DNA of 64,000 nt from Glycomyces harbinensis (GTDB taxonomy: Bacteria; Actinomycetota; Actinomycetes; Mycobacteriales; Micromonosporaceae). The DNA is taken from the NCBI RefSeq assembly GCF_900101745.1, contig NZ_FNAD01000008.1:1-64000 (forward strand), written 5' to 3'. The position numbers and the translations under genes are program-made. Each line of letters starts with the position of its first letter. Positions within the stretch are counted from its first letter, which is position 1. The notes below the pieces were generated by a model. The model ran no database searches and had not been told where the DNA came from. It was given only the letters and a program-made list of their open reading frames with translations. Below are positions 1 to 64,000 of this stretch, one piece after another.

Positions 1-406
1 CTCTCGGCCAGAGGCTTGGCGTAGTCTGCTTACACCGGCCGCCGCCTGTATGAATCCCTTACCCTTGTGCGTACCCCAATTCTCTCTCGCACAGACACCA
101 CCCGCAACACCCACACGGGTAGAGACCACTCGCATTACCCCACCACTCCCCTTGCACCGCAACAAGACCGGGCAACACTCACCGCGCGACCGCCTCCGAC
201 CCCGCCCCACCCATCACCACTTCGTCGCCGCCCGCCCGAACCCCAACCCAGACGGCGCCCGGATCAGCGACGCACCCCTGACCCACCACCCACCACTCCC
301 TCGCCGCTTCTTTGCTGCGCGCCTGAACATCGACCGTCAACCAGCCGAGCCCCGCCAGCGCATTTGAACCGGGCAGCGACCTGCGGTGGTTCTTCTTCAA
401 CGCCCC
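1..406. other. gene-free left edge, strongly C-rich on + strand
   Basis: I see no convincing gene here. The top strand is heavily C-biased and poor in G between about 60 and 370, and none of the open frames resembles a protein family. The stretch lies downstream of the leftward murF stop, so it is probably its 3' region. On the minus strand, 231-249 reads as four G-tracts with loops of 2, 3 and 1 nt, and 275-300 as four G-tracts with loops of 6, 4 and 3 nt. Both fit the G-quadruplex pattern, which is not rare in such GC-rich DNA. Confidence 0.4.
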
Positions 407-1777
407 CTAGGCCAGCGCGGCGGCGACCTCGTCGAGGCGGGCTTCTCGGGAGGCCTTGACGAGTACCACGTCCCCGCCGGTGAGGCATCCGCGCAGCCAG
501 TCGACGGCCGCTTCGTTGTCGGCCAGCGCCACCGCCCGCTCCCCCGCGCCCTCCGCGATCGGCCAGGCGTCCTCGCCCACGGCGACCACCAGGTCGGCCC
601 GCGACACCGCGTACGCCCCGATCGCCCGGTGCTCGGCCTCGCTCTCGTCGCCGAGTTCGAGCATCCCGCCGAGGACCGCGATGCGGCGCCCGCCCTCGAT
701 CGCGGCCAGCGCGTCCAAGGCGGCGCGGGCCGAATCGGGGTTGGCGTTGTACGAGTCGTTGAGCAGCGTCACCCCGCCGGGGAGGTCGCACCTCTCCATG
801 CGCCACTTGGACAGTGAGGCGGTGGCGAGCGCCGCCGCGGCCTTCTCCAGGGGCACGCCGGCCGCCAGTCCCGCCGCTACGGCCGCCGCGGCGTTGAGCG
901 CCTGGTGGGCGCCCACGAGCGGCAGCGCGACCGCAGCCGAGGCGTCGGCGGTCCGCAGTGTGAACGACGGCCGGCCGAACCGGTCCAGCGTCAGGTCGAG
1001 CACCCGCACGTCGGCGTGCTCCGCCGAGCCGAAGGTCAGCACCGGGCCGTCGGTGAGCGCCCGCATGGCGACCACGCCGGGATCGTCGGCGTTGAGGACG
1101 GCGGTGCCGCCGTGGGCCAGGCCCTCCACGATCTCGCCCTTGGCCTTCGCGATGGCCCCGCGCGTGCCGAAATAGGTGAGGTGGGCCTGGCCGACGTTGA
1201 GGACGACGGCGACGTCGGGCGCGACCAGGTCGGTGAGCGCGGCGATGTCGCCGACGCGGCGGGCGCCCATCTCGAGCACGAGGAACCGGGTGTCGGCGTC
1301 GGCGCGCAGCATCGTGATCGGCACGCCGAGTTCGTTGTTGAACGAGCCGGGCGCGGCGATCGTCGGCGCGGCGCTCGACAGCACGGCCGCAAGCAGGTCC
1401 TTGGTGCTGGTCTTGCCTTGGGAGCCGGTCACTCCGACGACGGTGAGCCGGTCGCGGAGCCGGGCCGCGACGTGGGCGGCGAGGGTCTGGAGTGCGCATT
1501 GGGCGTCCGCGACGACGACGGTGGGCAGCGCCGTGGGCCGGGAGCCGAGTACGGCGACCGCGCCGGCCCGGCCGGCCTGGGCGGCGAAGTCGTGGCCGTC
1601 GGCCTGCTCGCCGGCGAACGCGACGAAGAGGCCCCCGGGCGCCGCCCGGCGGCCGTCGAGCACGGCGGGCGCGGTGACCGTCACGGCGGTCGCTTCGAGG
1701 ACGGCGCTCTCGGCGTTGCCCCCCGCGACGGCGCCTCCGACGATCGCGGCGATCTCTTCCAGGCGCAGCGGGATCAC
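407..1777 (-). CDS. murF: MurF-type UDP-MurNAc-tripeptide:D-Ala-D-X ligase
   Basis: Cytoplasmic Mur ligase that adds a dipeptide or depsipeptide to UDP-MurNAc-tripeptide. The 456-residue product has the normal MurF length, an N-terminal MurF-type domain, the ATP-binding loop [11 protein letters not shown] at about residues 115-125, and the later DSYNANPDS motif of the family. I place the start at a GTG with GGAG 7 nt upstream; the reading frame continues further upstream but without family-like sequence. It is divergent from vanH across 131 bp containing the putative VanR module. By analogy with the murF2 genes of glycopeptide loci, it is probably an accessory ligase suited to D-Ala-D-Lac (inference). 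It could instead be the only chromosomal murF, but no other mur genes are nearby. Confidence 0.88.
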
Positions 1778-1843
1778 GTCGAGGCTCCGCGGCTGCTGGT
1801 GGTCGGTTCGCTGTGGTTCATGGCGACAGTCAACGCGGCCGGG

Positions 1844-1901
1844 CATATCGGCGGCATATCGAAAAACCCATACGGTGCGACAACGCCGCACCGCCTTGAC
1901 T
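1844..1901 (+). promoter_or_regulatory. putative VanR-activated vanH promoter module
   Basis: CATATC boxes at 1844 and 1855 lie 11 bp apart, one helical turn. CATACG follows at 1869, AACGCCGCA at 1882 and TTGACT at 1896, and vanH begins at 1909. The same boxes with identical spacing precede vanY. TTGACT sits 7 bp from the ATG, so it reads best as a poor -10 of a leaderless, activator-dependent promoter, not as a -35 box. No -35 box is seen where VanR would bind. VanR binding is inferred; the repeats are seen directly. The module may also act on the divergent murF. Confidence 0.6.
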
Positions 1902-1908
1902 GTGCGGC

Positions 1909-2886
1909 ATGACCGACAGCGACCCGGTGGGGATCACGATCTACGGATGCGGCGAGGACGAGGCCGCCCTGTTCCGGGCGATGGCGCCCCGCTTCGGGGT
2001 GGTGCCGACCATCACCGAGGCGCCGGTGTCCGAGGCCAACGTCGACCTGGCCCTGGGCAACCGGTGCGTCAGCGTCGGGCACAAGACCCGGGTGGCGAAC
2101 GGCACGCTGCGAGCGCTCGGCCGCGGCGGCGTCGCGTACGTCTCCACGAGGAGCGTCGGCTTCAACCACGTCAACGTGCAGTACGCGGAGAGCGTCGGCA
2201 TCGCCGTGGGGAACGTCGCCTATTCGCCCGACAGCGTCGCCGACTACACGCTCATGCTGATGCTCATGGCGATCCGCCACGCGAAGTCCACAGTGCTGCG
2301 TACGGAGGTCCACGACTACCGGCTGCACGAGGCGCGCGGGAGGGAGCTGCGCGACCTCACCGTGGGCGTGGTCGGGACGGGGCGCATCGGCGCGGCGGTC
2401 GTGGACCGGTTGCGGGGCTTCGGATGCCGGATCCTCGCGTGCGACCGGAACCCCCGGACCGGCGCCGACCACGTGCCGCTCGACGAGCTGCTTCGCCTGA
2501 GCGACATCGTCACGCTCCACACGCCGCTCAACGCGACGACGCACCATCTGCTCGACCGCGGGCGCATCGACCGGATGAAGCCCGGCGCGCTCGTCGTCAA
2601 CACCGGGCGCGGCGCGCTCATCGACACCGAGGCGCTCGTCCCGGCCCTGGAGAGCGGCCGGCTGGGCGGCGCGGCGCTGGACGTCCTCGAAGGGGAGGAG
2701 GGCGTCTTCTACGCCGACCGCAGGAACGAGCCCATCGAGAGCAAGCCGCTCCTGCGGCTCCAGGAGATGGCGAACGTGCTCGTCAGCCCGCACAGCGCCT
2801 ACTACACCGACCACGCCCTGACGGACACGGTCGAGAACTCCATCATCAACTGCCTCGAATTCGAAAGCGGGAAACAGCATGGGTAA
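1909..2886 (+). CDS. vanH: VanH D-lactate dehydrogenase
   Basis: NADH-dependent 2-hydroxyacid dehydrogenase that reduces pyruvate to D-lactate for the VanA ligase. The 325 residues show the D-isomer dehydrogenase fold: the nucleotide-binding GTGRIG motif near residues 157-162, the NTGRG motif carrying the substrate arginine, DVLEGEEG with the catalytic-site glutamate region, and a C-terminal SPHSAYYTD with the catalytic histidine. The ATG lies 7 bp from the last promoter box and has no Shine-Dalgarno sequence, which suggests leaderless translation. It overlaps vanA by 8 bp, giving the canonical vanH-vanA-vanX order and translational coupling. Confidence 0.95.
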
Positions 2887-3916
2887 GACGCACGTCGGCA
2901 TCGTCTTCGGGGGCTGCTCGGAGGAGCACCCCGTCTCCGTCAAGTCGGCCCGGGAGGTCGCGCGGAGCATCGACACCGCGAAGTACGAGCCGTTCTACCT
3001 CGGCATCACCGAGAGCGGCGTGTGGCGGCTCTGCGACGGTCCCGACGAGGGCTGGGAGCTCCGCGGCCGACCGGCCGTGCTGTCGCCGGACCGGTACACG
3101 CCGGGCCTGCTGGTCCTGGAGGACGGGAAGTACGAGGTCGTCAGGCTGGACGTCGTGCTGCCGGTCCTGCACGGCACGCTCGGCGAGGACGGCGCGATCC
3201 AGGGCCTGCTGGAGCTCTCCGGCCTCCCCTACGCGGGCTGCGACGTGCAGAGTTCGGTGCTGTGCATGGACAAGTCCCTGACCTACGCCGTCGTGCGGGG
3301 CGCGGGCATCGCCACGCCGGACTTCCTCACGGTCGGCCCCGACGAGAAGGTCGACGCCGACGAGCTCGCCTACCCCGTCTTCGTGAAACCGGCCCGCTCG
3401 GGCTCCTCGTTCGGCGTCACCAAGGTGTCGCACAAGGAGGAGCTGCAGGGAGCGGTGGAGGAGGCGAGGCGGTACGACGCGAAGGTGCTCGTGGAGGAGG
3501 CGGTCGACGGCGGTGAGATCGGATGCGCCGTGCTGGGCGACGATCCGGACCTGTTCGTCGGCGAGGTCGACCGGGTCGCGCTCTCCCACGGCTTCTTCAG
3601 GATCCATCAGGAGGCCGCGCCCGAGAGCGGGTCCGAGAACTCGACGTTCATCGTCCCGGCCGACATCCCGGAGGCCTCGCGCGCGCTCGTGCAGGAGACG
3701 GCCAAGGCGGTCTACCGCGCCCTGGGGTGCAGGGGGCTGTCGCGGGTCGACTTGTTCCTCAAGGAGGATGGGACCGTGGTCTTGAACGAAGTGAACACGT
3801 TGCCCGGGCTGACCTCGTACAGCCGCTATCCGAGGATGATGGCGGCCGCGGGGCTGGGGCTCACCGGGCTGATCGACAGGATGGTGTCGCTGGCTTTGGC
3901 GGGGGCGCGCCGATGA
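2879..3916 (+). CDS. vanA: VanA-type D-alanine--D-lactate ligase
   Basis: ATP-grasp ligase making D-Ala-D-Lac, the depsipeptide that replaces D-Ala-D-Ala and lowers vancomycin affinity. The 345 residues carry the full family signature: EEHPVSVKSA near the N-terminus, DKSLTYAVV near 131, FVKPARSGSSFGV near 168-180, and an omega-loop FRIHQE at 240-245 whose histidine matches the residue that favours D-lactate in VanA. LNEVNTLPG and SYSRYPRMM follow. It is far closer to VanA/VanB-type enzymes than to a housekeeping Ddl. It begins inside vanH with GGGA 6 nt upstream and ends in an ATGA overlap with vanX. Confidence 0.95.
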   Translation: MGKTHVGIVFGGCSEEHPVSVKSAREVARSIDTAKYEPFYLGITESGVWRLCDGPDEGWELRGRPAVLSPDRYTPGLLVLEDGKYEVVRLDVVLPVLHGTLGEDGAIQGLLELSGLPYAGCDVQSSVLCMDKSLTYAVVRGAGIATPDFLTVGPDEKVDADELAYPVFVKPARSGSSFGVTKVSHKEELQGAVEEARRYDAKVLVEEAVDGGEIGCAVLGDDPDLFVGEVDRVALSHGFFRIHQEAAPESGSENSTFIVPADIPEASRALVQETAKAVYRALGCRGLSRVDLFLKEDGTVVLNEVNTLPGLTSYSRYPRMMAAAGLGLTGLIDRMVSLALAGARR

Positions 3917-4521
3917 GGGACGGCTTCGCCTTCGTGGACGAGCTCGTGCCCGGCATCCGCTGGGACGCCAAATACGCCACCTGGGACAACTTCACCGGCA
4001 GACCGGTCGACGGCTATCTGGCGAACCGCGTCGTCGGCACGAGGGCCCTGTGCGCGGCCCTCGAGAAGGTGCGGGAGAAGGCGGCGTCGCAGGATCTCGG
4101 GCTGCTGCTGTGGGACGGGTACCGGCCGCAGCGCGCGGTCGACGACTTCATGCGGTGGTCGCGGCTGCCCGAGGACGGCCGGACGAAGGAGCGGCACTAC
4201 CCGAACATCGACCGGGGCGAGATGTTCGCGAAGGGCTATGTGATCGCCAAGTCGGGCCACAGCCGCGGCAGCACCGTCGACCTGACGCTCTACCGCCTCG
4301 ACACCGGCGAACTCGTGGACATGGGCGGCGGCCACGACCTGATGGACGCGGTCTCGCACCACGGGGCCGAGGGCGTCACCGGGGCCGAGGCGGAGCACCG
4401 CCGGAGGCTGCGCTCCATCATGGAGGGCTGCGGTTTCGCCGCGTACGAGAACGAGTGGTGGCACTACACGTTGGAGGACGAGCCGCACCCGGACACGTAC
4501 TTCGACTTCCCGATCCGGTAG
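3913..4521 (+). CDS. vanX: VanX D-Ala-D-Ala dipeptidase
   Basis: Zinc dipeptidase that destroys D-Ala-D-Ala so that only D-Ala-D-Lac is built into precursors. At 202 residues it has typical length, and its key residues fall on classical VanX numbering: zinc ligands His116, Asp123 and His184, general base Glu181 in the ENEWWHYT segment, and Arg71 in DGYRPQ. The SGHSRGSTVD motif is intact. No signal peptide is present, as expected for a cytoplasmic enzyme. ATG overlaps the vanA stop by 4 bp, so expression is coupled to vanHA. Confidence 0.95.
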   Translation: MRDGFAFVDELVPGIRWDAKYATWDNFTGRPVDGYLANRVVGTRALCAALEKVREKAASQDLGLLLWDGYRPQRAVDDFMRWSRLPEDGRTKERHYPNIDRGEMFAKGYVIAKSGHSRGSTVDLTLYRLDTGELVDMGGGHDLMDAVSHHGAEGVTGAEAEHRRRLRSIMEGCGFAAYENEWWHYTLEDEPHPDTYFDFPIR

Positions 4522-4527
4522 GCGCGG

Positions 4528-4968
4528 ATGCGGATACGACCGGCGCGCACCGACGACGCCGCCGCCGTCGGCGAGCTGCTGGGCCAGTTGGGCTACCCCC
4601 AGAACGGGCCGGAGCCGGCCGCGGCCCGGATCGAGTCGTGGGGCGGGGACCCGTCCGGAGCGGTCTTCGTGGCCGAGGCGGACGGCGCCGTCCTCGGCGT
4701 CGTCGCGGTCCACACCTGCCCGTTCTTCGAGCGCGCCGGCTCCTGGGGCCGGATCGTGGCCCTGGTCGTCGCCGACGGCGCGCGCGGCCGGGGCGTCGGC
4801 GGCCGGCTCGTCGCGGAGGCGGAGTCGTTCGCCGCGAGCCGCGGATGCGTGCGCATGGAGGTCACCAGCGCCGACCGGCGCCGCGGCGCGCACGGGTTCT
4901 ACGAGCGCCGCGGCTACCGCGACCAGGCGGGGACCTCGTCGCGGTTCCTACGCGACCTTCAGGGGTAG
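4528..4968 (+). CDS. GNAT acetyltransferase of the van operon
   Basis: Small GCN5-type N-acetyltransferase of 146 residues. The acetyl-CoA loop is visible as ARGRGVGGRLV near residues 90-100, followed by the C-terminal YERRGYR segment of the fold. It starts 6 bp after the vanX stop, so it is very probably cotranscribed with vanHAX. Acetyltransferases are not part of the usual vanHAX set, and the substrate cannot be told from sequence; a cell-wall amine, a small molecule or a protein are all possible. Its last 21 bp overlap the end of the convergent vanS gene. Confidence 0.85.
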   Translation: MRIRPARTDDAAAVGELLGQLGYPQNGPEPAAARIESWGGDPSGAVFVAEADGAVLGVVAVHTCPFFERAGSWGRIVALVVADGARGRGVGGRLVAEAESFAASRGCVRMEVTSADRRRGAHGFYERRGYRDQAGTSSRFLRDLQG

Positions 4969-6045
4969 CCGGACCTCGACGCGGAGCCCGCCCTCGGGGC
5001 GGGCCGCGAGGGCGAGGGTGCCGTCGTGCGCGCCGACGATGCTCTTGACGATCGCCAGGCCCAGGCCGACGCCGGGGTGGTCGCTGCGGATGCGCCGGGT
5101 GCCGCGCTGGAACGGCTCGGTGAGCGTGGAGACCAGGTGCGGCGTGAGCATCGGGCCGGTGTTCTCGACCGTGAACACGACATGGCCGGAGTGCACCGCG
5201 GTCGCGACCCGCACGGTGCCCCCGTCGTCCAGGTTGTGGACGATCGCGTTGTGCACCAGGTTGGTGGCCATCTGGAGCAGCAGCGCGTGCGAGCCGTCGG
5301 CGGCGGCGACGTCTCCGGAGACGGTGATCGCCGCGCCGCGCCGCTCCGCGAGGGGCAGGAGCGTCTCGGCGGCCTCCTCGGCCACCAGGGACAAGTCCAC
5401 GCGCTCCCTGGTGAAGGTCCGCTGATCGCTGCGGCTCATCAGGAGCAGCGCCTCGGTGAGCTCGATCGCCCGGGCGTTGACGAGGTACAGGCGGTCGAGG
5501 AGCTCGTCGTCGCGGCGGGCCGGGTCGCTGCGGGCCACGTCGAGCATCGTCTGCGAGATGGCGAGCGGGGTGCGCAGCTCGTGCGAGGCGTTGGCCGCGA
5601 ACCGCTGCTGCTCGGCGACGTGCGCGTCGAGCCGTTCGAGCATGGCGTCGAAGGCGTCGGCGAGCTCGCGGAACTCGTCGTTGCGGCCCTCCATCCGGAT
5701 CCGGTGGGAGAGCGAGCCGCCCGTCGCGAGCCGGGCCGCGGCCGCGATGCGGTTGAGCGGGGCGAGCATCCGCCCGGCGAGGAACCAACCGCCCGCGAGC
5801 CCGAGGACCAGCAGGAGCCCCAGGGCCGCACCGGCTTTCGGATAGAACGCCTCCCACAGGTCCAGCCGGCCGGGGATGAAGAATCCGGGGCCGCGCATCC
5901 CGTTCTCGTCGAGGCCGCCGCGCAGCGAGATCGCCTCCCTGGGCGCGTAGCGCAGCAGGAACACCCAGACGATCACCAGCAGCAGGGCGCCGGCGACCAT
6001 GAGGAACCCGGCGTAGCTGAGGGCGAGTTTGAGGCGGGCGCTCAT
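4948..6045 (-). CDS. vanS: VanS-like membrane sensor histidine kinase
   Basis: Sensor kinase of 365 residues, proposed partner of VanR. It has two membrane segments near residues 10-31 and 72-91 flanking a short extracytoplasmic loop of about 40 residues. A HAMP linker follows, then an H-box with phosphoacceptor His155 in SHELRTP, and an N-box and G-box (GVGLGLAI) of the ATPase domain. The ATG is chosen because AGGGAG lies 6 nt upstream. That Shine-Dalgarno overlaps the vanR stop 10 bp away, so vanR-vanS form an operon. The short sensor loop resembles actinomycete VanS proteins; whether it senses the drug or the wall intermediate is not visible. Confidence 0.85.
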   Translation of the reverse strand: MSARLKLALSYAGFLMVAGALLLVIVWVFLLRYAPREAISLRGGLDENGMRGPGFFIPGRLDLWEAFYPKAGAALGLLLVLGLAGGWFLAGRMLAPLNRIAAAARLATGGSLSHRIRMEGRNDEFRELADAFDAMLERLDAHVAEQQRFAANASHELRTPLAISQTMLDVARSDPARRDDELLDRLYLVNARAIELTEALLLMSRSDQRTFTRERVDLSLVAEEAAETLLPLAERRGAAITVSGDVAAADGSHALLLQMATNLVHNAIVHNLDDGGTVRVATAVHSGHVVFTVENTGPMLTPHLVSTLTEPFQRGTRRIRSDHPGVGLGLAIVKSIVGAHDGTLALAARPEGGLRVEVRLPLKVA

Positions 6046-6055
6046 GCCTGGCTCC

Positions 6056-6739
<684 letters not shown>

Positions 6740-6762
6740 GGGTGCCATGGTACGAGCCGGGG

Positions 6763-6820
6763 CATATCGCCGGCATATGGAAACCCGCATACGCGCTGGT
6801 AACGCCGCATTTCCTTGACT
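6763..6820 (+). promoter_or_regulatory. putative VanR-activated vanY promoter module
   Basis: Second copy of the vanH promoter module. CATATC at 6763, CATATG at 6774, CATACG at 6788, AACGCCGCA at 6801 and TTGACT at 6815 have the same offsets as the copy before vanH (0, 11, 25, 38, 52). The vanY ATG follows 6 bp after TTGACT. Sequence between the boxes differs, so the boxes look selectively conserved and not merely recently duplicated. The module also lies upstream of vanR on the other strand. Confidence 0.6.
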
Positions 6821-6826
6821 GGCCGC

Positions 6827-7414
6827 ATGAGTCAAGCAGCAGCAGCACGAACCACCCGCCGGATCCGGGGCGGCATCAACGCGGGCCTGCTGGCCGTCAT
6901 CGCACCGATCGCCAAGGCCCTCGGCTACCGGCTGCTCCGCATCCGCCAGCGCACCGGACTGGGCCCGGACGACGGCGCGGTCCCCTACCGCACGACGGTC
7001 TTCGACGACGACGTCCCGGCCGTGGGCAACCTCGATCCGGCGTTCCTGGACGCGCTGCGCCGGGCGGCCTCGGACGCGGCGGGCGACGGCGTCGCGTTCA
7101 CCGTCAACGGCGGCTGGCGCTCCCCGGAGTACCAGCACCGCCTGCGCCGCAAGGCGGTCGCCGAGTACGGCTCGGAGGAGGAGGCCGCCCGCTGGGTGTC
7201 CACCCCCGCGACGTCGCCGCACGTGTCGGGGGACGCGATCGACGTCGGGCGCGCCGAGGCGCAGGCGTGGCTGTCCGAGCACGGCGCCGCCTACGGGCTG
7301 TGCCAGATCTTCCGCAACGAGCCCTGGCACTACGAGCTGCGGCCCGAGGCCGTCGAAGGCGGCTGCCCGCCGATGTACCCCGACCCGAGCCGCGATCCGA
7401 GGATGCGGCGGTGA
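6827..7414 (+). CDS. vanY: VanY-type D-Ala-D-Ala carboxypeptidase (M15)
   Basis: Zinc DD-carboxypeptidase that trims terminal D-Ala from wall precursors and so removes remaining drug targets. The 195-residue protein has one hydrophobic segment near residues 18-37, likely a membrane anchor, then an M15 peptidase domain with the SPHVSGDAID motif (His132, Asp139) and EPWHYE (Glu165, His168). The ATG has no Shine-Dalgarno and lies 6 bp from the promoter module, suggesting a leaderless mRNA. It stands alone, divergent from vanRS and convergent with a transporter lipoprotein gene. M15 includes VanX-like and VanY-like enzymes; the membrane segment and GGWRSPEYQ favour VanY. Confidence 0.88.
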   Translation: MSQAAAARTTRRIRGGINAGLLAVIAPIAKALGYRLLRIRQRTGLGPDDGAVPYRTTVFDDDVPAVGNLDPAFLDALRRAASDAAGDGVAFTVNGGWRSPEYQHRLRRKAVAEYGSEEEAARWVSTPATSPHVSGDAIDVGRAEAQAWLSEHGAAYGLCQIFRNEPWHYELRPEAVEGGCPPMYPDPSRDPRMRR

Positions 7415-7441
7415 CCGGGGGCGCCGCGGCGGCGCCCCCGG
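7415..7441. terminator. bidirectional hairpin terminator
   Basis: Perfect 11-bp arms (7415-7425 and 7431-7441) with a 5-nt loop, directly after the vanY stop and 9 bp from the end of the convergent lipoprotein gene. There is no U-tract, which is usual for actinomycete terminators. Confidence 0.75.
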
Positions 7442-7450
7442 CCCGCCGGG

Positions 7451-9175
7451 CTACTCGACCCGCTTGAGGTCGGTCAGCATCCGCACCGCGCCCAGGCCCC
7501 ACATCTCGTCCCAGACGCTGGAGTAGACGCCGGGCTTCTCGGAGTCCTCGGAGGGCCAGTTGGTCCAGACCGCGTTGCTCGCCTGCGACCACGCGCCGTT
7601 GTACCAGATGGGGATCGCCGGGAGGTCCCGCAGCGAGATCAACTCGAGCTGGGCGATGAGCTCGGGGTAGCGCGGGTCGTCGGTCGGGACGGTCGCCAGC
7701 TCCTGCGTCAGCTCCCAGGCGTCCTCGCTCTCCCAGCGGGAGAAGTTGCTGCTCTGGATCTCACCGACCGGCAGCTCGAACAGGTACCGGAAGTGGCTCC
7801 ACGGGGAGTTGGTGATGCGGCTGTAGTTGTTGACGAGCAGGTCGAACTGGCCGTTGCCGCGGGCGGCGTCGACCTCGGCGGCGTCGATGAACTCCTCGGT
7901 GACGTTGATGCCCACGTCGCGCAGGCCGCGGGCGATCGACTGCGCGGCCTCCTCCCAGTCGGTCCAGCCGGCGGGGACGACGAGCGTCAGCTCGACCTTC
8001 TCGCCGTCGAGGGTCTCGACGAAGCCGTCGCCGTCCTCGTCGGTGTACCCGGCCTCGCTCAGGATCGTGATCGCCTGGGCCGGTTCGAACGCGAATCCGT
8101 ACTCGCCGAGCGCGCCGGCGTCGATGTAGCGCTCCCAAATCGGCAGCAGACCGGTCGGGTTCGCCTCGCCGACCACGCTCCCGTAGACGGAGTCGACGAT
8201 CTCGCCCGGGCTGATCGCGAACGCCATGGCCCGGCGGAACTCGGGGTCGTCGAGGGGCTTGCGCGTGGTGTTCGGGATGAGCATCGCCGTGTTCGCGGCG
8301 GCCATGAACGGCGGCTTGTCGTAGTAGGTGCTCAGTTCCGGTTCGCCGGAGAGGAAGTCGGAGATGCCGGGCAGGAAGTTGTTGGCCAGGTCCAGGCTGC
8401 CGTCCATGAGCATGTTGAGGGTGTCGGCGTTGCCGGGGGTCACGAGGTCGACGATGAACCGGGGCTGCACTTCGAGTCCGAGCGCCTCGGTGGCCCACCA
8501 GCCGTCCCGCTTGACCCAGGCGATGCGCTGCTCGTCGAAGCTGTGCACCTCGTAGGGTCCCGAGACCACCGGCGCGGGGTCGAGCGTCCCGTTGAGCAGC
8601 TCGTCCTCGGTGTACGCGGAGAAGACGTGCTTGGGCACGATCTCGTTGGTGTAGAGGAAGTTGTCCCATTCCTGGTGGCGGGCTTCGCTGAAGTAGCACC
8701 TGAGGGTCAGGTCGTCGAGGACCTCGACCGATTCGAGCCAGTCCCACACGCTCCCGTAGGGCACGCCGTCGACCTTGCCGAGCTCGAGGGTGAACGCGAC
8801 GTCCTCGGCGGTCAGCGGCTTGCCGTCGCTCCACTCGATGCCGCCGCGCAGGGTCAGCTCGAACTCGCGGGCGCCGGTCCATCCTCCGGACTCGGCCAGC
8901 CAGGGGGTGAGCTGCTGCTCTTCGGTGTCGAACAGGAAGAGGTACTCGTAGCCCAGGCCGTTGAGGCCGGTGACCTGCCCCGTCGAGATCGTGTTGAAGT
9001 CGCCGGGCGGACCCCAGGCCGTGCCGGTCGTGTACAGGGTCTCGCCGCGGGGGAACTCGTCGATCGACAGGTCGCTCGCGTCACCGCCGCCCCCGGTGGC
9101 TTCCCCGTCGGTGCACGCCGCCGCCGCCAGGGCCGCCGTGGCGGCGATGGCGGGCAGATTTCGCCTCTTGGTCAT
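7451..9175 (-). CDS. ABC transporter solute-binding lipoprotein (SBP family 5)
   Basis: Extracytoplasmic binding protein of 574 residues for peptides, nickel or oligosaccharides. The N-terminus has a positively charged start, a hydrophobic stretch and a lipobox-like AAAAC near residue 21, then a Gly-rich spacer. The body follows the family 5 pattern, with LRGGIEWSDGKPLTAEDVAFT near 120 and a calcium-loop-like DEDGDG near 360. The ATG is set by the signal peptide. No permease or ATPase gene is adjacent, so its partners are elsewhere. Residues alone do not separate dipeptide from cello-oligosaccharide binders. Confidence 0.85.
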   Translation of the reverse strand: MTKRRNLPAIAATAALAAAACTDGEATGGGGDASDLSIDEFPRGETLYTTGTAWGPPGDFNTISTGQVTGLNGLGYEYLFLFDTEEQQLTPWLAESGGWTGAREFELTLRGGIEWSDGKPLTAEDVAFTLELGKVDGVPYGSVWDWLESVEVLDDLTLRCYFSEARHQEWDNFLYTNEIVPKHVFSAYTEDELLNGTLDPAPVVSGPYEVHSFDEQRIAWVKRDGWWATEALGLEVQPRFIVDLVTPGNADTLNMLMDGSLDLANNFLPGISDFLSGEPELSTYYDKPPFMAAANTAMLIPNTTRKPLDDPEFRRAMAFAISPGEIVDSVYGSVVGEANPTGLLPIWERYIDAGALGEYGFAFEPAQAITILSEAGYTDEDGDGFVETLDGEKVELTLVVPAGWTDWEEAAQSIARGLRDVGINVTEEFIDAAEVDAARGNGQFDLLVNNYSRITNSPWSHFRYLFELPVGEIQSSNFSRWESEDAWELTQELATVPTDDPRYPELIAQLELISLRDLPAIPIWYNGAWSQASNAVWTNWPSEDSEKPGVYSSVWDEMWGLGAVRMLTDLKRVE

Positions 9176-9200
9176 TTCGGAACTGCTTTCGGTATGAGGG

Positions 9201-9295
9201 ATGACCTGTCCTGCCGCTGATCGATGTCGATGCACGAATGCCGCAAGTGGTGACAATCCATTCGCATCAATGACGGCAGGTGAGGAGCAGGTCAT
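9201..9295 (-). other. large imperfect hairpin in the lipoprotein gene leader
   Basis: Three nested inverted repeats: 8 bp (9201-9208 with 9288-9295), 7 bp (9210-9216 with 9274-9280) and 10 bp with a 2-nt bulge (9229-9240 with 9259-9268). Together they form a roughly 95-nt stem-loop that would end 25 nt before the lipoprotein ATG if transcribed leftward. It matches no riboswitch I recognise. It could be a 5'-UTR regulatory structure or paired operator sites. Confidence 0.4.
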
Positions 9296-9615
9296 TTCAA
9301 GCAAATTACGCGCATCCCGAGTTGCGGTCGCGAGTCGGCCGGAGCGGCCCGATCGGGAGCGCTCCGGACGGCCGGTGCGCGAGGCCGGGCACGTGGGTGG
9401 GGTCGCCTCCGCATCGGAGTCCGCGGCCTTGCGGTGCCTTCAAGTTATCGCAGTTCGCAGCCCGGCATCGACCCGCTTTCCGACATATTTCGCGGCTTTC
9501 GGGAGCGCGATCGCACGAATTGCGTATACAACTGTGGAATCGCTCTCACGAATAGGTCGTATTTCGATATGAAATCGATATCTATGAAACTCTCGACGTT
9601 TCGCGAAACGGGTTC
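9296..9615. other. AT-richer intergenic stretch with palindromes
   Basis: No gene recognised. The segment 9480-9610 is clearly less GC-rich than its surroundings and contains CGATAT twice and a perfect 12-bp palindrome GTTTCGCGAAAC at 9598-9609, with another GAAAC at 9586. The palindrome lies 6 bp past the epimerase stop and may be an operator or a weak terminator. The promoter of the leftward lipoprotein gene must lie somewhere here. Confidence 0.35.
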
Positions 9616-10647
9616 CTATCGGAGCGGGTCGTGCGCGAAGGCGGCCATGCCTTCGGCGAAGCCGGTCTCGGCGCGAAAACCCAGGACGTAGTCGGCGAGT
9701 TCGGGCGAGGCGACGATGTGGCGGACGTCGCCGTACCGGTACTCGCCGGTGACGACGGGCTCCGGGGCGTCCTCGAACCCGGCGGCGAGGGCGCGGGCCA
9801 TCTCGCCGACGGTGTGCGGTTCGCCGCTGGCGATGTTGCAGGCGCCGCGGAACGAGCCGTCGAGGGCGAGGAGGTTGGCGCGGGCGACGTCGCGGACGTG
9901 GACGAAGTCGCGGGTCTGGGCGCCGTCCTCGAACACGCGGGGGGCCTTCCCGGACTCCAGGGCGCTGCGGAAGATGCTGGCGACGCCCGCGTAGGGGGTG
10001 TCGCGGGGCATCCGCGGACCGTAGACGTTGTGGTAGCGCAGGGCGCAGACGCCGACGCCGGATTCGCGGCCGTACAGGAACGACAGGTGCTCGGTGTGGA
10101 CCTTGGTGGCGGCGTAGACGTTTCGCGGATCGAACGGGGTCTCCTCGTCCACGGGAGCCCAGGAGACCTCGACGGTGCAGCGGGGGCAGCGCGGTTCGAA
10201 CTCCCCTCTGGCACGGGCCTCTTCGCCCCGCTGCGCGACGTGGATGACGCCGTGCTCGGGGCAGCGGTAGCGGCCCTCGCCGTAGACGACCATGGAGGAG
10301 GCCACGACGAGGCGCCCGGCGAAGGAGCGCCGCCACAGGGCCCGCAGCAGGTTCGCCGTACCGCCGTCGTTGTCGGCGACATAGTCGGTCACGTCGTCGA
10401 AGTCGACGCCCAGGCCCACGCGCGCGGCCTGGTGGCAGACCGCGTCGACGCCTTCGACCGCGCGCCGCAGGACGCTCTCGTCGCGGAGGTCGCCGACGAT
10501 GAACTCGACCGAGTCCGGGAGGTGGTCGGGCGGGCCCTCATGGGCCGCAAGGGAGTCGAGGACCACCACGTCGTCGCCGCGGGCGCAGAGCTGCTCGACG
10601 ATGTGGCCGCCGATGAACCCGGCGCCGCCGGTCACCAGTACACGCAT
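9616..10647 (-). CDS. NAD-dependent nucleotide-sugar epimerase/dehydratase with Zn-ribbon insert
   Basis: Extended short-chain dehydrogenase of 343 residues acting on a nucleotide-linked sugar. It has the TGGAGFIG cofactor motif at residues 7-14, a serine region SSMVVYGE, and YAATK with the catalytic Tyr-Lys. Between these, about residues 128-160, sits an unusual insert with CPEHG and CPRC, likely a zinc ribbon. AAAGG lies about 8 nt before the ATG. It follows the membrane glycosyltransferase gene by 19 bp and is last in a leftward regulator-kinase-transferase-epimerase operon. The exact substrate cannot be read from sequence. Confidence 0.85.
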   Translation of the reverse strand: MRVLVTGGAGFIGGHIVEQLCARGDDVVVLDSLAAHEGPPDHLPDSVEFIVGDLRDESVLRRAVEGVDAVCHQAARVGLGVDFDDVTDYVADNDGGTANLLRALWRRSFAGRLVVASSMVVYGEGRYRCPEHGVIHVAQRGEEARARGEFEPRCPRCTVEVSWAPVDEETPFDPRNVYAATKVHTEHLSFLYGRESGVGVCALRYHNVYGPRMPRDTPYAGVASIFRSALESGKAPRVFEDGAQTRDFVHVRDVARANLLALDGSFRGACNIASGEPHTVGEMARALAAGFEDAPEPVVTGEYRYGDVRHIVASPELADYVLGFRAETGFAEGMAAFAHDPLR

Positions 10648-10666
10648 GGAATTGCCTTTCTCTCGG

Positions 10667-11953
10667 TCACCACTGCACGCGCAGTGCGGCGGCGAGGACG
10701 ACGGCCACGGCCAGCTGGAGGCCGAGCCAGGCGCGCGGACGGCTCAGCGCGCATCCGGCGAGGAGCAGCAGCGGCATGAACGGCTGCCAGATCCGCTCGG
10801 TCTCGGAGGAGGACATGCCCGAGAGGTCCGCGACGGCGACGGCCGCGAGGCACGAGCCGACGACTATCCACATGCGACGTTCGCGGAGCCGGGCGAGTGC
10901 GACCGCGGTCGCCGGTCCGAGCGCGAGCGCCAATACCGCGAGATTCGCCAGCAGGAAGTACCAGTACCCGCGGAACGCGGCCACTCCCGCGTAATAGCGC
11001 ACGCGCGTGGTCTGGAGCCCTTCGAGCCACCAGTAGCCCCACAGCAACGGCGCGAGCACCACCGCGGCCGCCAGAGCGCCGCCGCCCAGCAGCGCGGCCC
11101 AGCGCCGCCGCCAGAGCGCCACGACCAGCACCGGCAGGGCCAGCAGCGCGGCGGAGAACGACAGCATGAGGGCCGCGCCCGCGAGCAGGCCGCCCGCGAC
11201 CGCCAGCACCGCGGCCCGGGCGCCGGTGCGGCTCGTCGCCAGGATCAGGCAGGCGACGGCCGCGAGCGTGACGCCCGCGAAGATCAGGTCGGCGGTGTTC
11301 TGCCAGAACGCGGCCGGCGCGACGACCAGGAACGGCGCGGCCCTGCGCGCGAGCCGCTCCCCCGCGACGTCGCGCGCGATCACCAGCGCGGCCGCCACCG
11401 CGGCGGCGACCGCGAGCTTGATGAGGGCGTTCTGGAACAGGAGCCCTTCGAGGCCGATCCGGGCGGCGCCCCAGAAGAACAGGACCAGGCCGGGCGGGTG
11501 CGACTGGAGGTGCACCGGGTAGACGCCTTCGAGCTGGAGACCGGTGTAGCCCTGGAGGAACGGCCCGAAGCCGCCCGCGTCGTCCACGAAATGGGCGTTG
11601 CTCGCGTAGTGGTGGTCGAGGTCGGTCCAGGTCCGGGGGTGGGAGTGCGCGAAGGCCAGCGCGAGGCTGAAGGCGACGGCGGCGAGAGCGGTCGCGAGGA
11701 CCGCGTACCGCCACCGCCAGCGCGCGGCGATCACCGGCAGGACAACGATGACCAAGGCGCCCACGATGATCGGAGCGAACAGGTACGACTCGACGTGCCA
11801 TTCCCAGCTGCCGAACAAGGGCATCGCGCCCAGCTGCATGCGCCCGGTGGCGTTCGCGAGCTTGTGCTGGCCGAGGAACCAGACCGCGACCAGGAGCAGC
11901 GCCCAGGCGGCGAGGACGGCGGCGGCCTGGACGGCCGGGCGGCGCACGGTCAC
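10667..11953 (-). CDS. polytopic membrane protein, probable GT39/ArnT-like glycosyltransferase
   Basis: A 428-residue protein with about ten to twelve hydrophobic helices. A large first extracytoplasmic loop holds HSHPRTWTDLDHHY and later LQSHPPGLVLFFW; such acidic and His/Pro-rich loop motifs are seen in lipid-linked sugar transferases of the GT39/GT-C class. The call rests on topology and these motifs and is not certain. GTG overlaps the preceding kinase stop (GTGA), so it is translationally coupled to the two-component genes. Together with the epimerase it suggests envelope sugar transfer. Confidence 0.6.
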   Translation of the reverse strand: MTVRRPAVQAAAVLAAWALLLVAVWFLGQHKLANATGRMQLGAMPLFGSWEWHVESYLFAPIIVGALVIVVLPVIAARWRWRYAVLATALAAVAFSLALAFAHSHPRTWTDLDHHYASNAHFVDDAGGFGPFLQGYTGLQLEGVYPVHLQSHPPGLVLFFWGAARIGLEGLLFQNALIKLAVAAAVAAALVIARDVAGERLARRAAPFLVVAPAAFWQNTADLIFAGVTLAAVACLILATSRTGARAAVLAVAGGLLAGAALMLSFSAALLALPVLVVALWRRRWAALLGGGALAAAVVLAPLLWGYWWLEGLQTTRVRYYAGVAAFRGYWYFLLANLAVLALALGPATAVALARLRERRMWIVVGSCLAAVAVADLSGMSSSETERIWQPFMPLLLLAGCALSRPRAWLGLQLAVAVVLAAALRVQW

Positions 11954-13188
11954 CGGCGCCCCGCGGCGGGCAGCCGCACGGTGAAGCGGCAGCCGCCCGC
12001 GGCGTTGGCCACGGCGAGCGACCCGGCGTGCGCCTCGATGAGGCCGCGGCTGATGGCCAGGCCGAGGCCGCCGCCGCGGTCGTCGCGCTGGCGGGCCTCG
12101 TCGCCGCGGAAGGCGATGTCGAAGACGCGCGGCAGGTCGGCTTCGGGGATGCCGCCGCACTGGTCCTCGATGTGGAGGACGGCGGCGCCGTCGGCCGCAC
12201 CGGCCCGGACGGCCACGGTGCCGCCGGCGGGGGTGTGGCGGATGGCGTTGTCGAGCAGGTTGTCCAGGGCCCGGCAGCACTCGCGCGCGGACACCTCGAT
12301 GGGCGGGAGCGCGCCGAGGCGCTCGATCACCTTGACGCCCTTGAGGTCGGCGGCGGCGCTGGCCCCGGCGAGGGCGTCGGCGACCGCGTCGCACAGGTCG
12401 ACCTTCTCGCGGCCGAGGCGCAGCGAGCCGCTGTTGATGCGGGACAGTTCGAACAGGTCGTCCACGAGGGCGGTGAGGCGTTCGGCGTCGGTGCGGATCT
12501 GGGAGTGGTAGCGCTTGACGGCGGCGTCGTCGTCCACCATGCCGTCGTCCAGGGCCTCGGCCATCGCGCGGATGGTCGCAAGCGGCGCGCGCAGGTCGTG
12601 CGAGACCCAGGCGATGAGTTCGCGCCGTGAGGATTCGAGGGCCCGCTCGCGCCGCTGGGACTCCTCGAGCCGGCGGGAGACGTCGGCGAGTCCGCCCGCG
12701 AGCGCGGCCAGTTCGCCGGGGCCGGTGACCGCGGGGGCGCGTTCGGCGGCGACGTGCCCGTCGCTGCCGACCATGGTGCGGGCGTAGGCGCCGACCTGCT
12801 CGGCGCCGGCGCCGATGTCGTCGCCGAGCTGCCAGGCGGCGCCGAACGCGACGCCGGAGGCGACGATGAGGACGACGAAGAGCAGCACGAGGTCGTGGAA
12901 GGAGATGAACATGGCCAGCGCGGCGGTCACGACGCCGGTGGCCGTGACCAGGACCGAGGAGAGGGCGACGGTCATGGTCTGGACGCGGGCGGGGCGGCTG
13001 CGCAGGCGCCGCAGCGCGAGGCCGCCGACGCCGCCGGCCACCGCGGAGGCGACGGCGGCGGTGGCCACCAGGATCGCGATGTCGCGGGGCGGGAAGTCGA
13101 AGGCGACCGCGAGCGCGGTGGCCGCCCCGAGCGCGGTCGCGAGGATCAGCAGCGAGCCGATGCGGCGGCGACTGCGGCGGGCCGTCAC
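11950..13188 (-). CDS. membrane sensor histidine kinase
   Basis: Sensor kinase of 412 residues. The N-terminal part is mostly membrane: about four hydrophobic segments in residues 10-125 with little extracytoplasmic sequence. A HAMP-like linker, the H-box SHDLRAPL, an N-box with DNLLDNAIRHTP and the G-box GGGLGLAISRG follow. It starts at a GTG overlapping the regulator stop by 4 bp and overlaps the glycosyltransferase gene in the same way. A membrane-embedded sensor with short loops suggests that it senses the envelope itself. The signal is unknown. Confidence 0.88.
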   Translation of the reverse strand: MTARRSRRRIGSLLILATALGAATALAVAFDFPPRDIAILVATAAVASAVAGGVGGLALRRLRSRPARVQTMTVALSSVLVTATGVVTAALAMFISFHDLVLLFVVLIVASGVAFGAAWQLGDDIGAGAEQVGAYARTMVGSDGHVAAERAPAVTGPGELAALAGGLADVSRRLEESQRRERALESSRRELIAWVSHDLRAPLATIRAMAEALDDGMVDDDAAVKRYHSQIRTDAERLTALVDDLFELSRINSGSLRLGREKVDLCDAVADALAGASAAADLKGVKVIERLGALPPIEVSARECCRALDNLLDNAIRHTPAGGTVAVRAGAADGAAVLHIEDQCGGIPEADLPRVFDIAFRGDEARQRDDRGGGLGLAISRGLIEAHAGSLAVANAAGGCRFTVRLPAAGRR

Positions 13189-13874
13189 GGCTCCCACCGG
13201 TATCCGACGCCGCGCACGGTCGCCAGGTGGCGGGGCGCGGAGGCGTCGTCCTCGATCTTCTCGCGCAGGCGGCGGACGTGGACGGTGACGGTGGAGGTGT
13301 CGCCGATGCTCCAGCCCCACACCGTCTCCAGGAGCTCTTCGCGGCGGAAGGCCCGCCCGGGGTTGGAGAGGAAGCACACGAGCAGGTCGTACTCCTTCGT
13401 GGTCAGTCCGAGCGGTTCGCCCTTGCGGCGGACCTGGTGGGCGACGGTGTCGATCTCGACGCCGCCGCCGGCGAGGACCGCGGCGGGCGCGGTCTCGGGC
13501 GAGGCGCGGCGCAGGACCGCCCGGACGCGGGCGGCGAGCTCGCGCGGGGAGAACGGCTTGGTCACGTAGTCGTCGGCGCCGAGGTCGAGGCCGGCGATGC
13601 GGTCGTTCTCCTCGCCGCGCGCGGTCAGCATGACCACGGGGATCGCGGTGGCCCGGCGCAGGCGGCGGCAGACCTCGAAGCCGTCCATGCCCGGCATCAT
13701 CAGGTCGAGGACGACGAGGTCGGGCAGGGTCGACAGGGCCCGTGCGAGGCCGGTGGCCCCGTCGGCGGCGTAGTCGACCTCGAAGCCTTCGCGCCGCAGG
13801 TAGCGTGCGACGACCTCCGCGAGCGCGGGGTCGTCGTCGACGACCAGCACGCGCGGGTCGGCTTCTGAGCTCAT
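13185..13874 (-). CDS. OmpR-family response regulator
   Basis: Response regulator of 229 residues, first gene of the leftward operon. It has the acidic cluster VVDDDP, phosphoacceptor Asp57 in VLDLMMPGMDG, the LTARGE threonine, the KPFSPREL lysine, and an OmpR winged helix ending GVGYRWEP. The ATG is chosen over an upstream one because AAGG lies 9 nt before it. It is divergent from the DUF2064-GT2 gene across 113 bp that contains an inverted repeat and a leaderless-type promoter, so it may control both directions. Confidence 0.9.
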   Translation of the reverse strand: MSSEADPRVLVVDDDPALAEVVARYLRREGFEVDYAADGATGLARALSTLPDLVVLDLMMPGMDGFEVCRRLRRATAIPVVMLTARGEENDRIAGLDLGADDYVTKPFSPRELAARVRAVLRRASPETAPAAVLAGGGVEIDTVAHQVRRKGEPLGLTTKEYDLLVCFLSNPGRAFRREELLETVWGWSIGDTSTVTVHVRRLREKIEDDASAPRHLATVRGVGYRWEP

Positions 13875-13944
13875 GGGAATACCTTGACCGATCGCGGCCG
13901 CCGCCGCCAACCGACGGGCCGAGACTTTCGCATACCGTAAGAAA

Positions 13945-13980
13945 CTTCCGGGCCTCGGAAGGCCCTCCGCTCAGTAGCAT
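13945..13980 (+). promoter_or_regulatory. inverted repeat plus leaderless-type -10 box
   Basis: CTTCCG at 13945-13950 and CGGAAG at 13956-13961 form a 6-bp-arm inverted repeat. TAGCAT at 13975-13980 lies 7 bp before the ATG at 13988, the normal place of a -10 element for a leaderless transcript. No -35 box is seen, and the inverted repeat occupies that region. Binding by the divergent response regulator is a guess. Confidence 0.45.
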
Positions 13981-13987
13981 CGGCCCC

Positions 13988-15295
13988 ATGCAGAGGACAC
14001 ATCTCCTCATCCTGGCGAAAGCCCCGTTCCCGGGCCGGTCGAAGACCAGGCTCACGCCCCCGCTGACGCCCGCCGAGGCCGCCGCCGTCGCCGAGGCGGC
14101 GCTCGCCGACACCCTCGAAGCGGTGGCCGCGTGCGGCGCCGACCGGCGCATCGTCGCGCTCGACGGCGAGCCCGGCCCGTGGCTGCCCGAGGGCTTCGAG
14201 GTCGTGAAGCAGGTGGACGGCACGTTCAACGAGCGGCTGGCCGCGGCCTGGGGCCACGCGGGCGGACCCGGCCTCCAGATAGGCATGGACACCCCGCAGG
14301 TGACGCCCGGGCTGCTCGACGCCGCACTGGAGGTCGTGACCGGAAGCGGCTGCGACGCGGCGCTGGGCCTGGCCGAGGACGGCGGGTGGTGGGCGCTGGG
14401 CATGGTCCGGCCGCACCCCGAGGCGTTCCGGGACGTCCCGATGAGCGAGAGCGACACGGGACTGATGCAGCACAAGCAGTTGCAGGCCCTCGGCCTCGCC
14501 GTGGCGGACCTGCCGGTGCTGCGCGACCTCGACGACGCCGAGGACGCCCGAGCCCTCGCACGCCTGGCCCCGCGCACCCGCACCGCCGCGGCGGTGCGCG
14601 CCGTGCTCGACGGTGCGGCGGCGGTCGACGTCGTCCTCCCCGTGCTCAACGAGCGCGACGCGATCGGGTGGGTGCTGGAGCGGATGCCTCCCGGATACCG
14701 GCCGATCGTGGTCGACAACGGCTCCGACGACGGCTCGGCCGAACTGGCCGCGGGCCTCGGCGCCGAGGTGGTCCGCGAGCCGCGCCGCGGCTTCGGCGCG
14801 GCCTGCTTCGCCGGGCTCGCCGCCGCGACCGCACCGGTCGTGGCCTTCATGGACTGCGACGCCTCGCTCGACCCCGCCGACCTGCCCGGCGTCTGCGAGC
14901 CCGTGATCGCCGGCGAGGCCGACCTCGCGCTCGGCGCGAGGGACGCCGAGGCCGGGGCGCTGGCCCCGCACAACCGCATCGCCAACCGCTACCTCGCCCG
15001 GCAGGTGCGCCGCCACTGCGGCGCGCACGTCACCGACATCGGGCCGATGCGGGCGGCCCGCCGCGAGTCCCTGCTCGGCCTCGGCATCGCCGACCGGCGC
15101 TCGGGATGGCCCCTCGAGATGGTCCTGCGGGCCGGGCTCGACGGCTGGCGCATCACCGAACTGCAAGTCCCCTACCGGGCCAGGGTCGGCAGGAGCAAGG
15201 TGACCGGCACCCTCGGCGGCACCCTGCGCGCCGTCAAGGACATGCGGGCCCAGCTGGCGCGGGCCCGGAACGCAGCGATGAGGAGCGACGAGTGA
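13988..15295 (+). CDS. DUF2064 (TIGR04282-type) domain fused to a GT2 glycosyltransferase
   Basis: Two-domain protein of 435 residues. Residues 1-200 are a DUF2064/TIGR04282 nucleotidyltransferase-like domain, with the start LLILAKAPFPGRSKTRL, the IGMDTPQV segment and DGGWWALG. Residues about 215-435 are a GT2 domain, with VLPVLNERDAIGWVL, VDNGSDDGS and the acidic MDCDASLD motif. Proteins with the first domain have been linked to arsenosugar synthesis in other bacteria and resemble CofC-type enzymes. The fusion suggests that one protein activates a sugar and transfers it, which is inference. Its stop overlaps the next GTG, starting a three-gene coupled unit. Confidence 0.85.
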   Translation: MQRTHLLILAKAPFPGRSKTRLTPPLTPAEAAAVAEAALADTLEAVAACGADRRIVALDGEPGPWLPEGFEVVKQVDGTFNERLAAAWGHAGGPGLQIGMDTPQVTPGLLDAALEVVTGSGCDAALGLAEDGGWWALGMVRPHPEAFRDVPMSESDTGLMQHKQLQALGLAVADLPVLRDLDDAEDARALARLAPRTRTAAAVRAVLDGAAAVDVVLPVLNERDAIGWVLERMPPGYRPIVVDNGSDDGSAELAAGLGAEVVREPRRGFGAACFAGLAAATAPVVAFMDCDASLDPADLPGVCEPVIAGEADLALGARDAEAGALAPHNRIANRYLARQVRRHCGAHVTDIGPMRAARRESLLGLGIADRRSGWPLEMVLRAGLDGWRITELQVPYRARVGRSKVTGTLGGTLRAVKDMRAQLARARNAAMRSDE

Positions 15296-16074
15296 ACGAC
15301 CGACCGCAGCCCCGGGCCGACATCGGCGTCTTCGGCGGCACCGGCTTCTACACCCTCACCGAGGACGCCGAGAGCGTCGAGGTCGCGACCGCGTGGGGAC
15401 CGCCCTCGGCGCCGGTCACCATCGCCGCGTTCGGGTCCGAGGACCCGGTGCGGGTCGCGTTCCTGCCTCGGCACGGCACCGGCCACCGCCTCCCGCCGCA
15501 CCGGGTGAACTACCGGGCCAACGTGGACGCGATGCGGCAGTTGGGCGTGCGGGCCCTGGTCTCGCCGTTCGCGGCCGGTTCGCTGCGCCCCGAGATCCGC
15601 CCGGGCGACTTCGTCGTGTGCGACCAGATCGTCGACCGCACGTGGGGGCGGGCGTCCACGTTCCACGACGAGTTCGAGGACGTGCCGGTGCACGTGGCCT
15701 TCAACGAGCCGTACGACCGGCGCCTGCGCCGCGTCCTGCTCGACGCGGCATCGGAAGCGGGCGTCACCGCGCACGACGGCGGCACCGTCGTGGTCGTCAA
15801 CGGCCCCCGCTTCTCCAGCCGGGCCGAGTCGCGCTGGCACCGCGACGCCGGCTGGCACGTGGTGAACATGACCCAGTCCCCCGAGGCGCCCCTGGCCATG
15901 GAAGCGGGGATCCCGTTCGCGGGGATCGCACTCGTCACCGACTACGACGCCGGGCTCGACGAGGACCCGGACGTCGAACCGGTGAACCAGGAGGCGGTCT
16001 TCGCGGTCTTCGCGGCGAACCTCCACAAGATCCGAAGGCTGCTCGACGCGGCGATCCCGGGGCTGGCCGCATGA
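15292..16074 (+). CDS. mtnP: S-methyl-5'-thioadenosine phosphorylase family protein
   Basis: Purine nucleoside phosphorylase, MTA type, of 260 residues. It has the phosphate-binding start GVFGGTGFY, the RHGTGHRLPPHRVNYRAN segment and the family signature around NMTQSPEAPLAME and VTDYDAG. The family cleaves methylthioadenosine to adenine and methylthioribose-1-phosphate; related enzymes accept other 5'-modified nucleosides. The GTG overlaps the upstream transferase stop and the gene ends in an ATGA overlap with the lyase gene. No other methionine-salvage gene is adjacent, so it may serve the sugar-related cluster and not general salvage. Confidence 0.88.
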   Translation: MNDRPQPRADIGVFGGTGFYTLTEDAESVEVATAWGPPSAPVTIAAFGSEDPVRVAFLPRHGTGHRLPPHRVNYRANVDAMRQLGVRALVSPFAAGSLRPEIRPGDFVVCDQIVDRTWGRASTFHDEFEDVPVHVAFNEPYDRRLRRVLLDAASEAGVTAHDGGTVVVVNGPRFSSRAESRWHRDAGWHVVNMTQSPEAPLAMEAGIPFAGIALVTDYDAGLDEDPDVEPVNQEAVFAVFAANLHKIRRLLDAAIPGLAA

Positions 16075-17210
16075 GCGCCGAGCGCTTCGAGACCCTGGCC
16101 GTGCACGGCGGCGAGCCGCGGCCCGCCGCGGGCGGCTCGGTGGTGTTCCCCATCTACCAGGGCACGGTCTTCGAGGCCGGCCCCGACGATTCGGCCGCCC
16201 CGTACATCAGGCTCGGCACCAACCCGACCCAGCGCCACCTCCACCGCAGGCTCGCGGCCCTCGAAGGCGCGGAGGCCGCCGTCGCCACCTCCTCGGGCAT
16301 GGCCGCCATCACGACCGCGCTCCACAGCGTCCTCGGCGCGGGCGGCCACCTCATCGCCGCGGGGGCCTTCTACGGCGGGACGCACCAGTTCCTCGCCGAG
16401 CACGCCGAACGCCTCGGCTGGGCCTTCGACCTGGTCGACCCCGAGGACGAGGAGTCGTGGCGCAAGGCGCTGCGCCCCGGCACCAAGGCGTTCCTGACCG
16501 AGTCGATCACCAACCCGCTCATCCAGGTCGGCGACCTGGTCGGCGCCGCCCGCTTCGCCCGCGAGCACGGCCTGACCTCCATCATCGACAACACGTTCGC
16601 GACCCCGGTCGTCTTCAGGCCGCACGCGGTCGGCTTCGACCTGGTGTGCCACTCGGCGACCAAGGCCCTCAACGGGCACTCGGACATCGCCGCCGGCGTG
16701 GTGACCGGGTCGAGCGAGCGGATCGAGCGCGTCGCATCGGTGCTGAGCGCCTTCGGGTGCAGCCTCGACCCGCACGCGGCGTTCCTGCTCTCGCGCGGCC
16801 TCAAGACCCTCGCCCTGCGCGTCAGGCAGCAGAACGCGAACGCGCTCGCGGTGGCCGAGTTCCTCGCCGCGCACGAGAAGATCGCGCACGTGCGGTACCC
16901 GGGCCTGGCCGCCCATCCGGACCACCGGCGGGCGGCCGAGCTGTTCGACGGGTTCGGGTCGGTGCTCTCGTTCCAGCCCGTCGGCGGGACGGCGGCGGCC
17001 GAGGCGCTCATCAGGGCGCTGCGCGTGCCCTATGCGGCGTCGAGCCTGGGCGGCGTCGAGTCGCTGGTGACGCGCCTGGCGGCGGGCGGCCACACCGGAG
17101 CCGCGGCGTTCGGTCCCGCGGGCCTGGAGGACGACCTCATCCGCTTCTCGGCGGGCATCGAGGCGGCCGAGGACCTGGTCGCCGACTTCGCCCAGGCGCT
17201 CGGGGCCTGA
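16071..17210 (+). CDS. PLP-dependent trans-sulfuration enzyme (cystathionine/methionine gamma-lyase type)
   Basis: Cys/Met-metabolism fold-type I enzyme of 379 residues. Motifs include RLGTNPTQRHLHRRLAALEG near 48-66, TSSGMAAI, the cofactor DNTFATP near 173, and the Schiff-base Lys198 in HSATKALNGHSD. The C-terminal SLGGVESLV is typical. Whether it acts on cystathionine, methionine, homocysteine or an O-acyl homoserine cannot be decided from sequence. Its coupling to an MTA phosphorylase gene points to sulfur metabolism. After the stop, 162 bp separate it from the molybdoenzyme gene. Confidence 0.85.
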   Translation: MSAERFETLAVHGGEPRPAAGGSVVFPIYQGTVFEAGPDDSAAPYIRLGTNPTQRHLHRRLAALEGAEAAVATSSGMAAITTALHSVLGAGGHLIAAGAFYGGTHQFLAEHAERLGWAFDLVDPEDEESWRKALRPGTKAFLTESITNPLIQVGDLVGAARFAREHGLTSIIDNTFATPVVFRPHAVGFDLVCHSATKALNGHSDIAAGVVTGSSERIERVASVLSAFGCSLDPHAAFLLSRGLKTLALRVRQQNANALAVAEFLAAHEKIAHVRYPGLAAHPDHRRAAELFDGFGSVLSFQPVGGTAAAEALIRALRVPYAASSLGGVESLVTRLAAGGHTGAAAFGPAGLEDDLIRFSAGIEAAEDLVADFAQALGA

Positions 17211-17372
17211 CGCCGGCAGGCCGCGTTCGCCAAGGCGCCCAAGGTGAAAGCCGCGGCAGGGCTTCGTGCCGTCCGATGCCGCGCCGCGCCGTCCGCTCCC
17301 GCCTCGGCGTTGTTTAGCGGATCGTAAGCAGCGCCGCCGGACACGGCGCCCCGAAGGGGCGATCATGGAGGA

Positions 17373-18878
17373 GTGAACACCACGCTCCCCGCCTCGCCGC
17401 GCGCCTGGGCCGCCGCCGGGCTCATCGCGACCCTCGCCGGCCTGGCGGTCGGCCACCTCGCCGCCGCACTGACCGAGCCCCGCTCCGCGCCGCTGTCGGC
17501 GCTGAGCGACGCCGTCATCGCCGTCGTCCCCCTGGAGGTGTCGCACTGGTTCATCGACCTGGTCGGCACCGCCGACAAGCCGCTGCTGATCACCGGCCTC
17601 GGGCTCGGCGTCGCGGCGGCCGGCGCCGCGATCGGCGCACTGCGGCGGACTCGCCCGTGGCCGGCGCGGGCCGCCGTCGTCGCGCTGGCGGCGGTCGGCG
17701 CGGCCGCCGCGGCCACGCGTCCGGGACTGGGCGCCGCCGCGGTGGTGCCGTCGCTGCTGGCCGGCGCGCTCGCCTTCGCCGGACTGGAGTGGTGGGCCCG
17801 CGCGGGCCGCGACGCCGAGTCCGGGACGCGGCGCCGGTTCCTGCTCGTCGCCGGGGGCGTCGGCGTCGCGGCGCTCGTCGGCTCGTGGTGGGCCTCGCGC
17901 GTCGGGCCCGCCGCGATCGAGGCCGACCGCGACGCCGTCGCGCTGCCCGAGGCCGACGTGCCCGCGACCGAGCCGGGCCCGGTCGCCGACTTCGAGGTCG
18001 AGGGCCTGTCGCCGTACCGGGTCCCCAACGGCGACTTCTACCGGATCGACACCGCGATCACCGTGCCCCGCATCGACGTCGACTCCTGGCGCCTGAGGGT
18101 CCACGGCATGGTCGACCGGGAGCGGACCTACACCTTCGACGACCTGCTCGGCCGCGAACTGATCGAACGCGACATCACCCTCGCGTGCGTCTCCAACCCC
18201 GTCGGCGGCGACCTGGTCGGCAACGCCCGCTGGCTCGGCGTGTCCCTCGCCGAGCTCCTCGCCGAGGCCGGGCCCGACCCGGCCGCCGACCAGCTCGTCT
18301 CGCGCTCGGACGACGGCTGGACCGCCGGATCGCCCAGCGAACTGGTCTTCGACGGCCGCGACGCCATAATCGCCGTGGGCATGAACGGCGAACCGCTGCC
18401 GGTCGACCACGGCTGGCCCGCCCGCCTGGTCATCCCCGGCCTCTACGGGTACGTCTCGGCCACCAAGTGGCTCACCGAACTCGAGCTGACCACGTTCGAC
18501 GCGTACGACGCCTACTGGATCACCCGCGGCTGGTCCGAGCCCCGGCCGATCAAGACCGCCTCGCGCATCGACACGCCCCGCTCGCGCGCGAGCGGGGGAA
18601 CCGTGGCCGTCGCCGGGGTCGCCTGGGCCCAGCACCGGGGCATCAGCGCCGTGGAGCTGCGGGTGGACGACGGCGACTGGCGCCCGTGCGAGCTGTCCGA
18701 CGTGGCCACCGGCGACACGTGGCGGCAGTGGCGCCTCGAATGGGACGCCGAGCCCGGCGAGCACACCCTCACGGTGCGGGCCACCGACGGCGAGGGGGAA
18801 GTGCAGACCAGCGAGGAGCAGGGCGTCATCCCCGACGGCGCCACCGGGCTCCACAGTGTGACCGTCAGCGTCGAATAG
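17373..18878 (+). CDS. membrane-anchored sulfite-oxidase-family molybdopterin oxidoreductase
   Basis: A 501-residue molybdoenzyme. Residues 1-175 hold about five hydrophobic helices. Residues 205-400 form a SUOX-type molybdopterin domain with the expected molybdenum-ligand Cys272 in LACVSNPVGG, and FYRIDTAITVPRIDVDSWRLRVHG before it. An Ig-like Mo-Co dimerisation domain (400-501) ends the protein. The GTG has GGAG 5 nt upstream, overlapping an ATG that reads only three codons. The family reduces or oxidises small sulfur or methionine compounds; the true substrate is unknown. It follows the sulfur and sugar genes on the same strand. Confidence 0.85.
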   Translation: MNTTLPASPRAWAAAGLIATLAGLAVGHLAAALTEPRSAPLSALSDAVIAVVPLEVSHWFIDLVGTADKPLLITGLGLGVAAAGAAIGALRRTRPWPARAAVVALAAVGAAAAATRPGLGAAAVVPSLLAGALAFAGLEWWARAGRDAESGTRRRFLLVAGGVGVAALVGSWWASRVGPAAIEADRDAVALPEADVPATEPGPVADFEVEGLSPYRVPNGDFYRIDTAITVPRIDVDSWRLRVHGMVDRERTYTFDDLLGRELIERDITLACVSNPVGGDLVGNARWLGVSLAELLAEAGPDPAADQLVSRSDDGWTAGSPSELVFDGRDAIIAVGMNGEPLPVDHGWPARLVIPGLYGYVSATKWLTELELTTFDAYDAYWITRGWSEPRPIKTASRIDTPRSRASGGTVAVAGVAWAQHRGISAVELRVDDGDWRPCELSDVATGDTWRQWRLEWDAEPGEHTLTVRATDGEGEVQTSEEQGVIPDGATGLHSVTVSVE

Positions 18879-19018
18879 TGCAGAACTGCCGGTTTCCCGC
18901 CGGTATGCCGCCTTGAAATCGGGCTTCGGCCGCCGCACCCTGTACGAGTTGCCGGACTCGCGGAGCGCAAGCCCGCCCGGCAGCCGACCAGATTCCTACA
19001 GGACGGGTGGACGACAAC

Positions 19019-20122
19019 ATGCAGACCAAGGCGAGACGCACCGCACGCAAGGCGATCACCGCCGGGATCGCGGCCGCCGCGGCGGCCGGCGCCACGGTGT
19101 TCACGGTCCAGTACGCGTCGGCCGAGGAGCAGCCCCAGGCCGCGCAGACGTGCGTCAGGGAGGCCCTGCCGATTCCCGAAGGGCTCGCCTCCAGCCGCGT
19201 CAGCGCCATGAGCGACGACGGCTCGGTCATCGCCTACTTCGCCCTGCCGCTCGACCAGAGCTGGCCCGACGGGCTCGGGGCGTACCCGCGCCTGTACGCC
19301 GACGGCGAGGTCACCGACGTGCCCATGCCCGGCAACCACCCGCGGATCCGAGACGTGAACTCCCTCGGGAACGGCACCGGGTACTCGACGAATGCCCAGG
19401 GACGCGACGTCCCCTACGTCTGGAGCGACGGCGTCCTCGAAAAGCTCCCGATCGCCTCGACAGGCGGACGGGCCGAGGGGATCAACGAGCACGGCGACAT
19501 CGTCGGCAGCGTCCAGACCGCCGACGGCGGCGTCCCGCTCCTGTGGCCCGCCGACGGCTCCACTCGCGTCAGGCTGCCGCTGCCCGCCGGCGCGACTTCG
19601 GGCTACGCCCACGACATCGGCGACGACGGCACGATCATCGGGGCCGTCTACAACGAGAACGGCACCGCCACGGCCTACCGGTGGGACGCGGACCGCACCG
19701 GCGAGGCGCTGCCGGTTCCGGAAGGGGCCGACCCGGCCGAGGCGTTCTCCATCGCCGTGGACATCAACGGCGACTGGGCCTCCGGCCAGTTCTTCGTGCC
19801 GGGCGCGGGGTCGCAGCCCCTGGGCGTCCGCTGGAACCTCGCCGAGGGCACCGCTGAGCGGACCCAACTCGACCAGCAGGTGGCGGTCAGCGCCGACGGG
19901 ACCGTCGCCGGGTTCGTGGCGGGCACGCCCGACAACGCGGCCTACCAGGCCGGCGACACGGTCGTCGAACTGCCGGGCGTCATTCCCCCGGCCGAGCGGA
20001 CCATGGGCGAGACCGCGCAGGAGATCAGCGCCGACGGCACCCTGATCGCCGGCGACATCTACGTCGGCGACGACGACGCGGGCCTGGCGAACTTCAACGC
20101 GGTCGTCTGGACCTGCCAATAG
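19019..20122 (+). CDS. secreted HAF-repeat-like beta-propeller protein
   Basis: A 367-residue exported protein of unknown role. It has a long basic start, a hydrophobic core near residues 14-31 and an Ala-rich ASAEE cleavage region. The remainder carries repeated segments of the form INEHGDIVGS, IGDDGTIIGA, DINGDWASGQ and ISADGTLIAGD, each followed by a YRW- or LLW-like strand. These match the HAF extracellular repeat and suggest a propeller of about six or seven blades. The ATG at 19019 has GGTGG 8 nt upstream; a GTG at 19007 is the alternative. A strong terminator follows, so it is probably a single-gene unit. Confidence 0.7.
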   Translation: MQTKARRTARKAITAGIAAAAAAGATVFTVQYASAEEQPQAAQTCVREALPIPEGLASSRVSAMSDDGSVIAYFALPLDQSWPDGLGAYPRLYADGEVTDVPMPGNHPRIRDVNSLGNGTGYSTNAQGRDVPYVWSDGVLEKLPIASTGGRAEGINEHGDIVGSVQTADGGVPLLWPADGSTRVRLPLPAGATSGYAHDIGDDGTIIGAVYNENGTATAYRWDADRTGEALPVPEGADPAEAFSIAVDINGDWASGQFFVPGAGSQPLGVRWNLAEGTAERTQLDQQVAVSADGTVAGFVAGTPDNAAYQAGDTVVELPGVIPPAERTMGETAQEISADGTLIAGDIYVGDDDAGLANFNAVVWTCQ

Positions 20123-20139
20123 CCACATTCCGGGTGCGG

Positions 20140-20168
20140 ACGGGGCGGGACCATCGGTCCCGCCCCGT
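20140..20168 (+). terminator. hairpin terminator after the HAF-repeat gene
   Basis: Perfect 13-bp arms (20140-20152 and 20156-20168) around a 3-nt loop, starting 17 bp after the stop codon. There is no U-tract. Confidence 0.8.
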
Positions 20169-20310
20169 TCCGGTTCCGCCTTCAGGCCGCACATTCCGGC
20201 GGCCCCCGGGCATTTCGGACCGGTCCCGGCGGACACGACGTGTTCTTGATCGTCGAGTTTGGCGACGGCTCCGTCATAGCGGATAGGGTCGGTGCCAAGT
20301 CGGCGCGGTC

Positions 20311-23166
20311 GTGTTCCCGGGGGGTCGTTTGCTAGTTCTGCTTGCCTGCTATGCCATCGCGGCGATCGGTGCGCCCGCCCTCGTCCGGTGGTGGGGCCCC
20401 AAGGCCATGTACGCCGTCGCCGCCGTTCCCGCGGCGACGTTCGTGTGGGCCCTGACCCGAACGGGCGCAATGCGGTCGGGCGGCGCGGTCGCCGAGACCC
20501 ACCCGTGGGTGCCCGAACTCGGACTCGAGATCTCGCTGCGGATGAGCACCTTCCCGTGGGTCATGGTGCTCCTCGTCAGCGGCGTCGGCGCGCTCGTGCT
20601 CGCCTACAGTGCCCACTACTTCTCGTCCGGCGAGGCCGGACTCGGGCGCTTCGCCGCGGTCTTCACCGCGTTCGCCGGCGCCATGTTCGGGCTGGTCGTC
20701 GCCGACGACCTGCTCCTGCTCTACGTCTTCTGGGAGCTGACCTCGGTCTTCTCCTACCTCCTCATCGGACACGACCCGGCGAGGAGCGCGAGCCGCTGGG
20801 CCGCGATGCAGGCGCTGCTGGTCACCACGCTCGGCGGCCTGGCGATGCTCACGGGCTTCATCATGCTCGGCCAGCACGCGGGCACCTACCGGCTCTCGGA
20901 GGTCGTCGGCCACCTGCCCGGCGGCGCGTACCTCGTGATCGCGCTGGTCCTGGTCCTCCTCGGCGCCCTGTCGAAGTCGGCGGTCTTCCCGTTCAGCTTC
21001 TGGCTGCCCAGCGCCATGGCCGCGCCGACGCCCGTCAGCGCCTACCTCCACGCCGCCGCCATGGTCAAGGCCGGCGTGTTCCTCATCGGGATGCTCACCC
21101 CCGCACTGGCCTCCGAAGCGCCGTGGCAGCAGGTGATCTGGACCTGCGGCGCCGTCACCTTCCTGTTCGGAGGATGGACGGCGCTGCGCCAGACCGACCT
21201 GAAGCTCATGCTGGCCTACGGCACGGTCTCCCAGCTCGGCATGATCAGCATCGTCCTGGGCACCGGCACGCGGACCGCCGCGCTCGCCGGGGCCGCGCTC
21301 CTGGCCGGGCACGCCATGTTCAAGGCCGCGCTGTTCCTGGTCGTCGGCATCGTGGACAAGACGACCGGCACCCGCGAGATCTACACGCTCAGCGGCCTCG
21401 GCGCCCGCAGGCCCCTGCTCGCGGCCGTCGCCGCCGTCGCGGTGGCCTCGATGATCGGCTTCCCGCCGACGCTCGGGTTCGTCGCGAAGGAGGCGATGCT
21501 CGCCGCGTTCTGGGACGGCGGGCCGTGGGGCCGGGCCATGCTCGCCTGCCTCATCGCCGGCGCCGCGCTCACCGTCGCCTATGGACTGCGGTTCCTGTGG
21601 GGCGCGTTCGCCCGCAAGGCCGACGCGCAGGAGACCGACGCCGCGCCGATCGGACCCGGGTTCATCGCCGCGCCCGTGCTGCTGGCGCTCGCCGGCCTCG
21701 GCGCCGGGCTCTTCGCACCCGGGGTCGACGAACTTCTGGCGCCGTACGCCGACGGCTTCCCGGAGGCCGGGCACGCCTACCACCTGGCCCTGTGGCACGG
21801 CCTCACCCCCGCGCTCGGCTTCTCGGCCCTCGCGCTCGCCACCGGATTCGGGCTCTTCCTGGCGCTCCACCGCACGAGCGCGTGGCGGTCGCTGAAGCTG
21901 CCGTTCAAGTCCGGGACGGTGTACAAGCAGGCCATCGGCGGGGTCGACCGCGTCGCGGTCGAACTCACCGGCCGCACCCAGCGCGGCTCGCTGCCGTTCT
22001 ACCTCGGCGTCATCCTGGTGACGCTCGTCGTGTTCGCGGGCGGGCTGCTGGTCTTCGACGGGCCGTGGCCCGTGGGCATCGAGCTGTTCGACACCCCGCT
22101 CCAGGTCGCCGCGGGCGGCATCATCGTCATCGCGGCCATCTCGGCCGCCGTCGCCAAGCGGCGCCTGACCGCGATGGTCCTCACCGGCGTCTCCGGCTAC
22201 GGCGTGGCGACGCTGTTCATCTTCCACGGCGCGCCCGACCTGGCGCTCACCCAGTTCCTGGTCGAGACGGTCACCATCGTCATGTTCGTGCTCGTGCTGC
22301 GCCGGCTGCCCGCGCGCTTCTCCGAACGCCCGTTGAAGAAGGTCCGCCGCTTCCGCGTCGCCGTCGGCATCGCGGTCGGCGTCGTCGCCTCGGGGATGGC
22401 GTACGTGGCCGTCAGCGGCAGGCAGGCCGCGCCGATCTCCGAGCTCTTCCCCGACCTGGCGGTCTCCTACGGCGGCGGCCACAACATCGTCAACGTCATC
22501 CTCGTCGACATCCGCGCCTGGGACACCATGGGCGAGATCGCGGTCCTCCTCGTCGCCGCCACCGGCGTCGCGAGCCTCATCTTCGGACGCGACCGGCTCA
22601 TGCACCGCCGCGGCGGCTCACGCCCCGCACCACCGCGGACCGGCGAGCACGTCAAGTGGCTCTACCGGCCCGAGACCGACGGCAGCCACCAGGCGATCAT
22701 CCTCCAGGTCGTCACGCGGCTGCTGTTCCACACCATCGTCCTGTTCTCGATCTACCTGCTGTTCACCGGCCACAACCACCCCGGCGGCGGCTTCGCCGGG
22801 GGCCTCGTCGCCGGGCTCGCGCTCGCCATCCGCTACCTCGCGGGCGGGCGGGCCGAACTCAACGCCGCCGCACCGGTCGACGCCGGGCGCCTCCTCGGCA
22901 CCGGCCTGCTCATCTCGGTCGGCACCGGCGCCGCGTCGATGCTGCTGGGCGGCGAGGTGCTCCAGAGCGCCATCCTCGACTTCGACCTGCCGCTGGTCGG
23001 GCACGTCCACTTCGTCACCTCCACGTTCTTCGACATCGGCGTCTACCTGATCGTGGTCGGCCTGGTCCTGGACATCCTGCGCAGCCTCGGCGCCGAGATC
23101 GACCGGCACCAGGAGTCCGGTGAGGACACCGAGACCCTGCCGCAGCTCGAGAAGGAGGCCGCATGA
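20311..23166 (+). CDS. mrpA: Mrp antiporter subunit A with fused B domain
   Basis: Largest subunit of the Mrp Na+(K+)/H+ antiporter, 951 residues and very hydrophobic. Residues 1-750 have the NuoL/MrpA pattern, with the TM5 glutamate region YVFWELTSVFSYLLIG near 140, the LSKSAVFPFSFWLPSAM lysine segment near 220 and GHAMFKAALFLVVG near 330. Residues about 785-940 form an MnhB domain (GHNHPGGGFAGGL), so subunit B is fused on, as is usual in actinobacteria. The start is GTG 20311 or TTG 20329; only the TTG has a G-rich Shine-Dalgarno. It overlaps mrpC by 4 bp and begins a six-gene coupled operon. A weak TAGGGT -10 box is seen at 20284. Confidence 0.93.
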   Translation: MFPGGRLLVLLACYAIAAIGAPALVRWWGPKAMYAVAAVPAATFVWALTRTGAMRSGGAVAETHPWVPELGLEISLRMSTFPWVMVLLVSGVGALVLAYSAHYFSSGEAGLGRFAAVFTAFAGAMFGLVVADDLLLLYVFWELTSVFSYLLIGHDPARSASRWAAMQALLVTTLGGLAMLTGFIMLGQHAGTYRLSEVVGHLPGGAYLVIALVLVLLGALSKSAVFPFSFWLPSAMAAPTPVSAYLHAAAMVKAGVFLIGMLTPALASEAPWQQVIWTCGAVTFLFGGWTALRQTDLKLMLAYGTVSQLGMISIVLGTGTRTAALAGAALLAGHAMFKAALFLVVGIVDKTTGTREIYTLSGLGARRPLLAAVAAVAVASMIGFPPTLGFVAKEAMLAAFWDGGPWGRAMLACLIAGAALTVAYGLRFLWGAFARKADAQETDAAPIGPGFIAAPVLLALAGLGAGLFAPGVDELLAPYADGFPEAGHAYHLALWHGLTPALGFSALALATGFGLFLALHRTSAWRSLKLPFKSGTVYKQAIGGVDRVAVELTGRTQRGSLPFYLGVILVTLVVFAGGLLVFDGPWPVGIELFDTPLQVAAGGIIVIAAISAAVAKRRLTAMVLTGVSGYGVATLFIFHGAPDLALTQFLVETVTIVMFVLVLRRLPARFSERPLKKVRRFRVAVGIAVGVVASGMAYVAVSGRQAAPISELFPDLAVSYGGGHNIVNVILVDIRAWDTMGEIAVLLVAATGVASLIFGRDRLMHRRGGSRPAPPRTGEHVKWLYRPETDGSHQAIILQVVTRLLFHTIVLFSIYLLFTGHNHPGGGFAGGLVAGLALAIRYLAGGRAELNAAAPVDAGRLLGTGLLISVGTGAASMLLGGEVLQSAILDFDLPLVGHVHFVTSTFFDIGVYLIVVGLVLDILRSLGAEIDRHQESGEDTETLPQLEKEAA

Positions 23167-23606
23167 CCCCGAACCTGGTCTACGTGATCGTGATCGGCGT
23201 GCTGTTCGGCGCCGGGGTGTCGCTGCTGTTGGAGCGCACGCTCACCCGCATCCTCATCGGCGTGGTCCTCATCGGCAACGGCGTCAACGTGCTCATCCTC
23301 ATGGGCGGCGCGTTCGGGACGCCGCCGATCGTCGGCGACGAGCCGGTCGAGGGCATGAGCGACCCGCTGCCGCAGGCGATGATCCTGACCGCCATCGTGA
23401 TCACGCTCGGCATCACCGCGTTCCTCCTGGCCCTGGCCTACCGCAGCTGGCAGCTCCTGGGCCACGACGAGGTGCAGGACGACGCCGAGGACACCCGCAT
23501 CATCGAACTCGCCGACCGCGACGAGGTGCCGCACGCCGACGAGGACGACGACGACCTCCCGAACCCGGTCTACGACTGCGCGCCGGGGAGGGAGGCCGTC
23601 CGATGA
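23163..23606 (+). CDS. mrpC: Mrp antiporter subunit C
   Basis: NuoK-like small membrane subunit of 147 residues. Three helices lie within residues 1-105, with GVSLLLERTLTRILIGVVLIGNGVNVLIL as the core and a DPLPQAMILTAIVITLGITAFLLAL last helix typical of MnhC. The acidic C-terminal tail of about 40 residues is longer than in many homologues. ATGA overlaps connect it to mrpA and mrpD. Confidence 0.92.
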   Translation: MTPNLVYVIVIGVLFGAGVSLLLERTLTRILIGVVLIGNGVNVLILMGGAFGTPPIVGDEPVEGMSDPLPQAMILTAIVITLGITAFLLALAYRSWQLLGHDEVQDDAEDTRIIELADRDEVPHADEDDDDLPNPVYDCAPGREAVR

Positions 23607-25129
23607 CCTCACTCGTCCCGCTCCCGGTCGTCATCCCGCTGCTCGGCGCCGCGCTGACCCTGATGCTGGCCCGGCGCCCGGTCGCCCAGCGCGCGATCAG
23701 CCTCACCGCGCTCACGGCCACGCTCGCCGTCTCCTCGGTCCTGCTCGTGCTCACCGTGACCGACGGCCCGCAGGTCGTCGCGGTCGGCGGCTGGGCGCCG
23801 CCGCTGGGGATCGTCCTCATCGCCGACAAGCTCGCCGCGCTCATGCTCGTGGTCTCGACCGCGGTGACGCTGTGCGTCCTGGTCTACTCGATCGGACAGG
23901 GCGCGGCCGACGGCGACGAGGAGACGCCGCTGTCGATCTACCACCCGACGTACCTGGCGCTGACCGCCGGCGTCACCAACGCGTTCCTGTCGGGCGACCT
24001 GTTCAACCTCTACGTCGGCTTCGAAGTGCTCCTGGTGGCGAGCTACGTGCTGCTGACCTTGGGCAGCACCGAGAACCGCATCCGGGCCGGGACCACGTAC
24101 GTCGTGGTGAGCCTCCTGTCCTCGGTGATCTTCCTCAGCGCCCTCGGCCTCGTGTACGCCGCGACCGGGACGCTGAACATGGCCCAGCTCGCGGGGCGCT
24201 TCGACGAGCTGCCGGACAACCTGCGGCTGCTGCTGCAGGGGATGCTGCTGCTGGCCTTCGGGATCAAGGCCGCGGTGTTCCCGCTCGGCGCGTGGCTGCC
24301 CGACAGCTACCCGACCGCGCCCGCGCCCGTCACCGCCGTCTTCGCGGGCCTGCTCACGAAGGTCGGCATCTACGCGGTCATCCGCACCGAGACGCTCCTG
24401 TTCCCCGACGGGCGCATAGCCGACGTGCTGCTGGTGATCTCGCTGCTGACGATGGTCGTCGGCATCCTCGGCGCGGTCGCGCAGTCGGACATCAAGCGGC
24501 TCCTGTCGTTCACGCTCATCAGCCACATCGGGTACATGCTGTTCGGGGTGGCGCTCGCGACCGAGGCCGGACTGTCGGGGGCGATCTTCTACATCGCGCA
24601 CCACATCACGATCCAGACGACGCTGTTCCTCGCCGCGGGCCTCATCGAGCGCCGTGGCGGCACGACCGCGCTCGACCGGCTCGGCGGACTGGGGAAGATC
24701 GCGCCGGTGCTGTCGATCCTGTTCTTCATCCCGGCGCTCAACCTCGCGGGCATCCCGCCGTTCTCCGGGTTCCTCGGGAAGCTCGGGCTGCTCCAGGCGG
24801 GGGTGGACGAGTCCGGGCCGCTGGTCTGGGCCGTCGTCGCCGGCGGCGTCGTCACGAGCCTGCTGACGCTGTACGCGATCGGGCGGGTCTGGAACCTCGC
24901 GTTCTGGCGCAGGCCGCACCCCCAGATGCCGACGGCCGAGGACGAGGCCGACGGGTCGACGGTGCTGCTGCCGCGGCTCATGATCGCCCCCACGTTCGCG
25001 CTGGTGGCGTTCAGCGTCGCGCTGACCGTCGTGGCCGGGCCGCTGTTCGGCATCACCTCGGACGCGGCCGCCGACCTGCTCTCCCGCACGCCCTACATCG
25101 AAGCGGTCTTCCCGGACGGTGCGCCATGA
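23603..25129 (+). CDS. mrpD: Mrp antiporter subunit D
   Basis: NuoM/NuoN-like proton-translocating subunit of 508 residues with about 14 helices. Diagnostic segments are LFNLYVGFEVLLVASYVLLTLGS near 133-155 (TM5 glutamate), FGIKAAVFPLGAWLPDSYPTAPAPVTAVFAGLLTKVG near 220-256 and SHIGYMLFGV near 308. The ATG lies in an ATGA overlap with mrpC and the stop overlaps mrpE, so subunits are made in fixed proportion. Confidence 0.93.
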   Translation: MTSLVPLPVVIPLLGAALTLMLARRPVAQRAISLTALTATLAVSSVLLVLTVTDGPQVVAVGGWAPPLGIVLIADKLAALMLVVSTAVTLCVLVYSIGQGAADGDEETPLSIYHPTYLALTAGVTNAFLSGDLFNLYVGFEVLLVASYVLLTLGSTENRIRAGTTYVVVSLLSSVIFLSALGLVYAATGTLNMAQLAGRFDELPDNLRLLLQGMLLLAFGIKAAVFPLGAWLPDSYPTAPAPVTAVFAGLLTKVGIYAVIRTETLLFPDGRIADVLLVISLLTMVVGILGAVAQSDIKRLLSFTLISHIGYMLFGVALATEAGLSGAIFYIAHHITIQTTLFLAAGLIERRGGTTALDRLGGLGKIAPVLSILFFIPALNLAGIPPFSGFLGKLGLLQAGVDESGPLVWAVVAGGVVTSLLTLYAIGRVWNLAFWRRPHPQMPTAEDEADGSTVLLPRLMIAPTFALVAFSVALTVVAGPLFGITSDAAADLLSRTPYIEAVFPDGAP

Positions 25130-25683
25130 GCCCTCTGACCAAGCGCGAGCGGATCCGCAGCCGGATCACCGCCGTCATCGGCCTCGTCCTGGTGTGGAAC
25201 CTCCTGTGGGGCGAGTTCACCTGGATGAACACGATCTCCGGCGCCGTCATCGCGGTCGCGATCCTGCTGGTGTTCCCGCTGCCGCCGGTCAAGTTCGGCG
25301 GCCGATTGCGGCCGCTGCACGTGATCGGGTTCTTCGCGCGGTTCTTCTACGACCTCGTGGTGGCGAGCTTCCAGGTGGCGTTCCTGGCGTTTCGCCCCGG
25401 CGAGCCCAAGAGCGCGATCGTCGCCGTGGAGCTGCGGGTCAAGTCCGACCTGAACATGACGCTGGTCGCCGAGGCGGTCTCGCTCGTGCCCGGCAGCCTC
25501 ATCGCCGAGGCCGACCAGCAGACCGGGACGCTGTACATCCACATGCTCGGGGTCAGGGACGCCGAGCATCTCGAGCGGCTCCGCGCCGAGGTCCTGCACG
25601 TCGAGGCGCGGCTGATCCGGGCGATCGGCTCGGACGAGGAGCTGCGCCGAGTGAACGCCCCCCGAGAGGAGCCCGCGACATGA
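25126..25683 (+). CDS. mrpE: Mrp antiporter subunit E
   Basis: MnhE-family subunit of 185 residues. Two or three hydrophobic helices fill residues 12-85 (including LVLVWNLLWGEFTW and the FFYDLVVASFQVA segment). A soluble domain follows with VELRVKSDLNMTLVAEAVSLVPGSL, typical of MnhE. It is needed for antiporter assembly in studied systems. It overlaps mrpD and mrpF by 4 bp. Confidence 0.92.
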   Translation: MSPLTKRERIRSRITAVIGLVLVWNLLWGEFTWMNTISGAVIAVAILLVFPLPPVKFGGRLRPLHVIGFFARFFYDLVVASFQVAFLAFRPGEPKSAIVAVELRVKSDLNMTLVAEAVSLVPGSLIAEADQQTGTLYIHMLGVRDAEHLERLRAEVLHVEARLIRAIGSDEELRRVNAPREEPAT

Positions 25684-25940
25684 CCGTCGCCGCAGTCGCC
25701 GTCGCCGCCCTGCTCATCGCCGCGTGCGCGATGGCCCTGGTCAGGATCATCCGCGGACCGACCACACTGGACCGGATCGTCGCCACGGACGTGCTCCTGG
25801 CGATCACCGCCACCGCGATCATCGCCGAGGCGGCGTTCACCCGCGACCCGACCGCGCTGCCGGTCGTCGTGGTGGTCTCGCTCCTGGGCATCACCGGCTC
25901 GGTCGGCGTGGCCCGCTTCGTCACCAGGGAGAAGCCGTGA
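25680..25940 (+). CDS. mrpF: Mrp antiporter subunit F
   Basis: Small MnhF-family membrane subunit of 86 residues with three helices. The RIIRGPTTLDRIVATD motif near residues 23-38 is diagnostic. The family has been linked to bile-salt and Na+ efflux. ATGA and GTGA overlaps tie it to mrpE and mrpG. Confidence 0.92.
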   Translation: MTVAAVAVAALLIAACAMALVRIIRGPTTLDRIVATDVLLAITATAIIAEAAFTRDPTALPVVVVVSLLGITGSVGVARFVTREKP

Positions 25941-26335
25941 CGCTCCAAGGGGTCCTCGACGCGATCGCCGCCGTCTGCATGGTCACCGGGGCGCTGCTCA
26001 GTCTGGCCGCGGGCGTGGCGCTGCTGCGGTTCCCGGACCTGCTGAGCCGCATGCACGCCGCCGCGAAGCCGCAGGTGCTCGGCCTGCTGCTGGTGCTCAC
26101 GGGCTGCGCGATCCGCATCGCGACGGTCGTCGACGTGACCACCATGGTGCTCATCGCGTTCTTCCAGCTCGCGACCGCTCCGGTCGCGGCGCACATGGTC
26201 GGCCGCGCGGCCTACCGCGACGGCCAGACCCGGACCGACCTCCTCATCACTGACGAGCTCGCGCCGCAGATGGACCGGTTCAGCGAGCGGCCGGCCGAGC
26301 GCAACGGCCGGGCCTCGGTCGATCCGCCGGCGTAG
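25937..26335 (+). CDS. mrpG: Mrp antiporter subunit G
   Basis: MnhG-family subunit of 132 residues, last in the operon. Three helices occupy residues 8-95, with LLRFPDLLSRMHAAAKPQVLG as the family signature. The polar C-terminal tail of about 35 residues is not conserved in the family as far as I recall. The GTG overlaps mrpF by 4 bp. A convergent tetR gene ends 38 bp downstream; no strong terminator is seen between them. Confidence 0.92.
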   Translation: MTLQGVLDAIAAVCMVTGALLSLAAGVALLRFPDLLSRMHAAAKPQVLGLLLVLTGCAIRIATVVDVTTMVLIAFFQLATAPVAAHMVGRAAYRDGQTRTDLLITDELAPQMDRFSERPAERNGRASVDPPA

Positions 26336-26373
26336 GCGGTCCCGCCGGGTCGACCGGTTGAGCGGCGGGCGGG

Positions 26374-26943
26374 TCAGGCGCCCGCGATGACGGCCTTGCC
26401 GCTGCGCAGGAACGAGGCCGCGATCCGGTCCGGCTCGTCGAGGTAGCCGGCGACCATGACGCCGTCGCGCAGCAGCATCAGGTCGTCCGCGATCTCGGCC
26501 GAGCGCTCGGGGCCGAGCGGGGCGGCCAGTGAGGCGAAGGCCTCCTTGTACCACCGCCGGTGCGCGGCGACGGTCTTGCGGACCTGGCTGTCGGGGTCGG
26601 GGTACTCGGCGGCGGCGTTGATGAACGGGCAGCCGCGGAAGCCGGGCTCGCACGCGATCATCCCGATCTGCTCGGCCATCAGGCGCAGGACGGTCTCGGC
26701 GTCCCCGCCGCCGTGCGCGATCGCCGCGCCGATGCCCTCCCGCTCGAGGAGCGCGCGGCCCTCCAGGTAGGCCACCACGAGGTCGTCCTTGCTCTTGAAG
26801 TGGCGGTAGAACGTCACCTTCGTCGTGCCCGCGGCCTCGATGACCTTGTCGACGCTCACCGCGCGCAGCCCGTGGGCGTAGAACAGCCGGGTCGCCGCCG
26901 CCACCAGGCGTTCGCGCATCGAGGTCTTCACGGTCGCGATCAT
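26374..26943 (-). CDS. TetR-family transcriptional repressor
   Basis: TetR regulator of 189 residues. The N-terminal helix-turn-helix spans about residues 10-55, with AATRLFYAHGLRAVSVDKVIEAAGTTKVTFYRHFKSKDDL, and the ligand-binding domain follows. It is divergent from a small membrane-protein gene, and a 22-bp near-perfect inverted repeat lies on that gene's -10 box. The simplest model is that this protein represses the membrane gene and perhaps itself. The ligand is unknown. Confidence 0.9.
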   Translation of the reverse strand: MIATVKTSMRERLVAAATRLFYAHGLRAVSVDKVIEAAGTTKVTFYRHFKSKDDLVVAYLEGRALLEREGIGAAIAHGGGDAETVLRLMAEQIGMIACEPGFRGCPFINAAAEYPDPDSQVRKTVAAHRRWYKEAFASLAAPLGPERSAEIADDLMLLRDGVMVAGYLDEPDRIAASFLRSGKAVIAGA

Positions 26944-26977
26944 ACGTGCCCCTTCCCCAGACCCGGGATCGACGGGA

Positions 26978-27021
26978 TTGACGGTGCGGTACCCTCCATG
27001 TAGAGTGACTAGTCATTCTAC
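26978..27021 (+). promoter_or_regulatory. promoter with overlapping TetR operator
   Basis: TTGACG at 26978-26983 and TAGAGT at 27001-27006, with a 17-bp spacer, make a good sigma-70-like promoter for the membrane gene. The -10 box lies within a 22-bp inverted repeat, 27000-27021, with 11-bp half-sites GTAGAGTGACT and AGTCATTCTAC (one mismatch). A repressor bound there would block RNA polymerase. Assignment to the adjacent TetR is inferred from position. Confidence 0.7.
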
Positions 27022-27047
27022 CTTACTCACGATCGAAGGAAGTCGCC

Positions 27048-27611
27048 ATGACCACCGATGTCGCCGCCCGACCCGGCCTCGCCGCCGCGCTGCGGAACCT
27101 GTACTACGTCCGGTTCGGCTTCGCCGTCGTCTGGGCGGCCCTGCTCGCCGCGACCGGCGCCGAGCTCGGCCCGCTCGCCGTCGCCCTGCTGGTGATCTAC
27201 CCCCTGTTCGACGTCGCCGCGGCCGTGGTCGACTTCCGCTCGTCGAAGGAGGCCCGGCCCGCCGGGGGCCTGTACGCCAACATGGCGCTGAGCCTGCTCG
27301 CCGCGGCTGGCCTGGCCGTCGCCGCCTCCGCGGACCTCCCGGCCGTGCTCCGGGTGTGGGGCGCCTGGGCGATCACCGCGGGGATCGTGCAGCTCGTCGT
27401 GGCGATCGGACGCCGCAGGCTCGGCGGCCAGTGGCCCCAGATCCTCAGCGGCGGCCTCTCGACGCTCGCCGGCACGGCCTTCATCCTCCAGGCGGGCACC
27501 TCGAGCGCGTCCCTGACCAACCTGGCCGGGTACGCCACCATCGGCGGCGTCTTCTTCCTGGTCTCCGCGGTGCGGCTCCACCGGAGTGCGAAGGCCGGCA
27601 CTGCGGCATAG
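27048..27611 (+). CDS. small integral membrane protein, DUF308/HdeD-like
   Basis: A 187-residue membrane protein with five or six helices. Segments such as VVWAALLAATGAELGPLAVALLVIYPLFDVAAAVVDF and AWAITAGIVQLVVAIGRRRLGGQWPQILSGGLSTLAGTAFIL recall the DUF308/HdeD group, which is tied to acid stress in enterobacteria; the match is from memory of the pattern and is tentative. AGGAA lies 6 nt before the ATG. It is the likely target of the divergent TetR repressor. Confidence 0.65.
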   Translation: MTTDVAARPGLAAALRNLYYVRFGFAVVWAALLAATGAELGPLAVALLVIYPLFDVAAAVVDFRSSKEARPAGGLYANMALSLLAAAGLAVAASADLPAVLRVWGAWAITAGIVQLVVAIGRRRLGGQWPQILSGGLSTLAGTAFILQAGTSSASLTNLAGYATIGGVFFLVSAVRLHRSAKAGTAA

Positions 27612-27728
27612 CAGCCGGAGAAGCTCCGTTGATCTGCGTTCGCAGGTCGACGGGGCTTTGCGGCGTCGAGCGGCCGCCGCCCTCGTCGCTCGGGCCTTCC
27701 GGGCCGGGACCGGAGCGGCCGCGGACCC

Positions 27729-27769
27729 GAATCCTAGCGATTCAGTAGAGTTGACGGCGACCCGTCGCC
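27729..27769 (+). promoter_or_regulatory. palindrome, -10-like box and leader hairpin before the TauE gene
   Basis: GAATC and GATTC (27729-27743) form a 15-bp inverted repeat directly upstream of TAGAGT (27746-27751), a possible -10 box. GGCGAC and GTCGCC (27756-27769) could form a small leader hairpin. The arrangement looks regulatory but no regulator can be named. Confidence 0.35.
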
Positions 27770-27786
27770 CCGCAGCAAGGAAGCCC

Positions 27787-27837
27787 ATGGCCCCCTCCCC
27801 CGCAGACCGCGGCCATCCGCGCGCGAGAGGGCACTGA
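27787..27837 (+). CDS. possible leader peptide (upstream ORF)
   Basis: A 16-codon frame, MAPSPADRGHPRARGH, with an AGGAAG Shine-Dalgarno 3 nt before its ATG. Its TGA ends 2 bp before the ATG of the TauE-family gene, so translation of the two could be coupled. The peptide resembles nothing known, and short frames arise easily by chance in such DNA. It is listed only because of the Shine-Dalgarno and the close spacing. Confidence 0.3.
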   Translation: MAPSPADRGHPRARGH

Positions 27838-27839
27838 CC

Positions 27840-28616
27840 ATGCCCGACGGGAACCTGCTGCTCGGATTCGCGGCCGGACTGGCGATCTCGGTCGTCACCA
27901 CCCCGGCCGGCGTCTCGGGGGCGGTGTTCCTCCTGCCGGTCCAACTCAGCGTCCTGCACGTGCCCAACCCCGCGGTCACCCCGACCAACCTGCTGTACAA
28001 CGTGGTCGCCGGTCCCGGCGCCCTCGCCCGGTACGCCCGCGGCGGCGCGCTCCGCTCACCGCTGGCCGGCCTCCTCGTCCTGGGCACGTTGCCCGGCGTC
28101 CTGATCGGCGCGTCCGTGCGCGTCCATCTCGTCGCCGACGCCGACGTGTTCCGGCTGTGCGCCGCCGTCGTCCTCGCGCCGCTCGGCGTCTGGCTGCTGC
28201 TGCCGCGCCGCACCCGTACGGCCACTCGCAAGGGGCTGGGCCGCAAGGCGGTCCTGGGGCTGGCGTTCGCGGCCGGGTGCGTCGGCGGCGTCTACGGCAT
28301 CGGCGGCGGCTCGCTGCTGAGCCCGCTCCTGGTCGGCGCGGGGCTGTCCGTCGCGGTCGTCGCTCCGGCGGCCCTGCTGTCGACCTTCGCCACCTCGATC
28401 GCCGGATGCCTCGCCTTCGCGGCCTTGAGCTTCACGGCCCCCGGCGACGTGGCGCCCGACTGGGCCCTCGGCATCGCCTGCGGCGTCGGCGGACTCATCG
28501 GCGGCTATCTCGGCGCCGCGCTCCAGCCCCGGCTTCCCGAGCGGCTCCTCCGAAGCCTCCTCGGCGCGCTCGCCGTCGCCGTGGCCGGCGTCTACGCCGT
28601 CCAAGTCGCGGTCTGA
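27840..28616 (+). CDS. TauE/SafE-family membrane exporter
   Basis: A 258-residue TauE/SafE permease with about eight helices. The two repeated halves carry TPAGVSGAVFLLPVQL and GGVYGIGGGSLLSPLLVGAG, the paired Gly-rich motifs of the family. Members export or import sulfite, sulfoacetate or related anions, and some are poorly characterised metal or sulfur exporters. It ends 13 bp from the convergent ArsR-type regulator gene. The close association with an arsR/flavoprotein pair suggests a joint role, but this is context only. Confidence 0.85.
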   Translation: MPDGNLLLGFAAGLAISVVTTPAGVSGAVFLLPVQLSVLHVPNPAVTPTNLLYNVVAGPGALARYARGGALRSPLAGLLVLGTLPGVLIGASVRVHLVADADVFRLCAAVVLAPLGVWLLLPRRTRTATRKGLGRKAVLGLAFAAGCVGGVYGIGGGSLLSPLLVGAGLSVAVVAPAALLSTFATSIAGCLAFAALSFTAPGDVAPDWALGIACGVGGLIGGYLGAALQPRLPERLLRSLLGALAVAVAGVYAVQVAV

Positions 28617-28629
28617 GCGCCCGCGAGCC

Positions 28630-28992
28630 CTAGCAGCAGCCGTTGTGCTCGACGGGGTTCGAGAGTCCGGCGAGGGCGCGCATCGGTGCGGAGAAGGCGT
28701 CGCAGCACAGGGAGTAGACGTTGCTGCGGCCCTTGGGGGTCACCGAGACGAGGCCGAGTTCGCGCAGCGGCGCGAGATGGTGGGAGACGAGGGTCTGCGC
28801 GAGGCCGGTGGCCTCGGTCAGCTCGCGGACCGTGCGGGAGTGCTCCGACAGCAGCAGCACGATCGCGAGCCGGTTCTCGTCGGCCAGGGCCTTGAACTGC
28901 GGCGCGAGGCCCTTGGCGTGCTCGATCACCGATGCGTCGGAGTGCTCGGCGGCGCTCACGTCGGTCAGGGTGAGTTCGATCGTGCGGCTCAT
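28630..28992 (-). CDS. ArsR-family metalloregulator with paired cysteines
   Basis: ArsR/SmtB winged-helix repressor of 120 residues. The DNA-binding region includes ADENRLAIVLLLSEHSRTVRELTEATGLAQTLVSHHLAPL. It lacks the classical CVC pair in the recognition helix. Instead, Cys96-Cys97 follow the wing and the protein ends in Cys119-Cys120. Such C-terminal thiols are a plausible metalloid-binding site of the kind that evolved several times in this family. It is divergent from a Cys-tailed flavoprotein gene, with inverted repeats between them. It likely represses that gene and itself until As(III), Sb(III) or another thiophile binds. Confidence 0.85.
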   Translation of the reverse strand: MSRTIELTLTDVSAAEHSDASVIEHAKGLAPQFKALADENRLAIVLLLSEHSRTVRELTEATGLAQTLVSHHLAPLRELGLVSVTPKGRSNVYSLCCDAFSAPMRALAGLSNPVEHNGCC

Positions 28993-29017
28993 GGGTCAAG
29001 TAAACCACGGAACTTGC

Positions 29018-29056
29018 TATCAACAGTAAATACTGATATTACTTAGTTCAGTTGAT
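29018..29056. promoter_or_regulatory. ArsR operator candidates
   Basis: An AT-rich island between the divergent genes contains nested inverted repeats: TATCA/TGATA (29018-29038), CAGTA/TACTG (29024-29035) and ATCAAC/GTTGAT (29019-29024 with 29051-29056). ATCAA/TTGAT half-sites are common in ArsR operators. The position between the regulator and its probable target fits a shared operator. Confidence 0.5.
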
Positions 29057-29098
29057 GTGATCGCGAACGGCGCGACCCGCTGACAACGAAGGACCGAC

Positions 29099-30598
29099 AT
29101 GTCGAACCTCATCAGCCGCCCGGCGCGGACCGTGGCCGTCATCGGCGCGGGCCCGGTCGGCCTGGCCGCCGCCGCCCACCTGGTCGAGCGCGGCCTCACC
29201 CCGATCGTCCTCGAGACCGGCGCCGGACCGGCCGCGGCGATCCGCGAGTGGGGCCACGTGCGCCTGTTCTCCCCATGGCGCTTCGACATCGACAGCGCCG
29301 CAAGGCGACTGCTCGAAGCCCAGGACTGGGTCGCACCCGACCCCGACGGCCTCCCCACCGGTGACGAACTCATCGACGCCTACCTCGCGCCGCTCGCGAA
29401 GACACCCCGGATCGCCCCGCACCTCCGCTACGGCACCCGCGTCACCGCGGTCGCGCGCCTGGGCGTGGACAAGACCCGCACCGTCGACCGCGAGGGCCGC
29501 CCGTACCTGGTGCGGACGCAGAACACGGCGGGCGCGTGGGAAGACGTCATCGTGGACGCGGTCATCGACGCCTCCGGGACCTGGGGACAGCGCAACCCTC
29601 TAGGGGCCCACGGCCTCGCCGCCCCCGGTGAAGACCACGCGGCCGCTTGGGCGGCCGGCCCGCTCCCGGACGTCCTCGGATCGGCTCGCGACCGCTTCGC
29701 GGGCAAGCGGACTCTCGTGGTCGGCATGGGCCACTCGGCGGCGAACACGCTGCTGAACCTGGCGGCGTTGAAGGAGGCCGAGCCGTCGACGACGGTGGTC
29801 TGGGCGATCCGCGGCGACGACCCGGCGCGACTGTACGGGGGCGGCTCGGCCGACGCGCTGCCCGCGCGCGGCACCATCGGCACCCGCCTGCGGGAGCTGG
29901 TCGAGACGGGTGCGATCGAACTCGTCACCGGGTTCACGATCGACCGCTTCGAGGAGCGGGGCGACGGCGCGGTGGCGGTGGTCGGGAACATCGGCGGTGT
30001 CGAGCAGGTCATCGAGACCGACCACGTCGCCGCCGCGACCGGATTCCGGCCCGACCTGGAGATGCTGCGCGAAGTCCGCCTCGAGATCGACAGCACGGTG
30101 GAGGCCCCGGCGAAGCTCGCGCCGCTCATCGACCCGAACTTCCACTCCTGCGGCACCGTGCCCCCGCACGGCGAAGCCGATCTCGCCCAACCCGACGAGG
30201 GCTTCTACCTCGTCGGCATGAAGTCCTACGGCCGAGCGCCGACGTTCCTGCTCGCCACCGGATACGAGCAGGTCCGGTCCATCGCCGCCGCGCTCGCGGG
30301 CGACCGGGAGGCCGCCGACAAGGTCGAACTCGACCTGCCCGAGACGGGCGTCTGCTCCTCGTCGCGGTCGCTGGAGGCGACCAGCATCGCCGACGCCGCC
30401 GAAGGCTCCGGCTGCTGCGGTTCGACCGCGAGCGCCGACTCCGGCTGCGGGACGAGCGCCGATTCGGGTTGCGGGACCGCGCGGCCCGAGCCGGTGGCGA
30501 TCGGCTCGCGCGGACTCGCCACCGGTGTCCTGCACGGATACTCCGGCGAGCGGACCGAACTGCCGCAGCTCGAGCAGACCGGCGGCTGCTGCGGCTAG
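29099..30598 (+). CDS. ArsO-like FAD/NAD(P)-binding monooxygenase with Cys-rich tail
   Basis: Flavoprotein of 499 residues. An FAD Rossmann motif GAGPVGLAAAAHLVERG lies near residues 16-32, and a second dinucleotide motif, VVGMGHSAANTLL, near 210. The fold resembles flavin monooxygenases and the ArsO proteins found in actinomycete ars loci. From about residue 436 to the end the chain becomes a low-complexity tail with Cys439-Cys440, Cys450, Cys458 and a terminal GGCCG. These thiols could bind a metalloid or store persulfide. The divergent ArsR also ends in Cys-Cys. The substrate is unproven; an arsenic or sulfur compound is likely from context. Confidence 0.75.
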   Translation: MSNLISRPARTVAVIGAGPVGLAAAAHLVERGLTPIVLETGAGPAAAIREWGHVRLFSPWRFDIDSAARRLLEAQDWVAPDPDGLPTGDELIDAYLAPLAKTPRIAPHLRYGTRVTAVARLGVDKTRTVDREGRPYLVRTQNTAGAWEDVIVDAVIDASGTWGQRNPLGAHGLAAPGEDHAAAWAAGPLPDVLGSARDRFAGKRTLVVGMGHSAANTLLNLAALKEAEPSTTVVWAIRGDDPARLYGGGSADALPARGTIGTRLRELVETGAIELVTGFTIDRFEERGDGAVAVVGNIGGVEQVIETDHVAAATGFRPDLEMLREVRLEIDSTVEAPAKLAPLIDPNFHSCGTVPPHGEADLAQPDEGFYLVGMKSYGRAPTFLLATGYEQVRSIAAALAGDREAADKVELDLPETGVCSSSRSLEATSIADAAEGSGCCGSTASADSGCGTSADSGCGTARPEPVAIGSRGLATGVLHGYSGERTELPQLEQTGGCCG

Positions 30599-30608
30599 CA
30601 GTGAACGA

Positions 30609-30645
30609 GGCCGGGTCCGGTACGCGGAGGCGTCCGGGCCCGGCC
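30609..30645. terminator. hairpin between convergent genes
   Basis: Twelve-base arms (30609-30620 and 30634-30645, one mismatch) with a 13-nt loop, just after the flavoprotein stop and before the end of the convergent tetR gene. Confidence 0.55.
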
Positions 30646-30770
30646 CCGCTGCGTGCAGTCGCAGGCAGGGCCGGTCGTCCTCGCGATCATCGGGCGCCGC
30701 AGTGGACGCGGCCCGGACGATGCTCGAGGCCTTCCGCCTCTGATCCCGGAAGCGTTCGGCGCCGACGGGG

Positions 30771-31451
30771 TCAGGGCTCGAGCGAAATGGGGCGGGTGCG
30801 CATCCCCGTGATGGTGACGGCGACGAGTTCGCGCACCACGACGCGGAAGTCGACCCGGGCGTAGGCGAGTTCGGGATGCCGCTCGTAGACCGCGGCCACG
30901 GCCGGATAGGGGCGGGTGGCGCTCCACGCCCCGCCGACGATGATGTGCATGGAGGCGACGCAGGCGGTCCGGCCCGGTTCGGGCAGGACCCCGACCTCGC
31001 CGTCGAGAATCGCGGCGAGCCTGGCGATCTGCGAGAAGGAACGGCGCTTGTACTCGGCGACGGCGTCGGTCGACACGTTGCGTTCGAGGACGGTCCCGGC
31101 GTTGGCCATGAGTTCGGTCAGGACCGGACGGGTCTCGAGCGTGCGGGCGAAGGCGTCGGCGAAGCGCTCGACGCCGGCCGGGGCGTCGGCGGCGGCGAGG
31201 GCCGCTTCGAAGTCGTCGAGCCAGGCCCCGCATTCGACGGACAGCAGCTCCAGCAGCACCGCTTCACGGCTCTCGAAGTAGCGCAGCACGTTCGACTTCG
31301 CCAGGCCGACCTGGCGCGCCAGCTCGTTCAGGCTGAGATCGGCGATGCGCCCCCCGCCCGCGAGCATCTGGCGGGCGGTCGCCAGGATCGCGGCGCGGCG
31401 AGCCGCCCGCTGCTCGGCGCTGCGGGCACGTGCGAACGTGTCGCCCATCAT
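30771..31451 (-). CDS. TetR-family transcriptional repressor
   Basis: A 226-residue TetR regulator. The helix-turn-helix lies near residues 20-65, with [30 protein letters not shown]. The C-terminal domain is of the effector-binding type. Two adjacent ATG codons leave one residue of doubt at the start. The gene is divergent from a short-chain dehydrogenase gene, and a perfect 26-bp inverted repeat lies 22 bp upstream of the start. It most likely represses the dehydrogenase and itself. Confidence 0.9.
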
Positions 31452-31473
31452 TCCCCCTACTCAAGAGACCGTC

Positions 31474-31499
31474 GGTCTGTTATTTTCAAATAACAGACC
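31474..31499. promoter_or_regulatory. perfect 26-bp TetR-type operator
   Basis: Half-sites GGTCTGTTATTT and AAATAACAGACC, each 12 bp and exactly complementary, flank a 2-nt centre. The element lies between the divergent tetR and SDR genes, and its AT-rich core is striking in this GC-rich DNA. Binding by the adjacent TetR is the obvious inference. Confidence 0.8.
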
Positions 31500-31531
31500 A
31501 AAGGTTTCATTATGCAGGGGAAGTGGTGCTC

Positions 31532-32458
31532 ATGCCATACGACGTGCCCGACCAGCAAGGACGCCGGTTCATCGTCACCGGCGCCAACTCGGGGACCGGC
31601 CGGGAGGCCGCGCGCCGCCTCGCCGCGTCCGGTGCCGAGGTCGTCCTCGCCGTGCGATCCGTCGCCAAGGGCGAGGAGGCGGCCGCCGCGATCGGACGGG
31701 AGTCGCCGCAGGCGCGGCTGGAGGTCCGGCGGCTCGACCTGGCCGACCTGGCCTCGGTCCGCGAGTTCGCCGACGGCATCACGGCGGACGGGCGGCCGCT
31801 CCATGCCCTGGTCAACAACGCGGGCCTGATGTTCCCGCCCGAGCGCTACGCGACGGCCGACGGTTTCGAGCTGCAGATCGGCACGAACTTCTTCGGGCCG
31901 TTCGCGCTGACGAACCTGCTGCTGCCGCTCCTGCTCGAGACGCCCGGCGCCCGCGTGGTGAACATGTCCAGCGGCGCGGCCAACGCCGGGCGCATCGACT
32001 TCGACGACCTGACGGGCATGTCGAAGCGGTACTCGAAGTACGGCGCCTACGCCCGGTCCAAGCTCGCCAACCTCCTCCACGGCCGCAGGCTCGCCGCCAT
32101 GGCCGAGGAGCGCGGGTGGCCGCTGCTGAGCGTCATGGCCCACCCGGGCTATACGCGCACCAACCTCCAGACCGCGGCGAAGAACCTCGCCCGGGACCCC
32201 GGCGACCCGCTGCCGCCGATCACGCGGACGATCCTGCCTTCGCAGGGCGTGGAGACCGGGACCGAGCCGCTGCTGTTCGCCGCGGCCTCGCCCGAAGCCG
32301 AGCAGGGCGCCTTCTACGGGCCGAGGTGGCTGCTCGTCGGCCCCGCCGCGACCTCGCCGGTCCCGCGCCAGGCCAAGTCGAAGGAGACGGCCGAGCGCCT
32401 GTGGGCCGAGGCCGAGCGCCTCACCGACACCAGCGCTCCGGCCTTGCAGGGCGGGTAG
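31532..32458 (+). CDS. short-chain dehydrogenase/reductase
   Basis: SDR of 308 residues with the cofactor motif [15 protein letters not shown] near 16-30, NNAGLMF near 92-98, the catalytic serine in NMSSGAAN and YARSKLAN with Tyr-Lys near 175. It is of the retinol-dehydrogenase/oxidoreductase type common in actinomycetes and often annotated simply as an SDR. The ATG at 31532 is chosen because conserved sequence begins there. It stands opposite tetR across a perfect palindrome, so it should be inducible. The substrate is unknown. Confidence 0.85.
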
Positions 32459-32580
32459 ACCCGCTTCGATCAGCGGACGCGGTCGTACACCTGGGCCGTT
32501 GTCCCGAGATCCTTCGTCGAACGGGCCCGGCCGATGCGGTGTTACGCTGTCCTGCTTTGCTTCGATCGGAAGGAAAAAGC

Positions 32581-33387
32581 ATGGCGCTCCCAGCACTGCA
32601 CGGCCGGTTCCTCGAAGAGGTGCTGCCCCGCATCGAGCGCGACGAGCGCATCGTCGCGGTGGCGGCGGCCGGTTCGATCGCGAACGGCCGGCCGGACGAG
32701 CACTCGGACGTCGACCTCGTGCTCGCGGTCGAGGACGACCGGTTCGACTCGGTGCTGCCCGAGCGGATCGACCTGGTGCGGTCGTGGACGCCGCTCGTCG
32801 CCGCCTTCACCGGGGAGCACGTGGGCGAACCCCGGCTCATCATCGCCGTCGTGGGCCCGCCGCTGCTGCACGTCGACTTCAAGTTCGTGAGGGTGAGCGA
32901 CGTCGGCGACCGGGTCGACGGGCTCCGCGTGCTCTGGGAGCGCGACGGGCGGCTGAGCGCGGTCCTCGCCGGAAGGCCGCCCCGCCCGCCGCAGTTGGAC
33001 CTCCAGTGGATCGAGGACCGGTTCTGGGTGTGGGTCCACTACGCGGCGACCAAGCTCGCGCGAGGCGAGCTGTTCGAGGTCGTCGGGTTCCTCGCGTTCC
33101 TGCGCGAGACCGTCCTCGGCCCCCTCACCGGCCACCGCGAGGGACGGCTCCTGCAAGGCGTGCGCCGCTTCGAGGCGCTCGATCCCGAACGGGCGGAAGC
33201 GATGCGGGCCACGGTGTGCGGGTACGACCGCGACGAGGCCGGCAGGGCGCTGCTGGCGTGCGTCGACCTGTACCTGCGCTGGAGCGCCGCGTCCGGGCTC
33301 CCCTTCGACCGGAACCGGGACGCGCAGGCGCTGGCCGTCGCGTTCCTGGAGAACGCGGTCGGCCGGGAGGACGACGGCGCGCGGTGA
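32581..33387 (+). CDS. nucleotidyltransferase-domain protein
   Basis: A 268-residue protein with an N-terminal nucleotidyltransferase fold. AAGSIANGRPDEHSDVDLVL near residues 30-49 contains the GS motif and the paired aspartates that bind metal. The C-terminal half is helical and resembles the substrate part of aminoglycoside adenylyltransferase-like proteins. The true substrate, whether an antibiotic, a sugar or a protein, cannot be told. AGGA lies 7 nt before the ATG. It lies between the SDR and araC genes with no obvious operon partner. Confidence 0.75.
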   Translation: MALPALHGRFLEEVLPRIERDERIVAVAAAGSIANGRPDEHSDVDLVLAVEDDRFDSVLPERIDLVRSWTPLVAAFTGEHVGEPRLIIAVVGPPLLHVDFKFVRVSDVGDRVDGLRVLWERDGRLSAVLAGRPPRPPQLDLQWIEDRFWVWVHYAATKLARGELFEVVGFLAFLRETVLGPLTGHREGRLLQGVRRFEALDPERAEAMRATVCGYDRDEAGRALLACVDLYLRWSAASGLPFDRNRDAQALAVAFLENAVGREDDGAR

Positions 33388-33393
33388 GCGGCG

Positions 33394-34215
33394 TCAGCGG
33401 TGCAGTCGGCGGTAGGCGGCGGGCGGGACCCCGCATTCGGTCTTGAAGGCGGCGTAGAACCGGCTGACCGAGCTGAAGCCCGAATCGGACGCCACGGCCG
33501 CGATCGGGAGGTCGGTGGTGACGAGCAGGCGCCGCCCCTCCGCCAGGCGGCAGCGGGTGAGGTAGTCGATGATCGTGGTGCGCACGATCTTCCCGAAGTG
33601 CGCCATGGCGTAACCCGGGTGCAGGCGCGCGGCGGCGGCGACGTCGGCGACCGTCAGCGGCTCGCGGAAGTGCTCGGCGATGTGCCGGACCATCGTGACG
33701 ACGTGGCGCAGCGCGGGATCGCCGCCGGAGTACCGGCGGACCGGGCCCTGCGGCGCGTCCAGCGCGAGGCGCCGGACCCGCGCCTCGACCTCGAGCAGCA
33801 GGATGCGGCGGCGCTCCGGCTGCGCGCTGGACAGGTCGGCGGCCCACTGGGTGAAGTTCGCGGGGTCCGAGTCCATTGCGGCCGAAGGCGGGGCGATGAG
33901 CGGCATCCCCGAGAGCAGGCGGCCGACCAGCGCGGTCGGCAGGCCCCAGCCCAGGAACGTCGCGAACGGCACGTGCACCCAGTGCGCCCGCGTCACGGAG
34001 TTCGCGACGAGCTGGTGGGGCACGGCCGCCCAGAACGCCGCCACCGATCCCGGGCCGATCTCGACGGGCTCGCCGCCGAAGAGGTAGAGCATCGTGCCGC
34101 CCTCGGCGATGAAGTTGATCTCCAGGTCGTCGTGCTGGTGGGCGGTGTCCATGAGGATCGGGCGCCCGGCCCATCCCACCAGCCCCGGCGGGGCGATCTC
34201 GATCTGAGGATCCAA
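33394..34215 (-). CDS. AraC-family transcriptional regulator
   Basis: A 273-residue AraC/XylS regulator. The N-terminal cupin-like sensor has HQHDDLEINFIAEGG near residues 26-40. The C-terminal pair of helix-turn-helix motifs has LTVADVAAAARLHPGYAMAHFGKIV and the signature AVASDSGFSSVSRFYAAFK. The best start is a TTG, since conserved sequence begins there; its Shine-Dalgarno is poor. It is divergent from a sugar-type oxidoreductase gene, and a 33-bp inverted repeat lies between. It probably activates that gene with a sugar as ligand. Confidence 0.87.
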   Translation of the reverse strand: MDPQIEIAPPGLVGWAGRPILMDTAHQHDDLEINFIAEGGTMLYLFGGEPVEIGPGSVAAFWAAVPHQLVANSVTRAHWVHVPFATFLGWGLPTALVGRLLSGMPLIAPPSAAMDSDPANFTQWAADLSSAQPERRRILLLEVEARVRRLALDAPQGPVRRYSGGDPALRHVVTMVRHIAEHFREPLTVADVAAAARLHPGYAMAHFGKIVRTTIIDYLTRCRLAEGRRLLVTTDLPIAAVASDSGFSSVSRFYAAFKTECGVPPAAYRRLHR

Positions 34216-34224
34216 GAAAGACTC

Positions 34225-34264
34225 GTTCCAATCGGTGAAGACTTCTCCGATCGGAACTTATACG
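34225..34264. promoter_or_regulatory. 33-bp inverted repeat and -10 box before the oxidoreductase
   Basis: From 34225 to 34257 the arms GTTCC-ATCGG-GAAG and CTTC-CCGAT-GGAAC pair with only two mismatches over 16 bp. TATACG at 34259-34264 could be the -10 box of the rightward gene, making the repeat the -35 region and a natural AraC site. The TTG start of araC lies 9 bp to the left. Confidence 0.6.
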
Positions 34265-34327
34265 GTGATGCCGCAGCGGCCGGTGCCGGCCTCGGCCGGT
34301 CGGCCCCGATCACCAAGGAGTCTCCCT

Positions 34328-35530
34328 GTGTTCTCAATCGGCATCGTCGGCGCCGGGCAGTTCGCCGGCGCCTTCGCGAAACTGTTCAACGCCCACCCCG
34401 GGGTCTCGCGCGTCACCGTCACCGACCTCCTCCCCGAGCGCTCCGCGAACCTCGTCGGCGAGCTCGGCCTGGCGGGCGTGGCAGAGGACTTCGACGCGAT
34501 GCTCGCCTCGGACGTGGACGCCGTCGCGGTCTTCACCCAGCGGTGGACCCACGGGCCGCTCGTGGTGCGGGCGCTGCGCGCGGGCAAGCACGTCTACTCC
34601 GCCGTGCCGATGGCGTTCACGGTCGAGGAGATCGGCGCGATCATCGACGCGGTCAAGGAGACCGGCCTCACCTACATGATGGGCGAGACCAGCTTCTACC
34701 ACCCGGCCACGGTGCTCGCCAGGCAGAAGGCGGCCGAGGGCGCGTTCGGGCGCCTCTTCTACGCCGAGGGCGACTACGTGCACGACATGGACCACGGCTT
34801 CTACGCCGCCTACCAGTACAGCGGCGGTCCCGAGTGGAAGCGCACCGCGAGCTTCCCGCCGCTGAAGTACCCCACCCACGCCATCGGCGGCGTGCTCGGC
34901 GCCTGGAACACGCACGCCGTCAGCGTGAGCGCCGTGGGCGTGCACGACCAGCGCGGCGACGGCGTGTTCGACGCGGCCGTGAGCATGTTCGCCAACGACT
35001 TCTCCAACGCCACCGCGCTGTTCGAGACGGCGGACGGCGGCAGTATGCGCACCAACGAGTTCCGCCGCGTGGGCCTCGCGAACAACGTCCCCGAGTCGCG
35101 GTTCACGTTCTACGGCACCGAGGGCATCCTCGAGCAGAGCGCCCTCGCCACGGTGTGGCACGACCGGTCCGGTCCGCTGAACGACCTCACCGACCTGGTG
35201 CGTCCCGGCTGGGCGAGCGGCGCCGACGACCCCGTGCTGGCCGGCGTGGACCCGAAGCTGCACGACTCGTTCATCTCCGGGCACGCGCCGGTGCACGACA
35301 CGTCCGCGCTCCCGGTCGAGTTCAAGGGCCTCGGCAACGGCCACATGGGCAGCCACCAGCTGCTCGTGCACGATTTCGTGTCCGCGGTGAACGACCGGCG
35401 GCTGCCGAGCGTCAACGCCTGGGTGGCCGCGCGGTACACGCTGCCGGGCGTCGTGGCCCACGAGTCCGCGCTGCGCGGCGGCGAACGCCTCCGGATCGAG
35501 GACTTCGGGGACGCGCCGGGCGTCGCCTAG
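34328..35530 (+). CDS. Gfo/Idh/MocA-family oxidoreductase
   Basis: NAD(P)-dependent sugar or inositol dehydrogenase family protein of 400 residues. It opens with the Rossmann motif GIVGAGQFAGAFAKLF, has a GKHVYSAVPMAFTVEE segment near 92-107 (the family's EKP-like position, here changed to AVP), and a C-terminal alpha/beta domain with a possible metal or substrate site YVHDMDHGFY. The GTG is preceded by AAGGAG at 7 nt. The loss of the lysine in the usual EKP motif is odd and may mean altered chemistry. Regulation by the divergent AraC protein is likely. Confidence 0.85.
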   Translation: MFSIGIVGAGQFAGAFAKLFNAHPGVSRVTVTDLLPERSANLVGELGLAGVAEDFDAMLASDVDAVAVFTQRWTHGPLVVRALRAGKHVYSAVPMAFTVEEIGAIIDAVKETGLTYMMGETSFYHPATVLARQKAAEGAFGRLFYAEGDYVHDMDHGFYAAYQYSGGPEWKRTASFPPLKYPTHAIGGVLGAWNTHAVSVSAVGVHDQRGDGVFDAAVSMFANDFSNATALFETADGGSMRTNEFRRVGLANNVPESRFTFYGTEGILEQSALATVWHDRSGPLNDLTDLVRPGWASGADDPVLAGVDPKLHDSFISGHAPVHDTSALPVEFKGLGNGHMGSHQLLVHDFVSAVNDRRLPSVNAWVAARYTLPGVVAHESALRGGERLRIEDFGDAPGVA

Positions 35531-35558
35531 GTCTGTCCCGGTCGGCGGGGGCCGGGGT

Positions 35559-36398
35559 TCAGTGGGGCAGTGAGGCCGCGACGGCGGCGAGCAGCCGCAG
35601 CTTCTCGTGGCTCTCGCTGCCGGGGACGGCCGTGTAGACCAGCAGCGAGTGGGCGTGGCCGGGGTCGACGAGGCGCTGGCAGTGGAGTTCGAGGGCGCCG
35701 ACCTCGGGGTGGACGAAGTGCTTGACCTGGTCGGGCCGTACGCCCACCTCGTGGTCGGCCCAGAGGCGCCGGAACTCCTCGCTGCGGTCGAGCAGCAGGT
35801 CGGCGAGGTGGGCGGCGCGGGAGTCGGGGCCGCGCAGCGTCAGGATCTCGCGCAGCCCCGAGGCGTACATGCGGCTCAGGAAGGCGTGCTGGTCCGGGGC
35901 GTAGAGGCGGCGCGTGGCGGGTTCGGTGAACCACCGGTAGCCGAGGCTGCGCTCGGGACCGGCGTAGGCGGTCGAGTCGCCGGTGAGGGCGACGCCCAGC
36001 GGCGTCTGCTTCAGGGTCTCGCCGAGTTCGGTGACGATCTCGGCGGGCGTGTCGTCGAGGCGGTCGAGGACGCGCAGGAGCCCGGGGCTGATGTGCTCGC
36101 CCACCACCCCGCTCGCCGGGGGCTGGTGCCCGGCGAGGCGGAACATGTGGTCGCGCTCCAGGTGCGACAGGTGCAGGCCCTGGGCGATCGAGGCGAGCAT
36201 CTGCTCCGAGGGCTGGGGCCCGCGCCGGCGCTCCAGCCGGGCGTAGTAGTCGACCGACATGTGGCACAGCAGCGCGACCTCTTCGCGGCGCAGGCCGCTG
36301 GTCCTGCGGCGGAAGCCGCGCGGCAGGCCGACGTCCTCGGGTTGCAGCGCCTCGCGGCGCATGCGGAGGAACTCGGCGAGTCCGGTGCGGTCGATCAC
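35559..36398 (-). CDS. XRE-family regulator with MmyB-like ligand domain
   Basis: A 279-residue regulator. Residues about 10-75 form a Cro/CI helix-turn-helix (RRTSGLRREEVALLCHMSVDYYARLERRRG), and residues 100-270 form the MmyB-like domain, including WFTEPATRRLY and the HPEVGALELHCQRL segment near the end. This type is abundant in actinomycetes; fatty-acid-like ligands have been proposed. The GTG has AAGGGGG 8 nt upstream. It lies between two unrelated genes, and the target is not evident. About 216 bp without any feature separate it from the lacI gene. Confidence 0.87.
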   Translation of the reverse strand: MIDRTGLAEFLRMRREALQPEDVGLPRGFRRRTSGLRREEVALLCHMSVDYYARLERRRGPQPSEQMLASIAQGLHLSHLERDHMFRLAGHQPPASGVVGEHISPGLLRVLDRLDDTPAEIVTELGETLKQTPLGVALTGDSTAYAGPERSLGYRWFTEPATRRLYAPDQHAFLSRMYASGLREILTLRGPDSRAAHLADLLLDRSEEFRRLWADHEVGVRPDQVKHFVHPEVGALELHCQRLVDPGHAHSLLVYTAVPGSESHEKLRLLAAVAASLPH

Positions 36399-36614
36399 GG
36401 CGTGCCCCCTTCGGTCTGACCCATGTATACCGGCGGCGGCCGGGCGCAGCCACGGCCTGGCGATCCCCCCTTCGGCGCTGCCCGATTCCGGGGCGGCCTG
36501 CGCGGCCGCGGATCGGGAGGCCCTGGAGGGTCGCCGCGGCGTCCGCGGCGGCGGTGACCGGCAGCCGGTGGAACGGGTCGGCGCGCTCGATCGATTCGCC
36601 ACGCGCCCTGCGCC

Positions 36615-37673
36615 TCAGGTACGTCGCCCACCGGGCGGCGGGATCTCGCCGCTGCCCCGCACGATCAGGGTGGTGCCCACGACGACGCGCTGCGAGGGGG
36701 CGTCGTCGCCGTCGAGCCGCTCGAAGATCCGCTCGGCGGCGATGCGGCCGAGGTCTTCGGGGTGCTGGGCGATGACGGTGACGCCCGGTTCGAGGAGGTC
36801 GGCGAGTTCGACGTCGTCGAAGCCGACGAGCGCGGTGTCGCGGTGGCGCCCGCGTTCGCGCAGCGCGTGCAGCGCCCCGATCGTGATGAGGTTCTGGGCG
36901 CTGAACACGGCGGTGGGCGGGTTGGGCCCGTCGAGCAGCCGCAGCAGCGCTTCGCGCGCGGTGCCCTGGTCGTGCAGGTCCTCGATCACGGGTGCATCGT
37001 CGGCGGGGACGGCGGCGCGGTCGAGGGCGTCGAGGAAGCCGCGGCGGCGTTCGCGCGCGGTCTGGATGCTGTGGAGGTCGCCCAGGTAGGCGATGCGCCG
37101 GTGTCCGTGCGCGAGCAGGTGTTCGACGGCTCTGGCCGCGCCGCCGGCGTTGTCGCTGACCACGGCGTCGGTCTCGATGCCCGACGGCTCCCGGTCGACG
37201 AACACGACCGGGGTGCCGTGCCGCAGTTCGGGCTCCAGGTAGGTCTGGTCGGCGGTCGCGGTGGTGAGGATGAGCCCGTCGACGCGTCGGCGCAGGAACG
37301 CGGCCACCGCTTCCCGCTCGCGCTGGGGGTCGTCGTCGAGGCTGGAAGCGAACACGGCGACGCCGCGCTCGGCCGCGGCGTCCTCGACCGCGCGGTGGAC
37401 CGCGCCGGAGAAGGGGTTGTCGACGCTGCCGACGAGCAGCCCGAGGGTCCGGGTGCGGCGGTCGGCGCGCCGGAGGTTGCCGGCGTGCAGGTCGGGCTGG
37501 TAGTCCAGGGCGCGGGCGGCGTCGAGCACCCGCTGGGTGGTCTGGGGGGTGACGTTCGGTTCGCCGTTGATGACCCGGGAGACGGTCTTGATGCCGACGC
37601 CGGCGAGCTCCGCGACCTGTCGCATGGTGGCGCGGGGGCGGCTGCCCGCATCCCGCGCTGACAACGATGTCAC
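36615..37673 (-). CDS. LacI-family repressor of the fructose-type ABC operon
   Basis: LacI/GalR regulator of 352 residues. The N-terminal headpiece has MRQVAELAGVGIKTVSRVINGEPNVTPQT, followed by a periplasmic-binding-protein-like sensor domain with GLLVGSVDNPFSGAV and GFDDVELADLLEPGVTVI. The GTG is fixed by GGAGG 7 nt upstream. It is divergent from a sugar ABC operon. Two copies of the same operator are visible: one at its own start codon and one just upstream of the transporter genes. This predicts repression of both directions until fructose or its phosphate binds. Confidence 0.92.
   Translation of the reverse strand: MTSLSARDAGSRPRATMRQVAELAGVGIKTVSRVINGEPNVTPQTTQRVLDAARALDYQPDLHAGNLRRADRRTRTLGLLVGSVDNPFSGAVHRAVEDAAAERGVAVFASSLDDDPQREREAVAAFLRRRVDGLILTTATADQTYLEPELRHGTPVVFVDREPSGIETDAVVSDNAGGAARAVEHLLAHGHRRIAYLGDLHSIQTARERRRGFLDALDRAAVPADDAPVIEDLHDQGTAREALLRLLDGPNPPTAVFSAQNLITIGALHALRERGRHRDTALVGFDDVELADLLEPGVTVIAQHPEDLGRIAAERIFERLDGDDAPSQRVVVGTTLIVRGSGEIPPPGGRRT
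37659..37672. promoter_or_regulatory. LacI operator copy 1 (at lacI start)
   Basis: TGACA-ACGA-TGTCA inverted repeat covering the GTG start codon of lacI. It is the reverse complement of the core of the copy at 37736-37751, which supports a true operator pair with autoregulation. Confidence 0.75.
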
Positions 37674-37700
37674 GAATTGACCTCCAGAAATCGACTGGGC

Positions 37701-37751
37701 TTGACGATACACGCTCGCATGCTCTAGAACTAGATTTGACATCGTTGTCAA
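37701..37751 (+). promoter_or_regulatory. promoter and LacI operator copy 2 of the sugar ABC operon
   Basis: TTGACG at 37701 and TAGAAC at 37725 (18-bp spacer) or TAGATT at 37731 are the possible promoter boxes. TTGACA-TCGT-TGTCAA at 37736-37751 is the operator, with the same core as the copy in lacI. It ends 37 bp before the binding-protein ATG. The two operators are about 78 bp apart, suitable for looping. Confidence 0.7.
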
Positions 37752-37788
37752 TCAGGCGGCGGTGCCGACCTTCAGAGGAGATTCACCG

Positions 37789-38871
37789 ATGAATCGCAAT
37801 CGACACGGCGGCCTCCGCCGGACCCTCGTGGCCACCGGCGCGCTCACGATCGGCGCGGCCCTCGCGCTGACCGGGTGCGGTTCCGGCGACGGATCCGACG
37901 CGGACGCCGTCGGCGTCACGCTCATCGTCAAGACCACCGCCAACCCCTTCTTCGTGTCCATGCAGGAGGGCGCCGAAGCCGCCGCAGAGGAGGCCGGCGT
38001 CGAACTCACCCTCGCGGCGGGACGCGAGGACGGCGACGAGGACACCCAGATCCAGGCGATCGAGAACGCCGTCTCCCGCGGCGACAAGGGCATCCTCATC
38101 ACCCCCAACGGACCGGGCGTCGAAGACGCGCTCATCCAGGCGCGCGACGCGGGCCTGTACGTCATCGCCCTGGACACGCCGCCGTCCGACCCCGAGGCGG
38201 TCGACATCACCTTCGCGACCGACAACTTCCTCGCCGGGCAGCGCATCGGCGAGTGGACCGCCGCCCAGCTCGGCGGCGACCGGGCCGTCATCGCCATGAT
38301 CGACCTGTTCGACGACAAGGTCGTCTCGGTCGACGTCCAGCGGGACCAGGGCTTCCTGGACGGCATGGGGATCGACGTGGCCGACCCCGCCGCCTACGGC
38401 GACGAGGCGGAGACCGGCCGGTACTCGGGCGGCGAGTACGAGATCGTCGGACACGAGGCCTCCCAGGGGGCCGAGGACGGCGGACGCACCGCGGCCGAGA
38501 ACCTCCTGTCGATCAACCCCGACATCAACGTCGTCTACACGATCAACGAACCGGCCGCCTACGGCGCGTACGAGGCCTTCGAGGCCGCCGGCGCCACCGA
38601 CGACCTCATCGTCGCCTCCGTCGACGGCGGATGCGCCGGCGTCGCGGCGGTGACCGAGGGCGTCATCTCGGCCACCAGCCAGCAGTACCCGGTGCGCATG
38701 GCCGAACTCGGCGTGGAGGCGATCCACGCGCTCGCGACCACCGGCGAGGCCCCCGAGACCTCCGAAGGCCTCGACTTCTTCGACACCGGCGTCGAGCTGG
38801 TCACCGACCAGCCGCACGAGGGCATCGAGTCGATCACCTCCACCGAGGCGACCGACGTCTGCTGGGGCTAG
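37789..38871 (+). CDS. frcB: sugar ABC transporter binding lipoprotein, fructose (FrcB) type
   Basis: Ribose/fructose-type (CUT2) periplasmic-binding protein of 360 residues. The signal ends in the lipobox LTGC near residue 29. The mature part has KTTANPFFVSMQEGAE and the ITPNGPGVEDALIQARDAGLYVIALD segment of the FrcB-like clade. AGAGGAG lies 8 nt before the ATG. Gene order binding protein, permease, ATPase, kinase matches the frcBCAK fructose operon of rhizobia. Fructose is therefore the favoured ligand, but ribose or another sugar is not excluded. Confidence 0.82.
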   Translation: MNRNRHGGLRRTLVATGALTIGAALALTGCGSGDGSDADAVGVTLIVKTTANPFFVSMQEGAEAAAEEAGVELTLAAGREDGDEDTQIQAIENAVSRGDKGILITPNGPGVEDALIQARDAGLYVIALDTPPSDPEAVDITFATDNFLAGQRIGEWTAAQLGGDRAVIAMIDLFDDKVVSVDVQRDQGFLDGMGIDVADPAAYGDEAETGRYSGGEYEIVGHEASQGAEDGGRTAAENLLSINPDINVVYTINEPAAYGAYEAFEAAGATDDLIVASVDGGCAGVAAVTEGVISATSQQYPVRMAELGVEAIHALATTGEAPETSEGLDFFDTGVELVTDQPHEGIESITSTEATDVCWG

Positions 38872-38903
38872 GTCCCGGACGTCCTGAGAACATCGGAGCA
38901 CAC

Positions 38904-39938
38904 GTGAATCAGCACGCCACCGCCTCGCCCGGGCCCGACCTGGCCGAGGAGTTCCTCGACCGGTCGACGCCCCTGAGCGCGATCCGCAACCTCCTGCACC
39001 GCCACCCGGCGATCAGCCCGGCCATCGTCCTCATCGCCGCCGTCGCCGTGTTCGGCGGCCTCAACGAGCGCTTCCTCGAACCGTCCAACCTGTCGCTGGT
39101 GAGCCAGCAGGTCGCGGTGGTCGGGACGCTCGCCCTGGCCCAGACCCTCATCATCCTCACCGCCGGCATCGACCTGTCGGTCGGCGCGGTCATGGTGCTC
39201 GGCTCCATGGTGGTCGCGCAGACCACCGTGCAGAACGGGGTGCCCGCGCCGGTCGGCCTCGGGCTCGGCCTGGCGGTCGGACTCGGCGCGGGCGCGGCCA
39301 ACGGCTTCCTGGTCACCAGGCTGAAGCTGCCGCCGTTCATCGTCACCCTGGGATCGCTCAACATCTTCTTGGCCCTGACGCTGCTGTACTCGGGCGGCGC
39401 GACCGTCCGCGGCGGGGACATGCCAGCCCTGCTGACGCTGACCGGCGAGACCTTCGCCGTCGGCGGCGTCAACATCACCGTCGGGGTCGTGATGATGCTG
39501 GTCCTCTACATCGCACTGGCGCTGATCCTCCAGGGCACGGCGTGGGGCCGGCACGTGTACGCGGCCGGCGACGACCCGGAGGCCGCGCGCCTGGCGGGCA
39601 TCAGGGTGCAGCGGGTGCTGGCGAGCGTCTACCTCGCGGCCGGGGCGATCCTCGCCGTCGCCGCGTGGATCCAGATCGGACGGTCCAACGCGGCCTCGCC
39701 GAACACCGGCGTCGACCTGAACCTCGACTCGATCACCGCCGTGGTGATCGGCGGGACGAGCCTGTTCGGCGGGCGCGGCACCGTCTGGGGGACGCTCCTG
39801 GGCGCGCTCATCGTCGGGGTCTTCCGCAACGGGCTGTCCCTGGTCGGCGTCGACGTCCTGTGGCAGACCTTCGCGGTCGGCGTGCTCGTCATCGCCGCCG
39901 TCTCGATCGACCAGTGGATCCGAAAGGCACGCAAATGA
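38904..39938 (+). CDS. frcC: sugar ABC transporter permease, FrcC type
   Basis: CUT2 permease of 344 residues with about ten helices. LTAGIDLSVGAVMVLGSMV near 82-100 is the diagnostic CUT2 motif, and VIGGTSLFGGRGTVWGTLLGALI near 280 is the conserved second one. A polar N-terminal tail of about 35 residues precedes the first helix. The GTG has GGAG 5 nt upstream. It ends in an ATGA overlap with the ATPase gene. Confidence 0.88.
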   Translation: MNQHATASPGPDLAEEFLDRSTPLSAIRNLLHRHPAISPAIVLIAAVAVFGGLNERFLEPSNLSLVSQQVAVVGTLALAQTLIILTAGIDLSVGAVMVLGSMVVAQTTVQNGVPAPVGLGLGLAVGLGAGAANGFLVTRLKLPPFIVTLGSLNIFLALTLLYSGGATVRGGDMPALLTLTGETFAVGGVNITVGVVMMLVLYIALALILQGTAWGRHVYAAGDDPEAARLAGIRVQRVLASVYLAAGAILAVAAWIQIGRSNAASPNTGVDLNLDSITAVVIGGTSLFGGRGTVWGTLLGALIVGVFRNGLSLVGVDVLWQTFAVGVLVIAAVSIDQWIRKARK

Positions 39939-40723
39939 GCACCGACGGCACCGGCTCCGGCGAGCCGATCCTGCAGGCGACGGGCCTGGTCAAGACCTAC
40001 GGTCGCGTCGTCGGCCTCGACGGCGTGGACTTGGAGCTCTACCCGGGCGAGGTGCTGGCCGTCATCGGCGACAACGGCGCCGGCAAGTCCACCCTGATCA
40101 AATGCCTCACCGGCGCCGAGATCCCCGACGAGGGCACGATCCGGCTCGAAGGGCGGCAGGTGCACTTCAAGCGGCCCCAGGACGCCCGCGCGCACGGTAT
40201 CGAGACGGTGTACCAGACCCTCGCGGTCTCCCCCGCGCTCGACGTCGCCGCGAACCTGTTCCTGGGCCGCGAACTGCGCAAGCCCGGTCCGCTGGGGACG
40301 GTCCTGCGCGTGATCGACAGGAAGCGGATGCGCCAGCGCGCCGAGGAGGAGCTCGCCGAGATGGGCATCACCACACTGCAGGACGTGACCGTCCCGGTCG
40401 AGAACCTCTCGGGCGGGCAGCGCCAGGCCGTGGCGGTCGCCCGGGCGGCGGCCTTCGGCTCGAAGGTGGTCGTGCTCGACGAGCCGACCGCCGCCCTCGG
40501 GGTGCGCGAGTCGCAGCAGGTCCTGGAGATGATCGCGAGCCTGCGCGACCGGGGCGTCCCGGTCATCCTGATCTCGCACGACATGCCGCAGGTCTTCGAG
40601 GTGGCCGACCGCATCCACGTCCAGCGGCTCGGCAAGCGCGCGGCCACGATCACGCCGCGGACGCACTCGATGACCGACGCGGTGGCGATCATGACCGGCG
40701 CGATGCGGGAGGACGTGCGTTGA
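39935..40723 (+). CDS. frcA: sugar ABC transporter ATPase, FrcA type
   Basis: ABC ATPase of 262 residues. Walker A GDNGAGKST near 45-53, signature LSGGQRQAVAVARAA near 155, Walker B VVVLDEPTAALG and the ISHD switch are all intact. Most CUT2 importers use a double-length ATPase of about 500 residues; this is a single-domain form, as in FrcA, so the transporter should use a homodimer. It overlaps the permease gene by 4 bp and the kinase gene by 4 bp (TTGA). Confidence 0.9.
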   Translation: MSTDGTGSGEPILQATGLVKTYGRVVGLDGVDLELYPGEVLAVIGDNGAGKSTLIKCLTGAEIPDEGTIRLEGRQVHFKRPQDARAHGIETVYQTLAVSPALDVAANLFLGRELRKPGPLGTVLRVIDRKRMRQRAEEELAEMGITTLQDVTVPVENLSGGQRQAVAVARAAAFGSKVVVLDEPTAALGVRESQQVLEMIASLRDRGVPVILISHDMPQVFEVADRIHVQRLGKRAATITPRTHSMTDAVAIMTGAMREDVR

Positions 40724-41640
40724 TCGGCGTCGTCGGCGAAGCGCTGATCGACCTGGTGGTCGCCGAATCCGACCCGTCCCGGCCGGTGGCGCACCCGGGC
40801 GGCAGCCCGATGAACGTGGCGGTCACCTTGGGGCGCTTGGAAACGCCGGTGGCGTTCCTCGGACGCCTGTCCGGCGACGCGTTCGGCGACCTGCTCCGGG
40901 GACACCTGGAGTCGTCGGGGGTCGACCTGCGATGGTCGGTGGACGCATCGGAGCCGACCAGCCTGGCGGTCGTGTCGGTCGCCCCCGGCGGCGGCGCGGA
41001 CTACTCCTTCCACGTCCACCGGACCGCCGACTGGCAGTGGTCGGCCGCCGAGCTGGCCGCCGCGCCGGGCTTCGACGCCGTGCACGCCGGATCGCTCGGC
41101 CTGGCGCTCGAACCCGGCGGCCCGGTGGTCGAGACGTGGCTCGAGGGGCTCGGCGGATCGACCACGATCAGCCTGGACCCCAACGTGCGACCGGAGCTCC
41201 TGGGCGACCGGGACCGGTACCTGGCGCGATGGGAGCGGTGGCTGTCGTTCGCCGACCTCGTCAAGATCTCGGACGAGGACCTGGAGTGGATCCGGCCCGG
41301 CTGCGACGCCGCCGAACTGGCGCGCGGCTGGATCGACCGCGGGCGCCGCCTCGTCGTCGTGACCCGCGGCGGCGACGGCTCGCGGGTGTTCGGGCGCGGC
41401 TACGAGTTCACGGTGGCGGCACACCGCGCGGTCATCGTCGACACCGTCGGCGCGGGCGACTCCTTCAGCGGCGGCCTGCTGCACTGGCTGGACCGGGCCG
41501 ATCGGCTCCGACCGGACAGGCTGGCGGGCCTCCGCGAGAGCGAGGCCCGCGAGGCGGTCGAGTTCGCCTCCGCGGTCGCCGCCGCGACCTGCTCGCGCGC
41601 CGGGGCGAATCCGCCGCGCCGCACCGAACTGTCGGTCTGA
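40720..41640 (+). CDS. PfkB-family carbohydrate kinase, probable fructokinase
   Basis: Ribokinase-like sugar kinase of 306 residues. The start GVVGEALIDLVV, the substrate motif HPGGSPMNVAVTLGRL near 25-40 and the C-terminal DTVGAGDSFSGGLL with the catalytic aspartate are typical of fructokinases. I choose the TTG because GGGAGG lies 7 nt upstream and the stop of the ATPase gene overlaps it. It would phosphorylate the sugar imported by the preceding genes. It corresponds in position to frcK. Confidence 0.87.
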   Translation: MIGVVGEALIDLVVAESDPSRPVAHPGGSPMNVAVTLGRLETPVAFLGRLSGDAFGDLLRGHLESSGVDLRWSVDASEPTSLAVVSVAPGGGADYSFHVHRTADWQWSAAELAAAPGFDAVHAGSLGLALEPGGPVVETWLEGLGGSTTISLDPNVRPELLGDRDRYLARWERWLSFADLVKISDEDLEWIRPGCDAAELARGWIDRGRRLVVVTRGGDGSRVFGRGYEFTVAAHRAVIVDTVGAGDSFSGGLLHWLDRADRLRPDRLAGLRESEAREAVEFASAVAAATCSRAGANPPRRTELSV

Positions 41641-41663
41641 GCGAGGATTCGCAGGCACGGCGA

Positions 41664-41702
41664 GGGCCGCTCCGCATGACCGGTGGTCATGCGGAGCGGC
41701 CC
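41664..41702. terminator. strong bidirectional hairpin terminator
   Basis: Perfect 18-bp arms (41664-41681 and 41685-41702) with a 3-nt loop, between the convergent sugar kinase and fructanase genes. It is the strongest hairpin in the window. Confidence 0.88.
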
Positions 41703-41721
41703 GCTGCGACGTGGTCCGCGA

Positions 41722-43257
41722 TCAGGCGATCGGGGCGAACTCGGTGACGGTGAGGCCGTTGAAGACCGCCGGGCCGCCGTCGGTGAAGAGGGCGAGGCCC
41801 TCGTGGGCCGGGTCGGGGAACACCAGGCTGGTGTGGACGTACCGGCCGTCGTCGATGAACACCTCGGCGGAGAGGTTGTCGACCAGGATGCGCAGGTCGA
41901 CCTCGCGCGGGCCGGAGTCGAACGGCGTCCTGCTCTCGGTCCACCTGGCGTCGGGGTTGGGGGTGTTGCCCCGGTTGAGGTAGGCGTAGCCGCCGGCGGC
42001 GTAGACGCCGGCGTCGATGTGCCGCAGCCCGTCGTCCGAGCGCCGCAACTGGAAGCCGATGTTGTTCACCTGGTCCCAGGTGACGCGGGCCCGGACCTCG
42101 TAGGCCCTCCCCCGGTAGTCGACCACCGCATGGCCGTCGACCGTGACGTTCCCCAGCTCGACGGTCCGAAAGGCCCGGTCGGCGAGCGTCCGGACCGGGG
42201 TCGAGAGCAGCACGGCCTCGTCGTCGTGCCAGTGGAGCGCGATCTCGCGCACGATGGAGTCGGTGCCGTTGAACCCGTCCGCCTCCCACGACGGGGTCTT
42301 GTCCGCGTAGTCCCAGTGGTTCATCCACCCGATGGCGTAGCGGGTCCGCGGGTCGACCGCGCCGCCGTCCCACCGCTCCCAGGTGACGGCGCCGTACCAG
42401 TCCCATCCGTGGTCGAGCCACTTCGGATCCGCCTGGTCGGCGACGAAGGCCGTGCCGTTCCACTCGCCGGTCCAGTAGGCGTAGGTCGCGGGCCCGCCCG
42501 AGCCCTTGGTGTTGGCGCTGGCGCCGAGCACCCACCGGCCTGGCCCGTTGTCCGACGCCATCCAGAACAGGTCCGGGCATTCGATGACGCCGATGCCCTG
42601 CTTGATGAAGCCGTCGGTGTACGTCCAGCCCTTGAGGTCGGCGGAGACGTAGAAGCCGATCTTGTCGCCCTCGGCGAGGGCCATGACCCACTGCGAGCGC
42701 TCGGCGTCCCAGATGACCTTGGGGTCGCGGAAGTCGACCACGCCGGGGTTGGGGAGCACGGCCGGCTCGTGCCGCTCGAACGTGCGGCCGCCGTCGGTGG
42801 AGTGGAAGAGGAACTGCGCCTGGCGGTTCGGGGCGGTCGCGGTGCGGTCCTCCTGGGTGGCGAGCGCGATGACGGCGCCCGCGCCGAACCCGGCGGTGTC
42901 GTCCTCGTCCACGACCAGGCAGCCCGACCAGATCGACCCGTTCGGGTTCTCCTCCTTCGCGATGGCGGTGCCCAGGTCGTCGAAGGCGACGTTGTCGTCG
43001 GAGGCGACCAGGCGCCAGGAGGTGCCGGTCCCGGGCGCGGGGTAGTCCTTGTTGTAGAGGTAGTAGTAGTGGGTCTTCCCGTCGATGCGGATCGGCCGCT
43101 GCGGGTCGTTCTTCCAGTGGTCGGGGACGGAGAAGTGGTACACGGGCCGGTACGTCGCCTGTGCCGCGCCGGCCGCGCCGGCGGGGGCCGGGAGCATCGC
43201 CGTCGCGCCGCCGAGGCCGGCGGCCCGGATGAGGTTTCTTCTCGAGGTTCGAGGCAT
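41722..43257 (-). CDS. secreted GH32 fructanase (levanase/inulinase type)
   Basis: Glycoside hydrolase family 32 enzyme of 511 residues, probably exported by Tat: SRRNLIRAAG at residues 5-14, a hydrophobic stretch and an Ala-rich cleavage region. The catalytic triad motifs are nucleophile Asp51 in HWKNDPQRP, RDP at 177-179 and acid/base Glu226 in ECPDL. A C-terminal beta-sandwich module follows from about 350 (GFQLRRSDDG, AEVFIDDGRYVHTS). GGAG lies 5 nt before the ATG. It would cut levan, inulin or sucrose outside the cell and feed both adjacent transporters. Exact linkage preference is not visible. Confidence 0.88.
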   Translation of the reverse strand: MPRTSRRNLIRAAGLGGATAMLPAPAGAAGAAQATYRPVYHFSVPDHWKNDPQRPIRIDGKTHYYYLYNKDYPAPGTGTSWRLVASDDNVAFDDLGTAIAKEENPNGSIWSGCLVVDEDDTAGFGAGAVIALATQEDRTATAPNRQAQFLFHSTDGGRTFERHEPAVLPNPGVVDFRDPKVIWDAERSQWVMALAEGDKIGFYVSADLKGWTYTDGFIKQGIGVIECPDLFWMASDNGPGRWVLGASANTKGSGGPATYAYWTGEWNGTAFVADQADPKWLDHGWDWYGAVTWERWDGGAVDPRTRYAIGWMNHWDYADKTPSWEADGFNGTDSIVREIALHWHDDEAVLLSTPVRTLADRAFRTVELGNVTVDGHAVVDYRGRAYEVRARVTWDQVNNIGFQLRRSDDGLRHIDAGVYAAGGYAYLNRGNTPNPDARWTESRTPFDSGPREVDLRILVDNLSAEVFIDDGRYVHTSLVFPDPAHEGLALFTDGGPAVFNGLTVTEFAPIA

Positions 43258-43295
43258 CGTCGCTCCAAATCTGAGGCGGGGAACTGATGTCGATA

Positions 43296-43324
43296 AACGT
43301 AAAGAGTTAAAATAGTTAAATCAA
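43296..43324 (-). promoter_or_regulatory. fructanase promoter with GTTAA repeats
   Basis: On the minus strand TTGATT (43319-43324) and TACGTT (43296-43301) with a 17-bp spacer make a promoter 39 bp before the ATG. Four GTTAA direct repeats on the plus strand start at 43306, 43315, 43336 and 43348; two lie in the spacer. The upstream lacI operator also contains GTTAA half-sites, but here they are direct and not inverted. Confidence 0.5.
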
Positions 43325-43454
43325 TGGATAAATAGGTTAAGCGTCCGGTTAATACGCATCGGGGCGGAAAGCACTGCGGGCCGCCGAACGGCGGCCCGCA
43401 TGTCGAATCAGTTCGTCCCGCCCGAGCGGGTCCGCGCCTCGGAGGCGGTGCCGA

Positions 43455-44396
43455 TCACTTGCGCACCAGCCGCTCGCCGTCCCATCGCACCGGGATCGGG
43501 TCGGTGAGCTCGCCGACGAACTCGCCGTCCTCCTTGTTGCGGAAGCCGATGATGACCGTCTGGCCGTCCACGTCGTGAAGCCTTGCGGCGTAGAGGCTCT
43601 CATGCTCGAACGGCCGGGCCTTGGCGATGTCGACCCCCCGCAGCGGCAGCTCGACCGGCACCACGTAGTTGTCGCCGGTCTCGCCGAGCGCGCGGCGGGC
43701 GTCGGAGGCCTCGCCCTCGCCGCAGCAGAACAGCAGGAGCCACTGGCCGTCCACCCGGTGCAGCTGCGTGACCTCGACCTGCCCGAACCCGAGCGCGTCG
43801 GGCCGGCTCAGCGGCCCCCGCACCTCCCAGGTCTCGAGGTCGGCGGACACGGCGTGGCCGACGACGCCGCGCTCGCGCGCGGGCTCGGGACCGTCGGCGC
43901 GGGCGGTGAACAGCATGTGCCAGCCGTCCTCGCCCCGGTACACCCACGGGTCGCGGCAGGCCTCGTCGAACCAGCCCGTGCCCTCGCCGAGCCGCTCGTA
44001 GAAGGCCGGGTCGGCCTCGACCTGCGGGCCGGGCCTGCGGTGCCAGGTGAGGAGGTCGTCGGAGACGGCCGAGCCGATGCGCTGCACCAGCCCGCCCTCC
44101 GCGCGGGAGACGCCGGTGTAGAACAGGCGCCACCGCCCCGAGTCCTCGCGCACCACCGAACCGGTCCAGGTGGCCTGGTCGTCCCACGCGGGCGCGTCGG
44201 CGAAGACCAGCGCATCCGGCAGGAGCGTCCAGTCCTCCAGGTCCGGGGAGACGGCGTGGCCGATCGAGGCGCGCTGGTGGCGGCGGCCCTCCTCCTGTAG
44301 AGCCCTGGAGGCGCGGAGGAAGAACACGTGGTGGCGGCCGTCGTCGTCGGTCGCGTACCAGGAGTCCCAGACCCAGTGGTCGGCGAGCTTGAGCAT
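43455..44396 (-). CDS. intracellular GH32-like beta-fructosidase
   Basis: A 313-residue five-bladed beta-propeller glycosidase of the GH32/GH43/GH68 superfamily, without signal peptide. The likely nucleophile is Asp11 in WVWDSW, RDP is at 148-150 and the acid/base candidate is Glu208 in QVEVTQL. It lacks the C-terminal sandwich domain of full GH32 enzymes. The gene follows the permease gene by 27 bp, with AGGA 6 nt before the ATG. Its role is probably to split imported fructo-oligosaccharides. Assignment to GH32 versus a related family is tentative. Confidence 0.75.
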   Translation of the reverse strand: MLKLADHWVWDSWYATDDDGRHHVFFLRASRALQEEGRRHQRASIGHAVSPDLEDWTLLPDALVFADAPAWDDQATWTGSVVREDSGRWRLFYTGVSRAEGGLVQRIGSAVSDDLLTWHRRPGPQVEADPAFYERLGEGTGWFDEACRDPWVYRGEDGWHMLFTARADGPEPARERGVVGHAVSADLETWEVRGPLSRPDALGFGQVEVTQLHRVDGQWLLLFCCGEGEASDARRALGETGDNYVVPVELPLRGVDIAKARPFEHESLYAARLHDVDGQTVIIGFRNKEDGEFVGELTDPIPVRWDGERLVRK

Positions 44397-44423
44397 TGTC
44401 GTCCTATCTGATGTGCGGGGAGT

Positions 44424-45332
44424 TCAGTCCTTCATGCCCGCGGAGGCGATGGACTGGATGAACGCGCGCTGGAAGACGAGGAACACGATCACCATCGGCA
44501 GCGTGATCATGCTGATGTAGGCCATGACCTCGCCCCAGGCGGTGTCGAGCTGGAAGAAGTACTGCACGCCGACCATGACCGGCCGCAGCTCCTCGCTCTG
44601 CACGGTCATGAGCGGCCACAGGTACGCGTTCCAGGTGGCCGGGGAGGTGACCACGGTCAGGATCGCGACCGTGGCGAACACGGGTTTGGAGAGCGGCACG
44701 ATGATGCGCCAGTAGGTGCGCAGCCAGCCCGCGCCGTCGATCGCCGCCGCCTCTTCGAGTCCCTTGGGGAGGCTCTTGAAGTACTGGGCGAACAGGAAGA
44801 TCGAGAAGGCGTTCACGATGAACGGGATGATCTGCACGCGGTAGGTGTTGAGCCAGCCGGTCTCGAGCACCGGCGTCAGGCCGTCGAAGCCGATCCAGGG
44901 CAGGTTCGCGACCAGGTACACCAGCGGGACGATCGTGGTGTCGAACGGCAGGATGAGCGTGGCGATGACGAGGCCGAACACGAGGCCGCGGCCCTTCCAG
45001 CGCATCCGCGCGAGCGCGTAGCCGCACATGGAGTTCACGATGAGCCCGAACGCGGTGACCATGAAGGTCACGAACAGCGTGTTCCCGAGGAAGCGCCAGA
45101 ACGGCACCCGGTCGAACACCGCCGCGTAGTTCGCGAACGAGAGCTCCCCCACCGGCAGGAACGCCCTGAGCGAGTCCATGTCGGCGAAGATCTGGTGGTC
45201 GCTCTTGAGGCTCGCGACGAGCATGAACACGATCGGGAACAGGAAGAACACCGCGAGGACCGACATCGGCACGTAAGTCCACAGTCGACCGCTCGACCGG
45301 CGGCGCGAGAGCGGCTTGAAGGTCGCTGCCAT
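44424..45332 (-). CDS. sugar ABC transporter permease (CUT1, MalG type)
   Basis: Inner-membrane permease of 302 residues with six helices. The EAA loop EEAAAIDGAGWLRTYWRIIVPLSKP near residues 192-216 contacts the ATPase. Its partner permease gene lies 1 bp upstream. No ATPase gene is present in the locus, so the system probably shares a general MsiK-type ATPase, as is common in actinomycetes (inference). Confidence 0.9.
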   Translation of the reverse strand: MAATFKPLSRRRSSGRLWTYVPMSVLAVFFLFPIVFMLVASLKSDHQIFADMDSLRAFLPVGELSFANYAAVFDRVPFWRFLGNTLFVTFMVTAFGLIVNSMCGYALARMRWKGRGLVFGLVIATLILPFDTTIVPLVYLVANLPWIGFDGLTPVLETGWLNTYRVQIIPFIVNAFSIFLFAQYFKSLPKGLEEAAAIDGAGWLRTYWRIIVPLSKPVFATVAILTVVTSPATWNAYLWPLMTVQSEELRPVMVGVQYFFQLDTAWGEVMAYISMITLPMVIVFLVFQRAFIQSIASAGMKD

Positions 45333-45333
45333 G

Positions 45334-46314
45334 TCAGTCCCTGTCCCTGGTGAGGCGGCGCTGCACGAGCGCCAGCGCGAGCACGACGCAGAAGAACACC
45401 AGCGAGAGCGCGGCGCCGTAGCCCATCTGCTGCTGCTGGAAGCCCTTCTGGACGATCTGGAGCACCAGCGTGCTGGTGGACCCGACGGGCCCGCCGCCGG
45501 TCATGATGTTGACCTGGACGAACAGGCTCATCGCGGCGATCGTGATGGTGATGAGCACGAACACGAACGTGGGTTTGAGCAGCGGCAGCGTGAGGTGCCT
45601 GAAGCGCTGCCACGGGGTGGTCCCGTCGAGCGCGCCGGCCTCGTAGACCTCTTCGGGGATGGTCTGGAGTCCCGCGAGCCAGATGATCATGTGGAAGCCC
45701 ACGCCCTGCCACACGCTCATCACCACGATGGCGCCCATGGCGGTCGAGGGGTTCGCGAGCCAGGCCTGCCCGGCCCACGCGCCGCCGGTGATCATCGACA
45801 GCCCGGAGTTGACGAGGCCGTCCTCCTGGTAGAGGAAGCGCCACAGGAGGCTGACGACGACCATCGAGGTGATCACGGGCAGGAAGTAGACGGTGCGGAA
45901 GATGTTGCGCCCGGCCAGGCGCTGGTTGACCAGGAGCGCGAGGACCAGGCCGAGCCCGCCTTGGAGCGGCACCACGACGGCGGCGAACACGAAGGTGTTC
46001 AGCAGGGACCGGTGGAACGCGGCGTCCTCGGTGAAGGCCCGCTCGAAGTTGTCGAGTCCGATGAACTCCGGCGGCGTCGGGGAGACGAGCCGGGCGTTGG
46101 TGAACGCCAGGACCAGCGAGACGACGGCGGGTCCGATGACGAACACGAGCAGGAGCACCACGCCGGGGGCGGCGAAGGCCGCCCCGGCCCGCTGCTCGGT
46201 GCGGGAGTGGCTGCGGCGGCGCCGTGCGGCGGCCGGGGCCGGCCGCGCGGGGGCCGCCGCCGGCCGCCCGGCGCCGGCGGGCGGCGCGCTGCGGCTGGAG
46301 ACCGGGATCGGCAT
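45334..46314 (-). CDS. sugar ABC transporter permease (CUT1, MalF type)
   Basis: Permease of 326 residues with a Pro/Ala/Arg-rich N-terminal tail of about 45 residues and six helices. The EAA loop is VYEAGALDGTTPWQRFRHLTLPLLKP near 220-245. The ATG lies 2 bp after the binding-protein stop. It forms a heterodimeric channel with the next gene product for oligosaccharide uptake. Confidence 0.9.
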   Translation of the reverse strand: MPIPVSSRSAPPAGAGRPAAAPARPAPAAARRRRSHSRTEQRAGAAFAAPGVVLLLVFVIGPAVVSLVLAFTNARLVSPTPPEFIGLDNFERAFTEDAAFHRSLLNTFVFAAVVVPLQGGLGLVLALLVNQRLAGRNIFRTVYFLPVITSMVVVSLLWRFLYQEDGLVNSGLSMITGGAWAGQAWLANPSTAMGAIVVMSVWQGVGFHMIIWLAGLQTIPEEVYEAGALDGTTPWQRFRHLTLPLLKPTFVFVLITITIAAMSLFVQVNIMTGGGPVGSTSTLVLQIVQKGFQQQQMGYGAALSLVFFCVVLALALVQRRLTRDRD

Positions 46315-46316
46315 GG

Positions 46317-47594
46317 CTAGAACCCGTATCCGCCGTTCGACTCGATGTCGGCGTCGATCTCGGCGACCATCGCGTCGAGGCTCTGCTGGACGTCGCCGCC
46401 GTGGATGATGTCGCCGGCGTACTGGTTGAACACCGAGGCGATCACGGTGTAGGCGGGCGTCTCGGGGCGCAGCACCGCGTACGCCTTGGAGTACTCGACC
46501 ATCATCCGCAGGTCCCCTTCGGAGCCGTAGTGCTCGGTGAGCTCGGCGGCGGCGTCGGTGGCGGGGATGAGGCCGGTCTGCTCGGCGTACTGGGCGACGT
46601 ACTCGTCGGTGGTGGCGGTGGCGAGCCATTCGCCCGCCCCGGCGGTCTCGGCGGTCGCGGAGACCGCCCACTGCCAGGAGCCGCCGCCGATCTTGGGGCC
46701 GGTGCCGAAGTCCGGCGGGGGCAGGAACAGCATGTCGTCGTACAGGTCCATCGCGGCGAGGGCGCCCCAGTTGCCGTGGTAGGCCATCGCGGCCTTGCCC
46801 TGCATGAAGTCCTCGGCGCCGCCGGGGGACTCGACGCTAGCGAGCCCGCCCGTGAACAGGCCCTGGAACCATTCGCCCCAGGCGAGGGCCTCGGGCCCGT
46901 TGAGCTTCCCGTCGGCCGAGAGGTGGGTCTCGCGGTCGAGGAGGTCGCCGCCGAAGCTCTGGAGGAACGGCGAGTACGCGTAGGGGTACCACTCGCCGGT
47001 GTCGGCGGTGGAGAAGTCGATCGCGTGCTTGTAGGCGCCGTCGGCGACGAGCCGCTGGAGGGCGTCGTCGAACTCCTCGCGGGTCCAGGGCGCGTCCATG
47101 GTGGGGATGCGCACGCCCGCCGCTTCGAGCACCGACTGCCGGGCGAAGATCGAGCACGCGGCCTCCCAGTGGCCGATGCCGTAGATCTCGCCTTGGAACC
47201 GGCCGAGGGTGGAGGGCAGGAACCGGTCGGTGACCTCGGCGGGGAGGTCGAGGACCTGGAGGTAGCCGCCCCAGGCCCAGTTGGCGATGTTGGGTCCGTC
47301 CACGGTGAGCAGGTCGGGGAGGTCGCCGGAGATGGAAGCGGACGCGACCGTGTCGTTGTAGACGTCCTGCGGGAACGGCTCCAGTTTCGCGGAGTACTCG
47401 TCCTGCGCGGCGTTGAAGGCCGCGATGATGTCCTCGGTGACGGCGATTTCCAGGGGGCTGCCGGCGTTGTGGCTCCACAGGACCAGTTCGCCGTCGGCGG
47501 CGCCCGCGGAGGTCGAGCAGGAGGCGAGCGCGGGCCCGGCGAGCGCGGCGCCGCCGGTGGCGGCCGCGAGCTGGAAGAAGTGTCGTCGTTGCAT
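46317..47594 (-). CDS. oligosaccharide-binding lipoprotein (CUT1, SBP family 1)
   Basis: Binding protein of 425 residues. The N-terminus QRRHFFQLAAATGG resembles a Tat signal, and LASC near residue 25 is the lipobox. The mature chain has the family 1 layout, with LVLWSHNAG, DLPDLLTVDGPNIANWAWGG and a FMQGKAAMAYHGNWG segment. I use ATG 47594 because GGAG lies 8 nt upstream; a GTG three codons earlier is less likely. With the fructanase and GH32-like genes next to it, fructo-oligosaccharides are the expected ligand. Confidence 0.87.
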   Translation of the reverse strand: MQRRHFFQLAAATGGAALAGPALASCSTSAGAADGELVLWSHNAGSPLEIAVTEDIIAAFNAAQDEYSAKLEPFPQDVYNDTVASASISGDLPDLLTVDGPNIANWAWGGYLQVLDLPAEVTDRFLPSTLGRFQGEIYGIGHWEAACSIFARQSVLEAAGVRIPTMDAPWTREEFDDALQRLVADGAYKHAIDFSTADTGEWYPYAYSPFLQSFGGDLLDRETHLSADGKLNGPEALAWGEWFQGLFTGGLASVESPGGAEDFMQGKAAMAYHGNWGALAAMDLYDDMLFLPPPDFGTGPKIGGGSWQWAVSATAETAGAGEWLATATTDEYVAQYAEQTGLIPATDAAAELTEHYGSEGDLRMMVEYSKAYAVLRPETPAYTVIASVFNQYAGDIIHGGDVQQSLDAMVAEIDADIESNGGYGF

Positions 47595-47627
47595 GGTGGT
47601 CACTCCAATGTGAATGCGGCTGAAGGG

Positions 47628-48647
47628 CTATCGCGGTGCGGCCACGGACTGCCGGCGGGCCGTGGGGCAGGGCATGAGGTGCTGGACGGGCTCGGCGTCG
47701 GGTTCGTCGAGCCTGCGGAGCAGCTCTTTGACGGCCCAGCTGCCCATCTCGTAGTGGGGCAGGGCCGCCGAGGTCAGCCCGGGAGCGAGCTCCGGGGCGA
47801 TGAGTTCCTGGTCGTCGTAGGAGACGACGGAGAGGTCGCCCGGAATGGACAGTCCGCGTTCGGCGGCGGCGCGGTAGACGCCCATGGCCATCCGGTCGTT
47901 GAAGCAGAAGATCGCCGTGGGCCGCTCGGGTCGGCCGAGCAGGCGCATGGCCGCCTCGTAGCCGTCGTGGGTCCGCGCCTCCGGGGACTCGGCCAGCAGG
48001 TCGCCGGCGTCGAGGCCGTAGGCGGTGACGTGCTCGCGCCAGGCGGCCAGGCGGATGTGGCGGGCCTCGACGTCTTCGGCGGTGGTGACGTGGCCGATGC
48101 GCCGGTGGCCGGCCGCGGCGAGCTCCGCGAGGACGCCGAGCGTGCCGCCGCGCTCGTCGGGCACCACCGATGAGACCGTGCCGTCGGCGCTGCAGTCCAG
48201 CAGCACGACCGGCGTGGACTTGATCTCCTTCGGCACGTCGATGGCCTGGTGGTACATGGTCGCCAGGAGGATCCCGTCGATCTGGCGCTCCTGGAGGGCG
48301 GCGATGGCCTCGCCGGTCTCCTCGGGGTCGCCCGTGGTGTCGATCATGAGCAGGAGGAACCCGGCCTCGCGGGCCGCGTCGTGCGCGCCGCGGATCATCT
48401 GGCCCGCAAAGGGAGTGGTGGCGACGTTGTCCCCGACGAACCCGATCATCTGGGTGCGCCGGGTGCGCAGGCCCCGGGCGACGGTGTTGGGCCGGTAGCC
48501 CAGCGCGGCGGCGGCGGCGAGGACCCGGTCGCGCGTCTCGGAGCCGATGCGGTTGCCACCGGTCCCGTTGAGCGCCATGGAGGCCGTCGCCGTAGAGACC
48601 CCGGCGGCCTTGGCCACGTCGGTCAGGCGGGGCGGTCTGGTCACCAT
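47628..48647 (-). CDS. LacI-family repressor of the fructan operon
   Basis: LacI/GalR regulator of 339 residues. The headpiece is LTDVAKAAGVSTATASMALNG, followed by a sensor domain with IGFVGDNVATTPFAGQMI and VVSYDDQELIAPELAPGLT. GGAG lies 7 nt before the ATG. It is the first gene of the leftward operon, 33 bp before the binding-protein gene. Two similar inverted repeats upstream of it suggest autoregulation and control of the whole operon. Confidence 0.92.
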   Translation of the reverse strand: MVTRPPRLTDVAKAAGVSTATASMALNGTGGNRIGSETRDRVLAAAAALGYRPNTVARGLRTRRTQMIGFVGDNVATTPFAGQMIRGAHDAAREAGFLLLMIDTTGDPEETGEAIAALQERQIDGILLATMYHQAIDVPKEIKSTPVVLLDCSADGTVSSVVPDERGGTLGVLAELAAAGHRRIGHVTTAEDVEARHIRLAAWREHVTAYGLDAGDLLAESPEARTHDGYEAAMRLLGRPERPTAIFCFNDRMAMGVYRAAAERGLSIPGDLSVVSYDDQELIAPELAPGLTSAALPHYEMGSWAVKELLRRLDEPDAEPVQHLMPCPTARRQSVAAPR

Positions 48648-48663
48648 CGACAAGCTCCAATCG

Positions 48664-48720
48664 GTCAATCGATTAACTAAGTCCGCCGCAGACTGGACGG
48701 CCACAGTTAAACGATTAACT
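48664..48720. promoter_or_regulatory. two LacI operators of the fructan operon
   Basis: GTCAATCGATTAAC at 48664-48677 and AGTTAAACGATTAACT at 48705-48720 share a GTTAATCG-type half-site around a CG centre. The first has one arm mismatch; the second has perfect 6-bp arms. Centres are about 42 bp apart, four helical turns. Both lie just upstream of the lacI start, in AT-rich sequence likely to hold the promoter. Confidence 0.7.
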
Positions 48721-48843
48721 GAACCTACAACCCGACCGCTGCGAAACGAACTCGAAAAGATCACGATTGAACAACGACGAAGTCTGCGTCACACCCGAAC
48801 GGCGGAGGCACGGGCCGGGTGCGCATGACCGCGGGGAAGACGA

Positions 48844-48878
48844 CTGCGGGGACACTGTCAAAAACAGTGTCCCCGCAG
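48844..48878 (-). terminator. tRNA-Ser terminator
   Basis: Perfect 15-bp arms (48844-48858 and 48864-48878) with loop CAAAA; the loop reads UUUUG on the minus strand. It lies 26 bp past the 3' end of the leftward tRNA-Ser gene. Confidence 0.85.
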
Positions 48879-48904
48879 GTCATCTACATTGCTATAAGCA
48901 AAAG

Positions 48905-48995
48905 TGGCGGAGGATATGGGATTTGAACCCATGATCGGGTATCACCCGAAACCCGCTTAGCAGGCGGGCGCACTAGGCCACTATGCGAATCCTCC
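48905..48995 (-). tRNA. tRNA-Ser (anticodon GCT)
   Basis: A 91-nt class II tRNA with acceptor GGAGGAT/ATCCTCC, discriminator G and encoded CCA. The anticodon loop CTGCTAA gives GCT, reading AGC and AGU serine codons. A long variable arm (CGGGTGATACCCG) and the T-loop GGTTCAAATCC are present. Confidence 0.95.
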
Positions 48996-49070
48996 AGGAC
49001 GCGCCGGAGCACGTACCAAGCACAGAGCATACCGGTCCGATCCCCCGTTCCCCAAGCGGGTTCGGGTCGA

Positions 49071-49850
49071 TCAGAGCCAGCCCACGTGGGGCGCGACCAG
49101 CAGGTATCCGACGAACGCGGCGATGTCCAGGAGGGTGTGGGCGATCACCAGCGGGCCGGTGCGCTTCCACTTCATGAAGCACAGCGCGAAGACCGCGCCC
49201 ATCACGGCGTTGCCGATGAAGCCGCCGAAACCCTGGTAGAGGTGGTAGGTCCCGCGCAGGAGCGCGTGGGTCGCGACGATCGCCGCGGGCCGCCAGGCCA
49301 GCTGCCGCAAGCGGGTGATGAGGTAGCCCACGCCCACGACCTCCTCGACGATCGCGTTCTTGAACGCGGCGAGCACGAGGATCGGGACGGCCCACCACAC
49401 GTCGTTCAGGTTCGCCGCGCTGATCGTCGCGTTCAGCCCCAGCGCGCGGGCGGTGAAGTAGAGGCCGAGCCCGGGGATGCCGATGCACGCGGCGAGGGCG
49501 GCCCCGCCGAGGAGGTCGAAGGCGGGCCGGCGGGCGTCGAGGCCGATGGCGCGGAAGGGGTTGCCGCGGTCGAGGCTCAGGAGGTGGAGCGCGAGCGCGA
49601 CGGGCGCCATGGCGAGTGCGAGGCTCACCAGCTGCTGCGCGAGGTCGTACCAGGGCCGTTCGGGTTCGGCGCGCGAGGAGTTCATCGACTGGACGCTGTC
49701 GGCCAGGCCGCCCGGCTCGGTGAGGGTGCCGATGATGTCGACGATCGACCAGATCGCGGAGGCGCCCAGGGAGACGGCGAGGACGACGACCACTTCGCGC
49801 CGGATCGCGCGGGGGGCGAGGAGCGGTGCGGCATCGGAGCGGTTAGACAT
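49071..49850 (-). CDS. CPBP-family intramembrane protease homologue
   Basis: A 259-residue membrane protein with about eight helices and the CPBP/Abi fold. The first motif reads IVEEVVGVGYLITRL near 165: the two glutamates are kept but the usual arginine five residues later is a valine. Later histidine motifs (HALLRGTYHLYQGFGGFIGN and HTLLD) are intact. Family members process membrane proteins or give self-immunity to peptides. The variant first motif is seen in a subset of actinomycete members as far as I recall. The ATG has a poor Shine-Dalgarno. Confidence 0.82.
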   Translation of the reverse strand: MSNRSDAAPLLAPRAIRREVVVVLAVSLGASAIWSIVDIIGTLTEPGGLADSVQSMNSSRAEPERPWYDLAQQLVSLALAMAPVALALHLLSLDRGNPFRAIGLDARRPAFDLLGGAALAACIGIPGLGLYFTARALGLNATISAANLNDVWWAVPILVLAAFKNAIVEEVVGVGYLITRLRQLAWRPAAIVATHALLRGTYHLYQGFGGFIGNAVMGAVFALCFMKWKRTGPLVIAHTLLDIAAFVGYLLVAPHVGWL

Positions 49851-49960
49851 GCGCACCAGAGTGCCAGAGCACCGAGGCGGGACGTCCGCGGGAAGCGCCG
49901 CGGTCCGGTCGCACCGCGTGTGCGACACGTCGCCCCTCGTCAAGGGGATGATCGATCCGT

Positions 49961-50020
49961 AAGCGAGGTGCTGTGAAACTCATCCCACTCGGCGACGCTC
50001 ACCCTCACGGCACCTCGCTT
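49961..50020. other. long stem-loop in a divergent intergenic region
   Basis: Arms 49961-49976 and 50005-50020 pair over 16 bp with a single G-U, enclosing a 28-nt loop. It lies between the CPBP gene start and the iron-regulated gene's promoter, so it does not sit at the end of either gene. It could be an sRNA, a terminator of an unseen transcript or a protein-binding site. I recognise no known RNA family. Confidence 0.4.
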
Positions 50021-50057
50021 CCCTACACCCTGTGTCGGCGCGGCGTCTGTCGGTTTC

Positions 50058-50119
50058 TTGACACTGGATCGCCTCAATCAGGTAAGGTTAGCCAGTCCTT
50101 ACCTGAGAGGCGGTAGTCT
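50058..50119 (+). promoter_or_regulatory. iron-box promoter (IdeR/DmdR type)
   Basis: TTGACA at 50058 may be the -35 box, with TAAGGT at 50083 as a distant -10; TAGTCT at 50114-50119 is an alternative -10. Between them, 50078-50106 is an inverted repeat with perfect 10-bp arms, TCAGGTAAGG and CCTTACCTGA, around a 9-nt centre. AGGTAAGG-TTAGCC matches the actinobacterial iron-box style (TTAGGTTAGGCTNACCTAA). Repression by an IdeR/DmdR-type regulator with Fe(II) is therefore expected. Confidence 0.75.
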
Positions 50120-50148
50120 ATGCGGCCCACGAGTGCGCAGGCCCTGGC

Positions 50149-50970
50149 GTGCTGAGCGCGCCCGCCGTCGCACGCCGCCCCGGACTACGCCCGATCCCGA
50201 GGCCGATCGACGCGCTCCGCGACGTCGCCGACCGGGTCGAGCACCAGGTCGGCACCCATCCGGTCGCGGGCCTCCGCGACTGGCTCGACGGCGGCTCCCG
50301 CGAGGGCGCGGTCGAGTTCCCCGCGACCGAACTGGCCTCGGGCCGGCGCCTCGACGAGCTCATGGGCGCGGCCGCCGCGCTGTGGGGCGGCTCGGCCCAC
50401 GCCAACGCGGCGCTCGCGTGGAAGACCTACTGCTACTGGACCGTGGCCCCGGTCGTGCTCGGCTACCTGGCCGACCGCCGCGTCCCGGTCATGGACGCCG
50501 CGAACACCGTCTTCTCCGTGTCGCCCCGGGCCCCGATGTTCGCGGTCCGCCAGATCCGGCCCCGCTTCCTGGTCCTGCCCCACGACCCGTGCGCGGGCGC
50601 GCCGGGCACCGAGGTGGCGGCGAACGAGGGCGACCTGTTGGACCGCTTGCGCGCCGGCGTGTTCGAGGGCCACCTGTCCCCGGTCCTGGACGCGTTCCTG
50701 GCGCGGGTGCGGGTCGGGCGCCGGACGCTCATGGGGTCGCTGGCCTCGGGGCTGTCGTACGCGGTCGCCTCGATGGCGCAGGTCGTGCCCGAGCCCGACG
50801 AGGTCGTGGCCAAGACCCTCCTGGACGTGTTCGACGTGAGCCACCTGGTCGACGTCGCGACCGACGAGGCCGGGCGCCTGGTCTACCAGCGCCGCACCTG
50901 CTGCCTCGCGCTCACCATCGAGGGCAGTCGCACCTGCTCGACGTGCTGCGTCCGCACCGAGCAGCGCTGA
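50149..50970 (+). CDS. FhuF-like ferric siderophore reductase (2Fe-2S)
   Basis: A 273-residue cytoplasmic iron reductase. The C-terminal cluster motif is Cys251-Cys252, Cys263 and Cys266, the CC-x10-C-x2-C arrangement of FhuF proteins. The remainder is the variable substrate domain, with ANAALAWKTYCYWTVAPVVLGYL near 84-106. An in-frame stop at 50104 leaves the GTG at 50149 as the only normal start; its Shine-Dalgarno is weak. The iron-box promoter immediately upstream supports a role in releasing iron from imported ferric siderophores under starvation. No siderophore transport genes are adjacent. Confidence 0.87.
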   Translation: MLSAPAVARRPGLRPIPRPIDALRDVADRVEHQVGTHPVAGLRDWLDGGSREGAVEFPATELASGRRLDELMGAAAALWGGSAHANAALAWKTYCYWTVAPVVLGYLADRRVPVMDAANTVFSVSPRAPMFAVRQIRPRFLVLPHDPCAGAPGTEVAANEGDLLDRLRAGVFEGHLSPVLDAFLARVRVGRRTLMGSLASGLSYAVASMAQVVPEPDEVVAKTLLDVFDVSHLVDVATDEAGRLVYQRRTCCLALTIEGSRTCSTCCVRTEQR

Positions 50971-50996
50971 CGCCGCCGCGCACCGTTTGGTAGATT
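50967..50996 (+). promoter_or_regulatory. tRNA-Ser promoter
   Basis: CTGACG (50967-50972) and TAGATT (50991-50996) with an 18-bp spacer place a transcript start near 51003, about 16 nt before the mature tRNA. The -35 box overlaps the end of the preceding gene. Confidence 0.55.
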
Positions 50997-51018
50997 GGCG
51001 CTTGCCTCAAGGGGCCCT

Positions 51019-51110
<92 letters not shown>

Positions 51111-51181
51111 CCACGATCGCGCGCCTGCTGCGGCGCAACCCCGGAAACGACGGCGATGCCTGTCGCGCTTCAGGAAAGATC

Positions 51182-51232
51182 CCTGCCCGAGGCAGGAAAA
51201 AGGACTCAGCACCCCGGCACGGTGCTGAGTCC
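51182..51232 (+). terminator. tandem hairpins after tRNA-Ser
   Basis: First hairpin CCTGCC-CGA-GGCAGG (51182-51196) is followed by AAAAAGG. The second has perfect 12-bp arms (51202-51213 and 51221-51232) with a 7-nt loop. The pair should end the tRNA transcript before mshD. Confidence 0.8.
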
Positions 51233-51249
51233 ATGATTAGGGTAACCCC

Positions 51250-52182
51250 ATGGCGCAACATGCTTCACTTCCGGGTCGGGATATTCACAGAATCGTTACG
51301 ATGGCGCACCGCTGCGAATCGGCGGACGGCATCGCCCCCTTCAACGAGCAGACCACCTTGGCACTGTCCCGCGGGGCAGCGCCTGGTCGCATGCATTTCC
51401 TTGTGCGGCAAGACGATACGGTCATCGCCTACGCGGGCGCGGAGGTCGTCGGGGACGGCGCCGAAGCGGAGCTGGCGGTCGATCCGGACCATCGCGGGCG
51501 CGGTGTGGGCACCGCGCTCCTCGCGGAGGTCACGGCCTGGCTTGAGGCCGAGATCACGCAATTGCGGGTGTGGGCGCACGGCGACCGGCCCGATTCGAGC
51601 GCGTTCGCGGCATCGAGGGGCTTCGAGCGGTCCCGGGTGCTGTTCCAGTTCGCACGGGGCCTCGAAGGGTTCGCATGGCCGGCCGCGTGGCCCGAGGGGA
51701 TCGGCCGGAACTGGCCGACCGGCGACGCGCCGAATGCTGTGCTCCGGCCCGGTGTCCGCCTGCGGCCGTTCAGGGTGGGCGCGGACGAGGCGTCGTGGCT
51801 GCGGGTCAACGCGGCGGCCTTCGCCGCCCACCCCGAGCAGGGGCGCTGGACGGCGGCGGACCTGGCCGCGCGCGAGGCGGAGACCTGGTTCGACCCCGAC
51901 GGGCTCATCGTCGCCGAGGACGACGCGGGCATGCTCGGCTTCCACTGGACCAAAGTGGAGCACGGCGTCGGCGAGGTGTACGTCCTCGGCGTCGACCCCA
52001 GGGCCCAGGGCACCGGACTGGGCCGGACGCTGACGCTGGCCGGTCTGGCCCATCTTGCGGCGCACGGCATCCGGCAGGTCGACCTGTACGCCGACGAGTC
52101 GAACACCAAGGCCGTCAACCTGTACCGGTCGCAGGGCTTCGAAGTGGTCAGGACCGACGTGCAGTGGACCAGGCGGCTGTAG
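51250..52182 (+). CDS. mshD: mycothiol synthase
   Basis: MshD acetylates Cys-GlcN-Ins with acetyl-CoA, the last step of mycothiol synthesis. The 310-residue protein is a tandem GNAT: the N-terminal half has DPDHRGRGVGTALL, and the C-terminal half has VLGVDPRAQGTGLGRTLTLAGLAHL and the strongly diagnostic DLYADESNTKAVNLYRSQGF. The ATG at 51250 has AGGG 7 nt upstream; ATG 51301 is an alternative that loses no conserved sequence. It is a marker of Actinobacteria and needed for thiol redox balance and detoxification. Confidence 0.93.
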   Translation: MAQHASLPGRDIHRIVTMAHRCESADGIAPFNEQTTLALSRGAAPGRMHFLVRQDDTVIAYAGAEVVGDGAEAELAVDPDHRGRGVGTALLAEVTAWLEAEITQLRVWAHGDRPDSSAFAASRGFERSRVLFQFARGLEGFAWPAAWPEGIGRNWPTGDAPNAVLRPGVRLRPFRVGADEASWLRVNAAAFAAHPEQGRWTAADLAAREAETWFDPDGLIVAEDDAGMLGFHWTKVEHGVGEVYVLGVDPRAQGTGLGRTLTLAGLAHLAAHGIRQVDLYADESNTKAVNLYRSQGFEVVRTDVQWTRRL

Positions 52183-52205
52183 GGAGCGAGGACGCCTCGC
52201 CTCCC
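52182..52205 (+). terminator. hairpin terminator after mshD
   Basis: GGGAGCGAGG and CCTCGCCTCCC pair with one bulged base around an ACG loop, starting at the mshD stop codon. Confidence 0.55.
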
Positions 52206-52303
52206 CGCAAGACCGGCGTCGCCTCACCGCCGAGTGCTGTCGGCCCCTGCGGCCGCCTTGGTTCGCCAGGGGGCCTTCGGTAAGGGCATATCCGGAATGT
52301 CGG

Positions 52304-53083
52304 TCAGGCCGAGGCGAGGGCGTCGGCCGGGTAGTCCTCTTCACCGGGCAGCACGAGCCTGGCGGTCCCGTCGCCCAGGCTCACGCGCGGCAGGATCGGC
52401 GACATGTCGCGCTGCTCGGCGGCGGCGAAGACCTCGCCCACGGTGGAATAGCGGGCGAGTTCGGCGAGCGTGGTGGCCTCGGGCATGGACATCTGGCCGC
52501 CGTACTGGCACACGGCCTGCTCGGGGCCGATCCAGGTCGCGTACTCGGGTTCGCGCACGCGGATGCGCGGCTGGAAGCCCTCGGCGAGCGTGGCGACGTA
52601 GATCCAGGAGTCGAACCTGACCGGCTCGTACTCGGGCGTGACCCACCGCGACCAGGCCCGCTGGAGGGCGACCATCGCACCGGTCTCCTCCTCGACCGAG
52701 CGGACCCCGGTCATGGCGACGTCGGGGTCGTCGGGCTTGTGGCGCCCGCCGGGGAAGCCGTACAGGACGTTGCGGGGCACGGTGCGGCCGTTGACGACTC
52801 GCCCGTCGTAGCCGTCCACGTCCAGGTGGGCCCAGCGCTCGCGGACGACGACCACGGGCAGGTCGGAGCGGTCGAGGACCGGCAGGCCGAACGGCTCCTT
52901 CGCGGCGTGCCGCAGCAGGAAGACCCGCAGCGGGGCCTCGCGCAGGAGGACGACGGCGGCGGCGCGCTCGGGCTCGGCGGGAGCGCCCTGCTCCTTGAGC
53001 CGGGCGAGAGCCCGGACGGCCGACGCCGAGTCGACAGCCCTGAAGTCCCACTTGCCGAAGCGCTGGATGGACATGTCCCCCAC
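52304..53083 (-). CDS. Nudix hydrolase
   Basis: A 259-residue Nudix-family pyrophosphohydrolase. The Nudix box is GFPGGRHKPDDPDVAMTGVRSVEEETGAM near residues 109-137; the first conserved glutamate is replaced by aspartate, while the RxxEEExG core is kept. This length and layout resemble actinomycete homologues of the NUDT7/19 coenzyme-A group, but the CoA motif is not clear. The start is GTG 53083 or ATG 53074; neither has well-placed Shine-Dalgarno sequence. Confidence 0.78.
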   Translation of the reverse strand: MGDMSIQRFGKWDFRAVDSASAVRALARLKEQGAPAEPERAAAVVLLREAPLRVFLLRHAAKEPFGLPVLDRSDLPVVVVRERWAHLDVDGYDGRVVNGRTVPRNVLYGFPGGRHKPDDPDVAMTGVRSVEEETGAMVALQRAWSRWVTPEYEPVRFDSWIYVATLAEGFQPRIRVREPEYATWIGPEQAVCQYGGQMSMPEATTLAELARYSTVGEVFAAAEQRDMSPILPRVSLGDGTARLVLPGEEDYPADALASA

Positions 53084-53129
53084 GCTAGCCCAAGAGCAGG
53101 GCCTTCCCGGGCGCTTCGGGGGAAACGGG

Positions 53130-53155
53130 CGCGGCCCGGCCGAAGCCGGGCCGCG
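53130..53155 (-). terminator. terminator of the phosphate transport operon
   Basis: Perfect 11-bp arms (53130-53140 and 53145-53155) with a CGAA loop, 36 bp downstream of the leftward Pit-type permease stop. Confidence 0.75.
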
Positions 53156-53191
53156 AGGCCGTACCGGGACCGGCCGCGGCCGCTCCCGTGC

Positions 53192-54193
53192 CTAACCGAG
53201 GAACTGGATCGGGAGGTAGAACAGCGCGCCCACCAGGGCCGCGATCGGGAACGTGATGATCCAGGCGATCACGATCGAGCGGGCCACGCCCCACCGGACC
53301 GCGCGCTTGCCGCCGGTCGAGCCGACGCCCATGATCGCGGAGGTGATGGTGTGGGTGGTCGAGATCGGCGCGCCCAGCATGAACGTGTTCGCGTAGAGCA
53401 CGGCGCTGGCGACGGTCTCGGCCGCGAAGCCCTGGGGCGGGCCGAGGTCGATGATGCGCCGGCCCATGGTCTTGATGATGCGCCAGCCGCCCGCGTAGGT
53501 GCCGGCGGCCATGACGGCGGCGCTGGCGAGGTAGACCCATTCGGGGATGGGGGCGCCTTCGGTGTAGTACCCGCCGACGGTCAGGGCGAGGACGATGATG
53601 CCCATGACCTTCGCGGCGTCCTGCATGCCGTGGCCGAGCGACATGGCGGCGGCCGAGACGGTCTGGGCGTGGCGGAAGCCGCGGTTGAGCTTGTCGGGGC
53701 GTCCCCGGCGGAAGAGCCAGTAGACGGCGATCATGACCAGGAAGCCGAGCACGAAGCCGACGAGCGGCGAGATGAGCGTGGGCAGGACGATCTTGTCGAC
53801 GATGCCGCTCCACAGGACGACGGCGCCGCCGGCGATGGTCGCGCCGACCATGCCGCCGAACAGCGAGTGCGACGAGGAGGTCGGCAGGCCGAAGTACCAG
53901 GTGATGAAGTTCCAGGTGATCGCGCCGAGGAGGCCCGCGATGACGATGAGGATGCCGTCGAGTCCGCCGGGGAGCTCCACGAGGCCGCTCGCCACGGTCG
54001 CGGCGACCTTGCCGCCGAGGTGCGCGCCGATGAAGTTGCCGATCGCGGCCATGCCCAGGGCGACGCGGGGCCGCAGGGCCCTGGTCGAGATGGAGGTCGC
54101 GATCGCGTTGGCGGAGTCGTGGAAGCCGTTGGTGTAGCCGAAGAGCAGCGCGGCGCCGATGCAGACGACGACCGCGACGAGCACACTGTCCAC
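53192..54193 (-). CDS. Pit-family low-affinity phosphate permease
   Basis: Inorganic phosphate/H+ or metal-phosphate symporter of 333 residues with about ten helices. The two inverted repeats carry the family motif in the forms FGYTNGFHDSANAIAT near 18-33 and LGHGMQDAAKVMGI near 185-199, with PTSSSHSLFGG and PISTTHTITSAIMG as the second conserved pair. The GTG lies 2 bp after the DUF47 stop, so both are translated together. Confidence 0.92.
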   Translation of the reverse strand: MDSVLVAVVVCIGAALLFGYTNGFHDSANAIATSISTRALRPRVALGMAAIGNFIGAHLGGKVAATVASGLVELPGGLDGILIVIAGLLGAITWNFITWYFGLPTSSSHSLFGGMVGATIAGGAVVLWSGIVDKIVLPTLISPLVGFVLGFLVMIAVYWLFRRGRPDKLNRGFRHAQTVSAAAMSLGHGMQDAAKVMGIIVLALTVGGYYTEGAPIPEWVYLASAAVMAAGTYAGGWRIIKTMGRRIIDLGPPQGFAAETVASAVLYANTFMLGAPISTTHTITSAIMGVGSTGGKRAVRWGVARSIVIAWIITFPIAALVGALFYLPIQFLG

Positions 54194-54195
54194 GT

Positions 54196-54825
54196 TCAGG
54201 ATTCCTTGACGTAGACCGACTCGACGACGTTGGAGACCGACTCGAAGGAGTCGCAGGCGGCCTCGAGCTCGTCGCCGACCTCTTTGAGCTTCATGACCGT
54301 CAGGGCCGGGTACTCACCGGAGTACAGGCGCACCAGGAGCATGCGGTAGGCGCGGTCGCCGTCGTTCTCCAGGCGGTTGCACTCGACCCAGAATTCCTTC
54401 ATGGTCTCGTTGAGGCCCTTGAGCTTGGGCATGAACTCCACGAGGAGGTCGGCCTGGGAGGCGAGGACGGTGATCTGCTCGATCATCTCGCGGGGCAGGG
54501 CCGGGAGGTCGGAGAGGCCGTAGAGGTAGACCAGGTTCGCGGCGGCCTCGATGTGGTCGAGGATGTCGTCGAGCTTGCCGGCGAGGTGGTACATGTCCGT
54601 GCGGTCCATCGGGGTGACGAACGTGGAGTTGATCTTGGTGAACAGGCGGTGGGTCAGCTGGTCGTTGTCGTGCTCGACGTCGACGAGGCGCTCGGAGATC
54701 TTCTGGTAGTCGGGCGTGTCGTCGCCCAGTTCGCCCAGGATCACCACGCCGCGGCGGATGTTGTCCGCCGCTTCGTTGAAGAAGGCGTAGAACGTGTCGT
54801 CCTGAGGCTTCAGCGAGAACCGCAC
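54196..54825 (-). CDS. DUF47/PhoU-like Pit accessory protein
   Basis: A 209-residue all-helical cytoplasmic protein of the DUF47 family, related to PhoU. Segments DDTFYAFFNEAADNIRRG, DHDNDQLTH-like EHDNDQLTHRLF and TPMDRTDMYHLAGKLDDILDHIEAAAN are typical, including the paired acidic residues that bind metal. DUF47 proteins are nearly always paired with Pit permeases and probably control them. The GTG is fixed by AGGGG about 7 nt upstream. Confidence 0.9.
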   Translation of the reverse strand: MRFSLKPQDDTFYAFFNEAADNIRRGVVILGELGDDTPDYQKISERLVDVEHDNDQLTHRLFTKINSTFVTPMDRTDMYHLAGKLDDILDHIEAAANLVYLYGLSDLPALPREMIEQITVLASQADLLVEFMPKLKGLNETMKEFWVECNRLENDGDRAYRMLLVRLYSGEYPALTVMKLKEVGDELEAACDSFESVSNVVESVYVKES

Positions 54826-55165
54826 CGGGCACCCCTGCTTTCGGTCGCTTTGTCTGTCCTCACTGTACCGATAGGTCCAGAGGAGGGCTGGAATTCGTCT
54901 CCGCGAAGTTAACATCCAGGTGAACGCGAGACAAGCTTGTGAAGTCGCCTGTGTGAGACTCCACGAAACCGCTCTAAGCTGGGGTTATGCAAAGGTTTCA
55001 CTTGAATTCATCTATTGTTAACCTTAGGCTTCGACGGGCGCGGCCGACGCTCGAGCGGGCGCCCGCCGTCGCCGCTCGGCCGGGTTCCCCGCAGGGCCGC
55101 GCGTTAAGCATCGCGCAGAACGGCACTCACGAGCGTCGATACGTGAATGGGATAGGGCCCGGCCG
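54826..55165. other. intergenic stretch with a PHO-box-like unit
   Basis: No gene recognised in 340 bp. On the minus strand 54915-54925 reads GTTCACCTGGA, matching one 11-bp PhoP unit of the Streptomyces type (GTTCAYYYR), 90 bp before the DUF47 gene. A second unit in register is not clear, so PhoP control is only possible. The right half (54990-55020) is AT-rich and has GAATTC and GTTAAC but no larger structure. Confidence 0.35.
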
Positions 55166-57130
55166 CTACGACGCGGCCCCGGCGCCGATCTTCGCCGAGT
55201 CGTCCGCGAGGCGCCCCAGAGCGCCCGCCACCGAATCGGACTTCGTCGTGTACCAGAACGGCGGCAGTGAATCGCGCATGAACCGGCCGTAGGAGCGGCT
55301 GGTCTCCAAACGCGAGTCGAGGATCGCGACCACGCCCCGGTCCGAGGTGCGGCGGATGAGCCTTCCCGCGCCCTGCGCCAGCCGGATCGCCGCGGCCGGC
55401 ACCGAGACCTCGGTGAAGCCCGAACGCCCGGCCGCGTCCGCGGCCTCCGAGCGGGCCGCCGTGAGCGGCTCGGTCGGACGCGGGAACGGGATGCGGTCCA
55501 TGACGACCAGGCGGCAGGTCATGCCCGGCACGTCCACGCCCTGCCACAGGCTCATGACCCCCAGCAGGCACGTCGACTCCTCCTCCTTGAACCGCTTGAC
55601 GAGACTCCCGAGGGTCTCCTCGCCCTGCAGGAGAATGCTGTAGTCGGTCTGGGCGCGAAGGAGTTCCGCGGCGGACTCGGCGGCCTTCTTCGAGGAGAAC
55701 AGCCCCAGCGTCGCGCCCCGGCTCGCCTCCACCAGGCGCAGCAGCTCCTTGCCGGTCTCCTCCGACAGGCCCGAGGCCGTCGGGCGCGGCAGCGCCGCCG
55801 CGACATAGAGGATGCCCTGCTTGCGGTAGTCGAACGGCGAGCCGACGTCGAGCGACGTCCACCCCTGCTCGTCCTTGGGCAGCCCGAGATTGCGCGCCAC
55901 GATGTCGAACCGGCCCCCGAGCGTCAGCGTCGCCGACGCCGCGATCACCGTCCGGTCCTCGTAGAGCATCGCCGAGAGCAGGCCGCCGACCGACAAGGGA
56001 GCGGCCACCAGCTGCGGGCCGTTCGGCTCCGCCCAGATCACGTCGTCCCCGGCCGGACCGATGCAGCGCCCGGCCGTCTCGATCGTCTCGACCAGCCCGG
56101 CCTTGAGCTGCTGGGCGCTCAACTGCTTCTTCGTCTCCGCGTCGAGCGAACCCAGATGCACCGTGGCCTTGACGCACGCCCCGTTGATGAGGTTCAGCGC
56201 CTCGACCAGCGGCGCGGGCAGCTCGCCGGAGAACCGCCGCTCCCCCGCGGCCGTCAGCGCGCCTTCCAGCGCGTCGGCCGCCTCGCGCAGCTCGTCGGCC
56301 ACATCGGCGTCGATCAGGCGCCTGCCGCGCTGGGCGAGCCAGCGCAGCCGGGCCGGATGGAGTTCGGCGCGCGCCGCCGAGGTGACGCGGTCGACCAGTT
56401 CGTGCGCCTCGTCGACGATGAGGACGGCGTGCTCGGGCAGGACGCTGCGCTCGTTCATCATGTCGATCGACAAGAGCGCGTGGTTGGTGACGACGATGTC
56501 GGCCTCGTGCGCGCGCCCGCGCGCCCACTCCGCGAAGCACTCCTGGCCCTGCGCGCAGTCCTTCACGCCGACGCACTCCGAGGAGGTCGTCGACGCCTGC
56601 TTCCAGGCGCGGTCGCTCACCCCCGGTTCGAGGTCGTCCCGGTCGCCGGTGTCGGTGTCGTTCGCCCAGTCGAACAGGCGCTGCACCTGCTTGGAGAAAC
56701 TCGCCTGCTGCCCGGCCCACTTGAGCTGCTCGGTGCCCTCGATGGCGCCGTCGTCCTCTTCCTCCTCGCCGGAGACCTTGCGCTTGCAGATGTAGTTGTG
56801 GCGGCCCTTGAGCAGCGCGAACGAGGGCTTGCGGCCCAGGACGGGCGCGACGGCCTCCACCAGGCGCGGCAGGTCGACCGCGACGAGCTGGTGCTGGAGG
56901 GCGAGGGTCGCGGTCGAGACGACCACGGGCTTGCCCGCGGCGAGCGCCGCGCACAGGTAGGCGAGGGACTTGCCGGTGCCGGTGCCCGCCTGCACGAGCA
57001 GGTGCTCACCGGACTCGACGGCGGTGGCGACGGCCGCGCACATCTCGCGCTGGCCTTCGCGGGCCTGGCCGTGGGGCGTGGCCGCGACGGCGGCGTCGAG
57101 GATCTTCAGCGCTTGCTCTTCGGCGCTCAT
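55166..57130 (-). CDS. dinG: DinG/XPD-type ATP-dependent DNA helicase
   Basis: Superfamily 2 helicase of 654 residues involved in repair or unwinding of damaged structures. Walker A AGTGTGKS is at 48-55. Four cysteines (in CKRKV and CVGVKDCAQGQEC, residues about 115-200) should hold an iron-sulfur cluster. The DEAH box VDEAHEL follows, and motif VI QGAGRLIRR is near 600. The ATG overlaps the stop of the upstream permease gene by 4 bp. Actinobacterial DinG-like proteins of this length usually lack the exonuclease domain, as here. Confidence 0.92.
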   Translation of the reverse strand: MSAEEQALKILDAAVAATPHGQAREGQREMCAAVATAVESGEHLLVQAGTGTGKSLAYLCAALAAGKPVVVSTATLALQHQLVAVDLPRLVEAVAPVLGRKPSFALLKGRHNYICKRKVSGEEEEDDGAIEGTEQLKWAGQQASFSKQVQRLFDWANDTDTGDRDDLEPGVSDRAWKQASTTSSECVGVKDCAQGQECFAEWARGRAHEADIVVTNHALLSIDMMNERSVLPEHAVLIVDEAHELVDRVTSAARAELHPARLRWLAQRGRRLIDADVADELREAADALEGALTAAGERRFSGELPAPLVEALNLINGACVKATVHLGSLDAETKKQLSAQQLKAGLVETIETAGRCIGPAGDDVIWAEPNGPQLVAAPLSVGGLLSAMLYEDRTVIAASATLTLGGRFDIVARNLGLPKDEQGWTSLDVGSPFDYRKQGILYVAAALPRPTASGLSEETGKELLRLVEASRGATLGLFSSKKAAESAAELLRAQTDYSILLQGEETLGSLVKRFKEEESTCLLGVMSLWQGVDVPGMTCRLVVMDRIPFPRPTEPLTAARSEAADAAGRSGFTEVSVPAAAIRLAQGAGRLIRRTSDRGVVAILDSRLETSRSYGRFMRDSLPPFWYTTKSDSVAGALGRLADDSAKIGAGAAS

Positions 57131-58491
57131 GCGCGACCTGCCGCGGGCTTGCCGTCGCTGGTGATGTCGGCGCTCGCGGCCGCGGCTTCGGCCGTGGCCG
57201 CTTCTTCTTCGAGGCCGCGGGCCTGGGCTTCGCGGCGGGCTTCGCGGTAGCGGTTGAGGGCGCGGATGGTGCCGTTGACGATGGCCAGGAGCGGGACGGC
57301 GACGAGCGCGCCGATGATGCCCCAGACGAAGCCGCCCGCGGTGACGGCGAGGACGATCGCGAGTGGATGGAGTTTGACCGCTCGGCTCATGAGGTACGGC
57401 TGGAGCAGGTTCGACTCCAGCTGCTGGACGGCCAGGACGATGCCGAGCACGATGAGCGCGGTGACCGGGCCGTTCGCGACGAGCGCGATGATGACGGCCA
57501 CGATCCCCGAGATCGTGGCGCCGACGATGGGGATGAACGCGCCCAGGAAGATCAGCGTGGTCAGCGGCAGCCAGAACGGGACGTTGAGGAGCCACAGGCC
57601 CAGGCCGATGAAGATCGCGTCGACGGCGGCGACGACCACGAGGGTGCGCATGTACTGCACGAGCGTCGACCAGCCGCCGGTGCCGGCGTAGCGCAGGGGC
57701 TCGGCGGCGTTGCGGGGGAGCATTCCGGTGAGGAACGCCCAGATCCTGTGGCCGTCGCGGATGAAGAAGAAGGTGGTGAACAGGACCAGGAACAGGCCGG
57801 TGGCGAAGTTGCCGAGGCCCGACGCGGTGGATCCGGCGACGTCGAGGCTGGTCTGGACGATCGCCTGCTGATTCTCGTCGTACCAGTCGGTGATGTTGTC
57901 CTGGATGCCGCCGAGGAACTCGGCGACCTGCGCGCCGTCGAGGCCCCACGGGCCGGATTCGAGCCAGGCCTGCGCGTCCCGCAGGCCGGTGAGGATCGAG
58001 TCGTAGAACTTGGGGATGCCCGCGATGAACTGCTGGACGACGAAGGTGAGGATCGCGCCGACGGCGGCGAGGCCGGCGACGAGCATGAGAAGCGCGGCGA
58101 GGGACTTGTTCCAGCCGTGGCGCATGAGCCAGGCGGCGGCGGGCTGGAGCATCGCGGCGAGGAGGAAGGAGATGGCGACCGGGATGATGACGGTGGTGAC
58201 CTGGCTGAGCAGGTACAGGACGACGGCCACGAGCGCGCCGATGACGAGCAGGCGCCAGGACCAGGCCGCGCCGACGGCGAGGCCGGTGGGGACGTAGCGG
58301 GGGTCGGGGTTGGCTCCGTCGACGGCCGTGTGGGGCTCGGGCGGCGGGAAGTCGCCGTCGTCGCCGGAGAGGTCGGGGTCGCCGGGGTCCGGCTCGGCGC
58401 GCCCGGCACGGGCCCGCTCTGCGACGGGGTTGAGCCGCATGCCGATCCAGAGCTGTCTTGCGCGGGCGGTCGTGCGGCGGAATCGGCTCAC
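57127..58491 (-). CDS. AI-2E family transporter (PerM/TqsA type)
   Basis: A 454-residue membrane protein with seven or eight helices and a polar N-terminal tail of about 75 residues. The family pattern is clear: YLLSQVTTVIIPVAISFLLAAMLQPAA, a large central helical loop, and LIFLGAFIPIVGATISGIVAVIIALVANGP near 300-330. Members export autoinducer-2 or act as Na+/H+ antiporters; the substrate is not predictable. The GTG has GGAG 7 nt upstream. It is coupled to the dinG gene by an ATGA overlap. Confidence 0.87.
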   Translation of the reverse strand: MSRFRRTTARARQLWIGMRLNPVAERARAGRAEPDPGDPDLSGDDGDFPPPEPHTAVDGANPDPRYVPTGLAVGAAWSWRLLVIGALVAVVLYLLSQVTTVIIPVAISFLLAAMLQPAAAWLMRHGWNKSLAALLMLVAGLAAVGAILTFVVQQFIAGIPKFYDSILTGLRDAQAWLESGPWGLDGAQVAEFLGGIQDNITDWYDENQQAIVQTSLDVAGSTASGLGNFATGLFLVLFTTFFFIRDGHRIWAFLTGMLPRNAAEPLRYAGTGGWSTLVQYMRTLVVVAAVDAIFIGLGLWLLNVPFWLPLTTLIFLGAFIPIVGATISGIVAVIIALVANGPVTALIVLGIVLAVQQLESNLLQPYLMSRAVKLHPLAIVLAVTAGGFVWGIIGALVAVPLLAIVNGTIRALNRYREARREAQARGLEEEAATAEAAAASADITSDGKPAAGRA

Positions 58492-58620
58492 GGTCTCTCC
58501 AAGGACGGTTCCTCCGAAAGGAGGTGGGTGCAACGTCAACACGTACGGTACCGGTTGGGTGCGACTCGCCCCATCCAGCCAGCGCGACCGAGACCGGGCC
58601 CGCAGGCACTACCGAGCCCG

Positions 58621-58895
58621 AAATGTCGCACCCCGGGCGCACCCTTGTGCGAGGGGCCCCGGAAGCGACACCCCCGACCTCGGGGAGGGGACGAATCGCC
58701 CCGCGCCCGGCGCTCCGAACGGGTTCCGGCCACTGTGGCCTGCGAACTGTCGGACCCCCGCGTCACCCTTGTGCGAGGGGCCCGGCAGGCGCCACTCCCG
58801 ATCTCGGGGGTCGGACGGCGCCGTGAACTGTCGGACCCGACCCGCATCGTTGACTCGGGGGCGCCGCGTTCGGACACACCCGACCCCGGGGGCCG
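58621..58895. repeat. degenerate intergenic repeat array (three copies)
   Basis: Three related units begin with GTCGSACCC at 58625, 58749 and 58830. The first two share ACCCTTGTGCGAGGGGCCC and then CCCGAYCTCGGGG over about 65 bp with scattered differences. The third keeps the head and continues into GGGGGCGCCGCGTTCGGA (58857-58874). A related copy lies at 61932-61979. The units are rich in short inverted repeats (CTTGTGCGAG, CCCGA/TCGGG). They occupy the gap upstream of the groES-like gene and encode nothing convincing. Confidence 0.6.
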
Positions 58896-58925
58896 GACCC
58901 CCGCTGAGCGGTAGGCTGGGTCGTT

Positions 58926-59264
58926 GTGACCGATACACCGCTGGACTCCACGACGGGCCTGCCGGTCCGTCTGCTGCACGACCGCCTCCTCGTCCGCGAG
59001 GACGCCGACTCCGAGCGCCGCTCCGTCGCCGGCATCGTCATCCCGGCCACCGCGACCCTGGGCCGCCGCCTCCACTGGGCCGAGGCCGTCGGCGTCGGCC
59101 CGCTCGTGCGCTCGGTCGAGGCCGGGGACCGCGTCCTGTTCGACCCCGAGGACAAGGCCGAGGTCGACATGCAGGGCCGCGTCTTCATCCTCCTGCGCGA
59201 GCGCGACATCCACGCCGTCGCCGCCAAGCGCGTCGACAACGACGGCACCGGGCTCTACCTCTGA
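58926..59264 (+). CDS. GroES-like co-chaperone without adjacent groEL
   Basis: A 112-residue cpn10-fold protein. LLHDRLLVREDADSERRSVAGIVIPATATLG covers the first strands and the mobile-loop region. VEAGDRVLFDPEDKAEVDMQGRVFILLRERDIHAV matches the GroES C-terminal half. The mobile loop lacks the usual GGI(L/V)(L/I) hydrophobic tripeptide in exact form (AGIVIP instead), so GroEL binding is uncertain. The GTG follows TAGGCT (58912-58917) by 8 bp, suggesting a leaderless transcript. The stop overlaps the tyrA ATG by one base. Confidence 0.75.
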   Translation: MTDTPLDSTTGLPVRLLHDRLLVREDADSERRSVAGIVIPATATLGRRLHWAEAVGVGPLVRSVEAGDRVLFDPEDKAEVDMQGRVFILLRERDIHAVAAKRVDNDGTGLYL

Positions 59265-60199
59265 TGCGCGTCGCGGTCGCCGGCCTCGGCCTCATCGGCG
59301 GCTCGGTCGCGCTCGCCCTCGCCGAGGCCGGGCACGACGTGATCGGCCACGACCCCGACCCCGCGACCCGCGAGTCCGCCGCCGCGCACTTCCCCGTCAC
59401 CGCCGACCCGGCCGCACTCCGCGAGAGCGACCTCGCCGTCGCGGCCGCCCCGTTCCGGCACCTGGACGCCGTCGCACGGGACCTCGGCGGGTACACCGGG
59501 CTGGTCACCGACGTCGCGTCGGTGAAGGCCGCCGCCGCCCGCGCGTTCGCGGCCCATCCCCGTTTCGTGGGCGGACATCCCATGGCCGGCAAGGAGACCG
59601 CCGGGTTCGCCTCGGCCGAGGCGGGCCTGTTCCGCGGCCGGCCGTGGGTGCTGTGCCTCGAAGCGGACACCGACCTGGGCGACTGGGCGGCCCTCGCGCG
59701 GCTGTGGACGTCGATCGGCGCGCACGTCGTGCCCGCGACCGCGGCCGACCACGACCGGTCCGCCGCCCGCATCTCCCACGTCGAGCACCTCGTCGCGGCC
59801 GCGCTCGTCCGCGTCGCCGACGACCCGCTGTCGCGCTCGCTCGCGGCCGGGTCGTTCCGGGACGGCACGCGCGTCGCCGCGAGCCCGACCGCGCTGGTCG
59901 CCGGCATGGCCGAAGGCAACCGCGACGAGCTCCTGTCGGCGCTCGCCGACCTCGGCGGCGAACTCGAACTCGCGCGCGGGCACGTGGCCGCCTCCACCGA
60001 TCGGGCAAAGCCAATCAGTGAATGGTTCGACCGCGCCCGCGAGCGCCGCTCATCATGGCCGCCCGAGCCCGGTGAAACGGTGGAAGTGCAGCTCGAACGG
60101 GGTGCGCTACTGGCGTTCGGAAGGGCCGGAGGCAGGCTCGAAACGGTGGAAAGTGAGGTCGCGGTGGGACGGCTTCCTCGCGTAAAGTCCACCTCATGA
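59264..60199 (+). CDS. tyrA: prephenate dehydrogenase
   Basis: TyrA of 311 residues oxidises prephenate (or arogenate) in tyrosine synthesis. The cofactor motif GLGLIGGSVALAL opens the protein, and HPMAGKETAGF near 107-117 and the SHVEHLVAAALV region carry the catalytic histidine and substrate residues. There is no chorismate mutase or ACT domain. It starts one base within the groES-like stop and ends in an ATGA overlap with the DUF885 gene. Aromatic genes are otherwise absent nearby. Confidence 0.9.
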   Translation: MRVAVAGLGLIGGSVALALAEAGHDVIGHDPDPATRESAAAHFPVTADPAALRESDLAVAAAPFRHLDAVARDLGGYTGLVTDVASVKAAAARAFAAHPRFVGGHPMAGKETAGFASAEAGLFRGRPWVLCLEADTDLGDWAALARLWTSIGAHVVPATAADHDRSAARISHVEHLVAAALVRVADDPLSRSLAAGSFRDGTRVAASPTALVAGMAEGNRDELLSALADLGGELELARGHVAASTDRAKPISEWFDRARERRSSWPPEPGETVEVQLERGALLAFGRAGGRLETVESEVAVGRLPRVKSTS

Positions 60200-61893
60200 G
60201 AAAAATCGATCAGATTGCCGACCAGTACGTCGAGGACGCGATCGCCCTCAGCCCGATGAACGCGACCGCGATGGGCGTCCCGGGACACGATCGCGAACTC
60301 GATGACCTCTCACCCGCCGGTCAGGCCGCGTTCGCCGACCTGGAACGGCGCACCATCGCCGCGCTGGAGGCGGCCGAGCCCGTCGACGAGCGCGAGCGCG
60401 TCGCCAAGGAGGCGATTCTGGAGCGCCTGAAGCTGAGTCTGGAGCGCCACGAGGCGGGCGACACCTACCTGGGCCTGAACGTCCTGGCCTCGGACGTCCA
60501 CAGCGTGCGCCAGATCTTCGACCTCATGCCCAAGGACGGCCAGGAGGCCGCCGAGAACATCGCCGCGCGCCTCGCCGCCGTCCCCGACGCGGTCGAGCAG
60601 TACACCGAGACGCTGCGCGCCGAGGCCGCCGCGGGCCGCGTCGCCGCCAAGCGGCAGGTGCTGGAGATCGCCCAGCACTGCGACAACTGGAACGGCGCCA
60701 AGGGCAACGACACCGACTTCTGGATCGGCCTGGCGAACTCGGTGACGATCGACGGCGAGCCGATCAAGTCCGGGCCGCTGCGCATCGCCCTGAGCAACGG
60801 CGCGAGCCTGGCCCGGTACGCCATCACGAAGTTCGCGCTCTTCCTGCGCGAGGAGCTGGCCCCGCAGGCGCCCGAGAAGGACGCGGTCGGCCGCGACCGC
60901 TACTCGCGCGCGTCCCGCTACTTCATCGGCGCGGAGATCGACCTCGAGGAGACCTACGCGTGGGGCTGGCAGGAGCTGGCCCGCATCGAAGCGGATATGC
61001 GCGCGACCGGCGAGCGGATCAAGCCCGGCGCGTCCATCGAAGAGGTCGTCGCGTTCCTCGACCAGGACCCGGACGAGAACTTCACCGACAAGAACGCCTT
61101 CCGCGACTGGATGCAGGACCTCGCCGACTCCACGATCGCCGACCTGGCCGACAAGCACTTCGACATCCCCGAGCAGATCCGCGCGATCGACTGCAAGATC
61201 GCGCCGACCGAGGACGGGGCGATCTACTACACCGGGCCGAGCGAGGACTTCTCCCGTCCGGGCGCGATGTGGTGGTCGGTGCCGGAGGGCCAGCAGCTGT
61301 TCGGCAAGTGGCGCGAGAAGTCCACGGTGTACCACGAGGGCGTGCCGGGCCACCACCTCCAGGTGGGGCAGACGATGGCGCGCGTGGAGCTGCTCAACCG
61401 GTTCCAGCGCCAGATGATGTGGTGCTCGGGCCACGGCGAGGGCTGGGCGCTGTACTCCGAGCGGCTCATGGACGAGCTGGGCTACTACGAGGACGACCCG
61501 GGCGGTCGCCTCGGGATGCTCGACGCGCAGGCGTTCCGCGCCGCGCGCGTGATCGTCGACATCGGCCTGCACTGCGAGTTCGACATCCCCGAGGACAACC
61601 CGTTCGGGTGGCGTCCGGGCGAGTCGTGGGACGGCGAGAAGATGTTCGAGTTCATGCACGCCCACACGCACACGGTCGAGGACGACATGCTCAAGTTCGA
61701 GGTCAACCGGTACCTCGGCTGGGCCGGGCAGGCCCCGTCGTACAAGGTCGGCGAGCGCCTGTGGATGCAGGCCCGCGAGGACTACAAGGCGCGCAAGGGC
61801 GCGGACTTCAACCTCAAGCAGTTCCACTCCGACGCGCTGAACCTCGGCTCGATGGGCCTCGCCCCGTTCGCCGAGTCCCTCAGCCGCCTCTAA
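60196..61893 (+). CDS. DUF885 metallopeptidase-like protein
   Basis: A 565-residue soluble protein of the DUF885 family. The zinc-site motif is HEGVPGHH at residues 380-387, an HExxxxHH variant of the gluzincin site, with a downstream Glu in HGEGWALYSERLMDELG near 413-430 as the likely third ligand. No signal peptide is seen, so it should be cytoplasmic. Members resemble dipeptidyl carboxypeptidases, but few have known substrates. It is coupled to tyrA by a 4-bp overlap. Confidence 0.85.
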   Translation: MRKIDQIADQYVEDAIALSPMNATAMGVPGHDRELDDLSPAGQAAFADLERRTIAALEAAEPVDERERVAKEAILERLKLSLERHEAGDTYLGLNVLASDVHSVRQIFDLMPKDGQEAAENIAARLAAVPDAVEQYTETLRAEAAAGRVAAKRQVLEIAQHCDNWNGAKGNDTDFWIGLANSVTIDGEPIKSGPLRIALSNGASLARYAITKFALFLREELAPQAPEKDAVGRDRYSRASRYFIGAEIDLEETYAWGWQELARIEADMRATGERIKPGASIEEVVAFLDQDPDENFTDKNAFRDWMQDLADSTIADLADKHFDIPEQIRAIDCKIAPTEDGAIYYTGPSEDFSRPGAMWWSVPEGQQLFGKWREKSTVYHEGVPGHHLQVGQTMARVELLNRFQRQMMWCSGHGEGWALYSERLMDELGYYEDDPGGRLGMLDAQAFRAARVIVDIGLHCEFDIPEDNPFGWRPGESWDGEKMFEFMHAHTHTVEDDMLKFEVNRYLGWAGQAPSYKVGERLWMQAREDYKARKGADFNLKQFHSDALNLGSMGLAPFAESLSRL

Positions 61894-61931
61894 GACGAGT
61901 GATCCTCAGGGGTGCGGCGCCGCAGGACGGT

Positions 61932-61979
61932 GTCGCACCCTTGGGGTACGGATTGTTGAACGGGGGCGCCGCGTTCGGA
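61932..61979. repeat. fourth copy of the intergenic repeat
   Basis: GTCGCACCC at 61932 followed by TTGTTGA and GGGGGCGCCGCGTTCGGA at 61962-61979. The last 18 bp are identical to 58857-58874, and the flanking GTTGA is also shared. It lies in the 202-bp gap after the DUF885 stop; the rest of that gap holds nothing I recognise. Confidence 0.55.
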
Positions 61980-62095
61980 ACATATCCGTCATTCCGGATT
62001 TGTCCCTCACTGAGCTCCCCCGTTCAACCACGATAGGCCGCCCCTGTGACGCCGCCACCAGGTGAAACACCTTCGGCATCCGGGCGGCGTCTCCG

Positions 62096-63235
62096 TCAGG
62101 CGTGATCGAGGCCCAGTTCCATCTCGGGCTTGCCGTACCAGGCCCGCAGCCGGTCGGCGCCGCGGCGCAGGGCCGCGATCTCCGCGGCGGTGAACCCGCG
62201 GACCCGCCAGGTCTCCACCAGCAACACGTCCCGCTTCGGCGTCGCCTTCCAGTTGCCGATGACCTGGCCGTCGAGCAGGATCGCCGAGTTGAACCGCGGC
62301 CGGTCCGGGAACACCGACCGCGGCATCGAATGGTGCAGCACCAGGTCCTTCGAGTCGGTGTAGGAGCACATCATCTCGTCGAAGCCCTGCACGAAGTCGA
62401 CCACCGGCCCGCCCTCGCGCGGCGCCGGCGGCTCGTGGGCGAAGTAGAGCGTGAACCCCTCGACCTGGACCTCCTCAAGGCCCAGGTCGGCCACCGCCGC
62501 CTTCGCGTCCGCCACCTTCAACGTCGCCCAGCGCGTGAAGTCCTTGACGGTCGCCGGCCCCCGCGACGCGAAGAACCGCCGCGCGAGCTCCCGGATCGCC
62601 TCGTCCTGCGCGATCGGGCCCGCCGGGACCCGCTCGTCGAAGTTCGCGTACGTCTGCTTGGCGCCCTTGGGCGTCCCCGAGCAGACCACCATGCTCAACT
62701 CGGCGTGCGCGAGCAGATGCCCCAACCGCTGCCCGGTCGGATCCGGGATGCCCGCCTCCGCCAGCGCCGCCGAGGCCTCCTCGCGGGTCAGGTGGCGCCC
62801 GCCCGCGGTGGCCTCGGCGAGTGCGGCCGTCGCCCGCGCGAAGAGCGCGGCGTCGAAGCCGAACGCGCGGTCGTTGGTGCCCATCAGCTGCTTGACCCGG
62901 TCGGCGCTGGCCGTCAGCATCATCCGCAGATCGCCCACGGGCACGGTGTGCCAGGTGGGGCGCAGCACGTGGGTGCGCACGACCGCGCCCTGCTCGATGA
63001 GCGCGTCGACCGCTTTGGGACCGGCGAAGGCCAGGCCCTCGTCGTCGGGGACGGCGCGCATCGCGGGGGTGAGTTTGGAGGGCTGGTACTCCTGGGACTG
63101 GACCGCGCCCAGGTGCGCGAACGCGTCCATCGGTGTGGCGAATCGCTCGCCCCAGAGTCGCTGCGAGTGGGCGCGCCACGAGGCGATCGCCCCCGGCGCG
63201 AGGTCCATGCCGGTACGGCCGGTGGGTGTTGCCAT
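62096..63235 (-). CDS. winged-helix DNA-binding protein (HTH_42; AlkX/YcaQ-like)
   Basis: A 379-residue protein of the HTH_42 family. Features are the N-terminal HLGAVQSQEYQPSKLTPAMRA, the RPTWHTVPVGDLRMML segment near 90-105 and the ASRGPATVKDFTRWATL region near 220. Relatives such as YcaQ and AlkX are DNA glycosylases that repair crosslinks or alkylated bases and often protect producers of genotoxic metabolites. The QxQ-type catalytic motif of that group could correspond to the QSQ near residue 46. A repair role is likely but not proven. Confidence 0.75.
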   Translation of the reverse strand: MATPTGRTGMDLAPGAIASWRAHSQRLWGERFATPMDAFAHLGAVQSQEYQPSKLTPAMRAVPDDEGLAFAGPKAVDALIEQGAVVRTHVLRPTWHTVPVGDLRMMLTASADRVKQLMGTNDRAFGFDAALFARATAALAEATAGGRHLTREEASAALAEAGIPDPTGQRLGHLLAHAELSMVVCSGTPKGAKQTYANFDERVPAGPIAQDEAIRELARRFFASRGPATVKDFTRWATLKVADAKAAVADLGLEEVQVEGFTLYFAHEPPAPREGGPVVDFVQGFDEMMCSYTDSKDLVLHHSMPRSVFPDRPRFNSAILLDGQVIGNWKATPKRDVLLVETWRVRGFTAAEIAALRRGADRLRAWYGKPEMELGLDHA

Positions 63236-63321
63236 GCGCTCATGCTAGCGGCCGCATACGACACGAGCACTCCATCGATCCGCGTCCGCGGCCCGCATGG
63301 CGGGGATCACCAGGTGCGACT

Positions 63322-64000
63322 GTGAATGACCGGGTGGACGCGGTTGCGAAGAACGGCCACAATTACGGCATGTCCCTTCCGAACGCGGTACTCAGGCTCT
63401 CCACGGACGTTCTCGCCGACATCAACGACGACGAACGCCTCGCGTTCGCCTACGCGCACGGCCCGGCCCTGTCCGGATTCGGGGAGGAGGCCGAGCTGGT
63501 GTGCGTCTGGGAGACCGACGAGGTCCCCGCTGACGCGAGCGACGAGGCCGTGCACCTCACGGTCGCGCGGTTCCAGGAACTGCTCGACGAACTCGACCGG
63601 GGCGAGGGCTGGCGCGAGCCGGGCGACGAGGCGCTGCACGTCATCGGGCGTTTCGCCGAGGGCACGCTCCTGGCCGACGACTCGGAGCTTGGCTCGAAGG
63701 CCCGGGCCGAGGTCACCGAGTTCCCGCAGGCTTTGGCCGACGCGTCCCGCGAGGCGGTGGCGAACGAGTCCGAGTCGCTCGCAAAGCGGCTGGGCGACGC
63801 GGAGGACCCGTGGGAGCTGGCGGAGGCCCTGACGGGCGGCCTGCACCGCGCGTACGTGGCGCTGTTCGCGGCGAGCGGGCACTTCTTCCCGGGCCGCGAG
63901 AACCGGGCGGCGTTCGTCGAGCGGTACCTGCTGGGCGACGAGATCCCGGAGGCCGAAGCGGCGGTCTGGGCGGCGGCGGGAGCCCCGGCCCAGGAGCGGG
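63322..64000 (+). CDS. unfinished gene at the right edge, unknown function
   Basis: An open frame runs without stop to the window end, 226 codons from GTG 63322 or 210 from ATG 63370. It starts LPNAVLRLSTDVLADINDDERL and has AYAHGPALSGFGEEAELVCVWE near residues 28-49 of the shorter form, vaguely like a nucleotidyltransferase core without clear catalytic aspartates. The chain is very acidic. The codon pattern (G/C third positions) supports real coding, and shorter frames on the other strand are shadows. Without the C-terminus I cannot name it. It is divergent from the winged-helix gene. Confidence 0.65.
   Translation, partial: MNDRVDAVAKNGHNYGMSLPNAVLRLSTDVLADINDDERLAFAYAHGPALSGFGEEAELVCVWETDEVPADASDEAVHLTVARFQELLDELDRGEGWREPGDEALHVIGRFAEGTLLADDSELGSKARAEVTEFPQALADASREAVANESESLAKRLGDAEDPWELAEALTGGLHRAYVALFAASGHFFPGRENRAAFVERYLLGDEIPEAEAAVWAAAGAPAQER

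Follow-up and report, generated by a model that had tools for sequence, protein, structure and literature searches.

ArsV has reportedly been studied by Zhang et al. 2022 and Chen et al. 2021. As described in extracts of three published accounts, it is a flavin monooxygenase that oxidises methylarsenite, is by title widespread in soil bacteria, and is paired with efflux by ArsW or ArsK (PMC10080717, PMC11719878, PMC9144182). On the side of the repressor, excerpts of one report indicate that the binding of methylarsenite needs two cysteines and that of As(III) three, that SpArsR binds methylarsenite with two, and that ArArsR of Arsenicibacter uses Cys41, in the N-terminal half, together with Cys80 and Cys82 (PMC11868830). 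Excerpts of another describe RpArsR1 and RpArsR2 of Rhodopseudomonas, which carry Cys91-92, Cys99 and Cys109-110, RpArsR2 ranking first of nine in As(III) affinity (PMC13236881).

The window, the whole 64-kb stretch of DNA that was analysed, comes from the soil actinobacterium Glycomyces and contains a locus of three genes. Their coordinates, the cysteines of the ArsR and the flavoprotein and the convergence of tauE with arsR, all given in an initial annotation, are borne out by translation. The features of the locus are:

27840-28616, + strand: TauE/SafE-family permease of 258 aa, convergent with arsR (PF01925, 111.6 bits)
28630-28992, - strand: CC-type ArsR/SmtB repressor of 120 aa, with Cys96-97 after the wing strand and C-terminal Cys119-120 (NF033788)
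28993-29098, no strand: divergent promoter region common to arsR and the flavoprotein gene; a gap of 106-150 nt in 23/23 genus units
29014-29042, + strand: promoter-like TTGCTA-N17-TATTAC into the flavoprotein gene, read by eye, consensus scan negative
29018-29041, + strand: predicted operator footprint TATCAACAG-N6-CTGATATTA, with a palindromic core CAGTAAATACTG at 29024-29035
29099-30598, + strand: FAD/NAD(P)-binding flavoprotein of 499 aa, with core Cys351 and a cysteine-rich C-terminal tail that starts near residue 414

The divergent arsR-flavoprotein pair is kept in all 23 copies in the genus Glycomyces, and, of the 40 loci of a CC-type ArsR that were examined, 39 have it. An acr3 and/or arsC gene lies within about 2 kb of 18 of the 23 genus units, while five, the window's included, have neither on the same contig. 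The remark that arsC and arsB are absent here applies to the window alone: another contig of the genome carries acr3 and arsC, with an ArsR of their own. Outside the genus, 12 of 14 loci whose flavoprotein has roughly 50% identity or above also show a match to ArsC or ACR3, and loci of CC-type ArsRs from other families (14 of 20 matches examined, with G025 counted apart) have such matches in 12 of 14 cases and a divergent flavoprotein in 13. Among 21 annotated plasmid loci from two phyla, a hand-picked and non-random set from 138 and 148 matching records that excludes the unannotated L089, an ArsR/SmtB gene is present in 20, a gene annotated ars or arsenate reductase in 14, and an MFS gene directly downstream of the flavoprotein homologue in 13, three times named ArsK. 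Where the gene caller had missed the flavoprotein (L065, L066, L067), or one gene in some rows, tblastn was used. The arsenical link and the shared thiophile of the initial annotation are thus upheld by a pair that is invariant in the genus, mostly in or beside acr3/arsC clusters, with cysteines kept on the relatives of both proteins. ArsR and the flavoprotein are taken to form one conserved, self-contained arsenical-response unit, which is genetically linked to arsenic resistance genes and whose bond with arsenicals is hardly in doubt. Given that the flavoprotein elsewhere adjoins CVC-type or AfArsR-like repressors, the enzyme does not require a sensor of the CC type.

A palindromic operator precedes the flavoprotein gene in 23/23 genus units at no more than two mismatches, as derived from a spacer alignment of 20 of the 23 (the gene caller having missed genes in the others), and at the same threshold it occurs nowhere else in the 22 genomes. 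The window copy is free of mismatches and is the only such site in the window; its core sits inside the spacer of TTGCTA-N17-TATTAC, an element that the promoter consensus scan did not call. Outside Glycomyces, CAG-N6-CTG is present in 13 of 16 ArsR-flavoprotein pairs.

The repressor belongs to the ArsR/SmtB family (NF033788, 71.3 bits, cut-off 55; PF01022, 55.3 bits, cut-off 22) and has four cysteines, at positions 96, 97, 119 and 120. It does lack the classical CVC, with TVREL at that place, and T54 and R56 occupy the columns of the Type 1 As(III) site (R773, CVCDL cysteines in the DNA-binding domain). Across 40 CC-type sequences, the window one included, Cys96-97 is invariant; the C-terminal cysteines vary among relatives, with at least one present in 35 and none in five, three of which come from Glycomyces units (G012, G018, G021) that retain both operator and flavoprotein. 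AfArsR and the methylarsenite-selective SpArsR, as far as their excerpted descriptions go, are similar in having adjacent cysteines in the C-terminal half and no CVC motif, but the Type 2 (AfArsR)/SpArsR pair lies at the end of the last helix and, in four AfArsR-like ArsRs, aligns with S111-N112 of the window protein, 15 positions beyond Cys96-97; AfArsR itself (6j05) gives a weak match (E 0.11) in which Cys97, the last residue aligned, falls on chain residue 81. The Type 3 arrangement (CgArsR), an N-terminal CC with a cysteine in the DNA-binding domain, does not apply to a protein with no cysteine before residue 96. The C-terminal beta-sheet cysteines of ArArsR fall within a few residues of Cys96-97, placed by counting only, yet in the excerpted account its site needs Cys41, a residue with no counterpart here. 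RpArsR1 and RpArsR2, as excerpted and compared by unaligned residue positions, share two CC pairs, one of them close to the C-terminus, and differ by the extra Cys99. By alignment, then, Cys96-97 appears to lie off those As(III) sites open to comparison. The equivalog model of the Cd/Pb sensor CmtR scores 42.8 bits against a cut-off of 150. In persulfide-sensing ArsRs of the BigR type a cysteine of helix 2 pairs with one of helix 5; the BigR score of 30.1 bits (cut-off 155), together with the lack of cysteines before residue 96, speaks against persulfide as the ligand, which had also been put forward. The AlphaFold model of ArsR (alignment of 12 rows, mean pLDDT 52) is too poor to place any cysteine, as is that of the flavoprotein (12 rows, mean pLDDT 53).

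Of the eight cysteines of the flavoprotein, only C351 belongs to the core; the tail has the other seven, namely C419, the pair C439-C440, C450 and C458, one in each of two ADSGCGT units, and C497-C498 near the end. In 73 homologues of at least 45% identity, which are related and not independent, the density of cysteine per residue rises from 0.0032 in the core to 0.081 in the tail, the core cysteine is kept throughout, and a CC pair is found within the Cys-rich tail of 72, across two phyla. This count omits one of the 74 homologues (L132, SGVC for TGVC), where the CC pair was seen by eye, and L078 and L079 (34% and 32% identity, no acr3/arsC match nearby) were placed outside the family. The cysteine pattern of the flavoprotein and ArsR exceeds chance. 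The tail singled out in the initial annotation is therefore real across homologues, although its exact DSGCG repeats are local and variable, and the conservation of the tail cysteines holds for the flavoprotein but only partly for the C-terminus of ArsR.

The description of the flavoprotein as ArsO-like does not survive comparison. ArsO of the arsRBOCT cluster of Streptomyces FR-008 likewise binds FAD/NAD(P), occurs in ars clusters and is distantly similar; FR-008, however, has both types 1.7 kb apart, and on the ArsO model ArsO scores 554 bits, the homologue of the window protein 52 bits and the window protein itself 43.3 bits, against a cut-off of 425. The FMO motif, FxGxxxHxxx(Y/F/W), is present in both ArsO-type controls, FR-008 ArsO and a Glycomyces ArsO-like protein, and in 0/74 proteins of the window type, which makes a class-B type monooxygenase reaction unlikely, so that oxidation would need other chemistry. 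None of the NCBIfam models exceeded its own cut-off for the four family members scanned (for one, among the matches listed). With ArsV, as excerpted, the likeness is that of a flavin enzyme of arsenic resistance, to which the downstream MFS gene of the 13 plasmid loci adds; the window gene differs in lacking an MFS gene beside it and in its divergent orientation to the gene of an unusual ArsR. The flavoprotein is perhaps the published ArsV, the two being likened by description only.

The best reading, and a reasonably probable one, is that the unit comprises a sensor and an NAD(P)H-flavoenzyme for trivalent (organo)arsenicals or antimonite. With no inducer, an ArsR dimer on the candidate operator would block both promoters; a trivalent metalloid would then bind the vicinal thiols of Cys96-Cys97, where the wing strand meets the last helix, and release the repressor, the variable C-terminal cysteines supplying a third ligand where present. 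That ArsR is a thiol-based repressor of the unit is very likely. ArsRs that have lost the C-terminal cysteines still retain the Cys96-97 pair, which makes two-thiol ligands the likeliest inducers, for example methylarsenite or other trivalent organoarsenicals and perhaps antimonite, and inorganic arsenite may also act where the ArsR tail cysteines exist; whether an organoarsenical or antimonite is preferred is an evenly balanced matter. Hints of organoarsenicals come from ArsN1-like acetyltransferases near units (128.5 bits, below the cut-off of 170), ArsR-GNAT fusions divergent from the flavoprotein gene on two plasmids, ArsJ among the neighbours at one plasmid locus, and a CC-ArsR gene that overlaps the gene of an ArsP_1 permease, itself also matching Cu/Zn (75 bits) and SaoE (72 bits) efflux models below their cut-offs. 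Neither arsI nor an arsM over cut-off is found in the window genome or across the genus, where sub-threshold arsM matches occur in three genomes, not the window's; methylarsenite would thus have to come from outside. The flavoprotein would oxidise the trivalent species to the pentavalent with NAD(P)H, FAD and oxygen, the Cys-rich tail and Cys351 capturing the thiophile and presenting it to the flavin, while Acr3 and ArsC would deal with inorganic arsenic from another locus. Oxidation is the likelier direction of the reaction.

Alternatively, the flavoprotein may work as a reductase that depends on NAD(P)H and acts on thiols/disulfides or on a metalloid; its tail cysteines would alternate between the dithiol and disulfide states or carry a metalloid, and would regenerate thiols used by ArsC or arsenite. 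In mercuric reductase and the high-Mr thioredoxin reductases a C-terminal CC cycles or carries metal, and the end of the tail, GGCCG, recalls these redox pairs; the missing FMO motif and the frequent adjacency of the gene to arsC are in keeping with such a role, and the top NCBIfam match, to a putative YpdA-type bacillithiol disulfide reductase model, scores 45 bits, about the same as ArsO, leaving reduction conceivable. However, this is rather unlikely, given that 45 bits is far under the family cut-off of 340, that CxxC or CxxxxC occurs in the first 400 residues of none of the 74 homologues, that the core has a single cysteine in 56/73 and HSCG in 73/73, and that the direct partner in the 13 plasmid loci is an efflux-type MFS protein and not a thiol enzyme. 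It is equally conceivable, though improbable, that the unit serves inorganic arsenite only, with As(III) coordinated by three residues of ArsR, Cys96, Cys97 and a C-terminal cysteine, and the flavoprotein acting as an auxiliary protein that binds or oxidises arsenite. The C-terminal cysteines of most CC-type ArsRs, and the inorganic ars genes that are the commonest neighbours, would suit this; the five ArsRs without such a cysteine, three of them in otherwise intact units, and the Acr3/ArsC already present with their own ArsR elsewhere in the window genome do not.

The initial annotation had gone further, with ArsR, the flavoprotein and TauE jointly sensing, oxidising and exporting one thiophile or sulfur species. 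The permease is a TauE/SafE protein (cut-off of PF01925, 32.6 bits) and its gene lies 13 nt from arsR, a layout shared with one other species; adjacency in two of the 23 genus units exceeds the rough chance expectation of about 0.02 of 23 units with a PF01925 gene within 500 nt, and on account of this figure the full module is rated slightly higher than it would otherwise be. TauE/SafE is also annotated in 3 of the 21 plasmid loci, one of them (Pseudonocardia) in the gene order of the window. The full module is nevertheless very unlikely: adjacency is limited to those two units, five of seven orthologues lie elsewhere and have neither acr3 or arsC nor a flavoprotein or CC-ArsR orthologue in the stretch examined around them, the window search gave no operator before tauE, and the Pseudonocardia protein is of a different TauE subfamily. 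Literature searches on TauE in ars operons and on arsenic in Glycomyces brought up nothing of use. The tauE gene is probably a neighbour and not a fixed part of the ArsR-flavoprotein unit, so that, as a whole, the earlier interpretation is partly supported, in its shared thiophile and arsenical link but not in its TauE exporter or persulfide sensing.

A bolder extension of the sensor and oxidising-enzyme reading, doubtful but worth stating, is that the unit represents a new sensor-enzyme class. The ArsR would have a two-thiol site at the wing/last-helix junction, of a kind other than the As(III) sites published so far, selective for trivalent organoarsenicals and tuned to inorganic arsenite by the optional C-terminal cysteines, and the flavoenzyme would be a thiol-relay arsenical oxidase with neither FMO motif nor core CxxC/CxxxxC, its flexible tail feeding the flavin like the mercuric reductase CC run oxidatively. 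If true, one more arsenical-sensing thiol site would join the few known in ArsR proteins, and natural variants with 0, 1 or 2 C-terminal cysteines would allow the two- versus three-thiol rule (methylarsenite/arsenite) to be probed. A further outcome would be a family of flavoproteins associated with ars loci in two or more phyla, one that has no name in NCBIfam judging by the four members scanned; its conserved core cysteine and Cys-rich tail suggest how a flavoenzyme may handle a thiol-reactive metalloid without being poisoned.

The three genes at the locus, identified by translation and by Pfam/NCBIfam models, are as the initial annotation had given them, as are the cysteines of their products:

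27840-28616, + strand: TauE/SafE permease
28630-28992, - strand: ArsR/SmtB metalloregulator
29099-30598, + strand: Pyr_redox_3-type FAD/NAD(P) protein (the flavoprotein)

Upstream, a six-gene run (20407-26335) resembles, from reading the sequences only, a multisubunit Na+/H+ antiporter (Mrp/Mnh) operon.

The ArsR and flavoprotein genes form a unit. Across 22 Glycomyces genomes there are 23 copies of the flavoprotein in 20 genomes (at least 70% identity) and 23 occurrences of a close homologue of the window ArsR, and in all 23 copies this CC-type ArsR gene divergently adjoins the flavoprotein gene across a gap of 106-150 nt; genomes G003 and G020 are without both at these search thresholds. A CC-type ArsR match was obtained in 29 of 298 genomes of the order, and the divergent pair is also seen in genomes G025, G033 and G034 and at 13 of 14 fetched loci from other families (part of the 20 matches there), so that a divergent flavoprotein is present at 39 of the 40 CC-type ArsR loci examined.

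A conserved block of ~70 nt is common to 20 aligned intergenic spacers of the 23. The motif TATCAACAG-N6-CTGRTATTA, at up to two mismatches, is found in all 23 units and at no place outside the units in the 22 genomes, and at three mismatches it gains four more places, compared with five for a reversed control pattern. The window has a single copy, situated within the spacer of a promoter-like TTGCTA-N17-TATTAC directed into the flavoprotein gene, which was read by eye and at which a consensus promoter scan called nothing. Outside the genus, CAG-N6-CTG occurs in 13 of 16 spacers, with a one-letter difference in two others. The distribution of this putative operator suggests that the ArsR would control only its own divergent pair and that TauE, acr3 and arsC would lie outside its direct control.

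The permease had been proposed as the exporter of a single thiophile-handling module. A TauE orthologue is present in seven of the 22 Glycomyces genomes and stands at the unit in two, the window genome and G013, in an identical layout; around the remaining five, the ~2 to 7 kb fetched on each side is free of flavoprotein, CC-type ArsR orthologue, acr3 and arsC. At locus L081 an ArsR-like HTH gene is ~2 kb from TauE and the contig ends 2.2 kb away on the opposite side. Each genome has 3 to 9 PF01925 matches, and a PF01925 gene within 500 nt is expected by chance at ~0.02 of 23 units. Although the two observed adjacencies exceed this expectation, TauE is a neighbour and not a proven part of the unit, given that it has no operator and that five of the seven orthologues are elsewhere. 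A second TauE/SafE subfamily, to which the window TauE does not belong (L045:1645-2379, L099:3993-4760 and L096:9743-10540; 58-71% mutual identity), is found in Glycomyces algeriensis, Pseudonocardia alni and Pseudomonas nitroreducens, where the locus encodes the flavoprotein together with ars or ArsR genes; it is a candidate for an ars-linked permease shared by two phyla.

Within 6 kb of the Glycomyces units, acr3 is found in 15 of 23 and arsC in 18 of 23, the nearer of the two being at most 1.8 kb away in those 18 units; five units have neither on the same contig. Standard arsC, noted as absent, is indeed absent from the window but not from the genome, where contig C27 carries arsR-acr3-arsC and a second arsC (89611-92356), and the unit here is therefore separated from, or was never joined to, the rest. 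The second ArsC (L133:4612-5253, equivalent to C27:89611-90252 of the window genome, G000) has an N-terminal extension, and a relative in locus L044 has a match to NF046112, a three-helix bundle domain. At 14 loci outside the genus whose flavoproteins have ~50% identity or more, ArsC or ACR3 lies in the fetched stretch in 12, the exceptions being L074 and L075. From 138 and 148 matching records, 21 annotated plasmid loci of Actinomycetota and Pseudomonadota were chosen by hand; an ArsR/SmtB gene is present in 20, in 14 the annotation names an ars gene or an arsenate reductase, and in 13 an MFS gene lies directly downstream of the flavoprotein gene. The one remaining regulator, in Roseomonas (L086:4445-4867), is a PadR-type protein with CC and CQC motifs that takes the place of ArsR before a flavoprotein-MFS pair. 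Five MFS proteins, two of them from ars clusters containing the flavoprotein gene and three encoded beside it in other families or on plasmids, scored as ArsK-like at 144 to 220 bits, below the ArsK cut-off of 400 bits, and an MFS is annotated as ArsK on a Rhizobium plasmid and two Ensifer plasmids. A single ars island (L068:7476-15901) holds three flavoprotein copies, two of them long-tailed and neighbours of ArsR-type regulators 222 and 236 aa long.

Cys96-Cys97 is kept in all 40 ArsR sequences, while the C-terminal cysteines vary (two in 29, one in six, none in five). Alignment of 14 ArsRs places the pair directly after the wing strand, whereas CVC-type repressors have cysteines at window columns 54 and 56, CgArsR-like repressors also at columns 12-13, and AfArsR-like repressors a CC at columns 111-112. 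The accessible text of PMC11868830 gives As(III) site types Cys32/34/37, Cys95/96/102, Cys15/16/55 and Cys41/80/82, and a two-Cys site in SpArsR that responds to methylarsenite only; the window ArsR fits none of those that could be compared, ArArsR Cys80/82 being nearest by residue counting. A small keyword search of open papers found no description of this CC placement.

For the flavoprotein, 74 homologues were collected at ≥45% identity, and tails were counted in the 73 with a TGVC-type tail start. The core HSCG cysteine is present in 73 of 73 and is the sole core cysteine in 56, and no CxxC or CxxxxC occurs within the first 400 residues of any of the 74. The initial annotation's emphasis on the tail holds for the CC pair, retained in 72 of 73 (locus L119 lacks it) and inside the last six residues in 21 of 23 Glycomyces flavoproteins, but not for the ADSGCG repeats, which are a local elaboration; tail cysteines number 2 to 9. 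The ArsO-like label, by contrast, did not survive: Streptomyces FR-008 carries both proteins 1.7 kb apart, an ArsO at 554 bits and a window-type homologue at 52, which rules out ArsO identity for this family. In scans of four members, no NCBIfam model listed reached its cut-off. In Rhodococcus BCP1, arsO is induced less than 10-fold by arsenate, as stated in the available part of PMC6514093, whose authors term it a homologue of FR-008 ArsO, and it therefore has no bearing on the window family.

A thiol-based repressor probably governs a thiol-rich flavoenzyme in arsenic loci, and our best guess is that this enzyme may oxidise a trivalent arsenical or antimonite. The main point against oxidation is the missing FMO motif, found in none of the 74 homologues and present in FR-008 ArsO and a Glycomyces ArsO-like protein. 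In the portions available, ArsV flavin enzymes are reported as oxidising methylarsenite (PMC11719878, PMC9144182, PMC10080717), one title adding antimonite. The oxidation reading is supported by organoarsenical gene context: ArsN1-like acetyltransferase neighbours (one scanned at 128.5 bits, below the cut-off of 170), ArsR-GNAT fusion genes that Rhodococcus pyridinivorans and Pseudonocardia alni carry divergently to the flavoprotein gene, and ArsJ in the Neotabrizicola locus. Further context of this kind comes from genome G316 (L131:4703-6494), where the genes for a CC-type ArsR and an ArsP_1 permease overlap by 4 nt; the next gene encodes 172 aa with a CC motif and without a Pfam hit. The permease, though, scores against Cu/Zn and SaoE efflux models too, in each case below the cut-off, and the 12-kb stretch has no flavoprotein match. 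The two ArsR-GNAT fusions, at L097:5028-5915 and L099:5039-5884 on actinobacterial plasmids, each join an ArsR-type HTH domain to a GNAT acetyltransferase domain.

In summary, the arsenical unit is real, conserved, coherent and of a known general kind; its ligand and reaction are inferred. Two features are worth testing, namely where the ArsR thiol pair is placed and the flavoenzyme with its Cys-rich tail.
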